Below, in pieces: positions 1-64,000 of a stretch of DNA of 64,000 nt. The notes under the pieces are model-generated. The model worked only from the letters and a program-made list of their open reading frames with translations. It did no database searches and was not told where the DNA came from. Numbering within the stretch: the first letter of the stretch is position 1; every line of letters starts with the position of its first letter. A program made the position numbers and the translations under genes. The stretch is from Clostridiales bacterium 38-18 (GTDB taxonomy: Bacteria; Bacillota; Clostridia; Peptostreptococcales; Acidaminobacteraceae). The stretch is from assembly GCA_001897605.1 (NCBI GenBank), contig MKTL01000006.1, forward strand, positions 611,132 to 675,131, written 5' to 3'.

Positions 1-370
1 AAGATTGTTCTAAAATGTTGTTCATTATGATGTTGCTGGTTTCTGAGCTGAACCAAAGGACCCATAAAACAGTACTGATAAAAAGGGGTAAGGCAACAGA
101 AATTTTATTCCAAACAGGGTCGATCATTTTTAAAAATGCTTTGCCTGAGAAATAAAAAATCACCAAATAACCAATCAACAAAATTGCAGAAGGGATCGCT
201 TGCCACATATAGTGTTTTGTCTCCGCTTCCTTCGTTACCCAATCTGAGATACTTGCATCATAAAAAATTCTAAATACGACCAGTGACAGGATGCCCATCA
301 AAAGATGAATCCAAAGACTGGTAATGATATTATCTAGAATTAAGGTGCTTTTAGTTTTATCTGACAACAA
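1..370 (-). CDS. Membrane protein, C-terminus beyond window edge
   Basis: This minus-strand reading frame is open to the left edge of the window, so the protein is incomplete. It would start at one of two adjacent TTG codons just after a G-rich site (GGGGGGAG), since there is no in-frame ATG near the ribosome binding site. The visible part has at least three hydrophobic segments (around LLMGILSLVVF, AILLIGYLVIFYF and VALPLFISTVLWVLWF), so it is an integral membrane protein. It follows the zinc-ribbon membrane gene by about 20 bases and is probably in the same transcript. I do not recognise the family. Confidence 0.6.
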   Translation of the reverse strand, partial: MLSDKTKSTLILDNIITSLWIHLLMGILSLVVFRIFYDASISDWVTKEAETKHYMWQAIPSAILLIGYLVIFYFSGKAFLKMIDPVWNKISVALPLFISTVLWVLWFSSETSNIIMNNILEQS

Positions 371-389
371 ACTCCCCCCAGTTAAATGC

Positions 390-842
390 TTACTTCAACT
401 CTTTCCCACACGATGGACAGAATTGATAGCCTTTTTCTAATTTTTCACCACAATACGGACAGAATCGATAAACTCTATCAGATGTTTCTTCGTATCTTGA
501 ATCCGCTTCATAAATTAAATCGTTTTCACGGCTTGAAACATCTTTAACTTTTGAACTATCCGCATATCGGTTCGCTTGGAACAATTCATTCAAAGGATCA
601 CTTTCTTCCCCGTCGTCTGTAATGTCATATAATGACATACGATTTGATCCAGTTGTATTTTTAAAATTAAAAACGAAATTGATGACACCTATCAAGATAA
701 AAATTAAGCCAAAGAAAACCATTACACCTGGTGCCCCCATACCCGCAACTGAAATGGTCCAAAAGATTCCAAAAATAATCGATACGACTGAACCAGCAGC
801 TCCCATTGCCGATGGTCCTCTTCCAGGTTTAACACTCCTCAT
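390..842 (-). CDS. Small membrane protein with C-terminal zinc ribbon
   Basis: About 150 residues. The track starts it at 908, but GGAGGA lies five bases before the ATG at 842 (MRSVKPGRG), which I take as the start. Two hydrophobic segments follow (SVVSIIFGIFWTISVAG and VMVFFGLIFILIGVINFVF), then a charged linker, then a C-terminal zinc ribbon with two CxxC knuckles (CPYCGEKL and CPSCGKEL). Such domains usually bind one structural zinc; the cellular role is unknown. It sits between the LUD protein and another membrane protein on the same strand. Confidence 0.75.
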   Translation of the reverse strand: MRSVKPGRGPSAMGAAGSVVSIIFGIFWTISVAGMGAPGVMVFFGLIFILIGVINFVFNFKNTTGSNRMSLYDITDDGEESDPLNELFQANRYADSSKVKDVSSRENDLIYEADSRYEETSDRVYRFCPYCGEKLEKGYQFCPSCGKELK

Positions 843-929
843 AGATTCCTCCATTATTTTGTGATTTTTACTTAATTCAAACACCATCAATGGCTTCAAT
901 AACATCAATTACTTTATTTCTTTTACTTA

Positions 930-1538
930 CTAATAGCCATATGCCCCTTCAATAATTAGTAGTTCAATTCTCTTCTCATCAAATTGCCCTTGAATCGTGG
1001 TCAGGTAATTGCAGATTTTATCTGCCGATTTACACTCAATACAGTACCCTAGCTTGGTACAAGGTGTATTCTTACCAAGACGTACAGCATCTAATGGCGC
1101 TGCAACTTTTTTGATTCGCTGTATGGCTTCTTGCTCGTTCTTCACTATTTTGTTGGTTCCCGCAATGAGAAAAACCTTTTTAGGTCCATAAATGATAGGT
1201 GCCACACGACTGCCATTACCATCTAGATTGATGATTTTCCCATTTTCTGTTATGGCATTGACACCGCTGATAAACGTATCTGCAGAGAAATTATCCATAT
1301 AGAGCTGCTTCTTTTCGCTCTTAATAAGCTGTTGATTGTATTTATCTAAGAAGTTAACGCCTTTCTCTCTTAACAAGTGATAGACATTGAGCGCCTCTAA
1401 AGTCATCGAATCCCCTACACCAACCGGTGTTCCTTCGATAATATTCTGATCTAAATATCTAAGCAGTTCTGATTTTGTCTTAAACAGCTCAACTTTGATT
1501 CGGTTCATCCTGAAGGCTTTAATTAATGCTTCGTACAT
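930..1538 (-). CDS. LUD domain protein (LutC/YkgG-like)
   Basis: 202 residues covering a single LUD (DUF162) domain, the family of LutC, part of lactate-utilisation complexes. Recognisable elements are the early GVGDSMTLEAL motif, the central FLIAGTNKIV strand-loop and the Cys-containing tail with CTKLGYCIECKSADKIC. LutA and LutB are not adjacent, so it belongs to the many stand-alone LUD proteins of anaerobes whose substrate is not established. A GGAG site precedes the ATG. The C-terminal cysteines could bind metal or a cluster, but this is only inference. Confidence 0.8.
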   Translation of the reverse strand: MYEALIKAFRMNRIKVELFKTKSELLRYLDQNIIEGTPVGVGDSMTLEALNVYHLLREKGVNFLDKYNQQLIKSEKKQLYMDNFSADTFISGVNAITENGKIINLDGNGSRVAPIIYGPKKVFLIAGTNKIVKNEQEAIQRIKKVAAPLDAVRLGKNTPCTKLGYCIECKSADKICNYLTTIQGQFDEKRIELLIIEGAYGY

Positions 1539-1547
1539 TTCATTCTC

Positions 1548-2924
1548 CTAATGGTTTAATAAGTAATCAATTTCAGGGTCAATCCCCATAATATAATCTT
1601 CAATAGAATGAGATATCCAAACATCGGGTGAAAGCGTCTTGCTGATAGACTCTTGAGTTAAATCTAATTTTGATAATTCCGAATCGGATAGAAGTTCAAA
1701 ATAATCGGATGAACAACTGATCCACCAGCCTAAGTTTGGCAACTGATAGTTTTTAGGAGCACCAAAATGATTTGGTGAATTTCCGGTATCCTGTCCAACC
1801 GTTGTGGCATCTAAAAGTGTCATTGCACGAGTGACATTGATAACGCCTGACGAGAAGGTCGCATTTCCCACGAGAACATAGAACTCACTAGAAAGTGCGG
1901 ATTTGTATCGGCTAAGCTCTGCGATTAGCTTATATGAAATAGCATCATTGCCCCCTTTGCAGTATCTATAATCTAAAATAATCTTCTTAAAATTCTGAGT
2001 CTTGATCATTTCTATGATTTCGCTATTAAAAAGAGTCGTAGGTTGAGTAGTATCCTCAGCCAAGATATTATATTGAATAACCAAATTGTTATCGATATTG
2101 AGCCAACGATAATAACCCGAAGGATCGGTTTCTGGCGTCGCTTCACGTGGCAATTGCTTTAACAAAACAGTTGAAAAGCCTTCCTTTGTTACCCGATCAA
2201 GCGCTAGAGTCGCCTCTTCCCCCTCGTCGTTCATTACCGTTAGAAAAATATTATCCATTGGATCTAAAACACCTATAAAAGCCAATGCATCGTAATTATA
2301 TAGCCAATTTGTAAAATTGGTTTTTACCCATGCTTCGTTTTCATGTGGAATGATTTCTGATAAGGCGCTAAAAACAGAATCTATATCGATTTGATTGATC
2401 CCGACAAGCTGCCATCCCAAATAATCAGCTTCAGCTTCTGGTAATACAGTCAAATACCATTTGTCATCAAATGCATCCACCTTAAATGGATAATAGCTAA
2501 ACTCTGACATCAATAAACTGTCAGACATAATCGTCGTATGTGAGTCCCCTAGATCGGTCAATATCTTTTGTAACTCAAAATAAAGCGTCTGCTTTGATAG
2601 TTGATCTGCCTTTTCATAGAGTTGTCTTTTTAAAGCGACATAATCAGATTGAGACAAGTTACGATATAAATCTGGGTGTTTCTCTTCAAGCGTTTTAAAG
2701 AAGAAGCTCAGATCCTCAGCATATTTTCCATTGTAGTTTATCTCTTGAGATGTTGTTTCTTCATCTGTCGAAACCTCATCAGCGGTTGTTATAGAATTGA
2801 TTTCACTGCTATATTCAGTTGTTTGAGTTTCAATTTCGTTTGAATTCTTTGTCGTACATCCAGCAAAAGTGACTGAAAAAAGCACCACAAAAGAGATTAA
2901 AACGAAACGAAGTAGACGATTCAT
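1548..2924 (-). CDS. Lipoprotein, S41-like peptidase
   Basis: 458 residues with a lipoprotein signal peptide (lipobox FAGC, Cys at about residue 22) followed by a Ser/Thr/Glu-rich linker, so it should be membrane-anchored outside the cell. The C-terminal half resembles the catalytic domain of S41 (C-terminal processing) peptidases: ILDYRYCKGGN strand-loop, then VGNATFSSGVINV, where the Ser of FSSG matches the nucleophile position. A PDZ domain is not obvious. AGGAGG precedes the ATG. The peptidase activity is inferred from fold and motif; the protein could be a non-enzymatic relative. Confidence 0.65.
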   Translation of the reverse strand: MNRLLRFVLISFVVLFSVTFAGCTTKNSNEIETQTTEYSSEINSITTADEVSTDEETTSQEINYNGKYAEDLSFFFKTLEEKHPDLYRNLSQSDYVALKRQLYEKADQLSKQTLYFELQKILTDLGDSHTTIMSDSLLMSEFSYYPFKVDAFDDKWYLTVLPEAEADYLGWQLVGINQIDIDSVFSALSEIIPHENEAWVKTNFTNWLYNYDALAFIGVLDPMDNIFLTVMNDEGEEATLALDRVTKEGFSTVLLKQLPREATPETDPSGYYRWLNIDNNLVIQYNILAEDTTQPTTLFNSEIIEMIKTQNFKKIILDYRYCKGGNDAISYKLIAELSRYKSALSSEFYVLVGNATFSSGVINVTRAMTLLDATTVGQDTGNSPNHFGAPKNYQLPNLGWWISCSSDYFELLSDSELSKLDLTQESISKTLSPDVWISHSIEDYIMGIDPEIDYLLNH

Positions 2925-2945
2925 GCTACCTCCTGTTTAGTTTCC

Positions 2946-3974
2946 TTAGCTCAAAATTTCAAACGTCTTTGTGCCTCTGATCTTTTGATTGATATATCGA
3001 TTCCGATTAAGTGCACTTATCTTATCCACTTCCTTTTGGCAATCGTTAATAACCTGTTCCTTAAGCCCAGTTAACGATATGATGACCGAAGGATTCATCC
3101 CCTCTAAAATCATATTGATAATGGCGAATTTCTGAAGTCCCGTTAAAGTAAATGGATTTTTACCCGTCACTTTTTCACCGGTTTCTTCCTCAAAAGCGCA
3201 CTTGACCTCAGTCAGGAACTCATGTGCCAAGTCATGTCTCACAGGCTTACCTGATGTTTTTACAAATAGTAATTCTGTATCCTCAAATCGCATTTCTTCC
3301 CTGAGTTGAAGGTATTTTTCAAAATCCTCAACCAGTGAATATGGCAGTTCTAGGAAAAGCGTTCTATTCGCAACATCCTTGTAGCGAAGCTTCAAAATTC
3401 GTCTTTGGAAATCATAATCACTTACCAACATAGACGCGACACGGTCCACATTTAAACCATAAATTAGCAATAGTTTGACGACGATTTTCACACTCATGGC
3501 TTTAAAATTATTTGCGTTTAATTGTTCAAGTGCCTTCATCATAAAACTCACTTGATTTTGATCAATCGGCGGATAGGCTTCCCGATCCTTTAAAACAATG
3601 CCGTAAGTTTTGAGACGATCATCCACTTCTTGCGCTAAAGCCGAAAAAGGCATCAACCTGCCTAAAGCATCGTTGGGATACTTTTCTAAGATCACGCGTT
3701 CAAACAACTGATTCAATGCAATTAAAAAATCATCAATGGCTGACTTACTACTAACGTTCTCATTGTTTTTAATGTAATATACGGCACTTTCTATGATACT
3801 CTCTCTATTAAATTGCTCTATAAAAACAGCATCAAGCGTAATACCATTTGCCATTTTTTCTAAAACATATGGTGCGAAATAATCCCTTAACTTAGGCACA
3901 TATTGGTTAAACTTATGAATGGTTAAAAGATCGCCAAAATCCTGTTCTATCAGTGATACGATGTGTTTATTCAT
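2946..3974 (-). CDS. Degenerate tyrosine-recombinase-like protein
   Basis: 342 residues. From about residue 150 the sequence reads like the catalytic domain of phage-type integrases (LLLIYGLNVDRVASM, then DYDFQRRILKLRYKD, then FLELPYSLVEDFEKYLQ), and the end (GLQKFAIINMILEGMNPSVIISLTGL) resembles the HxxR-to-GH region. However the HxxR motif, the second His and a C-terminal catalytic Tyr are not recognisable. It may therefore be a catalytically dead relative or a DNA-binding protein. It stands alone with no attachment site or phage genes beside it. Assignment rests on pattern similarity only. Confidence 0.45.
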   Translation of the reverse strand: MNKHIVSLIEQDFGDLLTIHKFNQYVPKLRDYFAPYVLEKMANGITLDAVFIEQFNRESIIESAVYYIKNNENVSSKSAIDDFLIALNQLFERVILEKYPNDALGRLMPFSALAQEVDDRLKTYGIVLKDREAYPPIDQNQVSFMMKALEQLNANNFKAMSVKIVVKLLLIYGLNVDRVASMLVSDYDFQRRILKLRYKDVANRTLFLELPYSLVEDFEKYLQLREEMRFEDTELLFVKTSGKPVRHDLAHEFLTEVKCAFEEETGEKVTGKNPFTLTGLQKFAIINMILEGMNPSVIISLTGLKEQVINDCQKEVDKISALNRNRYINQKIRGTKTFEILS

Positions 3975-4088
3975 TTTCTTGCTCCTTTAATTTGCCAAAC
4001 GAATGTTTGCTATCTCTATTCTACCATAATATTTTATTCTTCTTCCAAATTAATGGTTTTTTAAGATTACATTCCTGTGACATAAAAA

Positions 4089-4145
4089 TAACTACCCTTA
4101 ATCGATCTTTCATTAATTAAACTTAGACCAAATCAAGGGTAGTTA
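4089..4145. terminator. Long-stem terminator after blaR1-like gene
   Basis: An 11-bp perfect inverted repeat (TAACTACCCTT and its complement) encloses a 35-base loop; on the minus strand it is followed by TATTTTTATG-type T-rich sequence just past the stop of the BlaR1-like gene. Confidence 0.65.
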
Positions 4146-4150
4146 ATATT

Positions 4151-5965
4151 TTATTCCCAAACACTAATCGACGCGATAAAGGCTTTGAACTGCTCATAGG
4201 TCTCACCTTGCTCCCATAGAGTCGTCTGAATCACATCCTTTAACCCCTCTGCAAGCTCAGCTTTATCAAAAGAAACCGACATCTTCTGATCATCTGTATC
4301 GCTAAACTCAAAGGAAACCGTCTCCACATTTTCCACCAGCGCAAAGGTCATTAAAGCATTGCGTTTTAGAATTTCATAATTCGGTGAATCATTGATCAAT
4401 GTATCATCTACAGCGATTTCACTTGCAAGCACCACAGTGACACCATATGGCATTTCACTGGTTGTCATCTCAAAGTGATCGTAGCTTGACCAACTCGGAT
4501 AGGCAAAACCACCGATGATGCCACCGACCTTGCTCGCGTTGCCAACATAGTTGGTTCTATTGGCATATACGGTTTCAAGTGAAGTATAAAATGGTTCTTC
4601 CTCTAGTTCAAAAAACCATCTAATTGAATTATGTCTTTCAGGGGTGTCGTAACCAACCGCTAGATAAAGATCACCATTGTTCTGTTTAAAAAGCCAATAT
4701 GTGGTCCCCGCTTCATCCGATAGCCTAGATACATAACGCTCATCTGCTTTGTCGATTATTTTTTTTGCATCACTTGAAGCCAGTAGGTTGAATGGATCTT
4801 GAAAATCCGCCGCAGTTAAACTCACCTTTTCAAGAGGATCGCTATCCACCCAGTTTACCTCTGACGTTTCCTTACGGCTAATCACGTTCTGATCGGTAAT
4901 GGTAAAAGTGGGATAGGTCGATTCAAAATAAGTAAACGAATAGATCGGATCTTCATATACCTTACTGACGACACGATAGGTTTTCCCAGTGAAATCGCCT
5001 TGTATCATCGGATTCGTAATAAGCGTTACTGCAAGAACGATCAAAGCTAGAGTTGCAACGATGCCCACCCAGGATTTTGTCTTTTTAAAGCGAAGCACGT
5101 TTTTAACCCGCTGCTTCGTATCCCCTTCACCAAAAGCCACTGGAGAAAATGGATATACAGGCTGTCCAACCGCTAGACGCAGCATCGAAGTCGAATAAGG
5201 TTTCTTAATGTTATGCCCATATTGCTGAATGACCGCTTCATCACAGGACATCTCCATGTCGCGCATCGCAAGGTTAAAACCAAGCCATACTAAGGGATTA
5301 AACCAATGTAGGGTTAGGGCAATACACGCAAGGCTTCTCCAAAGCGGATCAAAACGACGGACATGCACCTTTTCATGAGCAAGTATATAATAGCGTTCTT
5401 CATCGGATAGAGTCGCAGGTAGTATAATTTTCGGATTAAAAACACCGATTACAAAGGGCGAACTAAAATGTGATGATTGATAGACGCCATCACCTAGATA
5501 AACCGCTTGTTTGACCCCTTTATATAGACGATAACCCTTAAAGAGATTGAATCCCAAGAGCACCACCACACCGATTAACCAGATCGTGAGCAGAACGCCT
5601 TCATAATTCAATGTTAAATTATTCTGCGCTAGGTTTGTGACGGTAAGAGTTGAGGATAAAGGTTTTACAATGCCATTTGCTATGGGACTTAAAACGGTAT
5701 GGCTGGTTGTACTGATGATGCCAGCACCGAATGCTGACTCAGACATACGCTTCGTAGGCGCATCAAACCATCCCACTCCGCCAAGTAAGGACCATCTAGA
5801 CATAACTGAGAAAGGCACCAGCAGTCTAAACAATGCAACCGACCAAAGCAGATAGCTCAAATTCTTAGGCAATCTAAATGCCAATCCTCTGAACAATAGG
5901 ATGATGAGAATTGTCATACTTCCGGTCAAGCTAAGTTCGATGATTAGATCGATTAAGGTTTTCAT
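4151..5965 (-). CDS. BlaR1/MecR1-family M56 membrane peptidase
   Basis: 604 residues. The N-terminal part carries several membrane segments (residues about 8-30, 34-55, 125-145 and one near 300) and an M56 peptidase domain with the zinc motif HEKVH and downstream NPLVW. In characterised systems such a protein senses a signal and triggers cleavage of its BlaI-type repressor. The extracellular C-terminal region (about 320-604) is not recognisably a penicillin-binding domain, so the signal need not be a beta-lactam. The start ATG overlaps the repressor stop by four bases, indicating translational coupling. No beta-lactamase gene is adjacent. Confidence 0.85.
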   Translation of the reverse strand: MKTLIDLIIELSLTGSMTILIILLFRGLAFRLPKNLSYLLWSVALFRLLVPFSVMSRWSLLGGVGWFDAPTKRMSESAFGAGIISTTSHTVLSPIANGIVKPLSSTLTVTNLAQNNLTLNYEGVLLTIWLIGVVVLLGFNLFKGYRLYKGVKQAVYLGDGVYQSSHFSSPFVIGVFNPKIILPATLSDEERYYILAHEKVHVRRFDPLWRSLACIALTLHWFNPLVWLGFNLAMRDMEMSCDEAVIQQYGHNIKKPYSTSMLRLAVGQPVYPFSPVAFGEGDTKQRVKNVLRFKKTKSWVGIVATLALIVLAVTLITNPMIQGDFTGKTYRVVSKVYEDPIYSFTYFESTYPTFTITDQNVISRKETSEVNWVDSDPLEKVSLTAADFQDPFNLLASSDAKKIIDKADERYVSRLSDEAGTTYWLFKQNNGDLYLAVGYDTPERHNSIRWFFELEEEPFYTSLETVYANRTNYVGNASKVGGIIGGFAYPSWSSYDHFEMTTSEMPYGVTVVLASEIAVDDTLINDSPNYEILKRNALMTFALVENVETVSFEFSDTDDQKMSVSFDKAELAEGLKDVIQTTLWEQGETYEQFKAFIASISVWE

Positions 5966-6330
5966 TCGTCTGCCTCCTGATGTGTGTCGATCATCCTTTG
6001 TATGGCTTCTATCTCATCGCGATTGAGTTTTTTCTTTCTTGAGAAAGCCGCAATAAAGTTAGGAAGCGAGTCGTTAAAATTCTCTCTAACAAAAGCTGTC
6101 CCCTGTTCCGACTTAAAAGCCTCTCTTGAAAGCAAGACTGTAATCTGTCCATCCTCTTGCAAAAACAGCTCTCGATCGCAAAGTCTTTTTAACATCGTAT
6201 AGGTCGTCGTCCTTTTCCAATCAAAAGCATCTGAGCAAAGTGCAATTAATGTTTTAGTCGTAAGAGGTGCATGATCCCATATGAGTTCTGCTAAGCGCTC
6301 TTCCATTTCTCCTAACTTATGCTTTTCCAT
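5962..6330 (-). CDS. BlaI/MecI/CopY-family repressor
   Basis: 122 residues, the usual length for the family. The N-terminal winged helix is clear (MEERLAELIWDHAPLTTKTL, then WKRTTTYTMLKRL), followed by the dimerisation tail. It should bind the paired GTCTAA-N5-TTAGAC sites just upstream and repress its own two-gene operon with the BlaR1-like peptidase. A GGAGG lies before the ATG. Because the sensor part of the partner is not penicillin-binding-like, the inducer is unknown. Confidence 0.9.
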   Translation of the reverse strand: MEKHKLGEMEERLAELIWDHAPLTTKTLIALCSDAFDWKRTTTYTMLKRLCDRELFLQEDGQITVLLSREAFKSEQGTAFVRENFNDSLPNFIAAFSRKKKLNRDEIEAIQRMIDTHQEADE

Positions 6331-6405
6331 CTGGTCCTCCTGTGATCAATCAAAACTGATGTTTGAAATAAAGTCTATCAATTAATTATACTGTTCTTCC
6401 AAAAT

Positions 6406-6458
6406 AAAACTGTCTAACGCTATTAGACATTTTTAGTCTAATAACGTTAGACAGTTTT
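6406..6458. promoter_or_regulatory. Double BlaI-type operator that also forms a terminator hairpin
   Basis: Two copies of GTCTAA-N5-TTAGAC lie at 6412-6428 and 6436-6452, centred 24 bases apart, just upstream of the BlaI-like gene. Their outer flanks are complementary, giving a 14-bp inverted repeat (AAAACTGTCTAACG) around both sites. On the minus strand the hairpin ends in TTTTATTTT immediately after the stop of the GNAT gene at 6468, so it probably also terminates that transcript. Confidence 0.8.
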
Positions 6459-6467
6459 GTCAAGTCA

Positions 6468-7046
6468 TTATTTTCTTAAATCACAAGATCTGTCTTTCAT
6501 CTGTTCCCATTCACTCTTTAAAAGTCGATAACACACGCGATCATATAAGATGCCATCGATGGCACTGTGCTTCACTAGGTGTGCTTCTTTAACCATTCCT
6601 AGCTTGATCATTATATTTTCTGAGGTAACATTGGCCTTATTACAGCCTGTTTCAATTTTTATGATCCCGCCTTTTGTAAAGGCAAAATCTAAAACCGATT
6701 TAGCGGCTTCAGTCACATACCCTTTTCCCCAAAATGACTTTAATACAAAATAGCCCATTTCTGCAACTGCACCTTCAGTAGCTTGCTCAGAAATCGTGTA
6801 GCCTATATCTCCAACATAGTTGCCGGTAGCCTTCTCCTCTATCGCTAAGAAAACCTTAAGGCGGTTGTCGAGTTTTGCATGTTTCATCGCTTCAAATAAA
6901 TTTTCCCTTGATTCATCCATGGAATGCGTTCTTAAATCCGATATAAAATAGGTATTTTCGTCACTGGATAATAGCTGATGAAGTCCCTCTAAATCCTCGT
7001 ATTCATGGTCTCTAATGATCAATCGATCTGTTTCTAATCTTATCAT
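6468..7046 (-). CDS. GNAT N-acetyltransferase, RimJ/RimL type
   Basis: 192 residues. It begins with the typical RLETDRLIIRDHEYEDLEGL strand and contains the acetyl-CoA loop region VLKSFWGKGYVTEAAKSVLDFAF, followed by the RimJ-like NVTSENIMIKLGM segment. The family acetylates protein N-termini or small molecules with acetyl-CoA; the substrate is not evident. Its start overlaps the stop of the upstream lipoprotein gene by four bases, so the two are translated together. Transcription probably ends in the BlaI operator hairpin. Confidence 0.88.
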   Translation of the reverse strand: MIRLETDRLIIRDHEYEDLEGLHQLLSSDENTYFISDLRTHSMDESRENLFEAMKHAKLDNRLKVFLAIEEKATGNYVGDIGYTISEQATEGAVAEMGYFVLKSFWGKGYVTEAAKSVLDFAFTKGGIIKIETGCNKANVTSENIMIKLGMVKEAHLVKHSAIDGILYDRVCYRLLKSEWEQMKDRSCDLRK

Positions 7047-7810
7047 GGTGAAGTGCCTATGCTTTCTATGGTATAATGGTCGTTCTCAACTTTCATAATT
7101 GCAAAACCCACCTGACGATACGCATCCTTTTGATCCTCAATTGACTTAATATTGCCAGCAAGTACAGGTTCATAATTTGACGCTAGCTTAAATTCAGATT
7201 CAAAATAAAAACAATAACTTAAAGAATCACCCGCAGAACGATCCTTTAACCCCTCGAAATCTACTCTCTTTAATTCAACAGTCTCAATAAACGGACTAAA
7301 ATCAAACAGATTTAGAGCACTTTCTTTCAAGTAGATTTCTGAGAACTTATCTAATAGTGACTGTACCTCTGAACGACTGTCTTCTGATATTAAATCTGAT
7401 ATGTATAATTCACCATCATTATTAGTTATACTAACTTTCGCAGTATAATATTGGCTATTTAGTATATAGCCAACTGCATATTGGCGTGTTTCCGTCGGAT
7501 TCAGACCGTCACTAACATGTAGATCAGATGGATAAAATGTCATCTTTATATTTGTATCCACCTCATCCTTTAAAAAAGCATCCATAGCCTCAATAGAAGG
7601 AGACACGGTTTTATTTGATATCGTTTCAGTATTTGTATCAGTATCCTCAGTATCCTCAGCACTCACAGTACTCTCAGTCCTATTCTTTTCTAAGGTTGAC
7701 ATTTGAGCACCATCAACAGAGCTTAGATTGCTATTGACATCATTGGGTTTGCAAGAAGACGCTAGAAAAATGACTGCTATCATAATTGTGATTACAGTTA
7801 CTTTTTTCAT
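7043..7810 (-). CDS. Lipoprotein of unknown function
   Basis: 255 residues with a lipoprotein signal (ATVIFLASSC-type lipobox, Cys at about residue 20), a Thr/Glu/Asp-rich linker (about residues 35-70, encoded partly by short DNA repeats) and a mixed alpha/beta domain of some 180 residues. I recognise no catalytic motif. The protein should sit on the outer face of the membrane. It is translationally coupled to the following GNAT gene by a four-base overlap, although a secreted lipoprotein and a cytoplasmic acetyltransferase have no obvious shared task. Confidence 0.7.
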   Translation of the reverse strand: MKKVTVITIMIAVIFLASSCKPNDVNSNLSSVDGAQMSTLEKNRTESTVSAEDTEDTDTNTETISNKTVSPSIEAMDAFLKDEVDTNIKMTFYPSDLHVSDGLNPTETRQYAVGYILNSQYYTAKVSITNNDGELYISDLISEDSRSEVQSLLDKFSEIYLKESALNLFDFSPFIETVELKRVDFEGLKDRSAGDSLSYCFYFESEFKLASNYEPVLAGNIKSIEDQKDAYRQVGFAIMKVENDHYTIESIGTSP

Positions 7811-7862
7811 TAGTAATGCCCCCTTTTGGGTTGATCTTTAGGTGGTCTTAGTAACTTTATGC

Positions 7863-8381
7863 TTACTTAAACCAAAATTCCATAATATCGAGTGGCTTCC
7901 CCGCTTGATTGGTGATGACGTATTCTTTCACAACCGTAGCGTGATAAGATTCTGGAATTTTTCGACTCGAAATATTCCTTCGGTCTACAGGGTACTTAAA
8001 GAAATCGTACACCAAATTCTCACGACCCCAACTAACCAACCCTTCTATCGCTTCTTTACCAAGTCCCAAACCATGTGCATCTGTTTTCAACCAAATACCA
8101 AGCTCTGGATTAAGTGAGTTGATGCCATGAAGACCACAGCAGCCCAAAAAAGTATCATCGTTTTTATCTTTAATGACCATTTGCAAATCCTTTTTAGCAT
8201 CGAGCTTATTGACTGCAGTAGTAACGAACTCCTTTGTATCTTCAATTTCACCTGTTGGAACTGGATACATATACGTTGATACATTTGTCGTAAAATGGTG
8301 AAAAACATCAGAAATATCTGTTTCAGATATCGGTACTAGCAATAGCCTTTTCGTTTGGATAACAACCCTTCTCAGGTTCAT
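7863..8381 (-). CDS. GNAT N-acetyltransferase
   Basis: 172 residues. The frame opens with the RimJ/RimL-like strand QTKRLLLVPISETDISDVF and has the acetyl-CoA-binding segment DAHGLGLGKEAIEGLVSWG. Substrate unknown. The C-terminal third (VDRRNISSRKIPESYHATVV) matches the usual N-x-x-S-x-x-[IL] turn of the family. A GGAGG-type site lies before the ATG. It is separated from the upstream VOC gene by a 300-base gap with a hairpin and a tandem repeat, so it is probably transcribed alone. Confidence 0.85.
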   Translation of the reverse strand: MNLRRVVIQTKRLLLVPISETDISDVFHHFTTNVSTYMYPVPTGEIEDTKEFVTTAVNKLDAKKDLQMVIKDKNDDTFLGCCGLHGINSLNPELGIWLKTDAHGLGLGKEAIEGLVSWGRENLVYDFFKYPVDRRNISSRKIPESYHATVVKEYVITNQAGKPLDIMEFWFK

Positions 8382-8505
8382 GACACTTTGTACCTCCTTA
8401 ATTTATTGCCGAAAAATATGTATTCAAAATATTCAAACGAATTGCTTTCCAGATTATTATATCACCTTGTTCCTAAATCGAATATTAAAGTCTCATTAAA
8501 GCATA

Positions 8506-8536
8506 AAACTCAGCTTCCATTTTGAAAGCTGAGTTT
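8506..8536 (-). terminator. Hairpin terminator after the VOC-family gene
   Basis: AAACTCAGCTT and its exact complement form an 11-bp stem with a 9-base loop; on the minus strand it is followed by a short T-run (GAGTTTTATGC). It would stop transcripts coming from the gene at 8694. Confidence 0.65.
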
Positions 8537-8582
8537 AGGTGTAAATTTAATTATGCTTTTATAGTAACCACATTCTTATAAA

Positions 8583-8664
8583 CATGTTTTCATGTTTTCA
8601 TGTTTTCATGTTTTCATGTTTTCATGTTTTCATGTTTTCATGTTTTCATGTTTTCATGTTTTCA
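8583..8664. repeat. Ten-copy 8-bp tandem repeat CATGTTTT
   Basis: Ten perfect head-to-tail copies of CATGTTTT (82 bases including a partial copy) lie in the 310-base gap between two minus-strand genes. No copy differs from the others. Together with the hairpin at 8506 it is the only recognisable content of this gap. Confidence 0.97.
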
Positions 8665-8693
8665 ATAGCTTCTAGTTTTGAATGGCTTCTTGC

Positions 8694-9110
8694 CTAGCCC
8701 TGCTCTTGTGGGAATTGAGACATATCTGCATACATCACTTCCCATTGATGACCATCGAGATCTTGAAATCTATCATAGTACATCCAAGTGTCTGCTATCG
8801 GATCTAAATATCTGATAGCACCTAAAGAAAGTGCGATACTTAATATCTCATCTACTCTTTCTTTACTCTCTACCTGTATCGCCAATAACATTTGAGTTGA
8901 TCCACCATCTGCAATTGGCTTATGTGTAAAGGTTTTAAAAAAAGACTCTGAAAGCATCATTGCATAAATAAGGTCCTTTTTTAATTCCACACAGACTGCT
9001 TTCTCATCGCTAAATTGCTCATTGATTGGGAATCCCAAAGCTGTCCAAAATTGTCTGGTTTTCTCAACATTTTTTATCGGTAAATTTACATATATTGATC
9101 CAATTGACAT
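8694..9110 (-). CDS. VOC-family (glyoxalase/bleomycin-resistance fold) protein
   Basis: 138 residues. AAGGAG lies seven bases before the ATG at 9110 (MSIGSIYVNLP), better placed than the track start two codons upstream. The betaalphabetabetabeta repeats of the vicinal-oxygen-chelate fold are visible: YVNLPIKNVEKTRQFWTALGF at the start and FQDLDGHQWEVMYADMSQ at the end, a frequent ending in the lactoylglutathione-lyase-like group. The usual metal-ligand Glu is present in WEVMY. The substrate is unknown. It is flanked by hairpins or gaps on both sides and is probably monocistronic. Confidence 0.82.
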   Translation of the reverse strand: MSIGSIYVNLPIKNVEKTRQFWTALGFPINEQFSDEKAVCVELKKDLIYAMMLSESFFKTFTHKPIADGGSTQMLLAIQVESKERVDEILSIALSLGAIRYLDPIADTWMYYDRFQDLDGHQWEVMYADMSQFPQEQG

Positions 9111-9218
9111 AAGCATTCTCCTTTATCTAAGAGTGAGTAATTCATTCATACCCTTAAATGATATTTACTATCAAATAGATTAATCCGGATGGCATTTTCT
9201 ACGTTTATTGGTTTAATT

Positions 9219-9842
9219 CTAAATGTCTGCGTTAAAACTTAATTTGAACAAGACCACATTGTCAAAGGACTTAATGTAATCTGGATCTTTATCAAACGTA
9301 TCAACTGACAGAGTTCTAAGACTACCATCTTCGCTGAAAACATAACATCCTATCGTCGCTTCACTCACATTTGTTAAGTCAACTGCCTCGGTTATGAAAT
9401 CGTATGACCAGGCTTTTACTTCACCATCGATAAATGACATATCAATAACGTGAGAGATTTTCATATGACTACCTTCTACCGCATCTTTAATATTCATCCT
9501 TAACTGCTTGTCAGTATCTAAATTTTCTAGATCCATCACCAGGTTACTTTCGATTTCATCTGTTCCAGAATAGGATAACAATATTTCATTATGTATGAGT
9601 TCACCGTCTTCATATACGTAAGCGCTTAAATTTGTACGCGTTTCCATGCTTTTACTTTTCTTAATTTCAAAAATTTGAATTATGTTATCAAATTCTACTA
9701 AATCTAAGACTTTTTCCTCAGTCTTAGTTAAAGGTAGTGGTCTTATATAATCGTTTGGTAATTGAAAGGCGATTTGACCCACTAAAACAAACGAAGCTAT
9801 AAGTACAATACCGCCCAAAAGTACTACCATGTTCTTTTTCAT
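9219..9842 (-). CDS. Membrane-anchored protein of unknown function
   Basis: 207 residues with one N-terminal membrane segment (about residues 5-25, MVVLLGGIVLIASFVLVG) and a beta-rich extracytoplasmic domain. There is no Cys in lipobox position, so it is an anchored rather than lipid-modified protein. No catalytic motif is visible. Its ATG overlaps the stop of the DUF429-GNAT gene by four bases, so the two are co-translated. I do not recognise the family. Confidence 0.65.
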   Translation of the reverse strand: MKKNMVVLLGGIVLIASFVLVGQIAFQLPNDYIRPLPLTKTEEKVLDLVEFDNIIQIFEIKKSKSMETRTNLSAYVYEDGELIHNEILLSYSGTDEIESNLVMDLENLDTDKQLRMNIKDAVEGSHMKISHVIDMSFIDGEVKAWSYDFITEAVDLTNVSEATIGCYVFSEDGSLRTLSVDTFDKDPDYIKSFDNVVLFKLSFNADI

Positions 9843-11185
9843 ACATTCCCCTTTCCAAAAAATTTGACCATTAAAATTTCATCGAAATATTCGCCCAGAT
9901 ATTTTAATGCATGCTTTTCAACGCCATACGTAGTATATCCAAGTCCCTCGTATAGCTTAATTGCTTGAAGGTTTGAACTGACTACAGAAAGACGAACTTG
10001 TTCTATTTGCCATTCTGTTCTTGCAATTTCGTGACATGTCATAAGCAACTTTTTTGCAACCCCTTGTCCTCGATAGGCTTCAGCAAGGTAAACGCCATAA
10101 AGATTTGCTTTATGACTATCTTTCAAACCACTTTCTCTTATTAGAGTCATTGATCCAATTAACTGATCTTTGCAAAATGCACCGACCACTTTTTTATCTT
10201 TATCTTCAGCAAGCCTTTGTTCAAACTTTGAGATAGGATATTTACTCTCAATTTCATAAGTAGATCCAAATGCCTCAGGATTTTGTAATAATCCATCTAG
10301 TCTAAGATGTCTAAATGGTTCAATGTCATCAACCGTTAAAAGCCTAATATCAAATTGAATCTCGCTAGAATGGAGGTCTTGAAAAGTCCTTGATTGTCTA
10401 GATATGATTTGATCAGATTTATGTAATTTCATTCTTATAGGTATCGAAATAAACCCATCTTCAACCGTACCAAAACATTTAATCGTAGCTTTTTTATGAA
10501 AAACTAGCAACATACTAAAAGCACAAATCAAAGCATCTATTTGATCTTCAAGGATTTTAAATGCCTTCTTCTTCATCGTGACGTCAATTCTTTTAAATCG
10601 ATTGATAAATCCGCTTAACTCACCATTGCGTTCACTCTCATAAAATGCGTTCATCAAACGATTTATTTCTGTAACGGCATGGTCATAGCCATGCTTCGGT
10701 TTATACTTATACTTAATCGGGCTAATTTCCGGGAAAACACCTGAAATACTTCCTGATGGAAAAACCTCGATGATGCAACTTGAATGTTCATTTGGTTCAG
10801 TTGATATTTTAATATTTGGTAATGCATCGATCAACTTCTTCACTAGAATTTCACCTCTAATAGAGCCATAGGTTTTTTCTAGATAGTTTCTACTACAGTT
10901 AAAAACCGAATGGTGTAAGCCATTAATTTTTTCTTTCATAAAAAGGCGCTCTGCGGCTCTAGACCCACTTATATTGTTAACTACCAGAGGTGCATCTATC
11001 GCTATAATCATTGGTTCGTCTTTATATATCAATAATTTTTCAACAATCGCTTCATCAGAATAAACTTCTGCAGAAATTTCAATTATCGTTTTTTCTTCAT
11101 TGAGGATACAAAGACCGGTTTCATTTTTATATGTCCAAGCCAAATCGATACCAACAAAAAGGATAGCATCCACCTCCTTCATCAA
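9839..11185 (-). CDS. DUF429 (RNase H-like) domain fused to GNAT acetyltransferase
   Basis: 448 residues in two parts. Residues about 8-240 are DUF429-like: an opening FVGIDLAW strand, the IIAIDAPL Asp strand, and a late Asp-containing helix (EDQIDALICAF), the layout of predicted RNase H-fold nucleases. Residues about 278-445 are a GNAT domain with IRLLTVDDIEPFRHLRLDGL, the acetyl-CoA loop YRGQGVAKKLLMTC and the ending NLQAIKLYEGLGYTTYG. A single frame without stops joins them through a short linker. The function of DUF429 proteins is not settled, so the joint role is open. Confidence 0.8.
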   Translation of the reverse strand: MMKEVDAILFVGIDLAWTYKNETGLCILNEEKTIIEISAEVYSDEAIVEKLLIYKDEPMIIAIDAPLVVNNISGSRAAERLFMKEKINGLHHSVFNCSRNYLEKTYGSIRGEILVKKLIDALPNIKISTEPNEHSSCIIEVFPSGSISGVFPEISPIKYKYKPKHGYDHAVTEINRLMNAFYESERNGELSGFINRFKRIDVTMKKKAFKILEDQIDALICAFSMLLVFHKKATIKCFGTVEDGFISIPIRMKLHKSDQIISRQSRTFQDLHSSEIQFDIRLLTVDDIEPFRHLRLDGLLQNPEAFGSTYEIESKYPISKFEQRLAEDKDKKVVGAFCKDQLIGSMTLIRESGLKDSHKANLYGVYLAEAYRGQGVAKKLLMTCHEIARTEWQIEQVRLSVVSSNLQAIKLYEGLGYTTYGVEKHALKYLGEYFDEILMVKFFGKGNV

Positions 11186-11221
11186 TTCTTAATGTAAAAG
11201 ACAGCGATCTTTCAATAAAAG

Positions 11222-11725
11222 TTAACTTGCGAACAACAAATATAGGCCATTTACCAAAACAACCAATACCAAAGCGACTATAGCAACCATTAACATATAG
11301 CTTCTAATTTGTTCAATTTTGATTTTGAAATAAGCCAATGAGGTTTTATAGTTCAAAAACACGATGATTACAATTGACAACAGTATTCTAAGTGCGTATT
11401 GAGAGATGACCAATTGATTGTTTAGATATTGAATCGCAATTACGGTTGCAATATCATTAAAAATATTATAAACCAAGTAAAAATTTGCTAAAATATAGCC
11501 TCTTATATTACCAGAAAGCAAATCAATACCTGCAAATAAAGTAACGAAGCTAATCATTGTTGATGTCCCGAACACAAGTATCGCAGCAAAAGTACCACTT
11601 TCGGTATTAACTGAACCTGAGACTAAGTTGGATGCTAGAGTCAACAATCCCATTCCAGCTCCCAAAATATATAATGCCGCTAAAACCGTTATAGCTTTCG
11701 GTCTGTTATTTACCTTTTCCTTCAT
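11222..11725 (-). CDS. Four-helix integral membrane protein
   Basis: About 167 residues from an ATG preceded by AAGGGTGG (MKEKVNNRPK). Four hydrophobic segments fill most of it: near ITVLAALYILGAGMGLL, FAAILVFGTSTMISFVTLF, LANFYLVYNIFNDIATVIAI and MLMVAIVALVLVVLVNGLYLL. Nothing indicates transport or catalysis. It lies 36 bases upstream of the DUF429-GNAT gene on the same strand and may lead that transcript. The family is not recognised. Confidence 0.65.
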   Translation of the reverse strand: MKEKVNNRPKAITVLAALYILGAGMGLLTLASNLVSGSVNTESGTFAAILVFGTSTMISFVTLFAGIDLLSGNIRGYILANFYLVYNIFNDIATVIAIQYLNNQLVISQYALRILLSIVIIVFLNYKTSLAYFKIKIEQIRSYMLMVAIVALVLVVLVNGLYLLFAS

Positions 11726-11881
11726 ATTGCCACCCTTCATGATTTTTTTAAATTAGTATCTTTATTGTATCATAAACATCCTTTAAAAAATCGTGTTTGG
11801 CTCAAAACGAAGTCTTTTGGGAGTGATACTTTTTCAATTTTGTCACTCGTAAAAAAACCATCAAACATTTTATTTTGATAT

Positions 11882-11952
11882 TCATCAAATTAAATTTGAC
11901 AACACAGCCATTCTCTGCTAATATCTATTTAGATGGTCATCAAATCAAATTT
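11882..11952 (+). promoter_or_regulatory. Promoter with duplicated operator for the M29-ArsR operon
   Basis: TTGACA (11896-11901), a 17-base spacer and TAATAT (11919-11924) form a good sigma-A-type promoter. A 16-base sequence TCATCAAAT[T/C]AAATTT occurs at 11882-11897 and again at 11937-11952; the first copy is palindromic (CAAATTAAATTTG) and overlaps the -35 box. This fits autoregulation by the ArsR-type protein encoded at the end of the operon. Confidence 0.7.
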
Positions 11953-11979
11953 CAAATTACTAATATAAAGGAGGCAAAA

Positions 11980-12981
11980 ATGAATACTCTAACCTTGAAT
12001 ACTTTCGCTCAAATAGCGACACAAATTGATCTGCCTCGGACAAAATCTTTGGTGATTCAATTTTGGGCTGCACATAAAGAACCATTACTCTACGAACAGT
12101 TAGAAAAAGCGTTTGCTTTAAGAGGCATCTCAACTTGCTTCATTGATTTTTCACCAGAATCGATCAACGCCAAAACACAGAATGGTACATTCGATTTATC
12201 TGATGTTGAAAAGACTATTATAGCTTCTTCTGAAACCTTTTTAGACGTTATGGCAGTAACGCCACAGCAATTAATGCAGCTGCTGCCAGAAGTACATCAA
12301 ACCGCATTTAGACCTTTTATCCGATCACACTTTAGTGAAATAATGCGTTCTGAAAAACCACTTTTACAATTACGTCTTCCCACTGAGTCGTTTGCTGAAA
12401 TGGCCGAAATGTCACTTGAAGCATATGAAACGCTATGGCATGAGCTTTCTAATATCGATTACGAGCTTTTAAAAAATGAGTGTATGAGCGAAATCGAGAG
12501 ATTATCACAAACACAATCCGTCACCATTAAAAGCGGTGAAGAAGGTTCACTTTCACTTTCCTATCAAGGGCGTGAATGGTATTCCGATCATGGGAATGGC
12601 GATTTCCCTGCAGGTGAAGTTTACATCGCAGTTTTGGAAGATAGCGCAAACGGTGACTTTATTACCGGTAAAATTAAATGGGACGGCACTTGGTATGATC
12701 AGGCACGTTTATCATTTACTAATGGTAGATTAATTCACTCTGAGCCCAAAGCTATCTATGAGCAGTTAAAAGCCATTGATCCCTCGGCACTTGTGATTGC
12801 TGAATTCGGCCTTGGGCTCAATCCAAAAGCAACCAGTTATACTGGGTATGCACTTTTTGATGAAAAGCAAGCGGGAACCTGCCACATTGCTCTTGGTACG
12901 AATCAATACTTTGGTGGTGCAAATGAAGCGCCCGTTCACTTTGATTTTATTACGACGCCAAGCGTATTAAACTACAAATAA
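11980..12981 (+). CDS. M29-type aminopeptidase
   Basis: About 333 residues from the ATG after AAAGGAGG at 11970 (MNTLTLNTF); the track start lies 35 codons too early, inside the promoter. The C-terminal half carries the metal-site pattern of the AmpS/aminopeptidase T family: GDFPAGEVYIA, then IAEFGLGLNP, GTCHIALGTNQYFGG and HFDF. These supply the Glu, Glu, His, His and Asp ligands. The protein is somewhat shorter than typical members (about 400) and ends soon after the last ligands. It probably removes N-terminal residues from peptides in the cytoplasm. It is first in an operon with an ArsR-type regulator. Confidence 0.8.
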   Translation: MNTLTLNTFAQIATQIDLPRTKSLVIQFWAAHKEPLLYEQLEKAFALRGISTCFIDFSPESINAKTQNGTFDLSDVEKTIIASSETFLDVMAVTPQQLMQLLPEVHQTAFRPFIRSHFSEIMRSEKPLLQLRLPTESFAEMAEMSLEAYETLWHELSNIDYELLKNECMSEIERLSQTQSVTIKSGEEGSLSLSYQGREWYSDHGNGDFPAGEVYIAVLEDSANGDFITGKIKWDGTWYDQARLSFTNGRLIHSEPKAIYEQLKAIDPSALVIAEFGLGLNPKATSYTGYALFDEKQAGTCHIALGTNQYFGGANEAPVHFDFITTPSVLNYK

Positions 12982-13031
12982 AATTGTAAAAAACGATAAC
13001 CTTGCAGTAAGCTGTAAATAAGGAGAAAATT

Positions 13032-13424
13032 ATGGAAAGTAAAATAGAAAATTATACGTCTTATCTTAATGTCTTAATTGACGATAAAAAAAATGAGATT
13101 ACGACTTTAACCCAGGAACAAAGATTTGATGAAGCCAATCATGCTAAAATACAACTAAATGTCTTAGAGATTTTTGAAAAAATGTTTACGATTGGTTATC
13201 AGAAAGCAAAACCTTTGCTACAATCTGATGAAGAGAAGGCACTGGAAGTACTTTCAAGTACTTATCTCAATTACTTCGACAAAATTCCTCACAATTGGCT
13301 GATCAATCTGGAAAAGAGCATTCAATATCATGATATTGAAACAGAGCATATAGAGAAACTTAAGATCAGCCAAGCCAATACCATTAAAAATTACTTTATT
13401 GAAATCATGAAAAAGGAGGCGTAA
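13032..13424 (+). CDS. Small helical protein of the M29-ArsR operon
   Basis: 130 residues, predicted mostly helical. Residues about 20-50 (KKNEITTLTQEQRFDEANHAK) resemble the short UVR-type helical hairpin of UvrB/UvrC (LE..L..A...EFE.AA..RD), but the match is loose. There is no signal peptide or membrane segment. AAGGAG precedes the ATG, and its stop overlaps the regulator start (TAATG), so it is translationally coupled to the ArsR gene. Function unknown; an accessory or partner of the regulator is possible. Confidence 0.65.
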   Translation: MESKIENYTSYLNVLIDDKKNEITTLTQEQRFDEANHAKIQLNVLEIFEKMFTIGYQKAKPLLQSDEEKALEVLSSTYLNYFDKIPHNWLINLEKSIQYHDIETEHIEKLKISQANTIKNYFIEIMKKEA

Positions 13425-13993
13425 TGAACGAACTTTCCCCTGAACAACTGGTTAAGCTCTTTAAAGCTTTAGCAGATCAATCTCGCGTGAAGATTTTGGC
13501 CACATTACTTGAAGAACCAAAGTACGTCGAGCTGATAGCCGAACGTTTAGCTTTAACGCCTTCTACGGTATCCTTTCACTTAAAGAAATTGGAAGAAGTC
13601 GGTCTTGTGGAAAAGAAGAAAGATCAGTATTACATCGTTTACTCCATTCGACTCGAGCTTTTAGAATTACCACTCATCGAGCTACTTGAAGCATCACAGC
13701 CAATGATTAACTCTGACGAACAGCGAGAACTAGCTTATCGTTCAAACGTTTTAAAGCAGTTTATAAAATACGATCAGCTGATTTCTATACCCGTTCAAAG
13801 AAAAAAGCGTAAAATTATTCTAGAACACATCGTCGAATCCTTTGAACCAAATACGCCGTACCCGGAAAAAGAAGTCAATCGATTGCTTTCTCAATTTCAT
13901 GAGGATTTCGCATTATTAAGACGTTCAATGATTGAAGAACAGCTTATGGAACGTAAGGATGGCATTTATCTCAGAGTACATAGCCGTTCATAA
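13424..13993 (+). CDS. ArsR-family regulator with C-terminal DUF2087 domain
   Basis: 189 residues. Residues 5-80 are an ArsR winged helix (LFKALADQSRVKILATLLEEP, then LTPSTVSFHLKKLEEVGLV). Residues about 125-189 match DUF2087 (KRKIILEHIVESFEPNTPYPEKEVNRLLSQFHEDFALLRR), a domain often fused to ArsR-type proteins. The classical metal-binding Cys motif is absent, so the signal is probably not a heavy metal. It likely represses its own operon through the duplicated site at 11882-11952. Confidence 0.88.
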   Translation: MNELSPEQLVKLFKALADQSRVKILATLLEEPKYVELIAERLALTPSTVSFHLKKLEEVGLVEKKKDQYYIVYSIRLELLELPLIELLEASQPMINSDEQRELAYRSNVLKQFIKYDQLISIPVQRKKRKIILEHIVESFEPNTPYPEKEVNRLLSQFHEDFALLRRSMIEEQLMERKDGIYLRVHSRS

Positions 13994-14072
13994 TCAAATC
14001 TTCATTTTAGATTGATTGCTTTTTTCTAAAGTTGTACAATAGAAAAGGAATGAATACACAAGGAGATTGATT

Positions 14073-14372
14073 ATGCTAAATATGTTCATTAAGTCTATGC
14101 AATTAGACGAAGAAAAAAGAATTGTTGTGGTCATACAAGACGCCATCGCTGAGTACTTTTTAAAAGACGAATCAAAAAAAATGTTGAAGGACATGGCTCA
14201 AAAATCTTTAGGTGATGCTTTTATTAAACTTGAGGTTGCAAAAACCAGCTTCAGAGTAACTGTAACTGAAGGCACAGAAGAAGAAAGCATGAAAACTATC
14301 GAAGCGGAAATTATGAAAGCGATTGAAATGGCAATGTCTTTCATGTCTCAAATGAATCCAGACAAACAATAA
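14073..14372 (+). CDS. Short protein of unknown function
   Basis: 99 residues from the ATG at 14073, seven bases after AGGAG; the track start (a TTG two codons earlier) is too close to that site. The protein is rich in charged residues and Met near the end (MKAIEMAMSFMSQM) and looks like a small alpha/beta domain. No motif is recognised. It is preceded by 80 bases of spacer after the ArsR gene and followed by a hairpin terminator. Confidence 0.65.
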   Translation: MLNMFIKSMQLDEEKRIVVVIQDAIAEYFLKDESKKMLKDMAQKSLGDAFIKLEVAKTSFRVTVTEGTEEESMKTIEAEIMKAIEMAMSFMSQMNPDKQ

Positions 14373-14385
14373 TAGCCTAAAACAA

Positions 14386-14426
14386 AAGGTGCATTCTGTT
14401 ATATTACAGAGGCACCTTAACTTTTT
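14386..14426 (+). terminator. Hairpin terminator between convergent genes
   Basis: AAGGTGC and GCACCTT pair around an inner TCTGT/ACAGA stem, followed by CTTTTT. It closes the plus-strand transcript; the minus-strand gene at 14479 converges on it. Confidence 0.75.
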
Positions 14427-14478
14427 AGCTTTATTTTCATATATCATAATCTTCGTACCCTATGTTCGAAAATTTTCA

Positions 14479-14958
14479 TTATACAGTCAATACGATATCA
14501 CATTCAAATGGAAAGCATTCAGCTACTTTTCTTACATAATCCACTTTATAGCCTTGCCCGTCTTTATAAAAAAATCCCTGATCCAATTCGACCTTCACAT
14601 AGCACATATTAGGATCTGATTCGTTGTTATGTGTAAAATACCAAGGTTCAAAAGCCTCAATCAACTTTTCTCTAATGTCCAAATTTTTCGGGTCAAGTGG
14701 GTGACCGATATTTGAAGCGATACCTGAAAAACTGTAGTTCATAAAAGTCAACGCAACATTTGGATTTTCTTCAATTTCATGCACTTTTCTCGATTTGGCG
14801 TATGTAACAATAAAAAAACACCCTTCATCGTAGAAGGTATCAACAAATCGGACTGAAGGTATGTTGTTAGACGCAGTTGCCAGTGCAAATTGATAATCTT
14901 TAGCAAACAACTGCTGCATCACCTCTTTTGCCATTTTATAAGTATCACTATTTGACAT
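14479..14958 (-). CDS. Pyridoxamine 5'-phosphate oxidase-like flavoprotein
   Basis: 159 residues from the ATG six bases after AGGAGG (MSNSDTYKM). The split-barrel pattern of the PNPOx-like family is visible: LATASNNIPSVRFVDTFYDEGCFFIVTYAKSRKVHEIEENPNVALTF, in which substrate-poor small relatives bind FMN or F420-like cofactors. The C-terminus is not the vitamin B6 oxidase one, so this is a general flavin-binding oxidoreductase or sensor. It directly follows a small membrane protein gene. Confidence 0.8.
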   Translation of the reverse strand: MSNSDTYKMAKEVMQQLFAKDYQFALATASNNIPSVRFVDTFYDEGCFFIVTYAKSRKVHEIEENPNVALTFMNYSFSGIASNIGHPLDPKNLDIREKLIEAFEPWYFTHNNESDPNMCYVKVELDQGFFYKDGQGYKVDYVRKVAECFPFECDIVLTV

Positions 14959-14959
14959 C

Positions 14960-15373
14960 TTATACCTCCTGATTGTATTCATAAAATATGCGTTTCGGTG
15001 CGTTCACAATTAAGTAGCCTTCTTCAGAATGATGTGTCTTAATCGAAATCTCTCGTCTTGCCATTAATTTTATAAATGAAATATCATATTCCGCATAGTT
15101 AGTATCATCCGTTATTAGCTTCGCTCGAAACTTTACTAAAGTTTTAAGCCATGCATCAGAAGTCAGCTCAGCTCGTGTCATAACCTGTGTCTCAACTGCA
15201 TTCCACAAAGTTAAGTTGAGTGAAAAAACAAGTGCTAATACAACAATTTTAAACCAATCATGCTTTAACTCATATATGTAATCTGTAGATCTTGATGCAA
15301 TAACTCGGATAAAGCTATATAATAAGGCAATCACAATGAAATTACTTATGTATGACTTGATTTTCTCAAACAT
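14960..15373 (-). CDS. Small membrane protein
   Basis: 137 residues. Two hydrophobic segments occupy the N-terminal half (SNFIVIALLYSFIRVIA and WFKIVVLALVFSLNLTLW); the rest is a soluble tail of about 70 residues with beta character (GYLIVNAPKRIFYEY). AGTGG-type G-rich sequence precedes the ATG. It ends one base before the start of the PNPOx-like gene, so the two are probably one operon. Family unknown. Confidence 0.6.
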   Translation of the reverse strand: MFEKIKSYISNFIVIALLYSFIRVIASRSTDYIYELKHDWFKIVVLALVFSLNLTLWNAVETQVMTRAELTSDAWLKTLVKFRAKLITDDTNYAEYDISFIKLMARREISIKTHHSEEGYLIVNAPKRIFYEYNQEV

Positions 15374-15499
15374 TTTCCACTCCCTTTTGAAGCTATGATT
15401 TTAGATGACCAGCTCCAACTTTATTGCTAACTTAAGTCTAGCACATTTTCCAAAATTTGAGATTAATATTCTATTAATTCTGAATGATTTATATTAACA

Positions 15500-15536
15500 A
15501 AGCCTTTACATGAGAAAATATTACATGTAAAGGCTT
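15500..15536 (-). terminator. Hairpin terminator after the Gre-like gene
   Basis: A 13-bp perfect stem (AAGCCTTTACATG and complement) with an 11-base AT loop lies just past the stop of the gene at 15544; the T-tract on the minus strand is short. Confidence 0.65.
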
Positions 15537-15543
15537 CCACTAA

Positions 15544-15957
15544 TCAGGAATATTTAATTTTCAAAATCTTATATTGAATGATCCCTTGAGGCGTTTCTAC
15601 CTCTACAGGCTCATTTTTTGCTTTTAGTAGTAATGCTTTCCCAATTGGTGATAAATAAGATGCTGCTTCTAAGTCACCTAGCGCAACGTCATCGCTAGGT
15701 GATACAATCTTAAAGTCCATGCGTTCTCCATCTTCTATTGATTCCACAGTAACCGTAGATTGAATCAATACAACGGGTAGGTTTGATAAATCATCTAACT
15801 GATGACGATGTTTCTTCACCTGCTCCGAATAAGCGCGCATCTTCTCCTCATAGGCACTCTTTTCCAATTGATTCTTTCCAAAAAATTTTTCACTCACTTC
15901 TAGCAAATCCTGCTCCAACCAGCTTAAATGCTGCTGCAACAACACATGACCAGACAT
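15544..15957 (-). CDS. GreA/GreB-type transcript cleavage factor-like protein
   Basis: 137 residues from the ATG six bases after AGGAGG (MSGHVLLQQHLSWLEQ). The N-terminal 75 residues form the charged coiled coil expected for Gre factors, and the C-terminal domain has VVLIQSTVTVESIEDGERMDFKIVSP and SYLSPIGKALLLKAKNEPVEVETP, the FKBP-like Gre_C pattern (SPIGKALLGK). It is shorter and more divergent than GreA (about 158 residues), so it may be a GreA paralogue acting on RNA polymerase with altered activity. Confidence 0.82.
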   Translation of the reverse strand: MSGHVLLQQHLSWLEQDLLEVSEKFFGKNQLEKSAYEEKMRAYSEQVKKHRHQLDDLSNLPVVLIQSTVTVESIEDGERMDFKIVSPSDDVALGDLEAASYLSPIGKALLLKAKNEPVEVETPQGIIQYKILKIKYS

Positions 15958-16021
15958 ACTCATCCTCCTTTATAGGTTCTATTTTTTATACATTTAATGG
16001 AAGTCCCATAAAAATGCAACA

Positions 16022-16047
16022 AGGCATCCCGCTAAAGCGGAATGCCT
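16022..16047 (-). terminator. Terminator after the EamA transporter gene
   Basis: AGGCATtCCGCTTTAGCGG-type hairpin (outer AGGCAT/ATGCCT, inner CCGCT/AGCGG) with a T-rich minus-strand tail (GCATTTTTATG). Confidence 0.75.
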
Positions 16048-16099
16048 ATCATAACCATATCATGGAAAAGATGAAAATACAAGCCAATATGAATAGTTA

Positions 16100-16966
16100 T
16101 TATAACAATAAAATAAGTGTCCCAAAGGTCATTAATAATAAACCAACAAATGCGCGTTTCGATAGGCGCTCTTTAAGTATAATTCTAGAAAACACAATGG
16201 TCACAAGCAAACTCATTTTATCTATCGGAACAATTATACTCGCTGGCCCAAGTTGTAATGCACTATAAAAGCATAACCATGAACCTCCTGTAGCAAACCC
16301 AGATAAGATTAGAAATAACCAGCTTTTCGAATTAATGCTTCCAATCCCTCTATAACTCCCCCTTTGGAAAACGATTCCCCAAGCCATGATTAATACAACC
16401 GCAGTTCTTATCGTCGTTCCAAGAGTTGAATTGATATTTTCAATACCTATTTTTCCCAATATTGCTGTTAAGCTTGCAAATATTGCCGAAGCTAAAGCGA
16501 ACAAAAACCAATTATTGCTTTTGATTTCTATCTTTTTATTGCTGTCATTCTTCTTCTGAATCATCAAAAAGGTGCCAATACCAATTGATACAATAGCAAT
16601 TACTTTATATAGAGAAATACTTTCTCCTAATATGATAATCGCCAAAATCATGGTCAATACAGTGCTTGATTTATCAATAGGGGTAACCTTATTTACATCT
16701 CCAAGTTGAAGTGCTCTGAAATAAGAGAGCCAAGACGCACCAGTAGCAACCCCCGATAGAACCAAAAAAATAAACGTTTTAGCTTGTATTTGATCAAACG
16801 CGATCTCAGCACCGGTTACAAATATCATGATCGAAGAAAAAATGAGTACAACAATCGTTCTTAAGGCAGTCGCTAAATTTGAATCCACATTTTGGATACC
16901 TATTTTAGATAAAATAGCCGTTATTCCTGCAAAAAAAGCTGAACCTATTGCTAATATTAGCCACAT
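16100..16966 (-). CDS. EamA-family (DMT superfamily) transporter
   Basis: 288 residues with ten hydrophobic segments arranged as two homologous EamA repeats: the first begins LAIGSAFFAGITAILSKIGI and the second LASAIFASLTAILGKIGIEN; both end with a GxAxG-type helix (GVATGASWLSYFRALQLGD and GFATGGSWLCFYSALQLGP). Members export or import metabolites such as amino acids. The substrate cannot be told. It is monocistronic, bounded by a terminator downstream and a 100-base gap upstream. Confidence 0.9.
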   Translation of the reverse strand: MWLILAIGSAFFAGITAILSKIGIQNVDSNLATALRTIVVLIFSSIMIFVTGAEIAFDQIQAKTFIFLVLSGVATGASWLSYFRALQLGDVNKVTPIDKSSTVLTMILAIIILGESISLYKVIAIVSIGIGTFLMIQKKNDSNKKIEIKSNNWFLFALASAIFASLTAILGKIGIENINSTLGTTIRTAVVLIMAWGIVFQRGSYRGIGSINSKSWLFLILSGFATGGSWLCFYSALQLGPASIIVPIDKMSLLVTIVFSRIILKERLSKRAFVGLLLMTFGTLILLL

Positions 16967-17084
16967 TTAACGCTCCTATAAAATTGATTCATATGGACAA
17001 CATATGTATTAAGCTCGCACTAAATGTTATCATTTATATTTTAAACTAGTAACTAAGTATTCTTGAAGCAATATGTATCCAAAA

Positions 17085-17687
17085 TCAGTTAACCATTTTC
17101 TTGATCACTGAGTCTCTCCACTCATCATAAGTTAAATCAGATTTTTCTTCAATAGTTTTACCATCGATCGTATAAACCTGACTTCCTAACAACATCATTC
17201 CTTGATGACACACTAGGCTGTAGCCACCCAGTACTTGATCCTCACATTTCACAATATAGACTCTTGTCATGTTGGGATAAATCACTTTAAACTGATAGGT
17301 TAAACCACTCTTTATCGTTTCGTATAGCCGCTTTATACTGCTGTCTAGTGGATGATTGGTTACCAAGTATCCTTCAACTGTAAGCGGCTTATCTAGTAGA
17401 TTCTCATAGTTCAAATCGATTAGTGCAAGTTTTTTTATGTCATTAAATGAAACCGTACCACGATGATAGTAAATTTGACTACTACCAATGTATTCCAAAA
17501 CGTTATATCCCTTTTCCTCTAAAAAAACTTTCGCCATTTTGTTGTTTTCATTTAACGTTTCTTGATTGCCTTCTGGAATCGCATTGAATTTGTAAAAACC
17601 GATAACTATTGCTATTAATGTAAGGCAAATAAGCAAAACAACAACCCCATTTAAGCGATTATTCTTAACTTTCAATCTGATTACCAC
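17085..17687 (-). CDS. Membrane-anchored protein of unknown function
   Basis: 200 residues. One N-terminal membrane segment (about residues 12-32, LNGVVVLLICLTLIAIVIGFY) is followed by an extracytoplasmic domain with no recognised motif; the C-terminal stretch has YSLVCHQGMMLLGSQVYTIDGKTIEEKSDLTYDEW. It is followed by a perfect terminator hairpin-free gap toward 17741 on the other side, so it is likely transcribed alone. Family unknown. Confidence 0.6.
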   Translation of the reverse strand: MVIRLKVKNNRLNGVVVLLICLTLIAIVIGFYKFNAIPEGNQETLNENNKMAKVFLEEKGYNVLEYIGSSQIYYHRGTVSFNDIKKLALIDLNYENLLDKPLTVEGYLVTNHPLDSSIKRLYETIKSGLTYQFKVIYPNMTRVYIVKCEDQVLGGYSLVCHQGMMLLGSQVYTIDGKTIEEKSDLTYDEWRDSVIKKMVN

Positions 17688-17716
17688 CCTCTTGCATATA
17701 AAAATTTCACATACAA

Positions 17717-17741
17717 AAGTCTACCCGAAACGGGTAGACTT
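17717..17741 (-). terminator. Perfect 11-bp hairpin terminator
   Basis: AAGTCTACCCG-AAA-CGGGTAGACTT, a compact GC-rich stem with a 3-base loop; on the minus strand it continues TTTTGTATG. It lies 89 bases past the stop of the ABC exporter gene at 17830. Confidence 0.85.
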
Positions 17742-17829
17742 TAAAGCTTTATTAATCAGTCCATTATATTATTTTTCAGTGTGAATAGATGTTTTTTTCC
17801 CAAACGCAATTCCAAAACGCTTAAATGTA

Positions 17830-19629
17830 TTACGCCGTATAAAAAACAGCCTGTGCATTGAACAATTTTTCGTAGACGTTGCCATAATCCTTTATGAGTT
17901 CATCGTGATGACCGGATTGTATGATTTTACCTTCTTGAAAAACCAAAACGCGATCACAGAATCGACAGCTTGAAAGGCGATGAGAAATGTAAATCGCTGT
18001 TCTGTTTTGAACCAGCTGATCAAACTTCATATAAATATCGTACTCTGCAATTGGGTCAAGTGCTGCAGTTGGCTCATCTAATATCACAATTGGCGCTTCT
18101 TTATATAACGCACGGGCAATGGTAAGCTTTTGTGACTGACCACCCGAAAACTTAGTCGCCGACTTGTCGTAGCTTTTGTCTAACATGGTCTCAACTTTAT
18201 CGGGAAGCACTTGCAAATCGTCCCACATCCCAACTTCTTTTAATATCCGCTCCAGTTTTTTATCTGCCTCAGACGACTCGTTTTTCATCCTACTCGTCAC
18301 ATTTTCTTCTACGGTCAATCCCAAAAGCTTATAATCCTGGAAAACAGCTGAGATCAATGACATGTATTGATCATATTTGATATCTTGAATATCCATACCA
18401 TTTAACGTTATTTTCCCAGAAGAAGGTTTATACAATCGTGTCAGTAGTTTGACAAAAGTTGTCTTGCCTGCACCATTTAAACCAATAATCGATATTTTTT
18501 CATTAGGTTTAATTTTTACAGAAATATTTGACAGGGTATTCTCTGACGCTCTTGGATATTTGAAGCTTACATCGTGAAATTCAATCGTATAGCTACCGGT
18601 TAGTTCAACATCTTGATCCCCAGTCATATCTGAAGTTGGAATTTCTTCATAGGCAACGAGGAGCTGAAGCTGATGACTGATCCGATAAGCTTCCATAAAG
18701 CTACTTACAAAGTTATTTAAGCTTGCACTAAACTTTCCTACAGCACCCGCGTAAAGCATGAAATTGCCCACTGTAACAAAACCCTTTAGTGCTCTATAAA
18801 CCAAAAATGCATAAATGGCTACCATCTGAATCTGTGCATTAACATTGACCAATCCATTTAGGCGACTTATTCCGCCATAAACCTTAATATAGATTTTGTT
18901 AGTCTGTAAATTAACGCGATCCATTTTATCCAGTATCATTCTAAAGCTTTTATATAGCCTGATATCCTTTGCAATCTCAAGATCGCCAGATTGATTGATA
19001 TAGTAGACAAACTCTCGGTTCGCATTCACTGACTCAGTAGATTCTTTGTAGTAAAGTGCTTGTATTTTTTTAAAGATAAAGCTATTGATCCAAACTATCA
19101 CAATGACAAGAAGAAGCACCCATGGGCTAAATGTCCATATGAGCACAGACAGTGACAAAATTAAAAATGACTCGTTGACAATAGTTGAAAGTGCATTTAC
19201 CATGCCAAACATCAGACCATGATTTCTAACTGCAAATAGAGCACGTTCCTTTAAATTTAAGATATCTGGATCTTCAACATTTTCAAAATCCAAATCCACG
19301 GTTTTAGCAGAAATATAGCGTTCGAACGCATTATTAAATTGATCTGTTTGTAGGTCACATCGTGCTTGCAGGATTTTTTCGAAAATACCAAATATAAAAT
19401 TCAAGCCTGCAATTATAAAAATCATTCCCACTAGTAGCTCAGTTCTCTGTGCGCCCATCAATTCATCGACGATGAATTTAGGACCAAAAATAAAAATAAG
19501 CGGCCTTAGTGTTTTAAATAAAGATAGACCTAACAGTGTTAAACTGTATTTTGGTGCTAATTGATGCACTAGCTTGGTGAAATATTTGAAAACTTGTAAG
19601 GTTGTATGTTTCGTTTCACTTGGTTTCAT
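17830..19629 (-). CDS. ABC exporter subunit, TMD-NBD half-transporter (second of pair)
   Basis: 599 residues. About 330 residues of membrane domain precede an ATP-binding domain with Walker A GLNGAGKTT, signature FSGGQSQKL, Walker B VILDEPTAALD and the H-loop ISHRLSS; all key residues are present. The start ATG overlaps the stop of the partner gene by one base (TAATG). Tandem half-transporters of this type usually form a heterodimeric exporter of lipids, peptides or drugs. Cargo unknown; no peptide precursor or protease gene is beside it. Confidence 0.9.
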   Translation of the reverse strand: MKPSETKHTTLQVFKYFTKLVHQLAPKYSLTLLGLSLFKTLRPLIFIFGPKFIVDELMGAQRTELLVGMIFIIAGLNFIFGIFEKILQARCDLQTDQFNNAFERYISAKTVDLDFENVEDPDILNLKERALFAVRNHGLMFGMVNALSTIVNESFLILSLSVLIWTFSPWVLLLVIVIVWINSFIFKKIQALYYKESTESVNANREFVYYINQSGDLEIAKDIRLYKSFRMILDKMDRVNLQTNKIYIKVYGGISRLNGLVNVNAQIQMVAIYAFLVYRALKGFVTVGNFMLYAGAVGKFSASLNNFVSSFMEAYRISHQLQLLVAYEEIPTSDMTGDQDVELTGSYTIEFHDVSFKYPRASENTLSNISVKIKPNEKISIIGLNGAGKTTFVKLLTRLYKPSSGKITLNGMDIQDIKYDQYMSLISAVFQDYKLLGLTVEENVTSRMKNESSEADKKLERILKEVGMWDDLQVLPDKVETMLDKSYDKSATKFSGGQSQKLTIARALYKEAPIVILDEPTAALDPIAEYDIYMKFDQLVQNRTAIYISHRLSSCRFCDRVLVFQEGKIIQSGHHDELIKDYGNVYEKLFNAQAVFYTA

Positions 19630-21443
19630 TATGCGCTCACCTCCGACTGAGTTTGATAATACTGTGCTTGAAGGTTGAACATATGTGCATATTTTCCTTT
19701 AAGTGCCATAAGCTCAGAGTGAGAACCCGATTCGATAATCTTACCATCTTCGATAAAAACAACTTTATCACAAAACTTCGTACTTGATAGACGATGTGAA
19801 ATAAAGATTGCAGTTCTGTTGCCAATCATATCATTAAAGCTTTCATAGATGTCCTTTTCAGCGATTGGGTCTAAAGCGGATGTCGGTTCGTCTAAAATAA
19901 CAATTGGTCCGTTTTTATAAAGTGCTCTTGCAAGTGCTAACTTTTGGTTTTCGCCACCAGAAAGCTCTATGCCATCGTCGTAAATGACTTTTAGCAGTTC
20001 TGTATCGATAGACTTACCTAACGTTTTAACCTTTTTCTCAAGTCCAGAGTGCTTTAAAGCATCCCATACCATAGTTTCATCAGGTGATTCACATGAAGCG
20101 ACATTTTCTGCGATGCTAGCTGCAAGTGGCTTGATTTCCTGGTAGACAACTGAAAACAATTTATAATGCTCTATAAGTGGTACTCTAGCTATGTCCGTTC
20201 CAGAAATGTGAATTTCGCCTGAATTTGGACGATAAAGTCCCGTTAACAGTTTAATTAAGCTGGTCTTTCCGGCACCGTTTGTTCCAACAATTGCCAGCTT
20301 CTGTCCTGCGGGTATTTCTAAGGTAAACTTATCAAATACTGCCTTCTCACTATCTGGATACTTAAAACAAATGTCTTTAAAGCAAATATCATGGCGCTCA
20401 CCTTTTGGCGCTTCAAGAGGTTCAACCAGAACAACATTCCCATCGATCTCCATGTAGTCTCGATAATCATCTACATATCTAGCTGCAAGTCTAAGTAACG
20501 TCACTTGTCGCATCAGCTCTTGCATCCATACTGCAAAGCCACTTATGGTACCTGTATAGAGGATGAAGTCACCAAAGGTTAATCTCCCATTCAATGTTAA
20601 GTAAGTAATGTAGCCATAGACGATTCCATCTCTAAATAGAACCAAAACCGTATCCAATAGCTCTACTTTTAAAAATTCTTTATAAATCGTTTTCTGTATT
20701 GCTTCAGTCTTTCGGTTAAAATACAACATTTTTTGTAGTAGCATCTCTTTAAGCTGGTAGATTCGAATGTCTTTACCAAACTCAAAATCCGTCATAATTC
20801 TGGCCAAATATCTAAATTTTCTCTCATCTGGTCTGAGTTCATCTTCTTTTGAATGTTGGAACTTATTGGCTTTGTCCTTTCTTCTGTAAATAATAGTCAC
20901 ACTGAATAATAAATAAATTAAAACCAAAGGATTAAGACTAAAAATAATCCCTAAATAGCCGATGAATCCAAGTAAATAACCAACTATAGAGAAGGTATTT
21001 TGCATGACACCACCCATCCCAAATTGAGGGTTGCTAGTCGTCCATTTCGCTCTATGTAACGCATTTTGAGTATCGACATTTTCCACATGATGGTAGTCGA
21101 GTTGCATCGCTTTACCATGCAAATCTAAACCGAAAAGCATCCTTGTTCTCGCCATTTTCATACGATAAACGCCAATGCATGCCTCTTTTGTAAAATAGAC
21201 AATTGATGCGACGATCAAAGTACAAAGCAAAATCGTAATAATGTAGTTTGTGGATTGTTTTGTCGAAACCGCATCAATAATTAGCTTAGGAACCACTACC
21301 CATATAAATGGTGCAATTGCAACTGCTATAGAGTTAACTAAAGTTAACCACATTGATTCTGGTTGCCACTTAAACATATGCTGTAATGTAAATACGATGT
21401 TGTTCATTAAGCTGCGTTTGTCCTTATTTTCTTTATTGGACAT
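19629..21443 (-). CDS. ABC exporter subunit, TMD-NBD half-transporter (first of pair)
   Basis: 604 residues with the same layout as its neighbour: hydrophobic segments in the first 300 residues and an ATP-binding domain with Walker A GTNGAGKTS, signature LSGGENQKL, Walker B VILDEPTSALD and ISHRLSS. The sequences are clearly related but not near-identical, as expected for a heterodimer. GGGG-type ribosome binding sequence precedes the ATG. The upstream 180 bases are extremely AT-rich and probably hold the promoter. Confidence 0.9.
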   Translation of the reverse strand: MSNKENKDKRSLMNNIVFTLQHMFKWQPESMWLTLVNSIAVAIAPFIWVVVPKLIIDAVSTKQSTNYIITILLCTLIVASIVYFTKEACIGVYRMKMARTRMLFGLDLHGKAMQLDYHHVENVDTQNALHRAKWTTSNPQFGMGGVMQNTFSIVGYLLGFIGYLGIIFSLNPLVLIYLLFSVTIIYRRKDKANKFQHSKEDELRPDERKFRYLARIMTDFEFGKDIRIYQLKEMLLQKMLYFNRKTEAIQKTIYKEFLKVELLDTVLVLFRDGIVYGYITYLTLNGRLTFGDFILYTGTISGFAVWMQELMRQVTLLRLAARYVDDYRDYMEIDGNVVLVEPLEAPKGERHDICFKDICFKYPDSEKAVFDKFTLEIPAGQKLAIVGTNGAGKTSLIKLLTGLYRPNSGEIHISGTDIARVPLIEHYKLFSVVYQEIKPLAASIAENVASCESPDETMVWDALKHSGLEKKVKTLGKSIDTELLKVIYDDGIELSGGENQKLALARALYKNGPIVILDEPTSALDPIAEKDIYESFNDMIGNRTAIFISHRLSSTKFCDKVVFIEDGKIIESGSHSELMALKGKYAHMFNLQAQYYQTQSEVSA

Positions 21444-21489
21444 CTGTATCCCCCCTTGTTTGAATTTCGATGTTAATTATATATATATA

Positions 21490-21660
21490 CTATCTATTTT
21501 GTAATAATTAAATATCAAGTATTATTATTTTTTATAACTATTGTTTTAAAACATATTATTTTTTGAATAAATATTTATAAATAATATTTATTTTTAAATA
21601 CATATTGTTTAATGCAATAAATATTAAAACACAAATTAATCACAATTGAATTAAATCGTC
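21490..21660. other. Very AT-rich intergenic stretch
   Basis: About 170 bases made almost only of A and T runs lie between the ABC exporter start and the gene at 21664. I see no ORF, clear hairpin or repeat unit in it; it may be an UP-element-type promoter region for the exporter operon. Confidence 0.5.
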
Positions 21661-21663
21661 CAA

Positions 21664-22215
21664 TTATTTATCCCCATATAAATAATTGTAGGTCTTTTCT
21701 TCGAGATCATAAAAGGGTTGTAAGAATGTTAAATCTGGCGCACTCCCTCCGAGACCACTTTTTTTATAAAACTCATTTGTACTTTCATAAAAGTAACCCT
21801 TATTAAGTGATTTTAAGTTAACGAGATCCGTTTCCGTAAGCTTATTATGAGATGCAAGATTACGCATTTCACTTAAATATCGGTTTGTGAACGCCAAAGT
21901 AATGTCTATCCTATAATCAAAACTAGATAAACTCTCTATAATCGTTTGCGTCTGATTAACGATGTTATATGTATGGTCTAATGTCTCATAAAGATCGGAT
22001 TGATCGGCTAACGACTTCTCTCCTTTACTGTAGGCATTCGCCGAGAGAAATAATGTGTTTAGCTCTTCTGTTAATATTCGACTTACACTACTATGAATTT
22101 TCGCAATGGCTCGTTCCCCTTCATCTGAATCTATTCTGAGAAAATTATAAGCCACAAAAGCAAATAACAAAAGAAATAGTAACATAGAAAACATAAGCCG
22201 TTTGTTTTTCATCAT
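21664..22215 (-). CDS. Membrane-anchored helical protein
   Basis: 183 residues. One N-terminal membrane segment (FSMLLFLLLFAFVAYNFL) and then a mostly helical extracytoplasmic part (ISRILTEELNTLFLSANAYSKGEKS and on). GGAGG precedes the ATG. No motif is recognised. It is the last gene of a closely spaced minus-strand run that begins near 25080 (nucleotidyltransferases, DUF1232 protein and small membrane proteins). Confidence 0.6.
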   Translation of the reverse strand: MMKNKRLMFSMLLFLLLFAFVAYNFLRIDSDEGERAIAKIHSSVSRILTEELNTLFLSANAYSKGEKSLADQSDLYETLDHTYNIVNQTQTIIESLSSFDYRIDITLAFTNRYLSEMRNLASHNKLTETDLVNLKSLNKGYFYESTNEFYKKSGLGGSAPDLTFLQPFYDLEEKTYNYLYGDK

Positions 22216-22224
22216 ACAAGCCTC

Positions 22225-22431
22225 CTAACTCTTCTTACCAAAAACCAATTCTTCTCCCAGCTCAGATACAGCCATCACGATTGCCCCTGCTAAATAGATA
22301 ATTGCAAACGGTATATAACTCATGATTTTTAGCATTATATCATATTGATTTCTATAAACCATATGGCTGCCAATTACAGTAAAAATTATGCCTCCTACAA
22401 TAACACCTAAACCCTTAAATATTGATTTCAT
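22225..22431 (-). CDS. Two-helix small membrane protein
   Basis: 68 residues from the ATG after GAGGTG (MKSIFKGLG); the track start is four codons earlier. Two hydrophobic helices (LGVIVGGIIFTVIGSHMVY and IPFAIIYLAGAIVMAVSELG) leave almost no soluble part. It lies between the anchored helical protein and the DUF1232 gene with spacings of under ten bases, so it is in the same operon. Function unknown. Confidence 0.65.
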   Translation of the reverse strand: MKSIFKGLGVIVGGIIFTVIGSHMVYRNQYDIMLKIMSYIPFAIIYLAGAIVMAVSELGEELVFGKKS

Positions 22432-22439
22432 AAGACACC

Positions 22440-22994
22440 TCACTTTTTATTTTTTCTTCCTAATTGCAACAAGCGATAGGGCTTTTTAACATAATAATTA
22501 AAGAAATTTTTTCCCTTTTCTACCTCTCCTAAAATCTTTTGAATGACCGACATCAGCTGCGTATTCCCTTTCCAATAACGCGTGAGTACAGAAGGTGGCA
22601 CATCATTAAAATAAGAGTTCAGTGTTGTGGCAACAACAAAAAGGTCGTCAGCATAACCCGTTGGGCCAAGTATATCCGGTATAAAATCTATAGGTAACAT
22701 AAAATAGAGAAGCGCATAGGCCGCTTTTTTCTTATGAATGCCATCTAATTTGGGGTCAAAGGTCAATTGCCACATGAGATAAAACAGATCAGGTGCAAAG
22801 AAGATAACCTCTCCCAGCCCCTTCGGTATCTTTTTATCCTTTAACCAGCTCAAGACTTTAACTCTTAAATCCGCATAAAAGGAAGCGGAATCTTGATCGA
22901 CTTCCGCTATAGCTGTCATATCTAAAGCCTTTTCATCGCCTAACGCTTTAACCTTGTTATTCACTTTTTGATGGTTTAACCACTTCATTTTCAT
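22440..22994 (-). CDS. DUF1232 (YkvA-type) membrane protein
   Basis: About 184 residues. The DUF1232 signature is clear at about residues 90-130: AAYALLYFMLPIDFIPDILGPTGYADDLFVV, a helical hairpin with the PxDFIPDxxP-like turn. The family role is unknown. The start region overlaps the end of the nucleotidyltransferase gene by some 38 bases; an ATG at 22994 fits a weak AAAGAG site better than the GTG in the track. Translational coupling to the upstream gene is likely. Confidence 0.85.
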   Translation of the reverse strand: MKMKWLNHQKVNNKVKALGDEKALDMTAIAEVDQDSASFYADLRVKVLSWLKDKKIPKGLGEVIFFAPDLFYLMWQLTFDPKLDGIHKKKAAYALLYFMLPIDFIPDILGPTGYADDLFVVATTLNSYFNDVPPSVLTRYWKGNTQLMSVIQKILGEVEKGKNFFNYYVKKPYRLLQLGRKNKK

Positions 22995-23763
22995 ACACAC
23001 TCTTTCTTATCTGCTCTGACATCATATGATAAAACGCTTCATGCTTCATGCTTAACGCATATGTCAATACAAGTTCATCTATAAATGCCAAAATCTGAAC
23101 CAATCCGTTATGCAAGTCACTCGGCCCAATACCATCCATAATCGCACTAAATTTTTCATGTTCATCATCTGAAAGGTACTGAGAAAGACGTTTCATCCCT
23201 AACTTACCATTCTGAGGATCTTTGATCGCTCTTAAAATCAAGGATAAAGTCCCTGTCATATGACTTGCCAGCCTTGAAGCCCATATCAAATCATTGCGAT
23301 TATAAGCAGCATCAAACTCCAAAAGATTAAATGTCAACTCGTCCAAAAGCTGTTGAATGCTTTCAGTATCGATATAAAAACCTTCATTTTGATAATCTCT
23401 AAGCATTTGAGTGGGATCGTAAAGCGCTTTAACTTCACCAGTGCAAACAAGCGACTTTTCTGTCACTGTATAAAGATCAAAATGTAGCCCATCTTCAAAT
23501 ACTGCAACGATTTGTGGCGCCACAAAATTTACCTCTTCCACAAAGACCATACTTTTATACTTTTCTAAATGCATTAAACGCCTATGTAAAAAATCATGTA
23601 TAAGCGTTTCAGTTACCATACAATATAAATCTACATCTGAATAGTCATCATCCTGCTCTTTCGCGATAGAACCCTTTAAAAAAACCGCTATCACAGCAGG
23701 ATCTGCAATCAGTGACTTTACAATTTTATCGATGCTTTCCCTTTGGCGATGTCCCGCTATCAT
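22957..23763 (-). CDS. Nucleotidyltransferase, antibiotic-modifying-like
   Basis: 268 residues from the ATG at 23763 (MIAGHRQRES) after a GAGGGAG site; the track start runs 24 codons into the previous gene. The nucleotidyltransferase core is visible: VFLKGSIAKEQDDDYSDVDLYCMV, with GS followed by the D-x-D metal ligands, and a later Asp strand in HFDLYTV. The helical C-terminal half resembles that of aminoglycoside or lincosamide nucleotidyltransferases. Substrate unknown. It is adjacent to a second, only distantly similar nucleotidyltransferase. Confidence 0.8.
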   Translation of the reverse strand: MIAGHRQRESIDKIVKSLIADPAVIAVFLKGSIAKEQDDDYSDVDLYCMVTETLIHDFLHRRLMHLEKYKSMVFVEEVNFVAPQIVAVFEDGLHFDLYTVTEKSLVCTGEVKALYDPTQMLRDYQNEGFYIDTESIQQLLDELTFNLLEFDAAYNRNDLIWASRLASHMTGTLSLILRAIKDPQNGKLGMKRLSQYLSDDEHEKFSAIMDGIGPSDLHNGLVQILAFIDELVLTYALSMKHEAFYHMMSEQIRKSVYENEVVKPSKSE

Positions 23764-23776
23764 TCTAGCTCCCTCA

Positions 23777-24502
23777 CTAAAACTTGATTTTCTCTTCAGC
23801 ATAATAATTGCTTGTATCTGGATTACCAAGTCCATTTAAAACCTCACGGCATAAAGCTTCCCATGCTGTCTTTTTTTCAGATGCGTGTATCGGTGCTTCT
23901 AGAAACACTTTTAAATGGGCTGCAAATTCTGGCGCTATCTGACGCATTTCAGTGTAGCCATGCTTTGCGTAGACAGGCATTTTAACGAGATATTTGACTG
24001 CAATATCACAAAGTAACTTTATTTGAGAATTTGTAAAAAACAAGAAATCCTCATATGCGCCTGCATCATACAAATCGATACCATCATAGTAGACAGTTTC
24101 CACATAGAAAGCAAAATCAATCTTTTGACTATCGTTTAATCTAAAATCATAGGCAGCTTTTTTTTCAATAGCCTTCTCTTGTATCCGCTTCAGTTGATGA
24201 TTGGGATCTACTAATATTTTAGCATCAGAATAAATTCTAACCGACGTCATATCTTTCTCTAAACGGTCAAAGTATTTCCACTCTGGAGAAATAAAATACT
24301 CGAACTCTTGATCTTCAAAGAACATACGGCCTCTTGCTGAGAAAGCATCATCCGCGCCTAGCAAAAAGATATCTATGTCGGAATGTTCTTGCATTTGCTG
24401 AGTCACATATGACCCAGTTACCATAGCGCCGACAACTTGATGCTTCTCCTTCATCAGCTCTATAAATCTATCGATTTTACCACTTAATTGAGAATAATCC
24501 AA
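23777..24502 (-). CDS. Nucleotidyltransferase-domain protein
   Basis: 241 residues with an apparent TTG start (AAAGGGG about nine bases upstream). The NTase motif GSYVTQQMQEHSDIDIFLLG sits at residues about 28-48 and a second acidic strand follows at YFISPEW-KYFD to VRIYSDAKILVDP. The remaining 120 residues are helical. Its start overlaps the end of the gene at 24484 by 19 bases. It may adenylylate a small molecule or nucleic acid; no HEPN partner is visible beside it. Confidence 0.75.
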   Translation of the reverse strand: MDYSQLSGKIDRFIELMKEKHQVVGAMVTGSYVTQQMQEHSDIDIFLLGADDAFSARGRMFFEDQEFEYFISPEWKYFDRLEKDMTSVRIYSDAKILVDPNHQLKRIQEKAIEKKAAYDFRLNDSQKIDFAFYVETVYYDGIDLYDAGAYEDFLFFTNSQIKLLCDIAVKYLVKMPVYAKHGYTEMRQIAPEFAAHLKVFLEAPIHASEKKTAWEALCREVLNGLGNPDTSNYYAEEKIKF

Positions 24503-25080
24503 TTTTGTTTACCCCTTTCTTTGGAAACAGTTGTTTCGTTCTTCTGATTTTCAGTTGCCTTGGTGACAGCATCCTGTTCACTCTCTTTTATGACCTTCAA
24601 ACAGGTTGGCTTGATGTAATGATCTAAATCAAACATCAGCTTTAAATCGGCTGTCGCCAAAGCGCTTAAATTCACTTCTTTTATAGCCACCTCATCTATC
24701 AGTTCATCTTTCCAAATATACCAAAGTTCAATATCTGTAATTCTATTTTTATCGAACTGCTCCTGTATATATTGAATTAACTTACGTGCTCTTTCATCAT
24801 TATACCGCCAAGAAAGCTCTGCTATATAAGGTTTACTGGTATAATAAGGGCCATAACTGTGCTGAATATTGATTTCACACTTGATTGTAATTTCATCGAA
24901 ATCACTTTCATCCTCTACCTGAATGACGACTTTGGCATCAGGATCAACATTTGCACCAATCAAAAGCTCCGGTACTTCATGATTTTTCTCGATTAAGTCA
25001 TTGATGGAATAATAGCAAATTAGATCATTTTTCACTTCCGTTAATGGTGCATCTGATGCAAAGAAGAAGAATTGACTCAT
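24484..25080 (-). CDS. Acidic protein of unknown function
   Basis: 198 residues, soluble, with aromatic and acidic residues throughout and no signal peptide. I recognise no motif; the middle (IKCEINIQHSYGPYYTSKPYIAEL) suggests a beta-rich domain. It is the first gene of the run leading into two nucleotidyltransferases and the DUF1232 protein, ten bases downstream of the metallopeptidase gene. AGGGAGGT-like sequence precedes the ATG. Confidence 0.6.
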   Translation of the reverse strand: MSQFFFFASDAPLTEVKNDLICYYSINDLIEKNHEVPELLIGANVDPDAKVVIQVEDESDFDEITIKCEINIQHSYGPYYTSKPYIAELSWRYNDERARKLIQYIQEQFDKNRITDIELWYIWKDELIDEVAIKEVNLSALATADLKLMFDLDHYIKPTCLKVIKESEQDAVTKATENQKNETTVSKERGKQNWIILN

Positions 25081-25089
25081 ATTACCTCC

Positions 25090-26007
25090 CTATAACGAAC
25101 CTTTACTTATGTATAATTTCCAAAATGTCTCTTTGCTCAGTGACCACAGCGAGTTTATATCAACATCATTAACGGAACCGAACATTTCATAAAAAATAGT
25201 ATTACCAAAAATATATGAAGCATAAAAATCTGGATTCATCTCTCTAAAAAATAGTCGATCATTCGGAATGACTCTAGGATCATATTGAGCCCATTCAAGT
25301 TCTGTCTTATAGCCTAGATTATAAAAATAATGATCTACGTTAAATTGCTTAAACATCATATAATCTGAAAAATATGTTGCGAGTCCCTCATAATAGATGT
25401 TATCTGAAAAGCGATACGAAAGATTATCAAAATCTACTGTTTTTAGATGTGCGAACTCATGTGTCAATATTTCATATAAAGCATATTCATTGTTTTTCAA
25501 AAGGTTGGGGTTAACCCAAATGATTATTGCGTTATTCGATAAAGTGACCCCATAATTTGAAATACCACTCGGAAGCAACATTACATTGATCTTATCTACA
25601 TCAAATCGCATACATAGATCAGTAAGATATAATACAACCTTTTCCCTAACTTTCTGATTTAATATAGACTCGTTAATGCGATCAAGACCACTATAACTAA
25701 AGGTAAACGGATCTTGCTCTAAAAGCGTCTGAACCGACGATATAACTATATCGTTATCCTTACAGTGATCATCTAAGAAGTCCGATAACGACCTACCTAA
25801 CGTTTCATTATAATACACATCAACACCAAATGGATCCTTGGCTGTCTTTTCGTACAACTTTAAAATTTGATCGCTCGGATAAATCAATGCAATAGTGGGT
25901 TGATGTGTCTCTGAAGCTGTAAATATATAAAAGGAGGTTATTAATAGTCCAATTAGCACGAATCCTTTAAATCGTAATATACATAAAGCTTTTGCGCTTT
26001 TCATCAT
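25090..26007 (-). CDS. Membrane-anchored zinc metallopeptidase (gluzincin-like)
   Basis: 305 residues. An N-terminal membrane segment (GFVLIGLLITSFYIF) anchors an extracytoplasmic domain with the zinc motif THEFAHLKTVDF at about residue 185 and, about 23 residues later, YYEGLATYFSDYM, whose Glu fits the third zinc ligand of gluzincins. It therefore probably hydrolyses peptides on the cell surface. The family within this large group is uncertain. It is the first gene before the nucleotidyltransferase run; AGGGG precedes the start. Confidence 0.75.
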   Translation of the reverse strand: MMKSAKALCILRFKGFVLIGLLITSFYIFTASETHQPTIALIYPSDQILKLYEKTAKDPFGVDVYYNETLGRSLSDFLDDHCKDNDIVISSVQTLLEQDPFTFSYSGLDRINESILNQKVREKVVLYLTDLCMRFDVDKINVMLLPSGISNYGVTLSNNAIIIWVNPNLLKNNEYALYEILTHEFAHLKTVDFDNLSYRFSDNIYYEGLATYFSDYMMFKQFNVDHYFYNLGYKTELEWAQYDPRVIPNDRLFFREMNPDFYASYIFGNTIFYEMFGSVNDVDINSLWSLSKETFWKLYISKGSL

Positions 26008-26233
26008 GATAGCCCCTCAAAATTAAGCTAGATACTATGCTAATCTAAAACGTTAGTTCATAAATTAAGCAAACTATATTTTTATTAAAGTCCAAACATC
26101 TCATATCGATTTTGAATTGAGGTTTCTTGTGCTATTAACTCTGCTTTCATATGTATTGAAATTGTAATAAGAAAAATGATTTAATTTTTTTGATTAGTAT
26201 CTATTTCTTTTTTTTCACGGAGTCTCCTCCATT

Positions 26234-26542
26234 TTAAATTTCGTTCTCAGAATCCTCATGCTTTAGCCGCCTCATTAAAATCGCTATTAACAGATAGAGT
26301 GGAAATGTCAAAGCACCATAGATTGAAAACTGGACGGTATTCCAAACAAATAGTAAAACCACTGTTATCAGAAGTGCTGGAATACCGGTCATTTCTATGT
26401 TGCCTACAATTGTAGGTGTCGAATTCTCATTATACTGCTGAACAACTAAAATTACTGAAAATATTATACTGATTATAATTGCCAAACGAATAACAAAGTA
26501 TAAATATCCCTTAAATAGGGTCTTCACTTGAACTAATTTCAT
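26234..26542 (-). CDS. Two-helix membrane protein
   Basis: 102 residues from the ATG after GGGAGGG at 26542 (MKLVQVKTLFKG). Two long hydrophobic segments (YFVIRLAIIISIIFSVILVVQ and GIPALLITVVLLFVWNTVQF) with a short outside loop, then FPLYLLIAILMRRLK near the end. No family recognised. Its track start overlaps the stop of the 152-residue gene at 26559, which is removed by this choice. Confidence 0.65.
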   Translation of the reverse strand: MKLVQVKTLFKGYLYFVIRLAIIISIIFSVILVVQQYNENSTPTIVGNIEMTGIPALLITVVLLFVWNTVQFSIYGALTFPLYLLIAILMRRLKHEDSENEI

Positions 26543-26558
26543 ACGCCCTCCCAGATAA

Positions 26559-27017
26559 CTATACAACCAGTGTCTTTAAGTCCGTTACAAGCTCATTAAG
26601 TTCGAATATAATTTGAATTTGCTCCTTAGAGTCTACCTCAAAGTGTGACAGTGTGATCACATTCTCTGTTGGTTCATCTGACAAGCAAATGCGCTGCTTA
26701 GTACCAACCATAGAGGTTGGCCATCCAATTTCTCCTAATAGAAGTGATTTCATCTTTTTTTGTAAAGTAATCGCACGCTTAGACAACACGCTTAGCCAGT
26801 CATAACGATTAATATTCACTTCTGTTGGTGGTAAAGCATCTATAAATTCACTAGCGACTTTCTCCTCAGACAAAACATCTAGTAAGAAGAATACCTTCTC
26901 AAAGAAAGAATCAGCTTGAGTATTAATTAACGTAAATTCCTTGCGATTACGTATCATCTTAATAAGCTCTTCTTGATAGAACGCAATTTCATGGTACTTG
27001 ATCATCCATTCTGACAT
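26559..27017 (-). CDS. Protein of unknown function
   Basis: 152 residues, soluble and largely helical (MIKYHEIAFYQEELIKMIRNRKEF), with a hydrophobic C-terminal helix-strand (QIQIIFELNELVTDLKTLVV). No motif recognised. AGGAGGTGG lies immediately before the ATG. The small membrane protein gene follows 16 bases later and probably shares its mRNA. Confidence 0.6.
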   Translation of the reverse strand: MSEWMIKYHEIAFYQEELIKMIRNRKEFTLINTQADSFFEKVFFLLDVLSEEKVASEFIDALPPTEVNINRYDWLSVLSKRAITLQKKMKSLLLGEIGWPTSMVGTKQRICLSDEPTENVITLSHFEVDSKEQIQIIFELNELVTDLKTLVV

Positions 27018-27027
27018 TTACCACCTC

Positions 27028-27105
27028 CTATTCAGACTCTGAAATCCAATGCTTCACTAAAGCATTAAACAGCTCGGTCTTCATTTTATTATATGCCTCA
27101 AACAT
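27028..27105 (-). other. Possible small ORF or gene remnant
   Basis: A 25-codon frame (MFEAYNKMKTELFNALVKHW) ends just before the ribosome binding site of the gene at 26559. The frame stays open for about ten codons upstream of its ATG, and the composition looks protein-like, but there is no ribosome binding site. It may be the tail of a decayed gene. Confidence 0.25.
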
Positions 27106-27170
27106 TACAAAACGCTTACATCTAAAGATTTCTAATTAAAATTTAATTTATATCAATATATATGAAACTA

Positions 27171-27521
27171 TTACATTTGTATGTCATCGTAGGCTTTCTT
27201 GATCTTCCAAAAGGTTAGAGCATATGGCACATCTACTCCTAAAAACGCAATTGTCCAAATACCTAAAAAAACACCTCGACTGTTAGGAACAAAACCTATA
27301 AAGAATAAAATCGCCAAATTAAGCACGCCTAGCATAATTAGGTTAAATTTCGCATTAATTGGTGTTGATAATTTTTTAATTCCCGATTTTTTGACAGTTT
27401 CATAGCATTCCTTATGATATTTTACAAAATGTGTAAGTCCTGATTTACATAGGATTAAATCTTCCTTTTGATCAATTTGATTATCACAATGCTCACAGAT
27501 TAATTCTTTATTTTGTTGCAT
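27171..27521 (-). CDS. Small membrane protein with N-terminal Cys/His motif
   Basis: 116 residues. The first 40 residues hold CEHCDNQIDQKEDLILCKSG and HFVKYHKECYETV, a Cys2-...-Cys-His-Cys arrangement that could bind one zinc. Two hydrophobic segments (LIMLGVLNLAILFFIGFV and VFLGIWTIAFLGVDVPYALTF) follow. AGGTAC-type weak site precedes the ATG. Function unknown. Confidence 0.65.
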   Translation of the reverse strand: MQQNKELICEHCDNQIDQKEDLILCKSGLTHFVKYHKECYETVKKSGIKKLSTPINAKFNLIMLGVLNLAILFFIGFVPNSRGVFLGIWTIAFLGVDVPYALTFWKIKKAYDDIQM

Positions 27522-27583
27522 GTGTACCTCCCATTTCTAATGATATATAACCTCAATTTCGATTGTATCTTGCAAAATACGCA

Positions 27584-28624
27584 TTAAAGAAACGTCTTCA
27601 GACTCTTAACGACTCTCTCATCACGACCTACTGTCGTTTCAGCATGTCTCATAGAATTTAGTATTGCCGCCTCTGTAGCTTCAATAGTAGCCTGGAAAAC
27701 CGAATCTATTCTAGTTTCATGAATTATTTGCATTTGAGACAACGCTTGCTCTGAGCTATGATTTATCCGATGTGCAGTTGAAAAACCATAAAATACGTCT
27801 CCACTACCTGTACCAAAATACGCTCCAGTTCTAGCCATGCCAGCTGGAATGCGCTTTAATACTCTCTTAAGTTGACGATCACTTAGCGGTATATCAGTTG
27901 CAATAACAGCAATCATAGATCCTTGCTCAGCACGCTCTGACTGTTCTTGTATGGCTTCGCCCGTTTTCAATCCATCTATAGTGAATTTTGATAATGAACC
28001 AAAATTGGTTAAAACAAGGACGCCGAGCGTATATCTTTTTTGATCTAGCGTAACGATTCTTGAAGCTGAACCAATACCACCCTTTAGATTAAAGGCAACC
28101 ATTCCAGTTCCAGCTCCTACAGCACCTTGCTCGAATGACTCGTTCGCACTTTCAATGGCGATTCTTACATGTGACTCTTCTATCGCCATATTTCGAATCG
28201 CATTGATATAACCGTCATTGCACTCCCCAACTATGGGATTAACGGAGCCAGCAGTCAGACCAATATCTGGATTTTGTTCTAGCATATACTGTATCAGGCC
28301 AGTTGCGACTCTTCCAACGCTAAGCGTATTCGTGAGTAATATTGGCGTTTCAAGCGTTCCCAATTCGTCTATTTGCATGAGTCCTATGCTTTTTCCGAAG
28401 CCATTCATCACATACGTTGCTGCAACCACTTTCTCTTTGAACAAATTACCCTCATGAGGTAGAATCGCTGTAATACCCGTTTGTATATCGCCATCCTTAT
28501 ATGTGAAATGCCCCACGGTTACTCCCGGTACATCTGAGATAAGATTTTTATGACCACTCTCAAGCTTGCCTATCTTTAGTTCTTCAAGCTCAGCTAAAGT
28601 CGGTATATCTGGATGCTTTCTCAT
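27584..28624 (-). CDS. P1-family peptidase (DmpA-type, L-aminopeptidase/D-esterase)
   Basis: 346 residues, the typical length. Family landmarks are LISDVPGVTVGHFTY near the N-terminus, the Asn-rich TNTLSVGRVATGL segment, the VGAGTGMVAFNLKGGIGSASR stretch that includes the autocleavage/nucleophile Gly-Ser region, and the ending helices after ATEAAILNSM. Members are Ntn-fold hydrolases acting on D-amino-acid esters or amides. The gene stands alone; GGAGG precedes the ATG. Confidence 0.9.
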   Translation of the reverse strand: MRKHPDIPTLAELEELKIGKLESGHKNLISDVPGVTVGHFTYKDGDIQTGITAILPHEGNLFKEKVVAATYVMNGFGKSIGLMQIDELGTLETPILLTNTLSVGRVATGLIQYMLEQNPDIGLTAGSVNPIVGECNDGYINAIRNMAIEESHVRIAIESANESFEQGAVGAGTGMVAFNLKGGIGSASRIVTLDQKRYTLGVLVLTNFGSLSKFTIDGLKTGEAIQEQSERAEQGSMIAVIATDIPLSDRQLKRVLKRIPAGMARTGAYFGTGSGDVFYGFSTAHRINHSSEQALSQMQIIHETRIDSVFQATIEATEAAILNSMRHAETTVGRDERVVKSLKTFL

Positions 28625-28814
28625 ATTTCCCTCCTTTTAGAACTAATTGGACTCTAATGATTTAGACCTCTACTTCAATTATAATAAAAATAAGGTAAAA
28701 CCACCAGTTTTCATATATAATAGTAAGTAGTTTTACGCCAAATTATTCTCAAATACACCTATTATAGGGCCTTTTGACTAGGTATCCTGATTAATTTAAC
28801 ATATGAGGACTTAT

Positions 28815-30404
28815 ATGAAAAGAAATATATGTGCAGTCTGCGTGATCATCGTATTGCTATTAACTGGATGCGCGACACCGACTGATAACGATACATTGCA
28901 AACGCTTAATTTTAACCTAGGCTCTGAACCTGGAACCCTTGATCCACAATTAAATAAGGATTTGTATGGCGGTAGTGTTATTAATAACCTTTATGAAGGA
29001 CTCTTCAGGTGTGTTAATGGTGTTGTGGTACCCGCTATTGCTAAATCATATTCAGTAAGTGCAGATGGTTTGAAATATACCTTTAAGCTCATAAATTCAA
29101 AATGGTCAGATGGATCAGAATTGACCGCCTATGATTTTGAATATGCATGGAAACGCGCTTTAGACCCTAAATTAGCCTCAGAATATGCCTACCAGCTTTA
29201 TTATATAGCAAATAGTGAAGCCTATCACAAAGGACTTAGCCCAGTTGAAAGTGTTGGTATAAAAGCGGTTGATGCAAATACGCTCGAGGTACTGCTGAAT
29301 CAGCCTACACCCTTCTTCCTTGAGCTTTTAACCACATTTACCTTTATGCCTACAAAAAAAGAAGTCGTTGAAAGCAAATATGATGGTGCTTGGTCGCTTA
29401 ATCCAGCTACTTCAGTAACAAATGGTCCCTTTAAGCTTGACACATTTAATTCTGGGAGCCAAATTAAACTTGTTAAAAATCCAGAATATCATAACCGCAG
29501 CAGCGTATCATTGGATGTTATCAATATCTATATGATCAACGAAGCAACGACAAGTCTGACGGCTTTCGAATCGGGACAAATAGATATAATTGATTCTGTA
29601 CCAAATGTAGAAGTTCCAAGATTACTGAATGAATCCCATCAGTTAAAAATCAATCCAATGATTGCGACTGCCTATTATGGCTTTAACATTTTAAAAGCAC
29701 CGTTTGACAACCTGAATGTCAGAAAAGCGCTCACCTTGGCTGTAAATCGTAAGCTTTTAGTAGAAGAGGTAACAAAAGCTGGCGAGCTTCCTGCAGCTGG
29801 TTTTATGCCTCCTGGGCTCTTAGATGCCTATGGTAAGGACTTTAACATGGTAGCAGGTGATTATGGTTTGGAGTATAACCCCGATTTAGCTAGACAGTTA
29901 ATGTCGGACGCGGGTTATCACAATGGCGAGGGCTTTCCAACCGTCGAATTATTTTATAATACTTCTGAATCCAACCATTTGATTGCTGTAGCACTTCAAG
30001 AAATGTGGAAGAACGAGCTTGGAATTTCAATAGAACTCGTCAGTCAAGAATTTGCAGTTTTTCAGACTACAAAGGCTGAAAGACAGTACCAAATCGCAAG
30101 AGGTAGTTGGTTTGGCGATTATTCAGATCCACTTTCAATGCTTGAAATTTGGACCTCAGATAATCCAATTAATTCAACTGGTTGGACCAATGATAAATAC
30201 GATGCACTCATTTCAAGTGCAAAATCAAAAAACGATGCTTCAAGGTACAATGACTTGTATCAGGCTGAATCCATTTTAATGAGTGAAGCCCCTATCCTAC
30301 CACTGTACTATTATACCGATTTGTATATGGTTTCTGATTCCGTTACAGGCTATGAAAAAACAAATACAGGTTTATGGTACTTTGGAAAAACAAAAAAATC
30401 ATAA
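28815..30404 (+). CDS. Oligopeptide-binding lipoprotein (SBP_bac_5, OppA-like)
   Basis: About 529 residues from the ATG four bases after GAGGAC (MKRNICAVCV). A lipoprotein signal with lipobox LLTGC is followed by the SBP_bac_5 domain: LNFNLGSEPGTLDPQL, then LYEGLFRCVNG, KWSDGSELTAYDFEYAWKRALDP and LNVRKALTLAVNRKLL. It should capture peptides outside the cell for an ABC importer. No permease or ATPase gene is adjacent, so it must use an importer encoded elsewhere or act as a signal receptor. A Sel1-repeat gene follows 12 bases later. Confidence 0.92.
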   Translation: MKRNICAVCVIIVLLLTGCATPTDNDTLQTLNFNLGSEPGTLDPQLNKDLYGGSVINNLYEGLFRCVNGVVVPAIAKSYSVSADGLKYTFKLINSKWSDGSELTAYDFEYAWKRALDPKLASEYAYQLYYIANSEAYHKGLSPVESVGIKAVDANTLEVLLNQPTPFFLELLTTFTFMPTKKEVVESKYDGAWSLNPATSVTNGPFKLDTFNSGSQIKLVKNPEYHNRSSVSLDVINIYMINEATTSLTAFESGQIDIIDSVPNVEVPRLLNESHQLKINPMIATAYYGFNILKAPFDNLNVRKALTLAVNRKLLVEEVTKAGELPAAGFMPPGLLDAYGKDFNMVAGDYGLEYNPDLARQLMSDAGYHNGEGFPTVELFYNTSESNHLIAVALQEMWKNELGISIELVSQEFAVFQTTKAERQYQIARGSWFGDYSDPLSMLEIWTSDNPINSTGWTNDKYDALISSAKSKNDASRYNDLYQAESILMSEAPILPLYYYTDLYMVSDSVTGYEKTNTGLWYFGKTKKS

Positions 30405-30416
30405 TGGGAGTCAATC

Positions 30417-32249
30417 ATGCGTACAAACCTATCCGTTATATTAAAAGCTCTTAGCAATGGCATCCTTGATCCTTACGTTTTCCCCAATTATGAATATTCA
30501 GGCATTAATCAAATGTCTTTTTTTACTGCCATATTTCCACTTTACTTTCTAAATTCGGAAGAAAATAAGGCACTTCTTCAGGTTACTAAAAACAACTCGA
30601 GTCGCCTGTCTAACTTATTTACAAGACAAACTGATCCTAAGCGTAGAGAAATAAAGTTTAGAGAAAGATTTGTTAACACCTTTGATAAATACTTTTTCGA
30701 GGAAATGCTTTTATCTGCTAAATACATCCTTCGAAATTATAACGAAGGTGCGTTTGAGACTTGGATCGAAGATTTATTAACCTTAGATGTAGCTTTAAAA
30801 GAAGAAGAAAATATGTTCTTCTACCATCAGCTTTCAAGCACTTATAAAAAATCGCCAGAATATGCACTAGCATTACTTATAATATGGGCATTTCACATCG
30901 ACGATTATAAACAAATCATTCAAGTTCTAGAAGAAATGACTTATAATAACGCCAGTCAGCTAATTAAACAGAATGAGGAAATGAGAGCATTAAATAAATT
31001 AATCGAGGATTATCATCTTGACCCCTTGGATGTCTTTGACTTTATAGACATTGCATATAAATATGGAATTTCAGGCTATTTAGGTGCAATTGCGATCAAG
31101 ACCTATGTCGACTCACATACGCACAATAACCCACTAATCTCATCTGAGCTCGCCGACATGTATTTCTATGGCAATAATTTTTTAGAGCTACAGAAGGATA
31201 AGGCAATGAACCTATATACCATTAATGCAAACTCAGGATATGGCCCAGCACTGTGGTCGATTGGTCAAATTAGCTCAAATGAGCGTTTTGATATCAATCA
31301 AACACCGGTTAAGTTTTCAATGCACTATTATGAGCGCGCAATTGATCAAAATCATGCCTTGTCCTATAACAATATAGGTAAATGGTGGATTTATGCGCTT
31401 CACTATCACGTCTATAAAAGTGTTGGCGTTCCCGGCTATCAAAACATCTATGTTAACCAAGGGCGTCAAGCAGTTTCAGATATTTATAACATTATGATTT
31501 CAAGGGTCGATTTCAACTCATTTTTAGATCATTACGGTTTTACAAAAACCGTTGATTTCCAAAGCTTGAGTACAGTAGAGATAGAAGCACTTTTAATACG
31601 ATTAGAGGATGCTGAGAACTATATCGTCGATCATTTTATTATGCAAGCTTATATCAAACAAAAGTATTTTTTCTCCTTAGGAAGCTGTGTTACCTTATAC
31701 GATAACCAATTAAATAGAAGAAGATCCTTTACTGATAAATATGGGATAAAGCCCTCCAAGGAAAGAGAAAATGCTTCATGGGAAAAATACGTCTATCATG
31801 TTAGTGAATACTCTAAATATCAAATTTCATCAGCCCAATTAATCTATGCTAAATATTTAATGCAGATAAATGCCGAGCCGCAAGATATCTATGAATACCT
31901 TTATAAAGCGGCTTATGAGCTACCTGGTAACGAGCTGAATCACGAAGCCATGTTGGAATTTCTAATCTACCATGTCGATCCTAGGGTTGTCTATAAGAAA
32001 AATCAAATTAACTTTGACAAAAGCTTAATGGCAACTCTTGATGGCTACCGACCAAACTATCAATCCAAAACCTACCACGCCTTAAATGCAGTTAAATTGA
32101 TGCTCAGTCATCTTAAAGCTTCTGCTCTCGTCTATGATGCTTATGAATTTATTATCGATTGTTTAAATGCGGAGGCACTTGCTCATCCTGAGGAAAAGAA
32201 GCTATATGAATCTGTTATTGATAGATTTATCAGGCAGTTTAAGCTTTAA
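30417..32249 (+). CDS. Sel1/TPR-like repeat protein
   Basis: 610 residues, soluble and helical. The middle third has Sel1-like repeats: LADMYFYGNNFLELQKDKAMNLYTINANSGYGPALWSIGQI and SMHYYERAIDQNHALSYNNIG. No HTH, signal peptide or catalytic motif is visible, so it is not an obvious RRNPP-type transcription regulator. GGGAG precedes the ATG. The 12-base spacing after the OppA-like gene makes them one operon, suggesting that the repeat protein works with peptide sensing or uptake; this link is inference. Confidence 0.75.
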   Translation: MRTNLSVILKALSNGILDPYVFPNYEYSGINQMSFFTAIFPLYFLNSEENKALLQVTKNNSSRLSNLFTRQTDPKRREIKFRERFVNTFDKYFFEEMLLSAKYILRNYNEGAFETWIEDLLTLDVALKEEENMFFYHQLSSTYKKSPEYALALLIIWAFHIDDYKQIIQVLEEMTYNNASQLIKQNEEMRALNKLIEDYHLDPLDVFDFIDIAYKYGISGYLGAIAIKTYVDSHTHNNPLISSELADMYFYGNNFLELQKDKAMNLYTINANSGYGPALWSIGQISSNERFDINQTPVKFSMHYYERAIDQNHALSYNNIGKWWIYALHYHVYKSVGVPGYQNIYVNQGRQAVSDIYNIMISRVDFNSFLDHYGFTKTVDFQSLSTVEIEALLIRLEDAENYIVDHFIMQAYIKQKYFFSLGSCVTLYDNQLNRRRSFTDKYGIKPSKERENASWEKYVYHVSEYSKYQISSAQLIYAKYLMQINAEPQDIYEYLYKAAYELPGNELNHEAMLEFLIYHVDPRVVYKKNQINFDKSLMATLDGYRPNYQSKTYHALNAVKLMLSHLKASALVYDAYEFIIDCLNAEALAHPEEKKLYESVIDRFIRQFKL

Positions 32250-32279
32250 AACCTTTCGAATACTCATTCAAATATATAT

Positions 32280-32322
32280 CCAAATAAAAAAGAGACTGAA
32301 ATTCAGTCCCTTTTTTATTTGG
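32280..32322. terminator. Strong bidirectional terminator
   Basis: A nearly perfect palindrome (CCAAATAAAAAAGaGACTGAA, mirrored) with T6 on one strand and A6 on the other separates the convergent Sel1 gene and the gene at 32353. Confidence 0.9.
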
Positions 32323-32352
32323 ATTATTTATTATGGAATGTCAAAGATAGTC

Positions 32353-32616
32353 TTAGTTTCTTTCGAGCTGTAATATCATCAACCTCTCAAGCTGTACGGT
32401 TTCTATAGCTTCTGGTGATTTTCTCTTTGCTCTATTTAGAAAAAATCTTGCACGGCTCATGTTATCATCTTCTAAACTGATTAGTACATGCTTAACCAAT
32501 CTGGAATACTCTTCTCCAGTGACCATCAATACAAAATTATTCTTAATAAATCCGATCAATTCCCCAATATTCGATTTAAACTGCCAATTTTGGTTAGTTT
32601 GTTGAGATTCGATCAT
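32353..32616 (-). CDS. Small helical protein of unknown function
   Basis: 87 residues, helical, basic (LEDDNMSRARFFLNRAKRKSPE). No motif recognised. An AGGAGG-like site is before the ATG. It lies between a strong terminator and the iron-sulphur membrane protein gene with its own 100-base leader. Confidence 0.55.
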   Translation of the reverse strand: MIESQQTNQNWQFKSNIGELIGFIKNNFVLMVTGEEYSRLVKHVLISLEDDNMSRARFFLNRAKRKSPEAIETVQLERLMILQLERN

Positions 32617-32716
32617 ATTACCCCTCCTAAGAATTACGTTAACCTCTTAGCACTATCATAGACTAAGTACGTTCTTAGAATCAATGCCAACCTCTCTTAG
32701 AATGGTTCAATTTTAG

Positions 32717-33307
32717 TTATGAAACGTTGTTTTTTTGCATATTTCTCTCTATCAAAACGCCTGTAAGTGTATTTACTGGGCAGATTGCACACCAGCTTCT
32801 AGGACGGTACATAATGCCAAGGATTAATCCAAAGACTGTTGAAGTGAACATTATTGAAAAGACCCGATAGCTTAAATGTATAACTGCAGGAGGAAGTGTG
32901 ATCTGGACGAGCTGAGGTAGATCAAACGGCATTTTAAATAGCATTAGAAAACGTACATAATCCATAGGTGGCGCCTTTAAAGCGGCAACAGCCAGTGTTG
33001 AGTAACTAATCATAACCAGATTGATACAAAAGAAATTGAGGATAAACCGCTTTGTTTTATCCGAATATAGGCCTGTTGGTGGTTTTAATCCAAATGATAT
33101 CCTTTTAAGTAGCTTTGAGAACAAACTCGCCCTTGGGCAGTACTTCTTACACCACAACTTCTCTTTATATCGGTACGCTAAGTAAAAAGGTGTTAATGCA
33201 CAAACAAACCCTAATAGTCCAAGCGCGATATTAATTAAACTAAGCATAAAAAATACTATTGTCCCTATGAACAAAGCATCTTGCCACATTACTTTATTTT
33301 TTAACAT
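32717..33307 (-). CDS. Membrane protein with ferredoxin-type cysteines (NapH/NosR-like)
   Basis: 196 residues with four to five hydrophobic segments. Two cysteine motifs sit at the cytoplasm-facing loops: WCKKYCPRASLF (about residue 52) and WCAICPVNTLTG (about residue 172). In NapH/YccM-type proteins the similar CxxxCP motifs belong to electron-transfer modules at the membrane. Only four cysteines are present, enough for one [4Fe-4S] cluster if shared between the two ends. No quinol oxidase or reductase partner is adjacent. Role unknown. Confidence 0.7.
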   Translation of the reverse strand: MLKNKVMWQDALFIGTIVFFMLSLINIALGLLGFVCALTPFYLAYRYKEKLWCKKYCPRASLFSKLLKRISFGLKPPTGLYSDKTKRFILNFFCINLVMISYSTLAVAALKAPPMDYVRFLMLFKMPFDLPQLVQITLPPAVIHLSYRVFSIMFTSTVFGLILGIMYRPRSWCAICPVNTLTGVLIERNMQKNNVS

Positions 33308-33376
33308 AAAAACCTCCCTCTAAGGGCATAGTCTAACAAACCAATTAGAGAGAGGTCAAGTGATTGAGTCACCTCA

Positions 33377-33640
33377 TTACTTATCTTTATTGCGCTTTTG
33401 TTGATTGCTATCTAGCGCCACCCCTATCGCTACGCCTATTGCTATTCCTAAAGCCAGATTATCAAATATAATCCCATAAGCAACACCTAAAGCAATCCCT
33501 ATTCCAATAAAAGAGCCATTTTGATAAGCTTTCTTTTCCTTCGTATTATTGTTTTCAGTTGTATTTTTTTCTGTATTTATATTTATATTTTCATTTGCAT
33601 TTGATTTTTCATTATTTTTATTATCCTGTTCTAAACTCAT
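33377..33640 (-). CDS. Small Asn/Lys-rich protein with glycine-zipper helices
   Basis: 87 residues. The first 38 are almost only Asn, Glu, Lys and Thr (low-complexity linker); the remainder is two Gly/Ala-rich hydrophobic helices (GSFIGIGIALGVAYGII and LALGIAIGVAIGVALDS) that look like a glycine-zipper membrane hairpin. GGA precedes the ATG. Such small proteins occur in many Firmicutes; function unknown. Confidence 0.6.
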   Translation of the reverse strand: MSLEQDNKNNEKSNANENININTEKNTTENNNTKEKKAYQNGSFIGIGIALGVAYGIIFDNLALGIAIGVAIGVALDSNQQKRNKDK

Positions 33641-33717
33641 GATATTCCTTTCTCTTCTTATACTCGACTATTATATTATTTATTCATAAAATAGTTTAGA
33701 CTGAACTATATCCACAA

Positions 33718-33858
33718 CTACTTAATTAGGCATATACTCATAAATGTTTTGAGTATTAATTTTTCTTTAGTTATCGATTCATCAACACTTTTGTAGCCTA
33801 ATAACTTACTAATCTCATGTATGGCTTTATTATCCCCAAGAAGCGCATTTCTAATCAT
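33718..33858 (-). pseudogene. Truncated GNAT N-terminus
   Basis: A 46-codon frame starts in the TAATG overlap with the HD-domain gene and reads MIRNALLGDNKAIHEISKLL then GYKSVDESITKEKL. This is a typical opening for a GNAT acetyltransferase, but the frame stops before any acetyl-CoA loop and no continuation is visible in other frames downstream. It is probably the remnant of a GNAT gene once coupled to the HD gene. Too short for the ORF track. Confidence 0.55.
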
Positions 33859-34511
33859 TATTCACTCTCCTCAACTGACTGGCGCCCTTCTACTTTTTCC
33901 TTTAGAATTAAATAGGCAGCGTAAGACCAAGGATGATAACACTTCATCTCATGTCTTTGGTCATACATGTGTTTTTGATAAATGAAAAGTGCCTCATCTA
34001 AATCAGTTGCTTCTCGCAATTTTTTAACAAGTGGCTGATCCTCTTTTTCCTTCCAACTGGTCTTGTCGGATAGGTGTACTATTTTAGCTATTAAGGAAGG
34101 TTCCGCCTTTAAAGTGGTATGGCACTCAATGGCTTCAAGTACAGCTTCATCTTTAATATTAAAAACAAACTCAGCTAAAAATCTAGAACAGATTTGATGC
34201 AGGATACTAGGCGCATTTTTCTCACAGTTAGTAGCGATGTAGCCAAAAGACTCACAAAAATCAAAAACCGTTTCAGCAGGAATCACTCTCCCGACATCAT
34301 GAAGCAGGACCCCTATCTTACATCGTTCATAGGTTGTGGTATCGAGTGAATATCTTAATTTATGTAATTCTAGTTCTTCAAGTACTTCAATCGTATGTTG
34401 ATATATATCCTTCTTATCAAGGGTGTTAAAAAAAACTTCAACCTTACTTTGAAGGTCTGAACCCTCTAAAAATGGATCAGGTTTAAGTCTGTATCGTTCT
34501 AACAACTCCAT
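33858..34511 (-). CDS. HD-domain protein (predicted phosphohydrolase)
   Basis: 217 residues. The HD pattern is visible: HTIEVLEELELHKL for the first His, then CKIGVLLHDVGRVIP with the HD pair, then EAIECHTTLKAEPSLIAKIVHLSDK with later ligands, as in small phosphohydrolases such as YqeK-type proteins. Substrate probably a nucleotide. Its stop overlaps the start of the truncated GNAT remnant. A TATAAT at 34599-34604 on the minus strand is a likely -10 box. Confidence 0.8.
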   Translation of the reverse strand: MELLERYRLKPDPFLEGSDLQSKVEVFFNTLDKKDIYQHTIEVLEELELHKLRYSLDTTTYERCKIGVLLHDVGRVIPAETVFDFCESFGYIATNCEKNAPSILHQICSRFLAEFVFNIKDEAVLEAIECHTTLKAEPSLIAKIVHLSDKTSWKEKEDQPLVKKLREATDLDEALFIYQKHMYDQRHEMKCYHPWSYAAYLILKEKVEGRQSVEESE

Positions 34512-34598
34512 ACTAATAATACCTCCTTTGGAAAATTGAACCGATTATGCTAAATACGCTTTTATAGAAAAAATGAATCTTTAAAAAATTATGATTCA

Positions 34599-34640
34599 AT
34601 TATAACAGTTTTACTGAAAGCTGTCTGTTTGTAATACAAA
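34599..34640 (-). promoter_or_regulatory. Promoter region of the HD gene with a palindrome
   Basis: On the minus strand TATAAT lies at 34604-34599, and a perfect 13-base palindrome TTTGTAATACAAA sits at 34628-34640 where the -35 region would be. A regulator could bind there; no candidate can be named. The -35 itself is not convincing. Confidence 0.45.
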
Positions 34641-34712
34641 TTCAATATTCAGTTAACAGAATTCTAATGAAATTCTCATGATATAGAAAGCACTAAGTGC
34701 TATAGTAAAGCT

Positions 34713-34806
34713 ATAAAAAAACCAACTCTGAACCAGTAGCTATGCTCCGTGAAACCACCCCCAAACCCCAAGGTTTCCGCATAGTTGCCGGTTTTTTGTT
34801 TTTTTG
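34713..34806 (+). ncRNA. Candidate small RNA with C-rich loop
   Basis: A nested structure is visible on the plus strand: CTATGC (34740-34745) pairs with GCATAG (34779-34784), GAAACC (34751-34756) with GGTTTC (34772-34777), and the terminal loop between them is the C-rich ACCCCCAAACCCC. The RNA would end in GGTTTTTTGTTTTTTTGG. An extended -10 (TGcTATAGT, 34699-34707) lies at the right distance for a start near 34713. No ORF covers it. I do not recognise a riboswitch class. Confidence 0.55.
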
Positions 34807-34882
34807 GTTAACAATCACCTCTATTGTTAACCATTTCGTTTTTATAGTTGACATTCTGCGTGAGCGCCTCTATACTGTTAAC
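34806..34882 (+). promoter_or_regulatory. bioY-bioB promoter with GTTAAC-type operator sites
   Basis: TTGACA (34848-34853), 17 bases, TATACT (34871-34876) form a strong promoter ahead of bioY. Around it lie GGTTAACAA (34806-34814), TTGTTAACC (34824-34832), GTTGAC within the -35 region and TGTTAAC overlapping the -10 (34876-34882). These resemble BirA half-sites, although spacing and orientation differ from the classical operator. Biotin-dependent repression is likely. Confidence 0.7.
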
Positions 34883-34914
34883 GTAATAACAAATTAATCA
34901 ATCAGGAGCGTTTT

Positions 34915-35484
34915 ATGAAATTAACCACAAGAGATTTAACTATGATTCCTTTGTTTACAGCACTTATGTTTGTTGGTGCTAAGGTTAGTATTCCATTTTC
35001 AGCTGTACCAATCACTTTCCAGCTCTTTTTTAGCATTTTTGCTGGTTTACTACTCGGTGCTAGAAACGGTTTTATTTCACAATTATTGTACATTGCCATG
35101 GGACTAATCGGCCTCCCGGTGTTCACATATGGCGGTGGCTTCCAATATATCTTCAACCCGACTTTTGGGTATCTCATTGGCTTTGCATTTTGTTCACTCA
35201 TTTTAGGGTACCTTGCAGAACGCACTTCGAAGTTAACCCTCATTAAGCTCATCGGCATCTCGTTGATTGGCTTTGCATTTACGTACATTTTCGGAAACAT
35301 CTATTTCTATATGATTAAAAATCTATATGTCGGTACACCAATGGCATTATCTGCAATTTTCAAAATTATGGTGCCTTATATGATTAAAGACTTTGTACTT
35401 TTAATTGTTGCTGCATATATCTCTTCGCTCTTGATCCCAAGACTGAAGCAGGCCTGTCTCTATTCTAAAAAGGAACTTGCTTAA
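34915..35484 (+). CDS. bioY: Biotin transporter BioY (ECF S component)
   Basis: 189 residues, six hydrophobic segments. The opening LTTRDLTMIPLFTALMFVGA and the VPITFQLFFSIFAGLLLGAR and GGGFQYIFNPTFGYLIGF segments are characteristic of BioY, the membrane subunit that captures biotin for the energy-coupling-factor module (EcfA/A'/T, not in this window). AGGAG precedes the ATG. Its last base overlaps the bioB start (TTAATGATG), so both are translated from one mRNA driven by the GTTAAC-flanked promoter. Confidence 0.95.
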   Translation: MKLTTRDLTMIPLFTALMFVGAKVSIPFSAVPITFQLFFSIFAGLLLGARNGFISQLLYIAMGLIGLPVFTYGGGFQYIFNPTFGYLIGFAFCSLILGYLAERTSKLTLIKLIGISLIGFAFTYIFGNIYFYMIKNLYVGTPMALSAIFKIMVPYMIKDFVLLIVAAYISSLLIPRLKQACLYSKKELA

Positions 35485-36500
35485 TGATGGCAGAAAAAAA
35501 TAGTATCGCAAATAGAAGTTTTATCCATACTTGTACAACACTTGTGCTCGATGGAAAAGACCTGCCTCTAACAGAACTTGTCAAGCTCTATGAAATTGGT
35601 ATGTCTGATATTGCTTACTTAGATCTCATCTCTGCAGGAGCCAATCAAATCCGCGATCAATACATGGGCAATCATGTGGATCTGTGCACCATTTTAAGTG
35701 CAAAATCGGGAAAATGTTCTGAGGACTGTAAGTATTGTGCACAGTCAGCGCATTATAGCACAACCTGTGATAGTTATGAGCTCCTCAACTACGAAACTAT
35801 TTTAGCTAAGGCTAAGGAAGTGGAAGCGTCAGGCGCACACCGTTTTTCACTTGTAACCAGTGGTCGTTCCATTGCCTCAGAAGGCTTTATAGATGATTTG
35901 GTTTCAGTCTACAGTCGTTTAAAGCAAGATACAAATTTAAAGCTGTGTGCCTCTCATGGTTTGGCGACAAAGTCAGAGCTTGAAAAACTTAAGGCTGCAG
36001 GGGTCTCTATGTACCATCATAATGTTGAAACGGCGTCAGAAAGATACGAGTTCATCTGTAGTACACACAGCTATGAAGATCGACTGGATACGATAAAGAA
36101 CGTTCAAGCAGCGGGATTAGACCTTTGCTGCGGCGGTATTATCGGCATGGGTGAATCCATACAAGAAAGACTTCAAATGGCGATTGAGATCAGAGCACTT
36201 GGCATCAAATCTGTACCAGTTAATGTTTTGATGCCTATAGCTGGTACGCCTATGGAAAATCAAACCGTACTTTCACCAGAAGAAATCTTGTTGACACTTG
36301 CGCTTTACCGCTATGCACTCAAGGATGTCAGTATCCGATATGCGGGTGGTAGAATGGCCTTAAAACACCTTCAACAAAAAGGCTTTGAATCTGGCGTCAA
36401 TGCGGCATTGGTTGGCAACTTCTTAACGACACTCGGTAGCGATGTTGATAGCGATAAACAAATGATACAAAACGCAGGCTTAAACTGCGAACTAATATAA
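35484..36500 (+). CDS. bioB: Biotin synthase BioB
   Basis: 338 residues. A radical-SAM protein with the BioB cluster motif CSEDCKYCAQS (CxxxCxxC, about residue 72-82), plus SLVTSGRSIASEG, the MYHHNVETAS segment and CCGGIIGMGES, all conserved in biotin synthases that insert sulphur into dethiobiotin. No bioA, bioD or bioF is in the window, so the cell may salvage dethiobiotin or carry the other genes elsewhere. Coupled to bioY by a one-base overlap. Confidence 0.95.
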   Translation: MMAEKNSIANRSFIHTCTTLVLDGKDLPLTELVKLYEIGMSDIAYLDLISAGANQIRDQYMGNHVDLCTILSAKSGKCSEDCKYCAQSAHYSTTCDSYELLNYETILAKAKEVEASGAHRFSLVTSGRSIASEGFIDDLVSVYSRLKQDTNLKLCASHGLATKSELEKLKAAGVSMYHHNVETASERYEFICSTHSYEDRLDTIKNVQAAGLDLCCGGIIGMGESIQERLQMAIEIRALGIKSVPVNVLMPIAGTPMENQTVLSPEEILLTLALYRYALKDVSIRYAGGRMALKHLQQKGFESGVNAALVGNFLTTLGSDVDSDKQMIQNAGLNCELI

Positions 36501-36523
36501 TATGTAATAATATAATATAACTA

Positions 36524-36628
36524 AAAACCTCAGTCCTTGATCTATGTTAGGTCTCTCATGCCATCAACCGTTTTTATAAAACAGTCTTGTACATGAAGCA
36601 CCTCTCAATAGGTAATGACTGAGGTTTT
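36524..36628. terminator. Large structured element between bioB and mntH
   Basis: AAAACCTCAGTC and its exact complement GACTGAGGTTTT enclose about 80 bases that contain a second paired set (AGGT...CATG with CATG...ACCT). It lies between convergent genes and is T-rich on both outer ends, so it probably terminates transcription from both sides. Confidence 0.6.
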
Positions 36629-36640
36629 ATTTATCAAAAT

Positions 36641-37891
36641 TTAAATAAAGCTAGCAAATAGCATAATGTTTAATACCGTTAATATCACGCCGATTGCTAT
36701 TAAAACTAATTTTGTAGACAGTGGATTCTTATACTTTCCCATCACCTTTTCAGATGACGTCAGATAGATCTGAAGAAACACTGTGATTGGCAACTGAATG
36801 CTGAGCATCATCTGACTGTAGATAAGCCCCTTAAATGAGTCTTGAATTAAAAAGATAATCAAGGTTGCAATCCCCAAGATGCCGATGACACCAAATTTTG
36901 AATGTATGTCCTCGATGTTATATGGTTCGCCAAACATTCCAGCAAATATTGAACCTCCTGCCATGCCAGCAGTGATCGTAGAGGAAATACCTGAAAATAA
37001 TAAAGCGATGGCAAAGACTAAAGCTGCTCCCGAGCCTGCGAGGGGCTCAAGCATGTTCTTAGCGATCGAAAGCTCTTCTACGTGAATTTTATCTGCAAAG
37101 AAAGTGGTTGCGGCAAGTATAATCATCGCACTGTTAATTGCCCAGCCTACCCCCATTGAAAACAGCGTATCTAAAAACTCAAATGACAATTGCTTTTTGA
37201 TCACACTTTCATCTTGAAGATTCCACTGACGACTTTGAATGATTTCAGAATGTAAAAAAAGGTTATGTGGCATAACGACAGCGCCTAGAACAGACATAAC
37301 GATCGTCATAGAGCCTTCTGGAATGCTAACCGATACCCATCCTGTAGCAGCAGCGCCCCAATTGACATCCACTAGGCTCAGTTCATATAAAAAGGATAGT
37401 CCAATGATAGACACAAATCCAATGATCCACTTCTCAAGCTTAAAATACGAGTTCGATAAGAGCATGTAAACGATCAGGCCAAAAACCATTACTGATCCAA
37501 TCTTAATTGGGACTCTAAAGAGCATGTTTAAGGCAATTGCTCCCCCTAAAATCTCTGCTAAAGCCGTAGAAATTGCCGCCATTATCCCCGTTGAGAGGAT
37601 GACTTTAGACGCCCAAGGCTTTAAATGGCGCGTTGCTGACTCAGATAAACACTCATTGGTGACGATACCAAGATGCGCGACGTTGTGCTGTAAAACGACC
37701 AGCATGATCGTCGATAAGGTTACCATCCACAGGAGCTTATACCCGTAGGTCGAACCTGCTGCGATATTGGATGCCCAGTTACCTGGATCGATAAACCCGA
37801 CGGTAACCAGTAAGCCTGGTCCCATATATTTTAAAACTTCTTTTATTCCAAATTTCTTTTCATGTTGTTTGCTCTTAAGTTCATTAATCAT
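36641..37891 (-). CDS. mntH: Nramp-family Mn2+/metal transporter
   Basis: 416 residues with eleven predicted membrane segments. The Nramp metal-binding motifs are present: GFIDPGNWASNIAAGS in helix 1 and GAVVMPHNLFLHSE in helix 6. These proteins import Mn2+ (also Fe2+) with protons. The upstream region carries a TATAAT followed at once by the palindrome ATTTAGCTAAAT, consistent with repression by an MntR/DtxR-type regulator. The gene is monocistronic and convergent with bioB. Confidence 0.93.
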   Translation of the reverse strand: MINELKSKQHEKKFGIKEVLKYMGPGLLVTVGFIDPGNWASNIAAGSTYGYKLLWMVTLSTIMLVVLQHNVAHLGIVTNECLSESATRHLKPWASKVILSTGIMAAISTALAEILGGAIALNMLFRVPIKIGSVMVFGLIVYMLLSNSYFKLEKWIIGFVSIIGLSFLYELSLVDVNWGAAATGWVSVSIPEGSMTIVMSVLGAVVMPHNLFLHSEIIQSRQWNLQDESVIKKQLSFEFLDTLFSMGVGWAINSAMIILAATTFFADKIHVEELSIAKNMLEPLAGSGAALVFAIALLFSGISSTITAGMAGGSIFAGMFGEPYNIEDIHSKFGVIGILGIATLIIFLIQDSFKGLIYSQMMLSIQLPITVFLQIYLTSSEKVMGKYKNPLSTKLVLIAIGVILTVLNIMLFASFI

Positions 37892-37924
37892 ATTCTGCGT
37901 CCTTTTATGTCGAATCTATATTTG

Positions 37925-37967
37925 ATTTAGCTAAATGAATTATACCACAAACGAGAATCTAGCTTAA
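37925..37967 (-). promoter_or_regulatory. mntH promoter with DtxR/MntR-like palindrome
   Basis: On the minus strand TTAAGC (37967-37962), 17 bases, TATAAT (37944-37939), then the perfect palindrome ATTTAGCTAAAT (37936-37925) just downstream of the -10, an ideal place for a repressor. Confidence 0.6.
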
Positions 37968-37999
37968 TAAAAATCATCTGTCATCGAGTCCTCAGATTT
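37942..37999. repeat. Dispersed intergenic repeat, copy 1
   Basis: Contains TACCACAAACgAGA...AGCTTAATAAAAAT (module B) followed by CATCGAGTCCTCAGATTT (module A). Both modules recur near 44.3 kb in the opposite order. Module B includes the mntH promoter. Confidence 0.75.
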
Positions 38000-38027
38000 C
38001 ACATCATTTTCTTTGCTGATATATAAA

Positions 38028-38059
38028 AAGCTGATAGAATAAAAATCTTCTATCAGCTT
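38028..38059 (-). terminator. Hairpin terminator of the ABC-2 operon
   Basis: AAGCTGATAGAA and its exact complement (12-bp stem, 8-base loop), followed on the minus strand by TTTTTATATATC, 33 bases past the last gene of the operon. Confidence 0.88.
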
Positions 38060-38091
38060 ATAAATTTATCATACTCAAGATTAGTTCTATG

Positions 38092-39264
38092 TTAGCCAAT
38101 CTTCTCAAGCGATTTACGCTTACCTACCACTAAAGCAATCATTATAAATGCAAGTGCAAATCCACCTTCTATTAGTAAAATGCTGTACAGCTCCGACAGA
38201 TGTCCATTTGAAAAATTCGTTAGATCACCGATCATGAGATTGCCTTTTACGTACCAATACGTTGGGAAGAAACTGGCAACTTTTAAAACACTCTCACCTA
38301 AAAATGCCTGTGGTACAAATACACCACTGATAAAGCAAGCGGATAATGTAACGATTCCAGCGATCGCTGAAAGCGCTTGCTTCCCTTTTACCAAGTTCCC
38401 AATCAGGAAGCTAAGTCCTAAAATGCTTAAGCCGAAGATAAATGAATTAATCATAAAGTAGATGGTGTTAAGCTTAAAAACATTTCTAAAGTCCATCACA
38501 AAACTAACTAAAAGTAAGAGTATCCAAACGATTAATGCAAATACACCATTTGATGCGAGAAGCTGTAGACTGTTTGAATAGCCAGTTACTGGACTACAGG
38601 TATTTCTCATTTTAAGGTCTTTCCTGCCAAACACCAACATGATCGTTGCAACACCCATGATGACGATGTACATATATGAGTAGGCCATGTAGTTAAAGAA
38701 GAACGGCATGAGATCGCCTTCTATACCTTGCTTAGCCTGTTCTGCCATATGCACAACTGTGTCATTTGATGCAAGAGCTGCCACTTTAGAAGCGAGATCC
38801 GCCTCAGATAGCTCAGGATAGCCTAGCTTTGTTGCAGATAGTAATCTTAGAAACTGATTGATATGGTTTTGTGCTTGAATGGTTTCTGGCGCGTCTGGGA
38901 TGGTCATAACATCAAGCGGTACCATTTCACCCTTTTCAGAGATTTGACCAAAATCCGAAGGAATTCTAACGATCATATAGACGGCTCTAAAATATAGGGC
39001 ATCTTGTATGCTCTCTTCAGTATCTTCCAGCTCTACGATATTGGCAACCTCACTGAGGGAGTTGATGAAGCTCTTCGTAAGAGGTGTCTCTGTCTCGTTA
39101 AAAACTGCGACGTTGATTTTTGTATCCGAAAAGTTCTCAGGCCCGCCAGACAAGACTTCTATTCGAGTAGCAATAACAGAAACCATTATAAAAACCAACA
39201 TATAGATTAAAAAGGTTGGAATATTCTTTTTCAGGATTTTCATAGATACTTTAAAGACTGGCAT
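38092..39264 (-). CDS. ABC-2 type permease (second subunit)
   Basis: 390 residues. One N-terminal membrane segment, a long extracytoplasmic region (about residues 35-190), then five segments near the C-terminus (YIVIMGVATIMLVFG to GFALAFIMIALVVG), the ABC2_membrane_3 / YhgE-like arrangement. The start overlaps the upstream permease gene by 14 bases. With the partner permease and the ATPase it probably forms an exporter; the nearby two-component system suggests a cell-envelope or antibiotic stress role. Confidence 0.88.
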   Translation of the reverse strand: MPVFKVSMKILKKNIPTFLIYMLVFIMVSVIATRIEVLSGGPENFSDTKINVAVFNETETPLTKSFINSLSEVANIVELEDTEESIQDALYFRAVYMIVRIPSDFGQISEKGEMVPLDVMTIPDAPETIQAQNHINQFLRLLSATKLGYPELSEADLASKVAALASNDTVVHMAEQAKQGIEGDLMPFFFNYMAYSYMYIVIMGVATIMLVFGRKDLKMRNTCSPVTGYSNSLQLLASNGVFALIVWILLLLVSFVMDFRNVFKLNTIYFMINSFIFGLSILGLSFLIGNLVKGKQALSAIAGIVTLSACFISGVFVPQAFLGESVLKVASFFPTYWYVKGNLMIGDLTNFSNGHLSELYSILLIEGGFALAFIMIALVVGKRKSLEKIG

Positions 39265-40387
39265 ATTTTCGCCTCCTTATGATGAAGTACGTCGCCACAC
39301 CAAATACAACGGTATAAGCCATAATACTCAATAAACTCGACCAGTAAGGCGCCATAGAATCATAATAGTAGATGCTATAAAGGGCATCTGACAAGAGATT
39401 GGCAGGGTTTAGCTTTGCAACGATTGGAGCATTTTGTGCGATATAGTACTTTGTCTCAGCGATCATCATCCCCGCTAAAAACGCACCTGTCATAGAAACC
39501 AAAAGGACGACTCCTATTTTAATGCCTTCGCTCTTCTTAAATATCGAAGAAACAAATGCACCAAATGCAACGCCTAGCATACTGCCAAATAGGATCACTA
39601 GCACAATATAGCCCAAGCTGTCACCAAACTGGATGCCAAGGCCAAATATAATGTATAAAAGAAGAATCATCAAACCTGCAAAGTGAACGGTCATCGAAGC
39701 AAATGTCGATGCCATGAATAGCTTCATCTTGTGAACAGGTGGTAAATTCATACGCGCAGCGGTTGGCGAAAGGTTCGCTTGTATGCGATTGACTTCCTCA
39801 AGACCATATAGGCTGCCATAAAGGCACGACATAGCGATTAATCCATAAAAGTAGATTTGCATCCCACTGATGTCTTTGTCGGTAATTGGTAGCTGATTAA
39901 GAAAAACTTGATCCTGATTGAGCTTTGCAATCACAGCTTCTATGTTTTCGGGATGTGTCATATAAACACCCTCTATCAGCTTGGCGCTTTGCTCGTATTG
40001 TTCTAAAAAGTTCTTGAGGATGCTCTGATTGAGTCCTGATTTAAAGACGACGAGTTCATTGGGTTCTCCAGGAATGATCGCCCCTGATACGGCTTTATCA
40101 TCGATGAGTTTAAGTGCACCCGCTCTGTCTGTGAAGGTTACCTCAAAGAGTGCGCCCTCTCCCTGTGAAAGGGTCTGTAGCGTTTTAATCAACGCTTCCT
40201 GTGAAGGCGTCGCCACGTCCTCCACCACCGCTACTGGAATTGCACTAAAGGAAGTCGCTTGACCGATGCCACCCAGTGCTACTTTGAAAAAAGTCGCCAG
40301 TATAATCGGAAAAAGAATCGTCCAAAACACCAGTGTGCGTTCCCTCAGTAAAGTTTTAATTCGATATTTATAGAGATGTAAAAACAT
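39251..40387 (-). CDS. ABC-2 type permease (first subunit)
   Basis: 378 residues with the same topology as its neighbour: one N-terminal helix (LVFWTILFPIILATFFKVALG), a large outside loop, then five helices in the C-terminal half (IYFYGLIAMSCLYGSLYG to MAYTVVFGVATYFIIRRR). It belongs to the ABC-2 permeases that pair with DrrA-like ATPases. It lies nine bases after the ATPase gene. Together with the overlap to the next gene this makes a three-gene operon. Confidence 0.88.
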   Translation of the reverse strand: MFLHLYKYRIKTLLRERTLVFWTILFPIILATFFKVALGGIGQATSFSAIPVAVVEDVATPSQEALIKTLQTLSQGEGALFEVTFTDRAGALKLIDDKAVSGAIIPGEPNELVVFKSGLNQSILKNFLEQYEQSAKLIEGVYMTHPENIEAVIAKLNQDQVFLNQLPITDKDISGMQIYFYGLIAMSCLYGSLYGLEEVNRIQANLSPTAARMNLPPVHKMKLFMASTFASMTVHFAGLMILLLYIIFGLGIQFGDSLGYIVLVILFGSMLGVAFGAFVSSIFKKSEGIKIGVVLLVSMTGAFLAGMMIAETKYYIAQNAPIVAKLNPANLLSDALYSIYYYDSMAPYWSSLLSIMAYTVVFGVATYFIIRRRKYASL

Positions 40388-40396
40388 AATTGCCTC

Positions 40397-41329
40397 CTAA
40401 TCTCTCAGCTCTTTGCCAGTAATTTCAAGGAAAACGTCATTGAGTGTCGGTAGCTCAGAGTAGATTTTACCGTAGCTAAGTTGCTCGCGTTTTAAGGTTT
40501 CAAGCACATTTTCAAGATTGTTTTTGCCACCAGCTGACCTTATGACGATTTGATTGCCAGAGTTTTCAACGCCGATGATGTTTGGTAAAGCTGTAATTGC
40601 TTCGATCTGGCTTGGCGTTGGATGATACGCTTCAACGGTGATCTTCTCGCCGACTGAAATCATGTTTTTAAGCTGTTCCTTCGTGCCAGTAGCCACCACT
40701 CTACCCTTATCAAGAATCATAATTCGCGTACAGATCTGCTCGACTTCTTCCATATAGTGCGAGGTATAGATAATGGTTGCGCCTCTTCTGTTGAGCTCTT
40801 GGATGCCCTCTAGGATTTTGTTTCTACTTTGTGGATCGACGGCAACTGTCGGTTCATCTAGTATGATGAGCTTTGGCTGATGTGCAATGCCGCAAGCGAT
40901 GTTCAGTCGTCTTAAAAGACCGCCACTGAGCTTTTTCGGATAAAACCTTTTATAGTCTTCGAGTCCGACGAAATCGATGGCTTCTTCTACAAGTGTCTTA
41001 CGTTTAGCTTTGTCGCTTACGTAAAGGCCACAGAAGTAATCGATGTTTTCATAAACGGTTAACTCATCAAATACAGCGACGTTTTGAAGCACGATACCGA
41101 TGTTGCGTTTTAAGTCGTAGGCTTCAGGTGTCATGGATTTCCCAAACAGCTCTATTTCGCCCTTGTCGTATTTGAGTAACGATAATAAACAGTTGATGGT
41201 CGTCGTTTTGCCAGAGCCATTTGGGCCAAGCAAACCGAAGATTTCACCTTCTTTTACATCAAAGTTGAGATGGTCGATAGCGACCAAATCGCCGTAGCGT
41301 TTAACCAGTTGATTGACTTTAACGATCAT
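40397..41329 (-). CDS. ABC transporter ATP-binding protein (DrrA/CcmA type)
   Basis: 310 residues. Walker A GPNGSGKTTT, signature LSGGLLRRL, Walker B LIILDEPTVAVDP and the switch His in YTSHYMEEVEQIC are all present, followed by the C-terminal extension usual in DrrA-like exporters. It energises the two ABC-2 permeases encoded downstream. The start has AGGAGG at a good distance. A divergent promoter region with TGTCACC repeats separates it from the histidine kinase gene. Confidence 0.92.
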   Translation of the reverse strand: MIVKVNQLVKRYGDLVAIDHLNFDVKEGEIFGLLGPNGSGKTTTINCLLSLLKYDKGEIELFGKSMTPEAYDLKRNIGIVLQNVAVFDELTVYENIDYFCGLYVSDKAKRKTLVEEAIDFVGLEDYKRFYPKKLSGGLLRRLNIACGIAHQPKLIILDEPTVAVDPQSRNKILEGIQELNRRGATIIYTSHYMEEVEQICTRIMILDKGRVVATGTKEQLKNMISVGEKITVEAYHPTPSQIEAITALPNIIGVENSGNQIVIRSAGGKNNLENVLETLKREQLSYGKIYSELPTLNDVFLEITGKELRD

Positions 41330-41483
41330 ATTTTCCTCCTATAATATAATGGATCATTATTTATGAGTTGATTAGAATATCTTTACTTATAGATTTAAGT
41401 TTTTCATCAGTTTCTATTATTTGCTAGAATGTTGAAAGTTGACTAGATGAAACCTTTAAATCGTTTTTTCCTAGGTTACTTTT

Positions 41484-41589
41484 ATTATAGCGATAAAATC
41501 TCAAGCTGTTCAGTGTCACCCATCATGAATCCTGATGACATTTGTCACCTTGTCACCTTTCATTTGTTACTGTAAACTGAATCTATAAT
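41484..41589. promoter_or_regulatory. Divergent promoter region with TGTCACC repeats
   Basis: Between the ABC operon and the kinase gene lie three direct TGTCACC copies (41514, 41543, 41551) and TGACA (41536), making the inverted pair TGACAttTGTCA. A TATAAT sits at 41584-41589 for the kinase transcript, and a minus-strand TATAAT at 41489-41484 (with TGAACA 17 bases away) serves the ABC operon. Response-regulator binding is likely. Confidence 0.6.
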
Positions 41590-41609
41590 GTTTCTATAGG
41601 AGGCCACTT

Positions 41610-42719
41610 TTGTCGATTAGGAAACTACCTGCATTCGCTGTCATTATACTGACCGTCATCACGATACAACTGAGTTTACCCAGTCATACGACTGCGGTTT
41701 TACCCTTTATCATATGTGCCATAACGACCGGTATCATTTTATACTTTGATGCGCTTTGGATCAGTCGGATTGCGCTGGGATTTTACGTTCTACTCAGCCT
41801 CTATCAGCACGACTATCTGTTTTTTCTACCGATTCTAGGCTACAGTCACTATCGACTGAAGGCACCGTTTGATGTTGGCATCCTGTTACTTCCTGTATTT
41901 AGCTATGCACTCAATGTACAGTTTGATACGTCCAGCTTCGTCCTCATTGGATTAACGCTTATGGCAATCGTTATCAAGCATCAAGCGTTAAGCTATGACC
42001 ACGTCAGAGAAAAGCTACATATGCAAAGCGATAATATGCGAGAGCTATCCCTATCGCTACTTGAGCAAAACAGGCAGCTTCTAGAGCATCAGGACGAGTC
42101 GGTTCACCTCGCAACACTTGACGAGCGCAATCGAATTGCAAGGGAGATACACGACCACGTTGGACATCAGCTAACCCGTGTGCTTCTGCAAATAGGCGCA
42201 CAGCTCACAGTGAATAAGGAAGATCCAGCACTGCTTTCGATGAAAGCCTCGCTAGACAACGCCATGGACAGCCTTAGAAACAGCGTCCACGATCTGCACG
42301 ATACTTCTCTTGATCTAGAGAGTCAATTGAAGGGCATCACCAGCGACTTTGACTTTTGTCCGATTCGATTAACGCTTCATCTATCCGATACACCATCGGC
42401 TAAGCTCAGTTATGCCATACTCGCAATCGTCAAAGAGGGTTTATCCAACATCATCAAGCACACGAAGGCTTCTAAAGCAAGTGTTTCACTCATTGAGCAT
42501 CCCAGCTTTTATCAGCTGATTATATTTAACGATACCCATGAGCAGGATCAATCCTACTCAATGAACAACCAGTCGATTCTTTCTCCAGACGAACTGGTTC
42601 AGAATACTTCCGGTATCGGGCTTAAGAACATCGAACAGCGTGTCGCAGATCTAGGCGGTCGCTTTTTAATCCGTACGCAGACAGGCTATGAGCTTTTTAT
42701 CACCTTTCCAAAATCCTAA
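41610..42719 (+). CDS. Sensor histidine kinase (HisKA_3, LiaS/NarX type)
   Basis: 369 residues with a TTG start six bases after GGAGG. Five to six N-terminal membrane segments (residues about 8-130) are followed by a coiled coil, the HisKA_3 box with the phosphoacceptor His (ERNRIAREIHDHVGHQL), and a HATPase domain with the N box VKEGLSNIIKH and G boxes GIGLKNIEQRV. It has almost no extracytoplasmic domain, as in intramembrane-sensing kinases of cell-envelope stress systems. It is followed 12 bases later by the regulator gene. Confidence 0.92.
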   Translation: MSIRKLPAFAVIILTVITIQLSLPSHTTAVLPFIICAITTGIILYFDALWISRIALGFYVLLSLYQHDYLFFLPILGYSHYRLKAPFDVGILLLPVFSYALNVQFDTSSFVLIGLTLMAIVIKHQALSYDHVREKLHMQSDNMRELSLSLLEQNRQLLEHQDESVHLATLDERNRIAREIHDHVGHQLTRVLLQIGAQLTVNKEDPALLSMKASLDNAMDSLRNSVHDLHDTSLDLESQLKGITSDFDFCPIRLTLHLSDTPSAKLSYAILAIVKEGLSNIIKHTKASKASVSLIEHPSFYQLIIFNDTHEQDQSYSMNNQSILSPDELVQNTSGIGLKNIEQRVADLGGRFLIRTQTGYELFITFPKS

Positions 42720-42731
42720 AAGGAGGCACCT

Positions 42732-43358
42732 ATGAGAATCCTACTCGTCGATGACGATCCTATCGTATGTATGTCACTTAAAACGATTATAGAAGCTGAT
42801 CCAGACCTCACCATCGTCGCTACTGGTACAAATGGTATGGAGGCGATCGCACTTTATAAGCAGCACCAGCCAGATATTCTGTTAATGGACATTCGCATGC
42901 CAGAGATGACGGGGATTGAGGCGGCAGAGTCACTGTTAAGTGACGACGCTGCTGCCAAAATTCTGTTTCTTACCACCTTCTCAGATGACGAATATATCAT
43001 AAAAGCACTCCGGATCGGTGCGAAGGGCTATCTACTGAAACAGCATTTTGACAGCATCGTACCGTCTGTTAAAACGGTGTTATCGGGGCAAAATGTGTAC
43101 GGGGATGAGATTATGACCAGACTGCCTGAGATGATGTCGCGCCCACAGACGGTGTCTGCCGCCACAATCGGGCTGAGTGAAAAAGAGTTACAGATCGTAG
43201 AAAAAGTATCAGAAGGGCTGTCTAATAAAGAAATTTCAGATACACTATACCTCAGCGAGGGCACTGTCAGAAACTATATCAGTACCATACTTGAAAAGCT
43301 AGAGCTAAGAGATCGGACACAGCTAGCGATCTATTATTATAAGCATCTAAGACCTTAA
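42732..43358 (+). CDS. NarL/LuxR-family response regulator
   Basis: 208 residues. The receiver has LLVDDDPIVCMSL, phosphorylatable Asp in DILLMDIRMPEM and the LTTF and KGYLLK switch segments; the C-terminal LuxR HTH reads LSEKELQIVEKVSEGLSNKEISDTLYLSEGTVRNY. It is the partner of the kinase just upstream and probably controls the divergent ABC-2 exporter operon. AGGAGG precedes the ATG. Confidence 0.93.
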   Translation: MRILLVDDDPIVCMSLKTIIEADPDLTIVATGTNGMEAIALYKQHQPDILLMDIRMPEMTGIEAAESLLSDDAAAKILFLTTFSDDEYIIKALRIGAKGYLLKQHFDSIVPSVKTVLSGQNVYGDEIMTRLPEMMSRPQTVSAATIGLSEKELQIVEKVSEGLSNKEISDTLYLSEGTVRNYISTILEKLELRDRTQLAIYYYKHLRP

Positions 43359-43390
43359 ACACTCTGTCTAACTAAGCCTAATAACAAACA

Positions 43391-43446
43391 AAATCCTGCA
43401 ACACGCCAAAGAATGATTTAATCTCACTTGGCCAGTTGCAGGATTT
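43391..43446. terminator. Bidirectional terminator after the response regulator
   Basis: AAATCCTGCAAC pairs with GTTGCAGGATTT over a 32-base loop that itself holds GCCAA/TTGGC; T5 follows on the plus strand. It separates the regulator gene from the convergent gene at 43508. Confidence 0.8.
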
Positions 43447-43507
43447 TTATTTTTAAAAGAAGAAAAAACGACTGCATTCTTTTTCAAGAAATACAATTGG
43501 TTATTGG

Positions 43508-43885
43508 TTACACCACAAAGGTAAACGCAGCACAGATGACTGCCATTACCAAATATACAATTACTTGCATCAGATTAAATGGATAGAGATGCACTGGATT
43601 TTCAGTATCATAATAGACCTTATGCTTGTCGCCTTTTTTAAAGGAAAGCGGCACCTGAATCTTATTTTCTGATACGTAATTTCTACCTTCTACGGTATAT
43701 TTCAGTGTAGCACGCTTAACGTTACCTCTTCGAACGAAAGCTGGTCGAGAAGTTTCTGTTTCCAAAATCTCACCTGTTGTTGTGCCCGTGTGAGAAGCCT
43801 TACTTTTAAACCATACCACTTGGTAAAGCGCAAATACCGCTAGACCTGCAGCCAATGTCAATAAGAGCATATCCTTTGTACTCAT
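43508..43885 (-). CDS. DUF3592-like membrane protein
   Basis: 125 residues. An N-terminal membrane segment (LLTLAAGLAVFALYQVVWF), a beta-rich loop with KYTVEGRNYVSENKIQVPLSFKKGDKHKVYYDTENP, and a C-terminal membrane segment (MQVIVYLVMAVICAAFTFV). This matches the general DUF3592 plan. It follows the 106-residue membrane gene by nine bases and probably shares its transcript. Function unknown. Confidence 0.72.
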   Translation of the reverse strand: MSTKDMLLLTLAAGLAVFALYQVVWFKSKASHTGTTTGEILETETSRPAFVRRGNVKRATLKYTVEGRNYVSENKIQVPLSFKKGDKHKVYYDTENPVHLYPFNLMQVIVYLVMAVICAAFTFVV

Positions 43886-43894
43886 AATTACCCC

Positions 43895-44215
43895 TTATAA
43901 AAAATTAATGAACGCAACAATCGTAAATACGACGCCAGATATCCCCCAGTGCGCGTATCGATTGATGGTTTTTTCGTGATAAGCCTCACGATAAGCATAG
44001 GATAAATGGTGATAAACAGCATCTTCATCCGCTTTTTGATCGCCTCTTTTATGGCTTAACCAAAAGAGACAACCATTCCCTAACATAAATGGTATAAGAA
44101 AAGTGCCAGTATGTAAATAATAATCCAATAAATAAGTTATACCAAGTCCAATCCCAATGATCACACTGGACTTAAGCACGAACTTAAAGAAATGAAAAAG
44201 CGACCTTTTAAGCAT
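43895..44215 (-). CDS. Small membrane protein of unknown function
   Basis: 106 residues with three hydrophobic stretches (SSVIIGIGLGITYLLDYYL, GTFLIPFMLGNGCLFWL, WGISGVVFTIVAFINFL). No motif recognised. GGTGG lies before the ATG. On the minus strand the repeat copy about 100 bases upstream contains a promoter-like TTAAGC-N17-TAAAAT, so this gene heads its operon. Confidence 0.65.
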   Translation of the reverse strand: MLKRSLFHFFKFVLKSSVIIGIGLGITYLLDYYLHTGTFLIPFMLGNGCLFWLSHKRGDQKADEDAVYHHLSYAYREAYHEKTINRYAHWGISGVVFTIVAFINFL

Positions 44216-44303
44216 AAAACCCCACCTTTCGACTTTATTAAATCAATCCTATCACACAGGTATTAAAATTGAATTAAAATAATCATAAATAAAAATCTTC
44301 TTA

Positions 44304-44355
44304 CATCGAGTCCTCAGATTTTACCACAAACTAGATTGTGGCTTAATAAAAAAAT
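44304..44355. repeat. Dispersed intergenic repeat, copy 2
   Basis: Module A (CATCGAGTCCTCAGATTT, 44304-44321) followed by module B (ACCACAAACTAGAttgtgGCTTAATAAAA, 44323-44352), the reverse order of the copy near 37.95 kb. Module B again gives a promoter-like sequence on the minus strand. Confidence 0.75.
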
Positions 44356-44383
44356 CCCAACAAGTTATTGATTGCTGGGATTT
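44351..44383 (-). terminator. Terminator of the flavoprotein gene at 44407
   Basis: AAATCCCA and TGGGATTT pair with an inner CAA/TTG; on the minus strand the stem is followed by TTTTTTATTAAGC. Confidence 0.8.
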
Positions 44384-44406
44384 CTTAATCATCTCAAAAA
44401 AAGCTT

Positions 44407-45816
44407 TTACTCTTCGCCCAATCGTCCTGCAATTCTACCAAACACCACGGCATCTAAAAGTGAGTTCCCACCAAGGCGATTGAGGCCGTGAATGCCACCA
44501 GTTGCTTCACCAGAAGCATATAGACCGATGATTGGCTGTCCGCTTTCGTCTATCACTCTAGCACGTTCATCAATTAAGATCCCGCCCATACAGTAATGCA
44601 CTCCGGGCAGCACTTGTATGGCATAATATGGCCCCTCCTCTAGCTTCCGTTCTAAAGATTTTCTATCGAAGTCCAGATCGACACCTTCATTGACATAACT
44701 GTTATAATCCATTATCGTTTGTTCCAAGCTTTGACGATCGACGCGAATGCTCTCAGCAAGGCCTTCGATTGTATCAGAGGCGTCAACGATTGCCATATTG
44801 ATGTAGTCATTGGTCGCAGCAAGTGATTTTTTTATAGCTTCGTTAAACACCAAATAGACTTCCTGATCGGGCTGCATTAATATGTCTTCGCTGAGCAAGT
44901 CCCTATTTTCTAATTCGTCTGCAAATCGTTTACCTTTGTTGTTCACCAAAATGCCGCCATTCCCTCTCAATGCCTCTGTGATCAGCATGCCATACTCATA
45001 GGACACTGTCGGGTGTGTTTGAATGTACGACATATCGACTAGCTTAACCTTTAATGGCGCAACCAATCCGATAAAATCGCCAGTTGCACTAGGGCTGTTG
45101 GTGGTTTTATAGCCCTTTAACTTCTGATTATAATACACGTATTGCTCTGGGCTACCACCAAAACCACCTGTCGCGATAATGACGTTTTCAGTGTGTATGG
45201 TGTACGATCGACCTGTACGATCGATGACCTTCACGCCTTCGACAGAACCGTCTGTATCCGTTATAATCTCAATCGCCTTGGTCTCCAGTCTCAAGTCAAT
45301 GTCTAACCCATCGATGGTTTTCTTCAGTATGCTGACGATTTCACTTCCCACTGGCTCGCCACCAGATGGACGATGCGTACGCGCAACGCTGTGTCCTGCC
45401 AATATGCCGATATCTGAAAGATCTGCTCCCATATCGATTAACCAATCAAGTGCACTGGCACTTTCATCTGCAAGCTTTTCAACCATAATTAAATTATTTT
45501 CTGAATGACCAGAAACCAACACATCCGATACAAACAAATCTTTGCTATCCTCAATGCCTTTGAGCTTTTGAAACGGTGAACCAACGATGTTAATCCCAGC
45601 GGTCGCCCTTGCAGTATTGCCACCCACATAGGGCATTTTCTCTAATAAAATGACACTTTTCCCTAAATTATCAGCTTCTATCGCTGCACTCATACCGCTT
45701 GCCCCTGCACCGATGACGATAACATCTGCAGTATCGGTGACAACTGCACCTTTATAAATTAAACCTAGAATAAGAACGATTAAAATTCCTATGCCTAAGA
45801 TTAAACCTTTTTTCAC
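44407..45816 (-). CDS. Membrane-anchored FAD-dependent fumarate/urocanate-reductase-like protein
   Basis: 469 residues from a GTG whose GTGA overlaps the stop of the response regulator; the ATG in the track lies inside that gene. One N-terminal hydrophobic helix (GLILGIGILIVLILGLIY) acts as signal or anchor. The FAD_binding_2 domain has DVIVIGAGASGMSAAIEA and the catalytic landmarks of fumarate-reductase flavoproteins: YIQTHPTV, THRPSGGEPVG, VHYCMGG and NRLGGN. No FMN-binding domain is present. It probably reduces an enoate outside the membrane; the substrate is unknown. Confidence 0.88.
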   Translation of the reverse strand: MKKGLILGIGILIVLILGLIYKGAVVTDTADVIVIGAGASGMSAAIEADNLGKSVILLEKMPYVGGNTARATAGINIVGSPFQKLKGIEDSKDLFVSDVLVSGHSENNLIMVEKLADESASALDWLIDMGADLSDIGILAGHSVARTHRPSGGEPVGSEIVSILKKTIDGLDIDLRLETKAIEIITDTDGSVEGVKVIDRTGRSYTIHTENVIIATGGFGGSPEQYVYYNQKLKGYKTTNSPSATGDFIGLVAPLKVKLVDMSYIQTHPTVSYEYGMLITEALRGNGGILVNNKGKRFADELENRDLLSEDILMQPDQEVYLVFNEAIKKSLAATNDYINMAIVDASDTIEGLAESIRVDRQSLEQTIMDYNSYVNEGVDLDFDRKSLERKLEEGPYYAIQVLPGVHYCMGGILIDERARVIDESGQPIIGLYASGEATGGIHGLNRLGGNSLLDAVVFGRIAGRLGEE

Positions 45817-46511
45817 TCGCTTTTCCCCTTCCAAACATAGTATTTATTGGGTCTACCGATTTTACCATAATTAAGCTGTTCTTCGACTTCGTCAAGACTA
45901 ACCATATATTCCAGATACCGCCTAACCGTTACTCTGGCTAGCTCTGTCTTTTCAGCAATTTCCTGAGCAGTTTGTTTTTCACCAGCTTCAAGCAACGCCT
46001 CTTTAACTAAGCTATACGTCATTGGATTGATGCCCTTTTCCATAACTGCATCTCGTTCAATTGTTACTTCCTTAGAAAGAATCTGCGGTGTTGATAGCAT
46101 TTTATCGATGTCTTCTTGAACGATACTTTGCTTTTCTGAAAAGGCAGATCGCTTTTGCAATACCTTATAAACAGCTTCACTAAACCTTTCAAAGGAAAAC
46201 GGCTTAATTAAATAATCGATTGCACCCAGTCTAAATACTGTCGCTACAGTTTCATAGCTATTATCAGCGGTAATCAGCACTACTTCGATATCCAGTGCAC
46301 TCGCCCTCGCCCATGCTAAAAGATCTGGTCCTCTACCTTCACCAAGATATACATCGAGCAATATCAACTGTATGCTTTCCGTCTCAAGCACTGCCTTTGC
46401 AGATTCAATAGAACTCGCCTCAAAGATTTCAAAGCTGGCATCGATTTTTTTAAGATAGCCTTTATTAATGGTTCTCACCATCGGATCGTCTTCAACGATT
46501 AATACTCTCAT
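45813..46511 (-). CDS. CitB/DcuR-type response regulator
   Basis: 232 residues. Receiver domain with IVEDDPMVRTINKGYL, the phosphoacceptor Asp in LILLDVYLGEGRG and YLIKPFSFERF. The C-terminal HTH is of the CitB kind: QEIAEKTELARVTVRRYLEYM and YGKIGRPNKYYVW. It overlaps the sensor kinase gene by four bases and the flavoprotein gene by four bases, so the three are one translation-coupled unit. It probably activates the two reductase genes. Confidence 0.93.
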   Translation of the reverse strand: MRVLIVEDDPMVRTINKGYLKKIDASFEIFEASSIESAKAVLETESIQLILLDVYLGEGRGPDLLAWARASALDIEVVLITADNSYETVATVFRLGAIDYLIKPFSFERFSEAVYKVLQKRSAFSEKQSIVQEDIDKMLSTPQILSKEVTIERDAVMEKGINPMTYSLVKEALLEAGEKQTAQEIAEKTELARVTVRRYLEYMVSLDEVEEQLNYGKIGRPNKYYVWKGKSE

Positions 46512-48070
46512 GTGTTACTCCGTTTCATAGGAATTGTGATGACGATAACCAGTCCATGATCATTGGATAAACTGATTTGTCCGCCAAGCGCCACTGTTAT
46601 TTTTCTTACAATATCTAGACCATAGCCTCTGTCCTCGCCTTTTGTACTAAAGCCTCTCTCGAAGCATTTAACCATCAGTTCTTCTGTCATCCCCGGTCCA
46701 CTGTCTGAGACCTCAAGAGTCAATGCATCCTCATCCTGAAAGATGCCAACCTTTATTCGTTTTTCTTCAAAAGGCTGAATTGCTTCTTCAGCATTGTCAA
46801 TTAGATTACCCAGTATAGAGGTTAAATCCTCTTCCTTGGCTTGCTCAGGTAAACTCTGCAGATACGATTCTTCATCTATTGTAAACGTAATATGTTTCTC
46901 TGTTAGCCTTGAATGCTTCGTCAATAGTAAGCCGCCCAATGAAGCCACTTTGATTTTATCCTGAATCGCTTTTAACATGGCTTGTCTTGGTGCGGTAATC
47001 GCTTCAATATATGCCAGTGCATCTGCATCAGCACCCAGCTGAATCAAACCAGAGATGGCATGAAGTTTGTTCATAAACTCATGATTCTGAGCTCTTAGGG
47101 CATGTGTCAACTGCTTCATCTCAGTGAGTTCCTCGGCACGCTTTCGAACAAGACTCATATCTTCAATTTTAATCAGATAACCCAATTTATCATGGAATTG
47201 AAGGAGTTTGTGAATGCCCACCACAAGTATTCTGTTTTGTGGCAAACGCCATTCAAACTGAAAGTTTGTTTTATCTCGCCAAAATGCTTCTGTGAGATAG
47301 AGCTGGAAAGGTAGCTCTGAAATCGAGTCGCCTTCTTTTATAGACATGTCTAGTAAAAGCTTCGCATTTTCATTTACCAAAATAAATTGTCCTTTATGAT
47401 CGGTTGCAAGAATGCCTTCGCCGATCTGCTCGATAATGATATCCTTCTGCTTAAGCAAAAGCGCAATTTCACTTGGTTCAAGACCAGATGTATCGCGTTT
47501 GATGTTTCTCGATAAGAGATATGCACTGATAACCCCTACACCTACGGCAACACCAGCGAATAGGGTTAGCCAAATGATCTGACCCTTCATCGTCTGCAAA
47601 ACTCTTCCATTAAAAATACCGACAACGACAATTCCCGTTTTCACACCATCGGTATAGATTGGTGCATAACCTTCAACTGTGGCATCTAGGGATAGAGCAT
47701 AGTAATACGAGGGTGTATTGCTCAGCAAATCACCTTTGATTTCATCGATACCAAGCTTAGTATTGACCCGCTCTGGTAGTGGATGGGCAAAATATTTACC
47801 CTCTGTGTTAATCACATAGAGATACTGGATGCCTGTCTTTAGGTAAAGGCTTTCTACCGCTTGATTGACTGCTAAATAGCCATTGGGCAAAGTCATATTC
47901 TTTTGTACATCTCTGTTTTCAGCGATGATAACCGCTTGATCCATAGCATCGAGAGCAACTTGTTTCTGTATAGAATCAAACCAAGTGCTGTACATAACCG
48001 CAACCAGCACCATTACCAGCGTCACCACCAAGGTGGTCACCAAAGCCATCATTTTATATTGTAATTTCAT
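46508..48070 (-). CDS. CitA/DcuS-type sensor histidine kinase
   Basis: 520 residues. Membrane segments at about 8-28 and 165-186 enclose an extracytoplasmic PAS-like sensor of about 135 residues, as in citrate or C4-dicarboxylate sensors (CitA, DcuS). A cytoplasmic PAS (about 205-310) follows, then the H box with LRAQNHEFMNKLHAISGL and a HATPase with LIDNAEEA and DSGPGM. The ligand is probably an organic acid related to the reductase substrates. Its position between the two flavoprotein genes supports a shared regulon. Confidence 0.92.
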   Translation of the reverse strand: MKLQYKMMALVTTLVVTLVMVLVAVMYSTWFDSIQKQVALDAMDQAVIIAENRDVQKNMTLPNGYLAVNQAVESLYLKTGIQYLYVINTEGKYFAHPLPERVNTKLGIDEIKGDLLSNTPSYYYALSLDATVEGYAPIYTDGVKTGIVVVGIFNGRVLQTMKGQIIWLTLFAGVAVGVGVISAYLLSRNIKRDTSGLEPSEIALLLKQKDIIIEQIGEGILATDHKGQFILVNENAKLLLDMSIKEGDSISELPFQLYLTEAFWRDKTNFQFEWRLPQNRILVVGIHKLLQFHDKLGYLIKIEDMSLVRKRAEELTEMKQLTHALRAQNHEFMNKLHAISGLIQLGADADALAYIEAITAPRQAMLKAIQDKIKVASLGGLLLTKHSRLTEKHITFTIDEESYLQSLPEQAKEEDLTSILGNLIDNAEEAIQPFEEKRIKVGIFQDEDALTLEVSDSGPGMTEELMVKCFERGFSTKGEDRGYGLDIVRKITVALGGQISLSNDHGLVIVITIPMKRSNT

Positions 48071-48125
48071 AATTCACCTTTTTATATAGTCGTAGATATT
48101 TTAACATATTTATGTAAATGCAAAA

Positions 48126-48145
48126 AGAGAAGACTTCTCTTCTCT
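48126..48145 (-). terminator. Hairpin terminator after the FMN/FAD reductase gene
   Basis: AGAGAAGA-CTTC-TCTTCTCT with T5 on the minus strand (CTCTTTTTGC). It lies 47 bases past the stop of the gene at 48193. Confidence 0.8.
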
Positions 48146-48192
48146 CATGCATTGGGGTCCTGCTTTTCATTTAGGTTGGTTATGAGGAATTT

Positions 48193-49950
48193 CTATTGTG
48201 TCACAGACAAAGCAGCATTTTTACCTGCGATACGTCCGAAAATTGTGATGTCTGCCATAGCGTTACCACCTAAGCGGTTGTTACCATGAACGCCACCTGT
48301 AACTTCACCGGCAGCATATAAACCGCTAATAACGATGTCGCTGTTATTTAAAACTTCACCATTTGTGTTGATTTTTAAACCACCCATTGTATGGTGGACC
48401 GCTGGCGCAACTTCTACTGCATAGTATGGGCCAACATTAACCGGTCTTGCCATATCTTGTCTTGCAAAATCAGCATCTGTGCCTTCAGCAACATAGCCGT
48501 TGTACGTGTCTAAAGTCGTTTGAAGTGTCGCTGCATCTAAGCCCAGCTCTGCTGCAATTGCTTCTACTGTTTCGCCTTCTATTAAGAAGCCTTTTTTATA
48601 GTATCCTTCAATGGCACTTAAAGATTCTCTTACACTTTGATCAAAGAATAGATAGCCACTTGCACCTTCTTGTGCTAATAAAGCGTCTGATACAACAGCT
48701 CTAGTATCTAACTCATTAACAAAACGCTCTGCATTTCTATTGACTAAGATTGCGCCATTTCCTCTAACTGCTTCAGTAATCATGTAGTTGTTAGATGGCA
48801 TAACCGTTGGATGCGTTTGGATTTGTTCCATGTCCACATAAGCAACATCTAAGTTTTTAGCAAACTCTAAAACATCTCCTGTTGCACCTGGATGATTCGT
48901 AGTGCCGTATCCTTCTAATGCTGGATCGTATTTCACTACGAGCTCGTTGTTTGCTGAGAAACCACCTGTAGCAACGATAACTGCTTTCGAGTTAATATTG
49001 AAGTTACCATTTGCTGACTCTACTACAACGCCACTTACAGCATTGCTATCGCCAATAATTTCAACGACTTTGCTTTCTAACAAAATCTCGATACCAAGAT
49101 CCTGTGCTTTCGCATATAATACGTCAACGATGTGCTGACCTACTGGTGCACCACCTGTTGGACGATGTGTTCTATCTTTACTAGCGCCACCCATTCTACC
49201 AACATCGGTTAAGTCTGCGCCTAAGCTCATTAACCAATCCACAGTACCTGCTGAGTTTTCTGCAAGGACTCTTACAAGATCAGGGTTGTTTAAATTGCCG
49301 CCACCCTTCATCGTATCTTCAATGAAGATCGCAACTGTATCATCGATGCCTTTTTCCTTTTGTACACTTGTTTCAGCAGCATTGAGTCCACCTGTTGCGT
49401 ATTTTGTATTACCGCCTACCATAGGCATTTTTTCTACGACGATAACTTTTGCACCGTTTTGTGTCGCTTCTATAGCTGCGGTTAAGCCAGCACCACCTGC
49501 GCCAATGATAACGATGTCTGTTTCTCTATCTTCTAATTTAACAGCTCCTTTTTCAGACTCAGTTGTCTCGATGGCTTGATTAGCACCCTCAACATAAGCT
49601 TTTGCTAACGCGTCATTTACAGCATCTAAAACACCTTTAGACGTTAAGCTCGCACCAGCGATGCCATCTACTTGGCCTGAGTTTGCTTTAAGAATTTTAT
49701 CTAATAATTGATTTGCAGGATCTACTGCAAACTCTGATTCGTGAAATTCTACCAGTTCAATTTTCTCGATTTCAGTTTCAGAAACAACCACAGACACTTT
49801 AATAACGCCTGCATGTCCTTGACCTTCACCTTCATAAGTACCAGCATTAAAAATTGCTTCACTAATTGTCTCTTCTGATTTGCTACAGCCTGCTAATGAA
49901 CCCACTGTAAGCATTGTAAGAATGAGTACCCAGATTAAGCTCTTTCTCAT
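48193..49950 (-). CDS. Lipoprotein fumarate-reductase-like flavoprotein with FMN-binding domain
   Basis: About 585 residues from the ATG after GGAGG (MRKSLIWVL). A lipobox (SLAGC) anchors it outside the cell. Residues about 38-120 form an FMN-binding domain ending in DGIAGASLTSKGV, where an ApbE-type transferase would attach FMN to Ser or Thr. Residues about 148-585 are FAD_binding_2 with DIVIIGAGGAGLTAA, IQTHPTV, THRPTGGAPVG, VHHTMGGL and NRLGGNA, the catalytic set of fumarate and urocanate reductases. It should accept electrons at the cell surface and reduce an enoate. Substrate unknown. Confidence 0.92.
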   Translation of the reverse strand: MRKSLIWVLILTMLTVGSLAGCSKSEETISEAIFNAGTYEGEGQGHAGVIKVSVVVSETEIEKIELVEFHESEFAVDPANQLLDKILKANSGQVDGIAGASLTSKGVLDAVNDALAKAYVEGANQAIETTESEKGAVKLEDRETDIVIIGAGGAGLTAAIEATQNGAKVIVVEKMPMVGGNTKYATGGLNAAETSVQKEKGIDDTVAIFIEDTMKGGGNLNNPDLVRVLAENSAGTVDWLMSLGADLTDVGRMGGASKDRTHRPTGGAPVGQHIVDVLYAKAQDLGIEILLESKVVEIIGDSNAVSGVVVESANGNFNINSKAVIVATGGFSANNELVVKYDPALEGYGTTNHPGATGDVLEFAKNLDVAYVDMEQIQTHPTVMPSNNYMITEAVRGNGAILVNRNAERFVNELDTRAVVSDALLAQEGASGYLFFDQSVRESLSAIEGYYKKGFLIEGETVEAIAAELGLDAATLQTTLDTYNGYVAEGTDADFARQDMARPVNVGPYYAVEVAPAVHHTMGGLKINTNGEVLNNSDIVISGLYAAGEVTGGVHGNNRLGGNAMADITIFGRIAGKNAALSVTQ

Positions 49951-50082
49951 TTTATCCTCCATGTTGTCTTTAGAGTTCTTTACTCTAATTCATTGATCTA
50001 CAAATGGAGTATATAAGTTTGATAATACTTTATCAATATTCTGGTCATATTGAATCTTTTTGTTCATTTAGTTCATGAAAAA

Positions 50083-50121
50083 AAGTCTAAAATAGTGATG
50101 ATCATCACTTATTTTAGACTT
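50083..50121 (-). terminator. Long hairpin terminator after the HD-GYP gene
   Basis: AAGTCTAAAATA pairs with TATTTTAGACTT; inside it GTGATGATCATCAC is itself palindromic. On the minus strand TTTTTTT follows. It lies 40 bases past the TGA that ends the readthrough frame of the HD-GYP gene, not next to its TAG. With this hairpin and the 35-codon extension, the gap 49951-50269 holds nothing else I can see. Confidence 0.8.
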
Positions 50122-50269
50122 TATGGCACGCATTTATTAAATGAGTACTTATTAAATGATTTCACTTTAGTGTTAAGAGACACATTTGACTGCCTGCCCA
50201 TGCCTTTAAATTTTGTACAAATTCAAAGAGTTCATCTATATTGCTTTGAATAATTTGGTAGACCTCCAT

Positions 50270-51382
50270 CTATAATTTTTCTGGAGCATATGTAGCGAGC
50301 AGTTCAACTAACTCTTCTTTTCCAAGCGCGCTTCTGTAAGGGCGATCCTCGGTGAGTGCAGAGAAAATATCAGCATAAGCCAATATGTCCATTTGTATAT
50401 CAAATTGATTTTCACTTAACTTTCTTGGATAACCAGAACCATCGCGTTTTTCATGATGTGATGAAGCCCATTTGGTGATACGATTAAATCCATGAATTGA
50501 ATTGAGAATAATATTGGTATATAACGCATGAGATTTCATGGTTTTAAACTCATTGTCATCCAAATAGCCAGGCTTATCTATAATTTCAGTTGGCACAGAA
50601 ACTTTACCGATATCGTGTAAATAGCCTGCTATGGTGATGTCGAAGCAGTCTTCTTCACTCAGTGACATCATTCTGCATATTTTATTTGCCAGCATCCCAA
50701 CCGTCTGCGAATGCGTCGATGTCCAGTGACTTTTTAAATCGACAATTTTGGCAAAGATCACAGCCAGTTCGTTGACATCCTCACGTGTAATTTCTTGGAA
50801 CTGGTCATCTATTGATAAAAATAATAGTTCACCATAAGCTTCGCTCTCGATGTTCTCCCAAAATTCCTCACTGGAGACGAGTGCATCAAACGTCGGTTTA
50901 AGTAGTGGATTGAACACCTTGCCAAAACGTTTTTCAATCTCCATTTTAATTTGATAGAGTTTGTTTTCATCTTCAGCGTATCTGAGAGACAACACATCGA
51001 TGCGATCAGATAGATTAAGCAGATAACATTCAAAAGGCACTTCATCTGCATCTATGCTGCCATCGATCACCTCAGAATAGATAATGTGATGATGCCGAAC
51101 GATCTTAGAAACGCGTTCAAAAGGCTTGAAACCCTCTAGCATCTTTGCACCGAGCGCCTCATGTGGTTTGGGATCTTCAACATCGATTTCAATCAATCGA
51201 TCTCGCTCAGTGACACTCAATGCGCCAATGTCATGTAAAGACGCAGCTAGAACTAAATTATCGAGCGCAGTCTTGTCTAAGCCATACATATTACCCAGTT
51301 GAAATGCGATAGATGCCGTTCTTCTGTGATGGTCTTTTAATAGATAATTGTATTTATCAATGGCCTTAACCACCGATGACAC
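50270..51382 (-). CDS. HD-GYP-domain protein, apparently damaged at both ends
   Basis: 370 residues as annotated. Two HD domains: HHRRTASIAFQLGNMYGLD with LAASLHDIGAL, and HSQTVGMLANKIC with YLHDIGKVSVP and the diagnostic HHEKRDGSGYP. HD-GYP proteins usually degrade cyclic di-GMP. The GTG start lacks a ribosome binding site; a strong GGAGGTGA site precedes an ATG at 51411 whose ten codons (MSENLQLKIL) lead into this frame only after removing a TG. After the TAG at 50270 the same frame runs on for 35 codons. Either the gene is decaying or recoded. Confidence 0.8.
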   Translation of the reverse strand: MSSVVKAIDKYNYLLKDHHRRTASIAFQLGNMYGLDKTALDNLVLAASLHDIGALSVTERDRLIEIDVEDPKPHEALGAKMLEGFKPFERVSKIVRHHHIIYSEVIDGSIDADEVPFECYLLNLSDRIDVLSLRYAEDENKLYQIKMEIEKRFGKVFNPLLKPTFDALVSSEEFWENIESEAYGELLFLSIDDQFQEITREDVNELAVIFAKIVDLKSHWTSTHSQTVGMLANKICRMMSLSEEDCFDITIAGYLHDIGKVSVPTEIIDKPGYLDDNEFKTMKSHALYTNIILNSIHGFNRITKWASSHHEKRDGSGYPRKLSENQFDIQMDILAYADIFSALTEDRPYRSALGKEELVELLATYAPEKL

Positions 51383-51496
51383 AAGATTTTTAGTTGCAAA
51401 TTTTCACTCATAGGTCACCTCCAACAGGCGGTTCATCAAAGGTTGATGCAATTTATCTTTAACCTATACCCATAGTGATAATTTTATAACATGATT

Positions 51497-51943
51497 TCAA
51501 TTTTCAGTGGCACGCTTTACCATCTCAGCTTGATACTCAAGAGAAAGACATGCAATCGCTCTTTGTGGTGATAGGAAAACGACGGTATGGTCGTCTTCTA
51601 TCGGCTCCGCCACCTTCTCACCTAACTCAACTCTATAAAAATTACCATATAGCTCATAGTAATTCATACTCTTCATTGATTGCGTCAGTTGTTTCGCTTC
51701 TCCAATTTTCTCTACGATGGTGATCTCATATCCTGTTTCTTCTATAAACTCTCTTTTAAGGCACTCAATTTCAGACTCATCCGCCTCTATACCGCCACCT
51801 GGCAGATGATAGCCATTTGGAATCTCGATGATCATCACTTCTCCAGCAGCATTCAAAGCGATGCCATAAGCGCCTGGTCTCGGTATATATTCAATGTTCT
51901 TTTCTTTTTCTCCATATGTTGTCACAGTCAGAACCCCTTTCAC
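51497..51943 (-). CDS. Nudix hydrolase
   Basis: 148 residues. The Nudix box is complete: GGGIEADESEIECLKREF followed by IEETGYE (GX5EX7REUXEEXGU). The family splits nucleoside diphosphates linked to another group; the substrate cannot be told. The opening PRPGAYGIALNAAGEVMIIEIPNGYHLPGGG is typical. It is co-oriented with the nitroreductase gene and ends about 6 bases before it begins. Confidence 0.9.
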   Translation of the reverse strand: MKGVLTVTTYGEKEKNIEYIPRPGAYGIALNAAGEVMIIEIPNGYHLPGGGIEADESEIECLKREFIEETGYEITIVEKIGEAKQLTQSMKSMNYYELYGNFYRVELGEKVAEPIEDDHTVVFLSPQRAIACLSLEYQAEMVKRATEN

Positions 51944-51949
51944 TGTAGA

Positions 51950-52693
51950 TCAAAACCTACTATATAAGTACTTAACCCAAAATTGATTCGATTCTTCCAT
52001 TATTCGCCGTTCATAGTTAAAGCCATGATGGTCAAACCACGTTTCTAAACAAATCAACTGTATTCCCAAATCGATATAATTGTAAAACGGTCTCTTTTCT
52101 TTTGGAACGAGCATCTTTTCTTTCGGTTTTATGTGGACTGTCAGCTGATTTTTATCAGCCTTAAAGTACCACGGTTGAGAGTTGCAGGTACTTGGGGCAT
52201 ACTTGATATAGCTTACACAAGTCATGCCATCGATTCCATAAATGGCTTCACCCTCCCAAAGCTCTTCGTCGGATTTTCGTTTTGCCTTTTTATAATCTTT
52301 ACGAAATGCCTGTGGTTCAGCTTTACCGATAGCGAGCATAATTGAAAACGGCAACCCTTCATGCCTATGCATGCTTTCGACTTTTCCCATGCCATACCAA
52401 CAAGCGCCTATACCTAAACTTGCTAAATAGAAATCCAGCTGTTCTATAACATATCCCAAATTCATCAAAGCTAATCTTGATTGCTCAGAATAGATAAGAA
52501 TACAGTATTCACCTCTTTTGCAGGTCGTTTGTTCTCTTTGGACGATTTTATATTGAAGTGACTGATCATCAGAGAGAAAGCGAGTCATATGCAATAGGTA
52601 GGATTCAACACTTACTAATTCTTCACTCGTCAAGCTCAGCTCAGGATTAAATCTTCTAAACGATTTTCTTTTAAACATCATCTCGTAATTCAT
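51950..52693 (-). CDS. Nitroreductase-family protein (TM1586-like)
   Basis: 247 residues. FKRKSFRRFNPELSLTSEEL is the usual RRSxRxF opening of nitroreductases, and YIEQLDFYLASLGIGACWYGMGKVE matches the middle helix-loop; a second half (SYIKYAPSTCNSQPWYFK) repeats the APSxxNxQPW flavin-contact motif. It is shaped like the TM1586 subfamily of two fused half-domains. It probably binds FMN. Substrate unknown. Confidence 0.82.
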   Translation of the reverse strand: MNYEMMFKRKSFRRFNPELSLTSEELVSVESYLLHMTRFLSDDQSLQYKIVQREQTTCKRGEYCILIYSEQSRLALMNLGYVIEQLDFYLASLGIGACWYGMGKVESMHRHEGLPFSIMLAIGKAEPQAFRKDYKKAKRKSDEELWEGEAIYGIDGMTCVSYIKYAPSTCNSQPWYFKADKNQLTVHIKPKEKMLVPKEKRPFYNYIDLGIQLICLETWFDHHGFNYERRIMEESNQFWVKYLYSRF

Positions 52694-52766
52694 ATAGCCT
52701 CCTAGGTTAGTTTCACACTATCACGGCTTAAAATTATTATCAAAGACAATTTTAAAATTACTACTT

Positions 52767-53339
52767 CTATGCTTTAACTTTTTTTAAGATGAAGGTAACG
52801 AAGCCACCACGCTCATCTCTAGTCGCCTCTTTTTTGAGCCACTCAAACTGATCCTTTAAACCATCAAAATCTGATATCCTAATCAAATCCTCACTACGGA
52901 TGCGTTCATCTACTCTATGATGCTCTCCAAATCCAGATACAAACAAAATTCCATCCTCGGATAAATGCTCCGCGAGTTGAGATAACTTACTAGCATCCAA
53001 TCGATAATGGTTGATGACGATATTATCAAACACTCCCATCCCATCAAATGCCTGCTCTGAAGATAAATCCACCAATTTCAAATATGCTTTGAGCTTCTTT
53101 TCGTGTAGAAAACGTCCTAGCCTAACCAACGCTTTACTACTAAAATCAATACCGGTCAACGCATATCCCAGCTCTGCCAAGTAAATGGTATTTCTACCAT
53201 CGCCACAAGCGACGTCTAAGACTGAACCTAATTTAAGTAAGTTTATATTTTCAACCAGTGACTTCTCTGGTGACATAATGCCACCACTTCTCTGCTCGAA
53301 CTTTTGATCCCAAAAGCTCTGATTGCCCATGTATTGCAT
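52767..53339 (-). CDS. SAM-dependent methyltransferase
   Basis: 190 residues from the ATG after GAGGAA (MQYMGNQSFWDQKFEQR). Class I methyltransferase core: SVLDVACGDGRNTIYLAELGYALTGIDFS (motif I and the acidic end of strand 2) and the later GILFVSGFGEHH. It resembles small tellurite-resistance TehB-type enzymes in length and order. Substrate unknown. Its track start overlaps the phosphatase gene end, which the later ATG avoids. Confidence 0.85.
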   Translation of the reverse strand: MQYMGNQSFWDQKFEQRSGGIMSPEKSLVENINLLKLGSVLDVACGDGRNTIYLAELGYALTGIDFSSKALVRLGRFLHEKKLKAYLKLVDLSSEQAFDGMGVFDNIVINHYRLDASKLSQLAEHLSEDGILFVSGFGEHHRVDERIRSEDLIRISDFDGLKDQFEWLKKEATRDERGGFVTFILKKVKA

Positions 53340-53352
53340 ATTTCCTCTTTTC

Positions 53353-54045
53353 TTATACGCCAAGTAGCTTAGCTCTGATTTTCTCTATCGTGTTTTCTTT
53401 AAGTTCAAGACTGTCCAAATAGTTCTCAACGGTGTGATATTTGTCGTAGAATAACTCAAGGCATCTCTGCATGTATTCTGGTTTCGAACCCCCACGCCAC
53501 TTTTCGATATGTGGAAAAGCTTCATGAAAAGCCTTAATCTCTTTATGAAGATAAGTGGCAGAGAGTTGATAATCGGCAATAATATCCTCTTTTGGCACAT
53601 GACAGAGCATTAAAATCACTGCGGTGACAATTCCAGTACGATCCTTTCCCACAGCACAGTGATATAGCACAGGCCCGTTTGCATCCGCAATCGTTTCAAA
53701 TATGGAACGCATTGTCGCTTTTTCTTCCATCATCTCCAGATAGATTTCACTTAAATTTTCCTCAGTTTTAGGTGGCTCATGTCCTACCTTAAATTCTAAA
53801 TTGTGATAACTCACACTAGGATGATTTTGAAAGTAGCTTGGCGCGGAATCAATTTCCTTTTGTAATCTAAAATCAATGACCGTCTCAATATGTAGTTTTT
53901 CAATGGCTTTAATATCCGTATCATCGAAATTCTTAGGACAATCACTTCTCAATATTCTACCGTACTGTGTGTAACCGCCTTCTAGTGTTGGGTAGCCACC
54001 TAAATCTCTAAGATTCGCTAACGATGGTACTGCATACCTTTTCAT
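53353..54045 (-). CDS. Tyrosine/serine protein phosphatase-like
   Basis: 230 residues. The active-site loop HCAVGKDRTGIV (HCxxGKDRT) is that of the Y_phosphatase3/DSP-like family, with the early NLRDLGGYPTLEGGYTQYGRILRSD, a hallmark of the group that also contains MptpB-type triple-specificity phosphatases. A complete Asp/Cys/Arg set is likely. It may dephosphorylate proteins or phosphoinositides; the natural substrate is unknown. It is followed closely by the methyltransferase gene. Confidence 0.88.
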   Translation of the reverse strand: MKRYAVPSLANLRDLGGYPTLEGGYTQYGRILRSDCPKNFDDTDIKAIEKLHIETVIDFRLQKEIDSAPSYFQNHPSVSYHNLEFKVGHEPPKTEENLSEIYLEMMEEKATMRSIFETIADANGPVLYHCAVGKDRTGIVTAVILMLCHVPKEDIIADYQLSATYLHKEIKAFHEAFPHIEKWRGGSKPEYMQRCLELFYDKYHTVENYLDSLELKENTIEKIRAKLLGV

Positions 54046-54141
54046 AAAGCCTCCTAAGGTTCTGTCTTATATAATAATGATATCATCTATTTTCTATCTC
54101 ACAAATAACTTTAGGACATCTTAGACAATTTTAAGAATAAA

Positions 54142-54189
54142 AAATCCTGCCTCTTAGTCGTTTATTAAACCACTTTGAAAGCAGGATTT
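54142..54189 (-). terminator. Terminator after the carbonic anhydrase gene
   Basis: AAATCCTGC pairs with GCAGGATTT over a 30-base loop; on the minus strand it is followed by TTTTTTATTC. Confidence 0.7.
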
Positions 54190-54207
54190 AAATTTTCAAT
54201 TGATTTT

Positions 54208-54257
54208 GCTTAGACATTAATTTAGCTTAGTCATTAATTTAGCTTAGACATTAATTT
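54208..54257. repeat. Three-copy 17-bp tandem repeat at the stop of the carbonic anhydrase
   Basis: GCTTAG[A/T]CATTAATTTA occurs three times head to tail at 54208, 54225 and 54242. The last copy contains the final codons and TAA stop of the gene at 54244, so the 3' end of the gene appears to have been duplicated. Confidence 0.93.
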
Positions 54258-54825
54258 CATTTGCTAAAGTCAGCTTACCTGTATTAGAGTCAATAATTAA
54301 CCCATAAATTCTAATTTCTTCAGGAACCAAAGGATGGTTGCGAATCATTTCAACTGATTTCAAGATAGACTTTTCTAAATCTTCAAATCCACCTAACCAT
54401 TGATTAAAATCGACACCATAATAACGAATCATATCGATATTTTTCGGATCAATGCCTCTACTTGTCATTTTATCGATCATCTTAATACTGTCGGTTCTTC
54501 TCGCCCCACAATCCGTATGACCGATGACCAATATCTCTTCGATCTCCAGTTCATAGATGCCAATCAAAAGGCTTCTCATTGCACTTCCGAAGGGATGTGA
54601 AATCACGCCACCAGCATTTTTAATAAACTTTGCATCTCCGTTTTTTATTCCGAGCGCTGCCGGTAAAAGTTCAGTGAGTCGCGTATCCATACAAGAAACC
54701 ACTGCAATCTTCTTTTCAGGAAACTTATCTGTCTCGTACTGTTTATAGGCTTCTTGCTGTACAAACGATTCATTGTAGGCCAGTATTTCTTTTATCATCA
54801 AGTCGTTTCTCCTTACGTGATTCAT
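54244..54825 (-). CDS. Beta-class carbonic anhydrase
   Basis: 193 residues. The zinc and catalytic motifs are clear: VVSCMDTRLTELLP (CxDxR), KNAGGVISHPFGSAMRSL and VIGHTDCGARR (HxxC). It interconverts CO2 and bicarbonate in the cytoplasm, supplying carboxylating enzymes. A ribosome binding AAGGAG lies before an ATG near 54795 (MIKEILAYNES), a possible alternative start. The stop lies within a 17-base tandem repeat. Confidence 0.93.
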   Translation of the reverse strand: MNHVRRNDLMIKEILAYNESFVQQEAYKQYETDKFPEKKIAVVSCMDTRLTELLPAALGIKNGDAKFIKNAGGVISHPFGSAMRSLLIGIYELEIEEILVIGHTDCGARRTDSIKMIDKMTSRGIDPKNIDMIRYYGVDFNQWLGGFEDLEKSILKSVEMIRNHPLVPEEIRIYGLIIDSNTGKLTLANEINV

Positions 54826-54937
54826 CGATTTTCGATATTATAACTTAAATTTGTGCTATTGAAAAGAGTTTAAGACTTCATCACAACTTATGAAATACAT
54901 GAGTTGAAAATAATGTGAAATATTTATAACTTTATGG

Positions 54938-54996
54938 TTGACGCCATTAAGCTCGTGTGATATATTTGTAACATCAAAAGTGCGAAATATATCACA
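54938..54996 (+). promoter_or_regulatory. Promoter and 12-bp inverted-repeat operator of the membrane-XRE pair
   Basis: TTGACG, 17 bases, TATATT (54961-54966) form the promoter. TGTGATATATTT (54956-54967) and its exact complement AAATATATCACA (54985-54996) overlap the -10 and transcription start. A near copy TGTGAAATATTT lies at 54914-54925. Autoregulation by the XRE protein is likely. Confidence 0.75.
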
Positions 54997-55011
54997 TAAG
55001 GAGATACTAAT

Positions 55012-55428
55012 ATGAATAAGAGAGTTACATTAAAAGAAATCGTCGGAACTAAAATTATCTATACCATTATTCTTGCTGTATATTATTGGATGTGGTCTAG
55101 ATCGGACTGGAAGGATTATTATCAAACCATTCAAGGTACTTTAGGTGTTGTGGTTATAGGATTCTTTATATTTCAACTATTTCGTATTAAGAAATATAAA
55201 AGTGAAGGAATTGACGAAATGGCTGAGCACAACCTAAAAAGATGTGATTCCATTTGTTTGAAATTGTTTTTAGGAGCGATGATTGTTACCGCTTGGGCAG
55301 GTGGCGTTTTAGGACATATTGATGCGATTACAACGACACAAATGGGTTGGATCATCATTATCTCTATCTTTTTAATGTCTGTCATCCGTACGGTTCTATT
55401 TGCCATCATGGATAGTAAAGGAGTCTAA
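55012..55428 (+). CDS. Four-helix membrane protein paired with XRE regulator
   Basis: 138 residues with four hydrophobic segments (IIYTIILAVYYWMW, GTLGVVVIGFFIFQLFRI, LFLGAMIVTAWAGGVLGHI, IIISIFLMSVIRTVLFAIM). Membrane proteins of this size are often followed by a small XRE regulator in Firmicutes, and may sense or sequester it. AAGGAG lies before the ATG. The XRE gene starts two bases after its stop. Confidence 0.7.
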   Translation: MNKRVTLKEIVGTKIIYTIILAVYYWMWSRSDWKDYYQTIQGTLGVVVIGFFIFQLFRIKKYKSEGIDEMAEHNLKRCDSICLKLFLGAMIVTAWAGGVLGHIDAITTTQMGWIIIISIFLMSVIRTVLFAIMDSKGV

Positions 55429-55429
55429 T

Positions 55430-55642
55430 ATGGCACTAATCACAAAAATTAAAGCATACAGAGAAAAAGCCGGTTACAAACAAAACGAACTTGCAGAGTT
55501 GGTCGGCGCCAGAAGAGAAACCATTGTTCACTTAGAAAACGGCCGATACAACCCCTCTCTTAAGCTCGCTATGGACATAGCAAAGGTATTTGGCGTCACC
55601 GTTGAAGAATTGTTTGAGTTTACAGATGAACCTGAAAAATAA
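55430..55642 (+). CDS. XRE-family HTH regulator (YgzD-like)
   Basis: 70 residues from the ATG after AAAGGAG (MALITKIKAYREKAG); the track start is ten codons earlier inside the membrane gene. It is almost only a Cro/C1-type HTH: YREKAGYKQNELAELVGARRETIVHLENGRYNPSLKLAMDIAKVFGVTVEELF. It probably controls the pair through the TGTGATATATTT inverted repeat upstream. Confidence 0.92.
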   Translation: MALITKIKAYREKAGYKQNELAELVGARRETIVHLENGRYNPSLKLAMDIAKVFGVTVEELFEFTDEPEK

Positions 55643-55656
55643 TTTAATTAAAAATA

Positions 55657-55692
55657 AAAGAAGTCAATTGTGAATTCACAGTTGACTTCTTT
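55657..55692. terminator. Bidirectional terminator
   Basis: AAAGAAGTCAAtTGTGA mirrored as TCACAgTTGACTTCTTT, with A/T runs outside, sits between the XRE gene and the convergent methyltransferase gene. Confidence 0.88.
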
Positions 55693-55732
55693 ATTTGCTA
55701 ATTATTCAATTCAGATAAAAGTAGGTTCATTT

Positions 55733-56338
55733 CTATATTATCGACTTCTTTCGCCCTATCACACTAAACGTATGCCAGTGTTTGGTCACAATTTCACCAT
55801 TTGGTCGCATACTCGTTCCCTCGTTTTCAAGTTCCTCTAGATATAAGAGATCGTACGCTTTAAAAAGCGTTTCGATTTCGGACTTTGAGTGGAATGTAAA
55901 CCGTTCTGTCCATTCTGCCCAAGAGTCATTTTTTCCAAAGAAAATCATTGCGATGGTAGCGCCATTAGGTATTTGAGATTCAAGTTGATGCCATTTTTGC
56001 TCAAATAATTGGGTTGGACAAAATGGTAAACTAAAGCTTGCGTAGACACAGTCAACTTGAGGCAACTTCATTTCATATAAATCCGCCTTAACTACCTCAA
56101 GCCCATTAATATTTTTATTAGATAACTCGATTTTTAGATCCTCAAGTACAGTTGTTTCACGATCCACTGCTATCACTGTATGTCCATTTTCGATAAAGTG
56201 TTTGGCATCTACACCCGCTCCAGCGCCTAAATCTATGATTCTTGAAGGATTTGCAAGTACTTCCATAAGCTTCTTCGCCAAAGCTCTTGGTTCTTCGTTT
56301 TTAGTTTTTTCGTGAAACTTTTTATCATAACTACTCAT
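55733..56338 (-). CDS. SAM-dependent methyltransferase (TehB-like)
   Basis: 201 residues from the ATG after AAAGGAGATCG (MSSYDKKFHEKTKNEEPRA). Motif I is IIDLGAGAGVDAKHFIENGHTVIAVDRE, and the later VDCVYASFSLPFC and ATIAMIFFGKNDSW fit the class I fold of small TehB-type enzymes. Substrate unknown. Its start overlaps the last codons of the HAD gene by eight bases. Confidence 0.85.
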   Translation of the reverse strand: MSSYDKKFHEKTKNEEPRALAKKLMEVLANPSRIIDLGAGAGVDAKHFIENGHTVIAVDRETTVLEDLKIELSNKNINGLEVVKADLYEMKLPQVDCVYASFSLPFCPTQLFEQKWHQLESQIPNGATIAMIFFGKNDSWAEWTERFTFHSKSEIETLFKAYDLLYLEELENEGTSMRPNGEIVTKHWHTFSVIGRKKSII

Positions 56339-56836
56339 GTGCGATCTCCTTTGCAACGTCTAGAATAGAGTTAAATGCGTCGCGATAATTTTTACCGTTG
56401 ATTCCGTAAAATCTTAAATTCATCCTTTCCGCCAAATGTTCATCTGTAAAAGCATCACCTACGACGATTGATTGATCGAGTTGAAGCTCTGGAAATTCTA
56501 ATAGACTTTGCTTGATCATCCCAGTTTTGGGCTTCATACAATCGCAATTCTCGTGAGCTGAGTGTGGACAATAATAGGTTTTTAGTATCATTACTCCTTC
56601 CTGTTCAAGTTTTTGGGTGAGTTTACTATGAAAACATGATAATCACTCTGTGTGATGATGCCATCGTTTATTAGGTATTGATTGGTGATGATGATAAGTT
56701 TGAACCCCATACAAGAAAGGTGCTTCAATCCCTCTATCGCATTTGGTAAAAACTCAGGCTCTTTTATCGCTCTCCAATCAGCGTCAGGATAATCTTTATT
56801 AATTGTACCGTCACGATCTATGTAAGCAACTTTCAT
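56331..56836 (-). pseudogene. HAD-IIIA phosphatase split by a frameshift (GmhB/HisB-N-like)
   Basis: The track lists two frames that together form one enzyme. From the ATG at 56836 (after GGAG) the first reads MKVAYIDRDGTINKDYPD and IIITNQYLIN, the HAD nucleophile and Thr/Asn motifs. The second holds YYCPHSAHENCDCMKPKTGM, the zinc loop and Lys motif of GmhB-like phosphatases, and VVGDAFTDEHLAE. Adding one T in the short T-run at 56631-56634 joins them as DYHVFHSKLTQKLEQEGVMI. Family members remove phosphate from sugar bisphosphates. Broken gene or sequencing error. Confidence 0.85.
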
Positions 56837-56968
56837 TTTTTCTCCTATAATAAAATGTGCAGTATTTATATTAGAACTCAACATTTTCAATAGATTCGAC
56901 TACTTAATCCAATTGTAATCTTCTTTATGGGATTTTCATATATAATCTATGTTAAGGAGGAAATTTAC

Positions 56969-57835
56969 ATGAAGAGAATCATACATATGTTATTACTCAT
57001 GCTCTGTGTAATGCTCACCAGCTGTAGTAAAGCACCATTAGAAGTACAAGATATTGATACAACTGGGATACCAACTCAGGAGATATCGAACACCATTGAT
57101 GAGGATCAAGAACTCCCGATCGATATCGGCAGTGGTTACTTTATTCAGAAAGTGGACAAAACTTTGAACACTGATGCTTCACAATTTTACATATGGCATC
57201 AAGAAAGCCCCAACCTGAGAAGTGCATTTTTAGTTTCATATGATTTTGAGATCATTAACGAACGTGAGGAACATCTTCTATATTTTATGAGAAATGAACA
57301 AACGACAGGTAAACTTGGGCTTGATATCAACGCAGGAACTGTATTTCGATTAGACGACAATGTGAGTTATGAGATCTATCTAGAAGTCATTGATTTATTT
57401 AATGTAGCCCTAGAAGCATACAGTTGGTTTGATCTATTGCCACTCACTGGAAATGATCTTGATCCAGATTCAGGCTATCTAAAAGTTGATAAAGTAGAAT
57501 TTGAATCTTATGACGCCTTTATAGGTTATCTAAAAAAGTATTTTTCAGACGAGATCATCGAATCGTTGCTCTCTAGAGACCTCTATAGAAGCATCGATGA
57601 CCAGTTGTACGTAGCACCCTCTTTAGGTCGAGGGTCAAACGCTTTTGTGTCAAAATGGCATTATGGACTTGAACAAGTTGATGATGCGCAACTCATTATA
57701 ACTTTATATTTGGAAATGATGAGTGAAGCGTTCTATCAATCACATGATGGCTATTATCCATTTACAGATCCCGTTGATATCGATAAAATAGTGATAAAAA
57801 CTTGCCAATTACGTAAAATAGATGGTCACTGGTAG
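56969..57835 (+). CDS. Lipoprotein of unknown function
   Basis: 288 residues from the ATG after AAGGAGG (MKRIIHMLLLMLC); the track start is 14 codons earlier. Lipobox VMLTSC (Cys at about 19). The mature part is acidic and rich in aromatic residues, with no catalytic motif. It should be anchored on the outer face of the membrane. It is the only plus-strand gene in this area and converges with the HAM1-like gene four bases away, with no terminator between them. Confidence 0.7.
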   Translation: MKRIIHMLLLMLCVMLTSCSKAPLEVQDIDTTGIPTQEISNTIDEDQELPIDIGSGYFIQKVDKTLNTDASQFYIWHQESPNLRSAFLVSYDFEIINEREEHLLYFMRNEQTTGKLGLDINAGTVFRLDDNVSYEIYLEVIDLFNVALEAYSWFDLLPLTGNDLDPDSGYLKVDKVEFESYDAFIGYLKKYFSDEIIESLLSRDLYRSIDDQLYVAPSLGRGSNAFVSKWHYGLEQVDDAQLIITLYLEMMSEAFYQSHDGYYPFTDPVDIDKIVIKTCQLRKIDGHW

Positions 57836-57839
57836 TTTG

Positions 57840-58457
57840 TTACTTTTGAATATCCATTATAATTCGTTCAAAAAATTTCACAAAACCATCCTCTTGTAGA
57901 TCAGGTTCACCTATACCGGTTTCAAGATCAAAATAATATTGATTGCTATTAATTTCTACAGATAGCGAATCCAGTGGAAAGCCTTCATTATATCTCTCGT
58001 GAGGTTTATCAACCACGTAGAAACGCTCAGACCACAAATCCTCACCATCATACGAGATGACCGTTGCATCATCTAAAACCAGACAAATCGCATTCTTATA
58101 GTAAGCAGTAATTTTACCTCCGTACCGTTTGGCCATTTCACTATAATAATCTAGCATTTCACGATAGGTGAAGCTTTGCCCGTCTCGTCTTCGCACCATG
58201 GTTCCCGGTTGGTCCTCTTCAGCGACACTTTCAAATACGAGTCCAGTATCACAAGAAAAAAGCGGTGCTTTTAGCTGATCGAAGTAACCAACTGCCTTAA
58301 GCGTCGCATTTTCTATCGGTGTGTCCCCTGATTCTTCAGGAGAATGAAGCGAATTTTCTATTTCATTTAATCCAATAATTTCAAGGTCCAACCCTGCCAC
58401 TCTTCTTCTCATGCTCTCCACTTTGGCAGGGTTGTAGGTGCCATAAATCAATTTCAT
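57840..58457 (-). CDS. HAM1/RdgB-like non-canonical NTP pyrophosphatase
   Basis: 205 residues from the ATG at 58457 (MKLIYGTYNPAKVESM). The opening T-x-N-x-x-K pattern with the following LEIIGLNEIE and the ESGDTPIENATLKAVGYFD segment is that of the RdgB/HAM1 family, which hydrolyses ITP, XTP and other damaged nucleotides. The usual SxExxG and late Ser/Asp region is replaced by a longer insert (DATVISYDGEDLW), so specificity may differ. Good but divergent assignment. Confidence 0.72.
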   Translation of the reverse strand: MKLIYGTYNPAKVESMRRRVAGLDLEIIGLNEIENSLHSPEESGDTPIENATLKAVGYFDQLKAPLFSCDTGLVFESVAEEDQPGTMVRRRDGQSFTYREMLDYYSEMAKRYGGKITAYYKNAICLVLDDATVISYDGEDLWSERFYVVDKPHERYNEGFPLDSLSVEINSNQYYFDLETGIGEPDLQEDGFVKFFERIIMDIQK

Positions 58458-58497
58458 ACTCGCTTTCAATTTTTGATCCTCACTTTAATTTTTATCA

Positions 58498-59580
58498 TTA
58501 TTCTTCCTCTAAATAAAACAGTCTATGATAGCTTGAAAAATCCTTACCATCTGACTCAGCGACGATTGGCCCCTTAATAATCACCATATCACCAATTGTG
58601 TTATCATCTACAACACCGAGAAAATGCTTATGATACACCAATCGGTCTAAGCGTTTCATGTTCATGGGGTCATATGCCTTCGCTTTAAATTGACCTGATT
58701 TTTCAACACACCTACTGCTATTCAAAACCATATTCATCTCACTGCGAATCATTTCTTCTCTCTGCGAAATCAATGTATCAATCCGCGAATCTCTAGACGT
58801 CCATTTAGACGCCATAATCGTTGAATCCACCTGTGCATCTATAAGATTACAGATAAACGACAGATTTGGCTTAATCGGTTCTTTAAATTCCAATCCAAGC
58901 TCATCGGCTATTATATTTAACACCATGCCAGAGTAATAGGCGATTCTCCTAACATCTAAGAACCCTTGATCGAGCGTTTCTAGTTTACTTAAAACGATAT
59001 TCAGCCTCTCAGAATAAAGCAGTGGGTTGAGTTTTTTCAAAGTCATTAGTCCAATATATTCTGCAGACCCTTCAACTGTCTCAATACTTTTTTCATAATC
59101 CGCACAGGTTCCCAATAAAGCGAAACGGTATCGACGTAGTGAGAAGAAGGATTTCAGGATTTCATATTTCTTATTTCTGTCTGTCTCACGGCATGCTTTA
59201 GAAAGCAACATAAAAGCTTCCTTTTTCATATTCATAACCTTGGCGTCAATTGGATAGGCCAATCCCTCTAGGTCACTTATAAACCGAGTCTCACCTGCTT
59301 TTATTTGATATGTATGAAACATTTCATGAACGATATTTGCCGTCAGTAAATCCAAGCATGCTAAATCCGCCTCCACCACTTGCCATATGGCAATCTGTTC
59401 GCCTCCAAAATGGATGGAAGTATTCCCAATAAATTGATTCGTTATCTTAATTATTCGGTCCTTAAGATAGACAAACTCGTGATCGTATAATGCGAATTCA
59501 GTCCGTTCAAAGCCTTGCCACAATTGCCCAAAATCTATGTCATCCAGCTTGTAGCATATTTGTTCATATAATGCTCTCAT
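58498..59580 (-). CDS. Zinc-metallopeptidase-like protein
   Basis: 360 residues, cytoplasmic by sequence. A HEMFHTYQ zinc motif is at about residue 86 (in TANIVHEMFHTYQIKAGE), and a downstream VEGSAEYIGLMTL (about residue 170) supplies the third Glu ligand, as in gluzincin-type peptidases. The C-terminal 120 residues are helical with no recognised domain. The substrate is unknown. It sits 30 bases downstream of the small membrane gene in a minus-strand run. Confidence 0.68.
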   Translation of the reverse strand: MRALYEQICYKLDDIDFGQLWQGFERTEFALYDHEFVYLKDRIIKITNQFIGNTSIHFGGEQIAIWQVVEADLACLDLLTANIVHEMFHTYQIKAGETRFISDLEGLAYPIDAKVMNMKKEAFMLLSKACRETDRNKKYEILKSFFSLRRYRFALLGTCADYEKSIETVEGSAEYIGLMTLKKLNPLLYSERLNIVLSKLETLDQGFLDVRRIAYYSGMVLNIIADELGLEFKEPIKPNLSFICNLIDAQVDSTIMASKWTSRDSRIDTLISQREEMIRSEMNMVLNSSRCVEKSGQFKAKAYDPMNMKRLDRLVYHKHFLGVVDDNTIGDMVIIKGPIVAESDGKDFSSYHRLFYLEEE

Positions 59581-59609
59581 TTCGCCTCCCCTTTTTCAGA
59601 ATTTGGCCT

Positions 59610-59876
59610 TTAGTTAAAGAAAATAGAAAGAATCCCTGCAAAGATGAAATACTCGATAGCTAACGCAGCCATACTCAAAATAAACAAAAATGCAATTCTA
59701 AACTCACCGTACAAATCCTTTCCGTATTCTCCCCTAAAAATAGAAATAATGTTGGGAATAAAAAGATAGTTTAAAGCCTCATTAAAATCGTTATCATCCT
59801 TAAAAAGCTGATTCTTAATAAACTTATAGAAAGGTATGTTTGCAATTAACAAAACAATTATTAAAGCAATTTTCAT
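59610..59876 (-). CDS. Small membrane protein
   Basis: 88 residues from the ATG after AAAGGAG (MKIALIIVLLIANIPF). Hydrophobic segments at the N-terminus, in the middle (FIPNIISIF) and at the end (FLFILSMAALAIEYFIFAGIL). No family recognised. It probably shares a transcript with its neighbours. Confidence 0.6.
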   Translation of the reverse strand: MKIALIIVLLIANIPFYKFIKNQLFKDDNDFNEALNYLFIPNIISIFRGEYGKDLYGEFRIAFLFILSMAALAIEYFIFAGILSIFFN

Positions 59877-59930
59877 ATACAATTTCTCCTTTAAAGCATT
59901 CTTTATAACACCCAATTCTATGATGCTTAA

Positions 59931-60536
59931 CTATTCAACAGAGAATGGATCTTCATTACAGTCGGGATTCCAAATGTACTCGATTCTATGACCAATTTTT
60001 AAAGCAAGTGCTTCGTCAATTACATCTCTAATAAACCCAAGTGACATGTCCATACCCGCTGATATTCCAGACGATGTATAAATATTGTCAGATTTAACCC
60101 ATCTTGCTTTTCGCACCCATAGGACCTTCTTATTTTGATCTGCTACCCATTCAAATGCACGTTTATTTGTCGTCGCTTCTCTACCATCTAGATGCTTAGT
60201 TTTTGCTAGCAATGCAGCGCCAGTGCAAACCGTTAATATATAATTAGAGATCTGAGAAATTTTATCTAAGTACTCGATAAAATCCATATCTGTAACTAAA
60301 GCTCGCGAACCTTGACCACCTGGAATTAATAGTACATTAATATACTCTAGCTCTTTAACATATCTTTCGGTGAGTATTTTTACCCCTTGAGCACTCTCTA
60401 CTATGCCGCCATTTTTAGAATAAAACTTCGTAACAAAAATATCTTCCTCTTTACCAAAAATTTCAGCAGGACCAAATGCATCTAATAGCTCAAACTGGTC
60501 AAAAAGAATAATGCTTATTTTGAATTTCATATTCAC
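59931..60536 (-). CDS. DJ-1/PfpI-family protein
   Basis: 201 residues. DQFELLDAFGPAEIFGKEEDI, VLLIPGGQGSRAL and the nucleophile elbow ILTVCTGAALLAKTKHLDGREAT are typical of DJ-1/PfpI proteins of the isonitrile-hydratase or AraC-effector branch. The Cys of VCTGA is the usual nucleophile. The C-terminal HTH of the AraC-linked members is absent. Substrate unknown. Confidence 0.88.
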   Translation of the reverse strand: MNMKFKISIILFDQFELLDAFGPAEIFGKEEDIFVTKFYSKNGGIVESAQGVKILTERYVKELEYINVLLIPGGQGSRALVTDMDFIEYLDKISQISNYILTVCTGAALLAKTKHLDGREATTNKRAFEWVADQNKKVLWVRKARWVKSDNIYTSSGISAGMDMSLGFIRDVIDEALALKIGHRIEYIWNPDCNEDPFSVE

Positions 60537-60543
60537 TCCTTGC

Positions 60544-61080
60544 TTATTTATAAAACTCTTTACTATTAAGATGTTCTAAGTCTGCCAAAATATAATCAGA
60601 AACCGCCTCAGCTGTAGTCGATTCTGTACTTATTACCTTCTCAAAGCTCTTGTTATCAGGATCAATATAGCAACGTTCAATTTGATCAAACACCCAAGCA
60701 TCTTCGTCTTCACCTCTACCAAGTAATCTCTGTCTAAGTGTTTCTTTAGAAGCCCAAAGAAAATAGTGACTCACCTCTATGTTTTTAAGTCTTAGTCTTT
60801 CAATAATCTCGTCATAATAGACCTGATCAACGAGTGTCATTGGTACAATTAAAGTACCTTTATAATAGGTCGCAATTTCTCTCAAAATATGATAATTTAA
60901 CTTTCGCCAAAGTATAATATCCTGGAAATCATTTTTCAGCATTTCTTTTGGTAAATTACTACGCAAATAAAATCCAGTTTTCTCAGGATCAAAGATAAAC
61001 GAATTTTCAATTTTTTCATGAAGTCGAGTTGCCACGGATGTCTTACCACTTCCAAAAGAACCGTTAATCCATATAATCAT
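60544..61080 (-). CDS. P-loop kinase/ATPase (TmrB-like)
   Basis: 178 residues. The Walker A motif WINGSFGSGKTSVATRL is at the extreme N-terminus and a late basic LGRGEDEDAW lid follows, as in small P-loop kinases such as the tunicamycin-resistance protein TmrB and chloramphenicol phosphotransferases. The phosphoryl acceptor is unknown. It starts a few bases after the gene at 61102 in the same direction. Confidence 0.82.
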   Translation of the reverse strand: MIIWINGSFGSGKTSVATRLHEKIENSFIFDPEKTGFYLRSNLPKEMLKNDFQDIILWRKLNYHILREIATYYKGTLIVPMTLVDQVYYDEIIERLRLKNIEVSHYFLWASKETLRQRLLGRGEDEDAWVFDQIERCYIDPDNKSFEKVISTESTTAEAVSDYILADLEHLNSKEFYK

Positions 61081-61101
61081 AATTGTTTAATTCTCCTACA
61101 T

Positions 61102-61803
61102 TCACAATTGTAATTTAAGCTGTTCTACCCAAACAGGATCTAATTTCATTAATCTGTTTTTCTTAAGGTTTTCATTAATAATCCAGCTTATATGTTTATT
61201 TTTCTTTTCCAGCATTAGCTGCTCAAACATGCCACGATTTGCATCTTTCCCACACAAAACAACACTCCAGCAATAGCCTAACGCTTTTCGTAAAACCTTT
61301 TCAGACTCACTTAATTTTAGATCATGCTTGAAATTTGAAAGAGTTATGTTATATAAGTCGTCTAAAATAAGATTCGTATCCATATAGCCATTTAAAAGGG
61401 CTGGCTCTGCAACAGTTGCGATATATGTCCTTAATTCCAATGCAGTTCCTGATCTAAGTGGCTCTAAAGCACGAGTAATTTTTTCTGATGCAACATTATA
61501 AATTGATTTTTGAAAGCCAATGCAAACACTCTCGCGAACACGCCAGCTTTCATGATTGGCATACGGTATAAAATCAAATGAAAACAAATGACTTTTATCC
61601 ATACTCATGTAAATCCCTGCTGCGACGCCACATGCCAATACAAACTCATCTGGCGTATTTTGTAAATTACTTGATTTCACTTGAAGACAAGCTTCAACTT
61701 CTTCTACAGAAGCAAATTCTATAAACTTATATAGAAGCTCCAAATTCGCTCTCGGACCGGGTAAATTAGAATGCTCACGTAAATCATCGATAGAAAAACT
61801 CAT
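61102..61803 (-). CDS. HEAT-like repeat protein
   Basis: 233 residues, all-helical. The opening DLREHSNLPGPRANLELLYKFIE and the ACGVAAGIYMSM and YANHESWRVRESVCIGFQ helices have the spacing of HEAT-like repeats that bind proteins or nucleic acid. Some relatives belong to the DNA-glycosylase-like AlkD group, but the acidic/aromatic catalytic residues are not evident here. GGAG-type site before the ATG. Confidence 0.65.
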   Translation of the reverse strand: MSFSIDDLREHSNLPGPRANLELLYKFIEFASVEEVEACLQVKSSNLQNTPDEFVLACGVAAGIYMSMDKSHLFSFDFIPYANHESWRVRESVCIGFQKSIYNVASEKITRALEPLRSGTALELRTYIATVAEPALLNGYMDTNLILDDLYNITLSNFKHDLKLSESEKVLRKALGYCWSVVLCGKDANRGMFEQLMLEKKNKHISWIINENLKKNRLMKLDPVWVEQLKLQL

Positions 61804-61822
61804 ATTTTGCTCCTACTAATTA

Positions 61823-62608
61823 TTATTTGATTCTTTCAAGTACCCACCATACAGTGCCTCCATTGAATCCACATTTTCGATATAGCCGCTCTGGTTTTGT
61901 CAAGTTATCGGCTTCACCTGATACTGTAACGAAACTAACTTTGCTTTTTAGTCGGTTTAATAGCTCCTCAACGATATACTGTCCAGCTCCTAGCCCCCTG
62001 TAATCTGGATGCACCTGTATCCATTCAAGTGCCCCTTCAAGTACATTTGAATCAAAATCAGCGATACCAAGCGCTATTCTATTATTGTTTTCATCTAATA
62101 ACCAAATCCAAAGACTAGGATCAAATACGGTTTCTTTCGTCCAGCTGAATACTGTCTTTTCTGATGGTTTTATATGTTCATAGCAATTACTGATAAACTC
62201 CGAAATGATATGTATTTCGTCAGGTAACACTGCACTACAAAACTGATACCCCTCTGGTAGGATAACAGACTTAACATGTTTTAAGTCGTGTTTTAACTTG
62301 AAAAACGGAGTTAGCTTCCTAAATGGGACGTTAATACTGTTCAGCATTCGTTCGTTGATCATCATTATGTCAAATTTTGATGCTAGCTGGTTTAAAGGAA
62401 TCTCAGTATTTTCCTTCTTTTGCCAAGCAAATTCCAAACAATCACCCTTTGCACCATATATCCATTGTAGATTATTTTCAGAAAACATGTAGTTGCTCTC
62501 TTCTGGTGAGATTCTAATGAGTGCCTTCCAATAGGCGTAAGGCAATACCCCTGTAGGGTCTAATACATACTGGTCTAAAAGCTGAGTGAAAAATTGCGAT
62601 ACCATCAA
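61823..62608 (-). CDS. GNAT N-acetyltransferase
   Basis: 261 residues. The C-terminal 130 residues form the GNAT domain with VHPDYRGLGAGQYIVEELLNRLK (acetyl-CoA loop) and LYRKCGFNGGTVWWVLER. The N-terminal 120 residues are a less conserved extension that may bind the acceptor. Substrate unknown. It precedes the HEAT-like gene by 19 bases. Confidence 0.85.
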   Translation of the reverse strand: MMVSQFFTQLLDQYVLDPTGVLPYAYWKALIRISPEESNYMFSENNLQWIYGAKGDCLEFAWQKKENTEIPLNQLASKFDIMMINERMLNSINVPFRKLTPFFKLKHDLKHVKSVILPEGYQFCSAVLPDEIHIISEFISNCYEHIKPSEKTVFSWTKETVFDPSLWIWLLDENNNRIALGIADFDSNVLEGALEWIQVHPDYRGLGAGQYIVEELLNRLKSKVSFVTVSGEADNLTKPERLYRKCGFNGGTVWWVLERIK

Positions 62609-62675
62609 AAAACCTCCATCCTGATCATAATTAGGATTTTCTAGTCATATATGATATTCTAATCAGTTGCGATTT

Positions 62676-62894
62676 CTATCTTTCATTCCCATGTTTAAAA
62701 TTGCCAGTAGCTTTAGCTAAAATAAGCTGTTGTTCAAATGCGTTAGAGCTCATCAATTTTTTAATTAAGTCTTCTGCACGCTTCTCTTTAATTATCATGA
62801 TCATTTTATTGTTATAACTTATGTGTAACTTATGGTCTTTCGTAACTCTATAACTAAAAGGTGTTTCGCTAAGTTTATTTCTCTTATCTATCAT
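62676..62894 (-). CDS. Small basic protein
   Basis: 72 residues, basic, with a central strand-rich piece (YRVTKDHKLHISYNNKMIMII) and a helical end (AEDLIKKLMSSNAFEQQLILAKATG). No motif recognised, no signal peptide. It lies between gaps, without a clear operon partner. Confidence 0.5.
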   Translation of the reverse strand: MIDKRNKLSETPFSYRVTKDHKLHISYNNKMIMIIKEKRAEDLIKKLMSSNAFEQQLILAKATGNFKHGNER

Positions 62895-62978
62895 GATTGC
62901 CTCACTGTTTAGTTATTCTCTTATTAATATTCTACAGGTTTCAAGATAGGATTTGTATTAAATTACAATTAAAAAAGC

Positions 62979-63014
62979 CTTTAGTCAAACTTATGATTTT
63001 AAGCTAGACTAAAG
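62979..63014. terminator. Terminator after the flavin-binding protein gene
   Basis: CTTTAGTC and GACTAAAG form a stem with a 20-base loop; TTTTTT follows on the minus strand and an eight-base T-run on the plus strand, so it may act in both directions. Confidence 0.75.
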
Positions 63015-63024
63015 ACTATTTTTT

Positions 63025-63399
63025 TTAGAGCATTTGTTTTGCGCTTGTAACGGTAACTTCAAGTACTCGTGTAAGGAATGAGAACTTTTCTTTCATCATA
63101 TCGTAATCTTCACCTTCTGAAATGAATCTACCTGTTCCATTGATGATAAATCCTGTACCTTGATAATTATTGTAGCCTTCTACTGCTTTACTACCGAGTG
63201 CTATTTTCACTTGCTGATTGATATCGATGTTTTTTTCAGTTCTTCTAAACGCCCAAGCTGGCATAAGCAATCTTTGATCTTCAGTAACGACTATGAATGA
63301 GTTCCATGTATTGACGATATGAGGTTCACCTTCACCCCAAGATACGATTGATACCACGCCTTCGTTTTTAAGTACTTCATAAAATTTTTCAGATAACAT
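63025..63399 (-). CDS. Pyridoxamine 5'-phosphate oxidase-like flavin-binding protein
   Basis: 124 residues. The single split-barrel domain shows VVSIVSWGEGEPHIVNTWNSFIVVTEDQRLLMPAWAFRRTEKNIDINQQVKIALGS, a pattern of short FMN-binding members of the family. AAAGGAG precedes the ATG. A near-perfect 27-base palindrome sits 28 bases upstream of the start, so this gene is probably the main target of the divergent Rrf2 regulator. Confidence 0.85.
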   Translation of the reverse strand: MLSEKFYEVLKNEGVVSIVSWGEGEPHIVNTWNSFIVVTEDQRLLMPAWAFRRTEKNIDINQQVKIALGSKAVEGYNNYQGTGFIINGTGRFISEGEDYDMMKEKFSFLTRVLEVTVTSAKQML

Positions 63400-63426
63400 T
63401 TTTACGCTCCTTTTGAAGATATGTTT

Positions 63427-63453
63427 TATCGTGGATAATAATTATCCGCGATA
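63427..63453. promoter_or_regulatory. 27-base palindromic operator, probably for the Rrf2 regulator
   Basis: TATCG[T/C]GGATAAT on both sides of a central A (13-bp arms with one mismatch) between the divergent flavin-binding and Rrf2 genes. Confidence 0.7.
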
Positions 63454-63603
63454 CTTTGTGTCTTTATATTACTATTTTAAATCTTATCTGTCAATAAGTT
63501 AATTCAAATTTTTAAAATGTTAAAAACCTATACTTAACAAATTCCAATATCTTTGATATTATATAGACATATCTTGTCCACAATTATTAAAAGGAGTGTT
63601 TAT

Positions 63604-64000
63604 ATGCAATTCTCTGTTGGGGTTGAATACAGTTTACATTGTCTGCTTTATTTGGTAGATGTTAACGAAAGATCTGTTGGGATAAAAGATTTGGCTGCCT
63701 ATCAGGGGGTGTCAGAATCATACCTCTCTAAATTTTTCGCAAAACTTAAGAAAAACGGCATTGTAGAATCGGTCCCTGGCGCTAAAGGAGGATATCGATT
63801 GGCGAGAGCTCCTGAAACTATTACCTTCTGGGATGTTGTAGAAGCCGTTGAAGGCTCAGAGCCTTTTTTTAAATGTACAGAAATTCGCCAAAACGAAATT
63901 ATACTAGATCGATCCAATCTACCAGCATCACATACAAAATCACCATGTTTGATTCACAAAGTGATGGATGAGGCAGAAGCCCAAATGAAACATTTCCTAC
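63604..64000 (+). CDS. Rrf2-family transcription regulator, 3' end beyond window
   Basis: At least 132 residues, running off the right edge. Rrf2 HTH: FSVGVEYSLHCLLYLVDV then IKDLAAYQGVSESYLSKFFAKLKKNGIVESVPGAKGGYRLAR. The Rrf2 cysteine area holds only two visible Cys residues (FKCTE and SPCL) rather than the three of IscR/NsrR, so a [Fe-S] cluster is uncertain; others may follow outside the window. AAAAGGAG precedes the ATG. It probably binds the palindrome at 63427 and controls the divergent flavoprotein. Confidence 0.9.
   Translation, partial: MQFSVGVEYSLHCLLYLVDVNERSVGIKDLAAYQGVSESYLSKFFAKLKKNGIVESVPGAKGGYRLARAPETITFWDVVEAVEGSEPFFKCTEIRQNEIILDRSNLPASHTKSPCLIHKVMDEAEAQMKHFL

Follow-up and report, generated by a model that had tools for sequence, protein, structure and literature searches.

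The intergenic region upstream of bioY

The window (the whole stretch of 64,000 nt that was analyzed) originates from a Fusibacter relative: its bioY and the bioY of Fusibacter bizertensis share 81% identity. In an intergenic region of 403 nt, two divergent genes face away from each other. The HD-domain gene (PF01966) starts at 34511 on the minus strand and has an extended -10 promoter-like site of its own (34627-34599, minus strand). bioY and bioB (PF02632, TIGR00433) are on the plus strand. The element under study, which an earlier note on this DNA had described upstream of bioY, lies between these genes and on the same strand as bioY. Because the flanking genes are divergent, no annotated gene reads into the element. 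The features of the region are as follows.

34678-34706, plus strand: putative promoter with a weak -35 (ATGATA), 17 nt and an extended -10 (TGCTATAGT, 34698-34706); 9/12 with TG in a consensus scan, position p ~0.01
34713-34797, plus strand: predicted small RNA of ~85 nt, starting 7 nt past the -10 and ending in the first U-run, possibly extending to 34805; deduced from promoter and terminator
34730-34794, plus strand: hairpin, an intrinsic terminator; from fold, shuffle test and inspection of pairs
34757-34771, plus strand: C-rich apical loop ACCCCCAAACCCCAA, the proposed pairing site; from sequence and fold
34792-34805, plus strand: termination tract U6-G-U7, which abuts the stem; from sequence
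34806-34833, no strand assigned: inverted repeat GGTTAACAAT-N7-ATTGTTAACC, whose right arm coincides with the left half of a BirA-like operator; from sequence, scan and the bioY upstream regions in loci L007 and L010
34848-34876, plus strand: bioY promoter TTGACA-17-TATACT, downstream of the element; 11/12 in the scan and kept in F. bizertensis

Two neighboring reading frames deserve mention. A small ORF (34742-34897) was rejected: it begins inside the stem, crosses the terminator and the bioY promoter, and has no assigned family. At 33377-33640 (minus strand), an 87-aa protein is encoded, which has an N/K/E-rich head and a glycine-rich, membrane-like tail; no family scored above its cut-off.

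The hairpin and its direction

The element contains a genuine RNA hairpin of the terminator type, whose C-rich loop is unusual. On the plus strand, 22 pairs (34730-34734/34790-34794, 34736-34745/34779-34788, 34749/34778 and 34751-34756/34772-34777) enclose a loop of 15 nt. Two T-runs follow immediately 3' (T6, 34792-34797; T7, 34799-34805), and the hairpin thus has the stable stem and directly adjoining U-run of an intrinsic terminator. Upon sequence inspection, the stems, the loop, the T-runs and the extended -10 were all found where the earlier note had placed them.

Both the hairpin and its terminator grammar were evaluated computationally. The segment 34713-34806 (plus strand) folds at -27.9 kcal/mol, compared to -12.2 +/- 2.7 for 20,000 dinucleotide shuffles of the same segment, none of which (0/20,000) folded as low. 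The entire 403-nt intergenic region was scanned for hairpins joined to a T-run, and the best one is that at 34730-34794. Its score of -24.4 was not equaled in any of 1,500 shuffled intergenic regions (best score: -18.4). Hairpins of such stability are nevertheless not uncommon in the 64 kb: the element ranks ~35th among all 90-nt windows, and many of the other stable ones are coding sequence or ordinary terminators. With ordinary intrinsic terminators, it shares a GC-containing stem that is followed by a U-run. It differs from them in its large C-rich loop, in having no incoming gene and in having its own promoter-like site.

Two other strongly structured places were noticed in the window. At 6381-6490, there is a long near-perfect inverted repeat, AAAACTGTCTAACG(C/T)TATTAGACA...GTCTAATA(A/G)CGTTAGACAGTTTT, which folds strongly on both strands. 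A long, bidirectional terminator-like hairpin (ATCCAAATAAAAAAGAGACTGAAATTCAGTCCCTTTTTTATTTGGAT) is found at 32261-32350, at the end of a 610-aa ORF.

The earlier note had left the direction of the element uncertain, on the grounds that the same structure also ends in T7 on the minus strand. This uncertainty is smaller than had been thought. On the plus strand, the stem ends (34794) inside T6, whereas 8 nt separate the stem from T7 on the minus strand. Three G-U pairs of the plus strand (34730-34794, 34737-34787 and 34739-34785) are all lost on the minus strand, and the hairpin score drops from -24.4 to -14.9. Because these three pairs and the stem-abutting U-run exist only on the plus strand, that strand is clearly favored for the hairpin. 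A minus-strand RNA ending in T7 (34721-34715) is very improbable. That T-run is indeed present at this place, but it is detached from a stem with three broken pairs, and the minus-strand fold is at best slightly more stable than shuffled sequence (z -0.3 to -1), with 378/5,000 shuffles of the exact reverse complement folding as low.

Relation to bioY and to other genomes

Being directly upstream of bioY and on the same strand, the element might be taken for a cis-acting bioY leader, an attenuator whose hairpin stops transcription as long as no signal opens it. We consider this quite unlikely, since the predicted bioY promoter (34848-34876) is downstream of the hairpin, which places the element outside the predicted bioY transcript, and since the 17 nt that precede the hairpin are too short for a sensor. 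Nor was a riboswitch found in Rfam. A BirA-like operator half (TTGTTAACC, 34825-34833) is also located downstream of the hairpin and upstream of bioY. In F. bizertensis, bioY has the same promoter and a full box (TTGTTAACC-N14-GGTTGACAA), and the box of the next congener is TTGTCAACC-N14-GGTTGACAA; the hairpin is absent upstream of bioY in both. As a conserved promoter and a BirA-like box thus serve bioY beyond the hairpin, the element is most probably not its leader. The genome codes for a BirA-like helix-turn-helix protein, its score against the family model being under the curated cut-off.

The host deviates from its congeners in this box (34806-34853). Its right half reads GTTGACATT, the spacing is changed by one, and an additional GGTTAACAA forms a palindrome with the left operator half, with a 7-nt spacing.

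An Rfam scan and a covariance search of related genomes had been suggested in the earlier note. In strict and in permissive Rfam scans, there was no real match to an sRNA or riboswitch family (the gathering cut-off of the covariance models was not reached). It is single-copy in its own genome. The covariance model was built from one sequence and therefore reaches near relatives only. No homologue was found in three congeners, among 41 genomes of the family (its own included) or among 297 genomes of the order, where strict filters could have missed weak relatives. Because no homologue was found, there is no covariation to report. All BLAST and covariance matches over genus, family and order are generic terminators or coding sequence, and the two best covariance matches are terminators that lack the C-rich loop.

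Its occurrence in one species only, and its absence at bioY of the congeners, would fit a remnant of inserted or decayed DNA (a MITE, a phage or an old terminator) that has no present function. Such an origin is unlikely: the structure is still intact, there is a single genomic copy, and phages, plasmids and viral contigs (the latter searched with the exact core) contain no match.

A candidate small RNA and its possible targets

A terminator between divergent genes that has no annotated gene to end favors a transcription unit of its own. The extended -10 is at the right distance, while the -35 is poor (ATGATA). The chance that an extended -10 falls in the 60 nt preceding the hairpin is ~1% (p ~0.01), although in the window as a whole TGnTATAnT is about as frequent as expected by chance (20 occurrences against 16 expected). 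The consensus scan also returned other weak promoter-like sites upstream of the element. These sites would be compatible with an orphan intrinsic terminator, which shields bioY from stray plus-strand transcription (antisense to the HD-domain gene) and yields an RNA without function. The lower stem (ACCGG/CCGGTTTTTT type) has a form that is generic for terminators, and the covariance matches in relatives are terminators of this kind. We rate the orphan terminator as a serious but rather doubtful possibility, as a stem of 22 pairs with a C-rich loop of 15 nt is larger than is usual for terminators, no upstream gene points into the element, and the extended -10 is correctly placed.

With somewhat more confidence than doubt, we regard an autonomous plus-strand small RNA (sRNA), with a C-rich loop that pairs with ribosome-binding sites, as the best explanation. 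The ~90-nt small RNA that had been proposed earlier thus holds up in part: a stand-alone, terminator-ended RNA on the plus strand best fits the anatomy and the gene layout, but neither a homologue nor an Rfam family could be attributed to it. We infer promoter use, the RNA and its pairing as follows. An independent sRNA gene would be located between the HD-domain gene and bioY. Transcription would start near 34713 from the extended -10 promoter, ~17 nt before the stem, and would stop in the U-run past the hairpin. An RNA of ~85 nt is probably made from the element, which is an unverified candidate. In this RNA, a single-stranded, A-rich 5' tail of 17 nt would precede one long hairpin, which would double as terminator and as scaffold for the C-rich loop. 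The loop would probably act as an antisense sequence that pairs with G-rich ribosome-binding sites, perhaps with the help of Hfq, which is encoded in the genome.

The window contains Shine-Dalgarno sequences in which 4-6 G follow in a row. With up to two mismatches allowed, the genome has 21 sites for the loop (ACCCCCAAACCCC), and the reversed control also has 21. Pairing with ribosome-binding sites is plausible, but the complementarity does not exceed what a C-rich sequence would be expected to show. One loop-complementary site is the ribosome-binding site (AGGGATTTGGAGGTTTAAGATG) of the alpha subunit of a biotin-dependent decarboxylase (mmdA by model TIGR01117, E 3e-275, with the frame followed as far as the locus end). 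At this site (locus L070, 1500-1521), 11/13 positions (GGGATTTGGAGGT) pair with the C-rich loop. The duplex has -15.3 kcal/mol, compared to a best value of -14.0 and a median of -5.95 for 56 ORF starts of the window, mmdA having been picked after the search from the 21 chance-level sites. TTTGGAGGT is a common ribosome-binding site in this genome (58 TTTGGNGGT sites before ATG, 16 in the control), and the mmdA site is one of many. What makes it suggestive is the biotin dependence of MmdA together with the position of the element next to bioY, and we treat it as a lead only. It is tempting to speculate that a species-specific sRNA beside a biotin importer gene represses the ribosome-binding sites of biotin-dependent enzymes (mmdA) through its C-rich loop and so spares biotin in shortage, as RyhB does for iron, but such a specific role is far-fetched at present.

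One site that precedes an ATG (C4:31230), a perfect complement (TTTGGGGGT) to 9 nt of the loop, was discarded, as it leads only an 8-aa frame. Sister loops in the same genome were also rejected, their match count being equal to that of the reversed control pattern. The best match (AACCCCAAACCCCC) resembles, by eye, the antisense of a tRNA gene, and most others are in long open frames.

The proposed pairing mechanism is already known, because C-rich regions of Firmicute sRNAs pair with Shine-Dalgarno sequences. This applies to RoxS/RsaE, and CsfG and FsrA are named as having such regions (PMC4409812). LhrC from Listeria pairs with Shine-Dalgarno sequences through, among others, its C-rich (CUCCC) terminator loop (PMC4132741), a likeness to the element, for which pairing is only proposed. 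However, LhrC is multicopy and has three pairing sites with UCCC motifs, whereas the element has one copy and one loop (ACCCCC-AAA-CCCC) without UCCC. RsaE/RoxS, CsfG and FsrA from Bacilli are likewise short RNAs of Firmicutes in which C-rich regions are single-stranded (PMC4409812), but they have several such regions instead of a single hairpin loop, and the element has no Rfam match. Membership in any of these families (LhrC, RsaE/RoxS, CsfG or FsrA) is not supported. Having neither relatives nor convincing targets, the element is one added candidate, plausible but orphan. In Fusibacter, for which a literature search found no sRNA study, it would, if transcribed, be an sRNA of a known mechanistic type.
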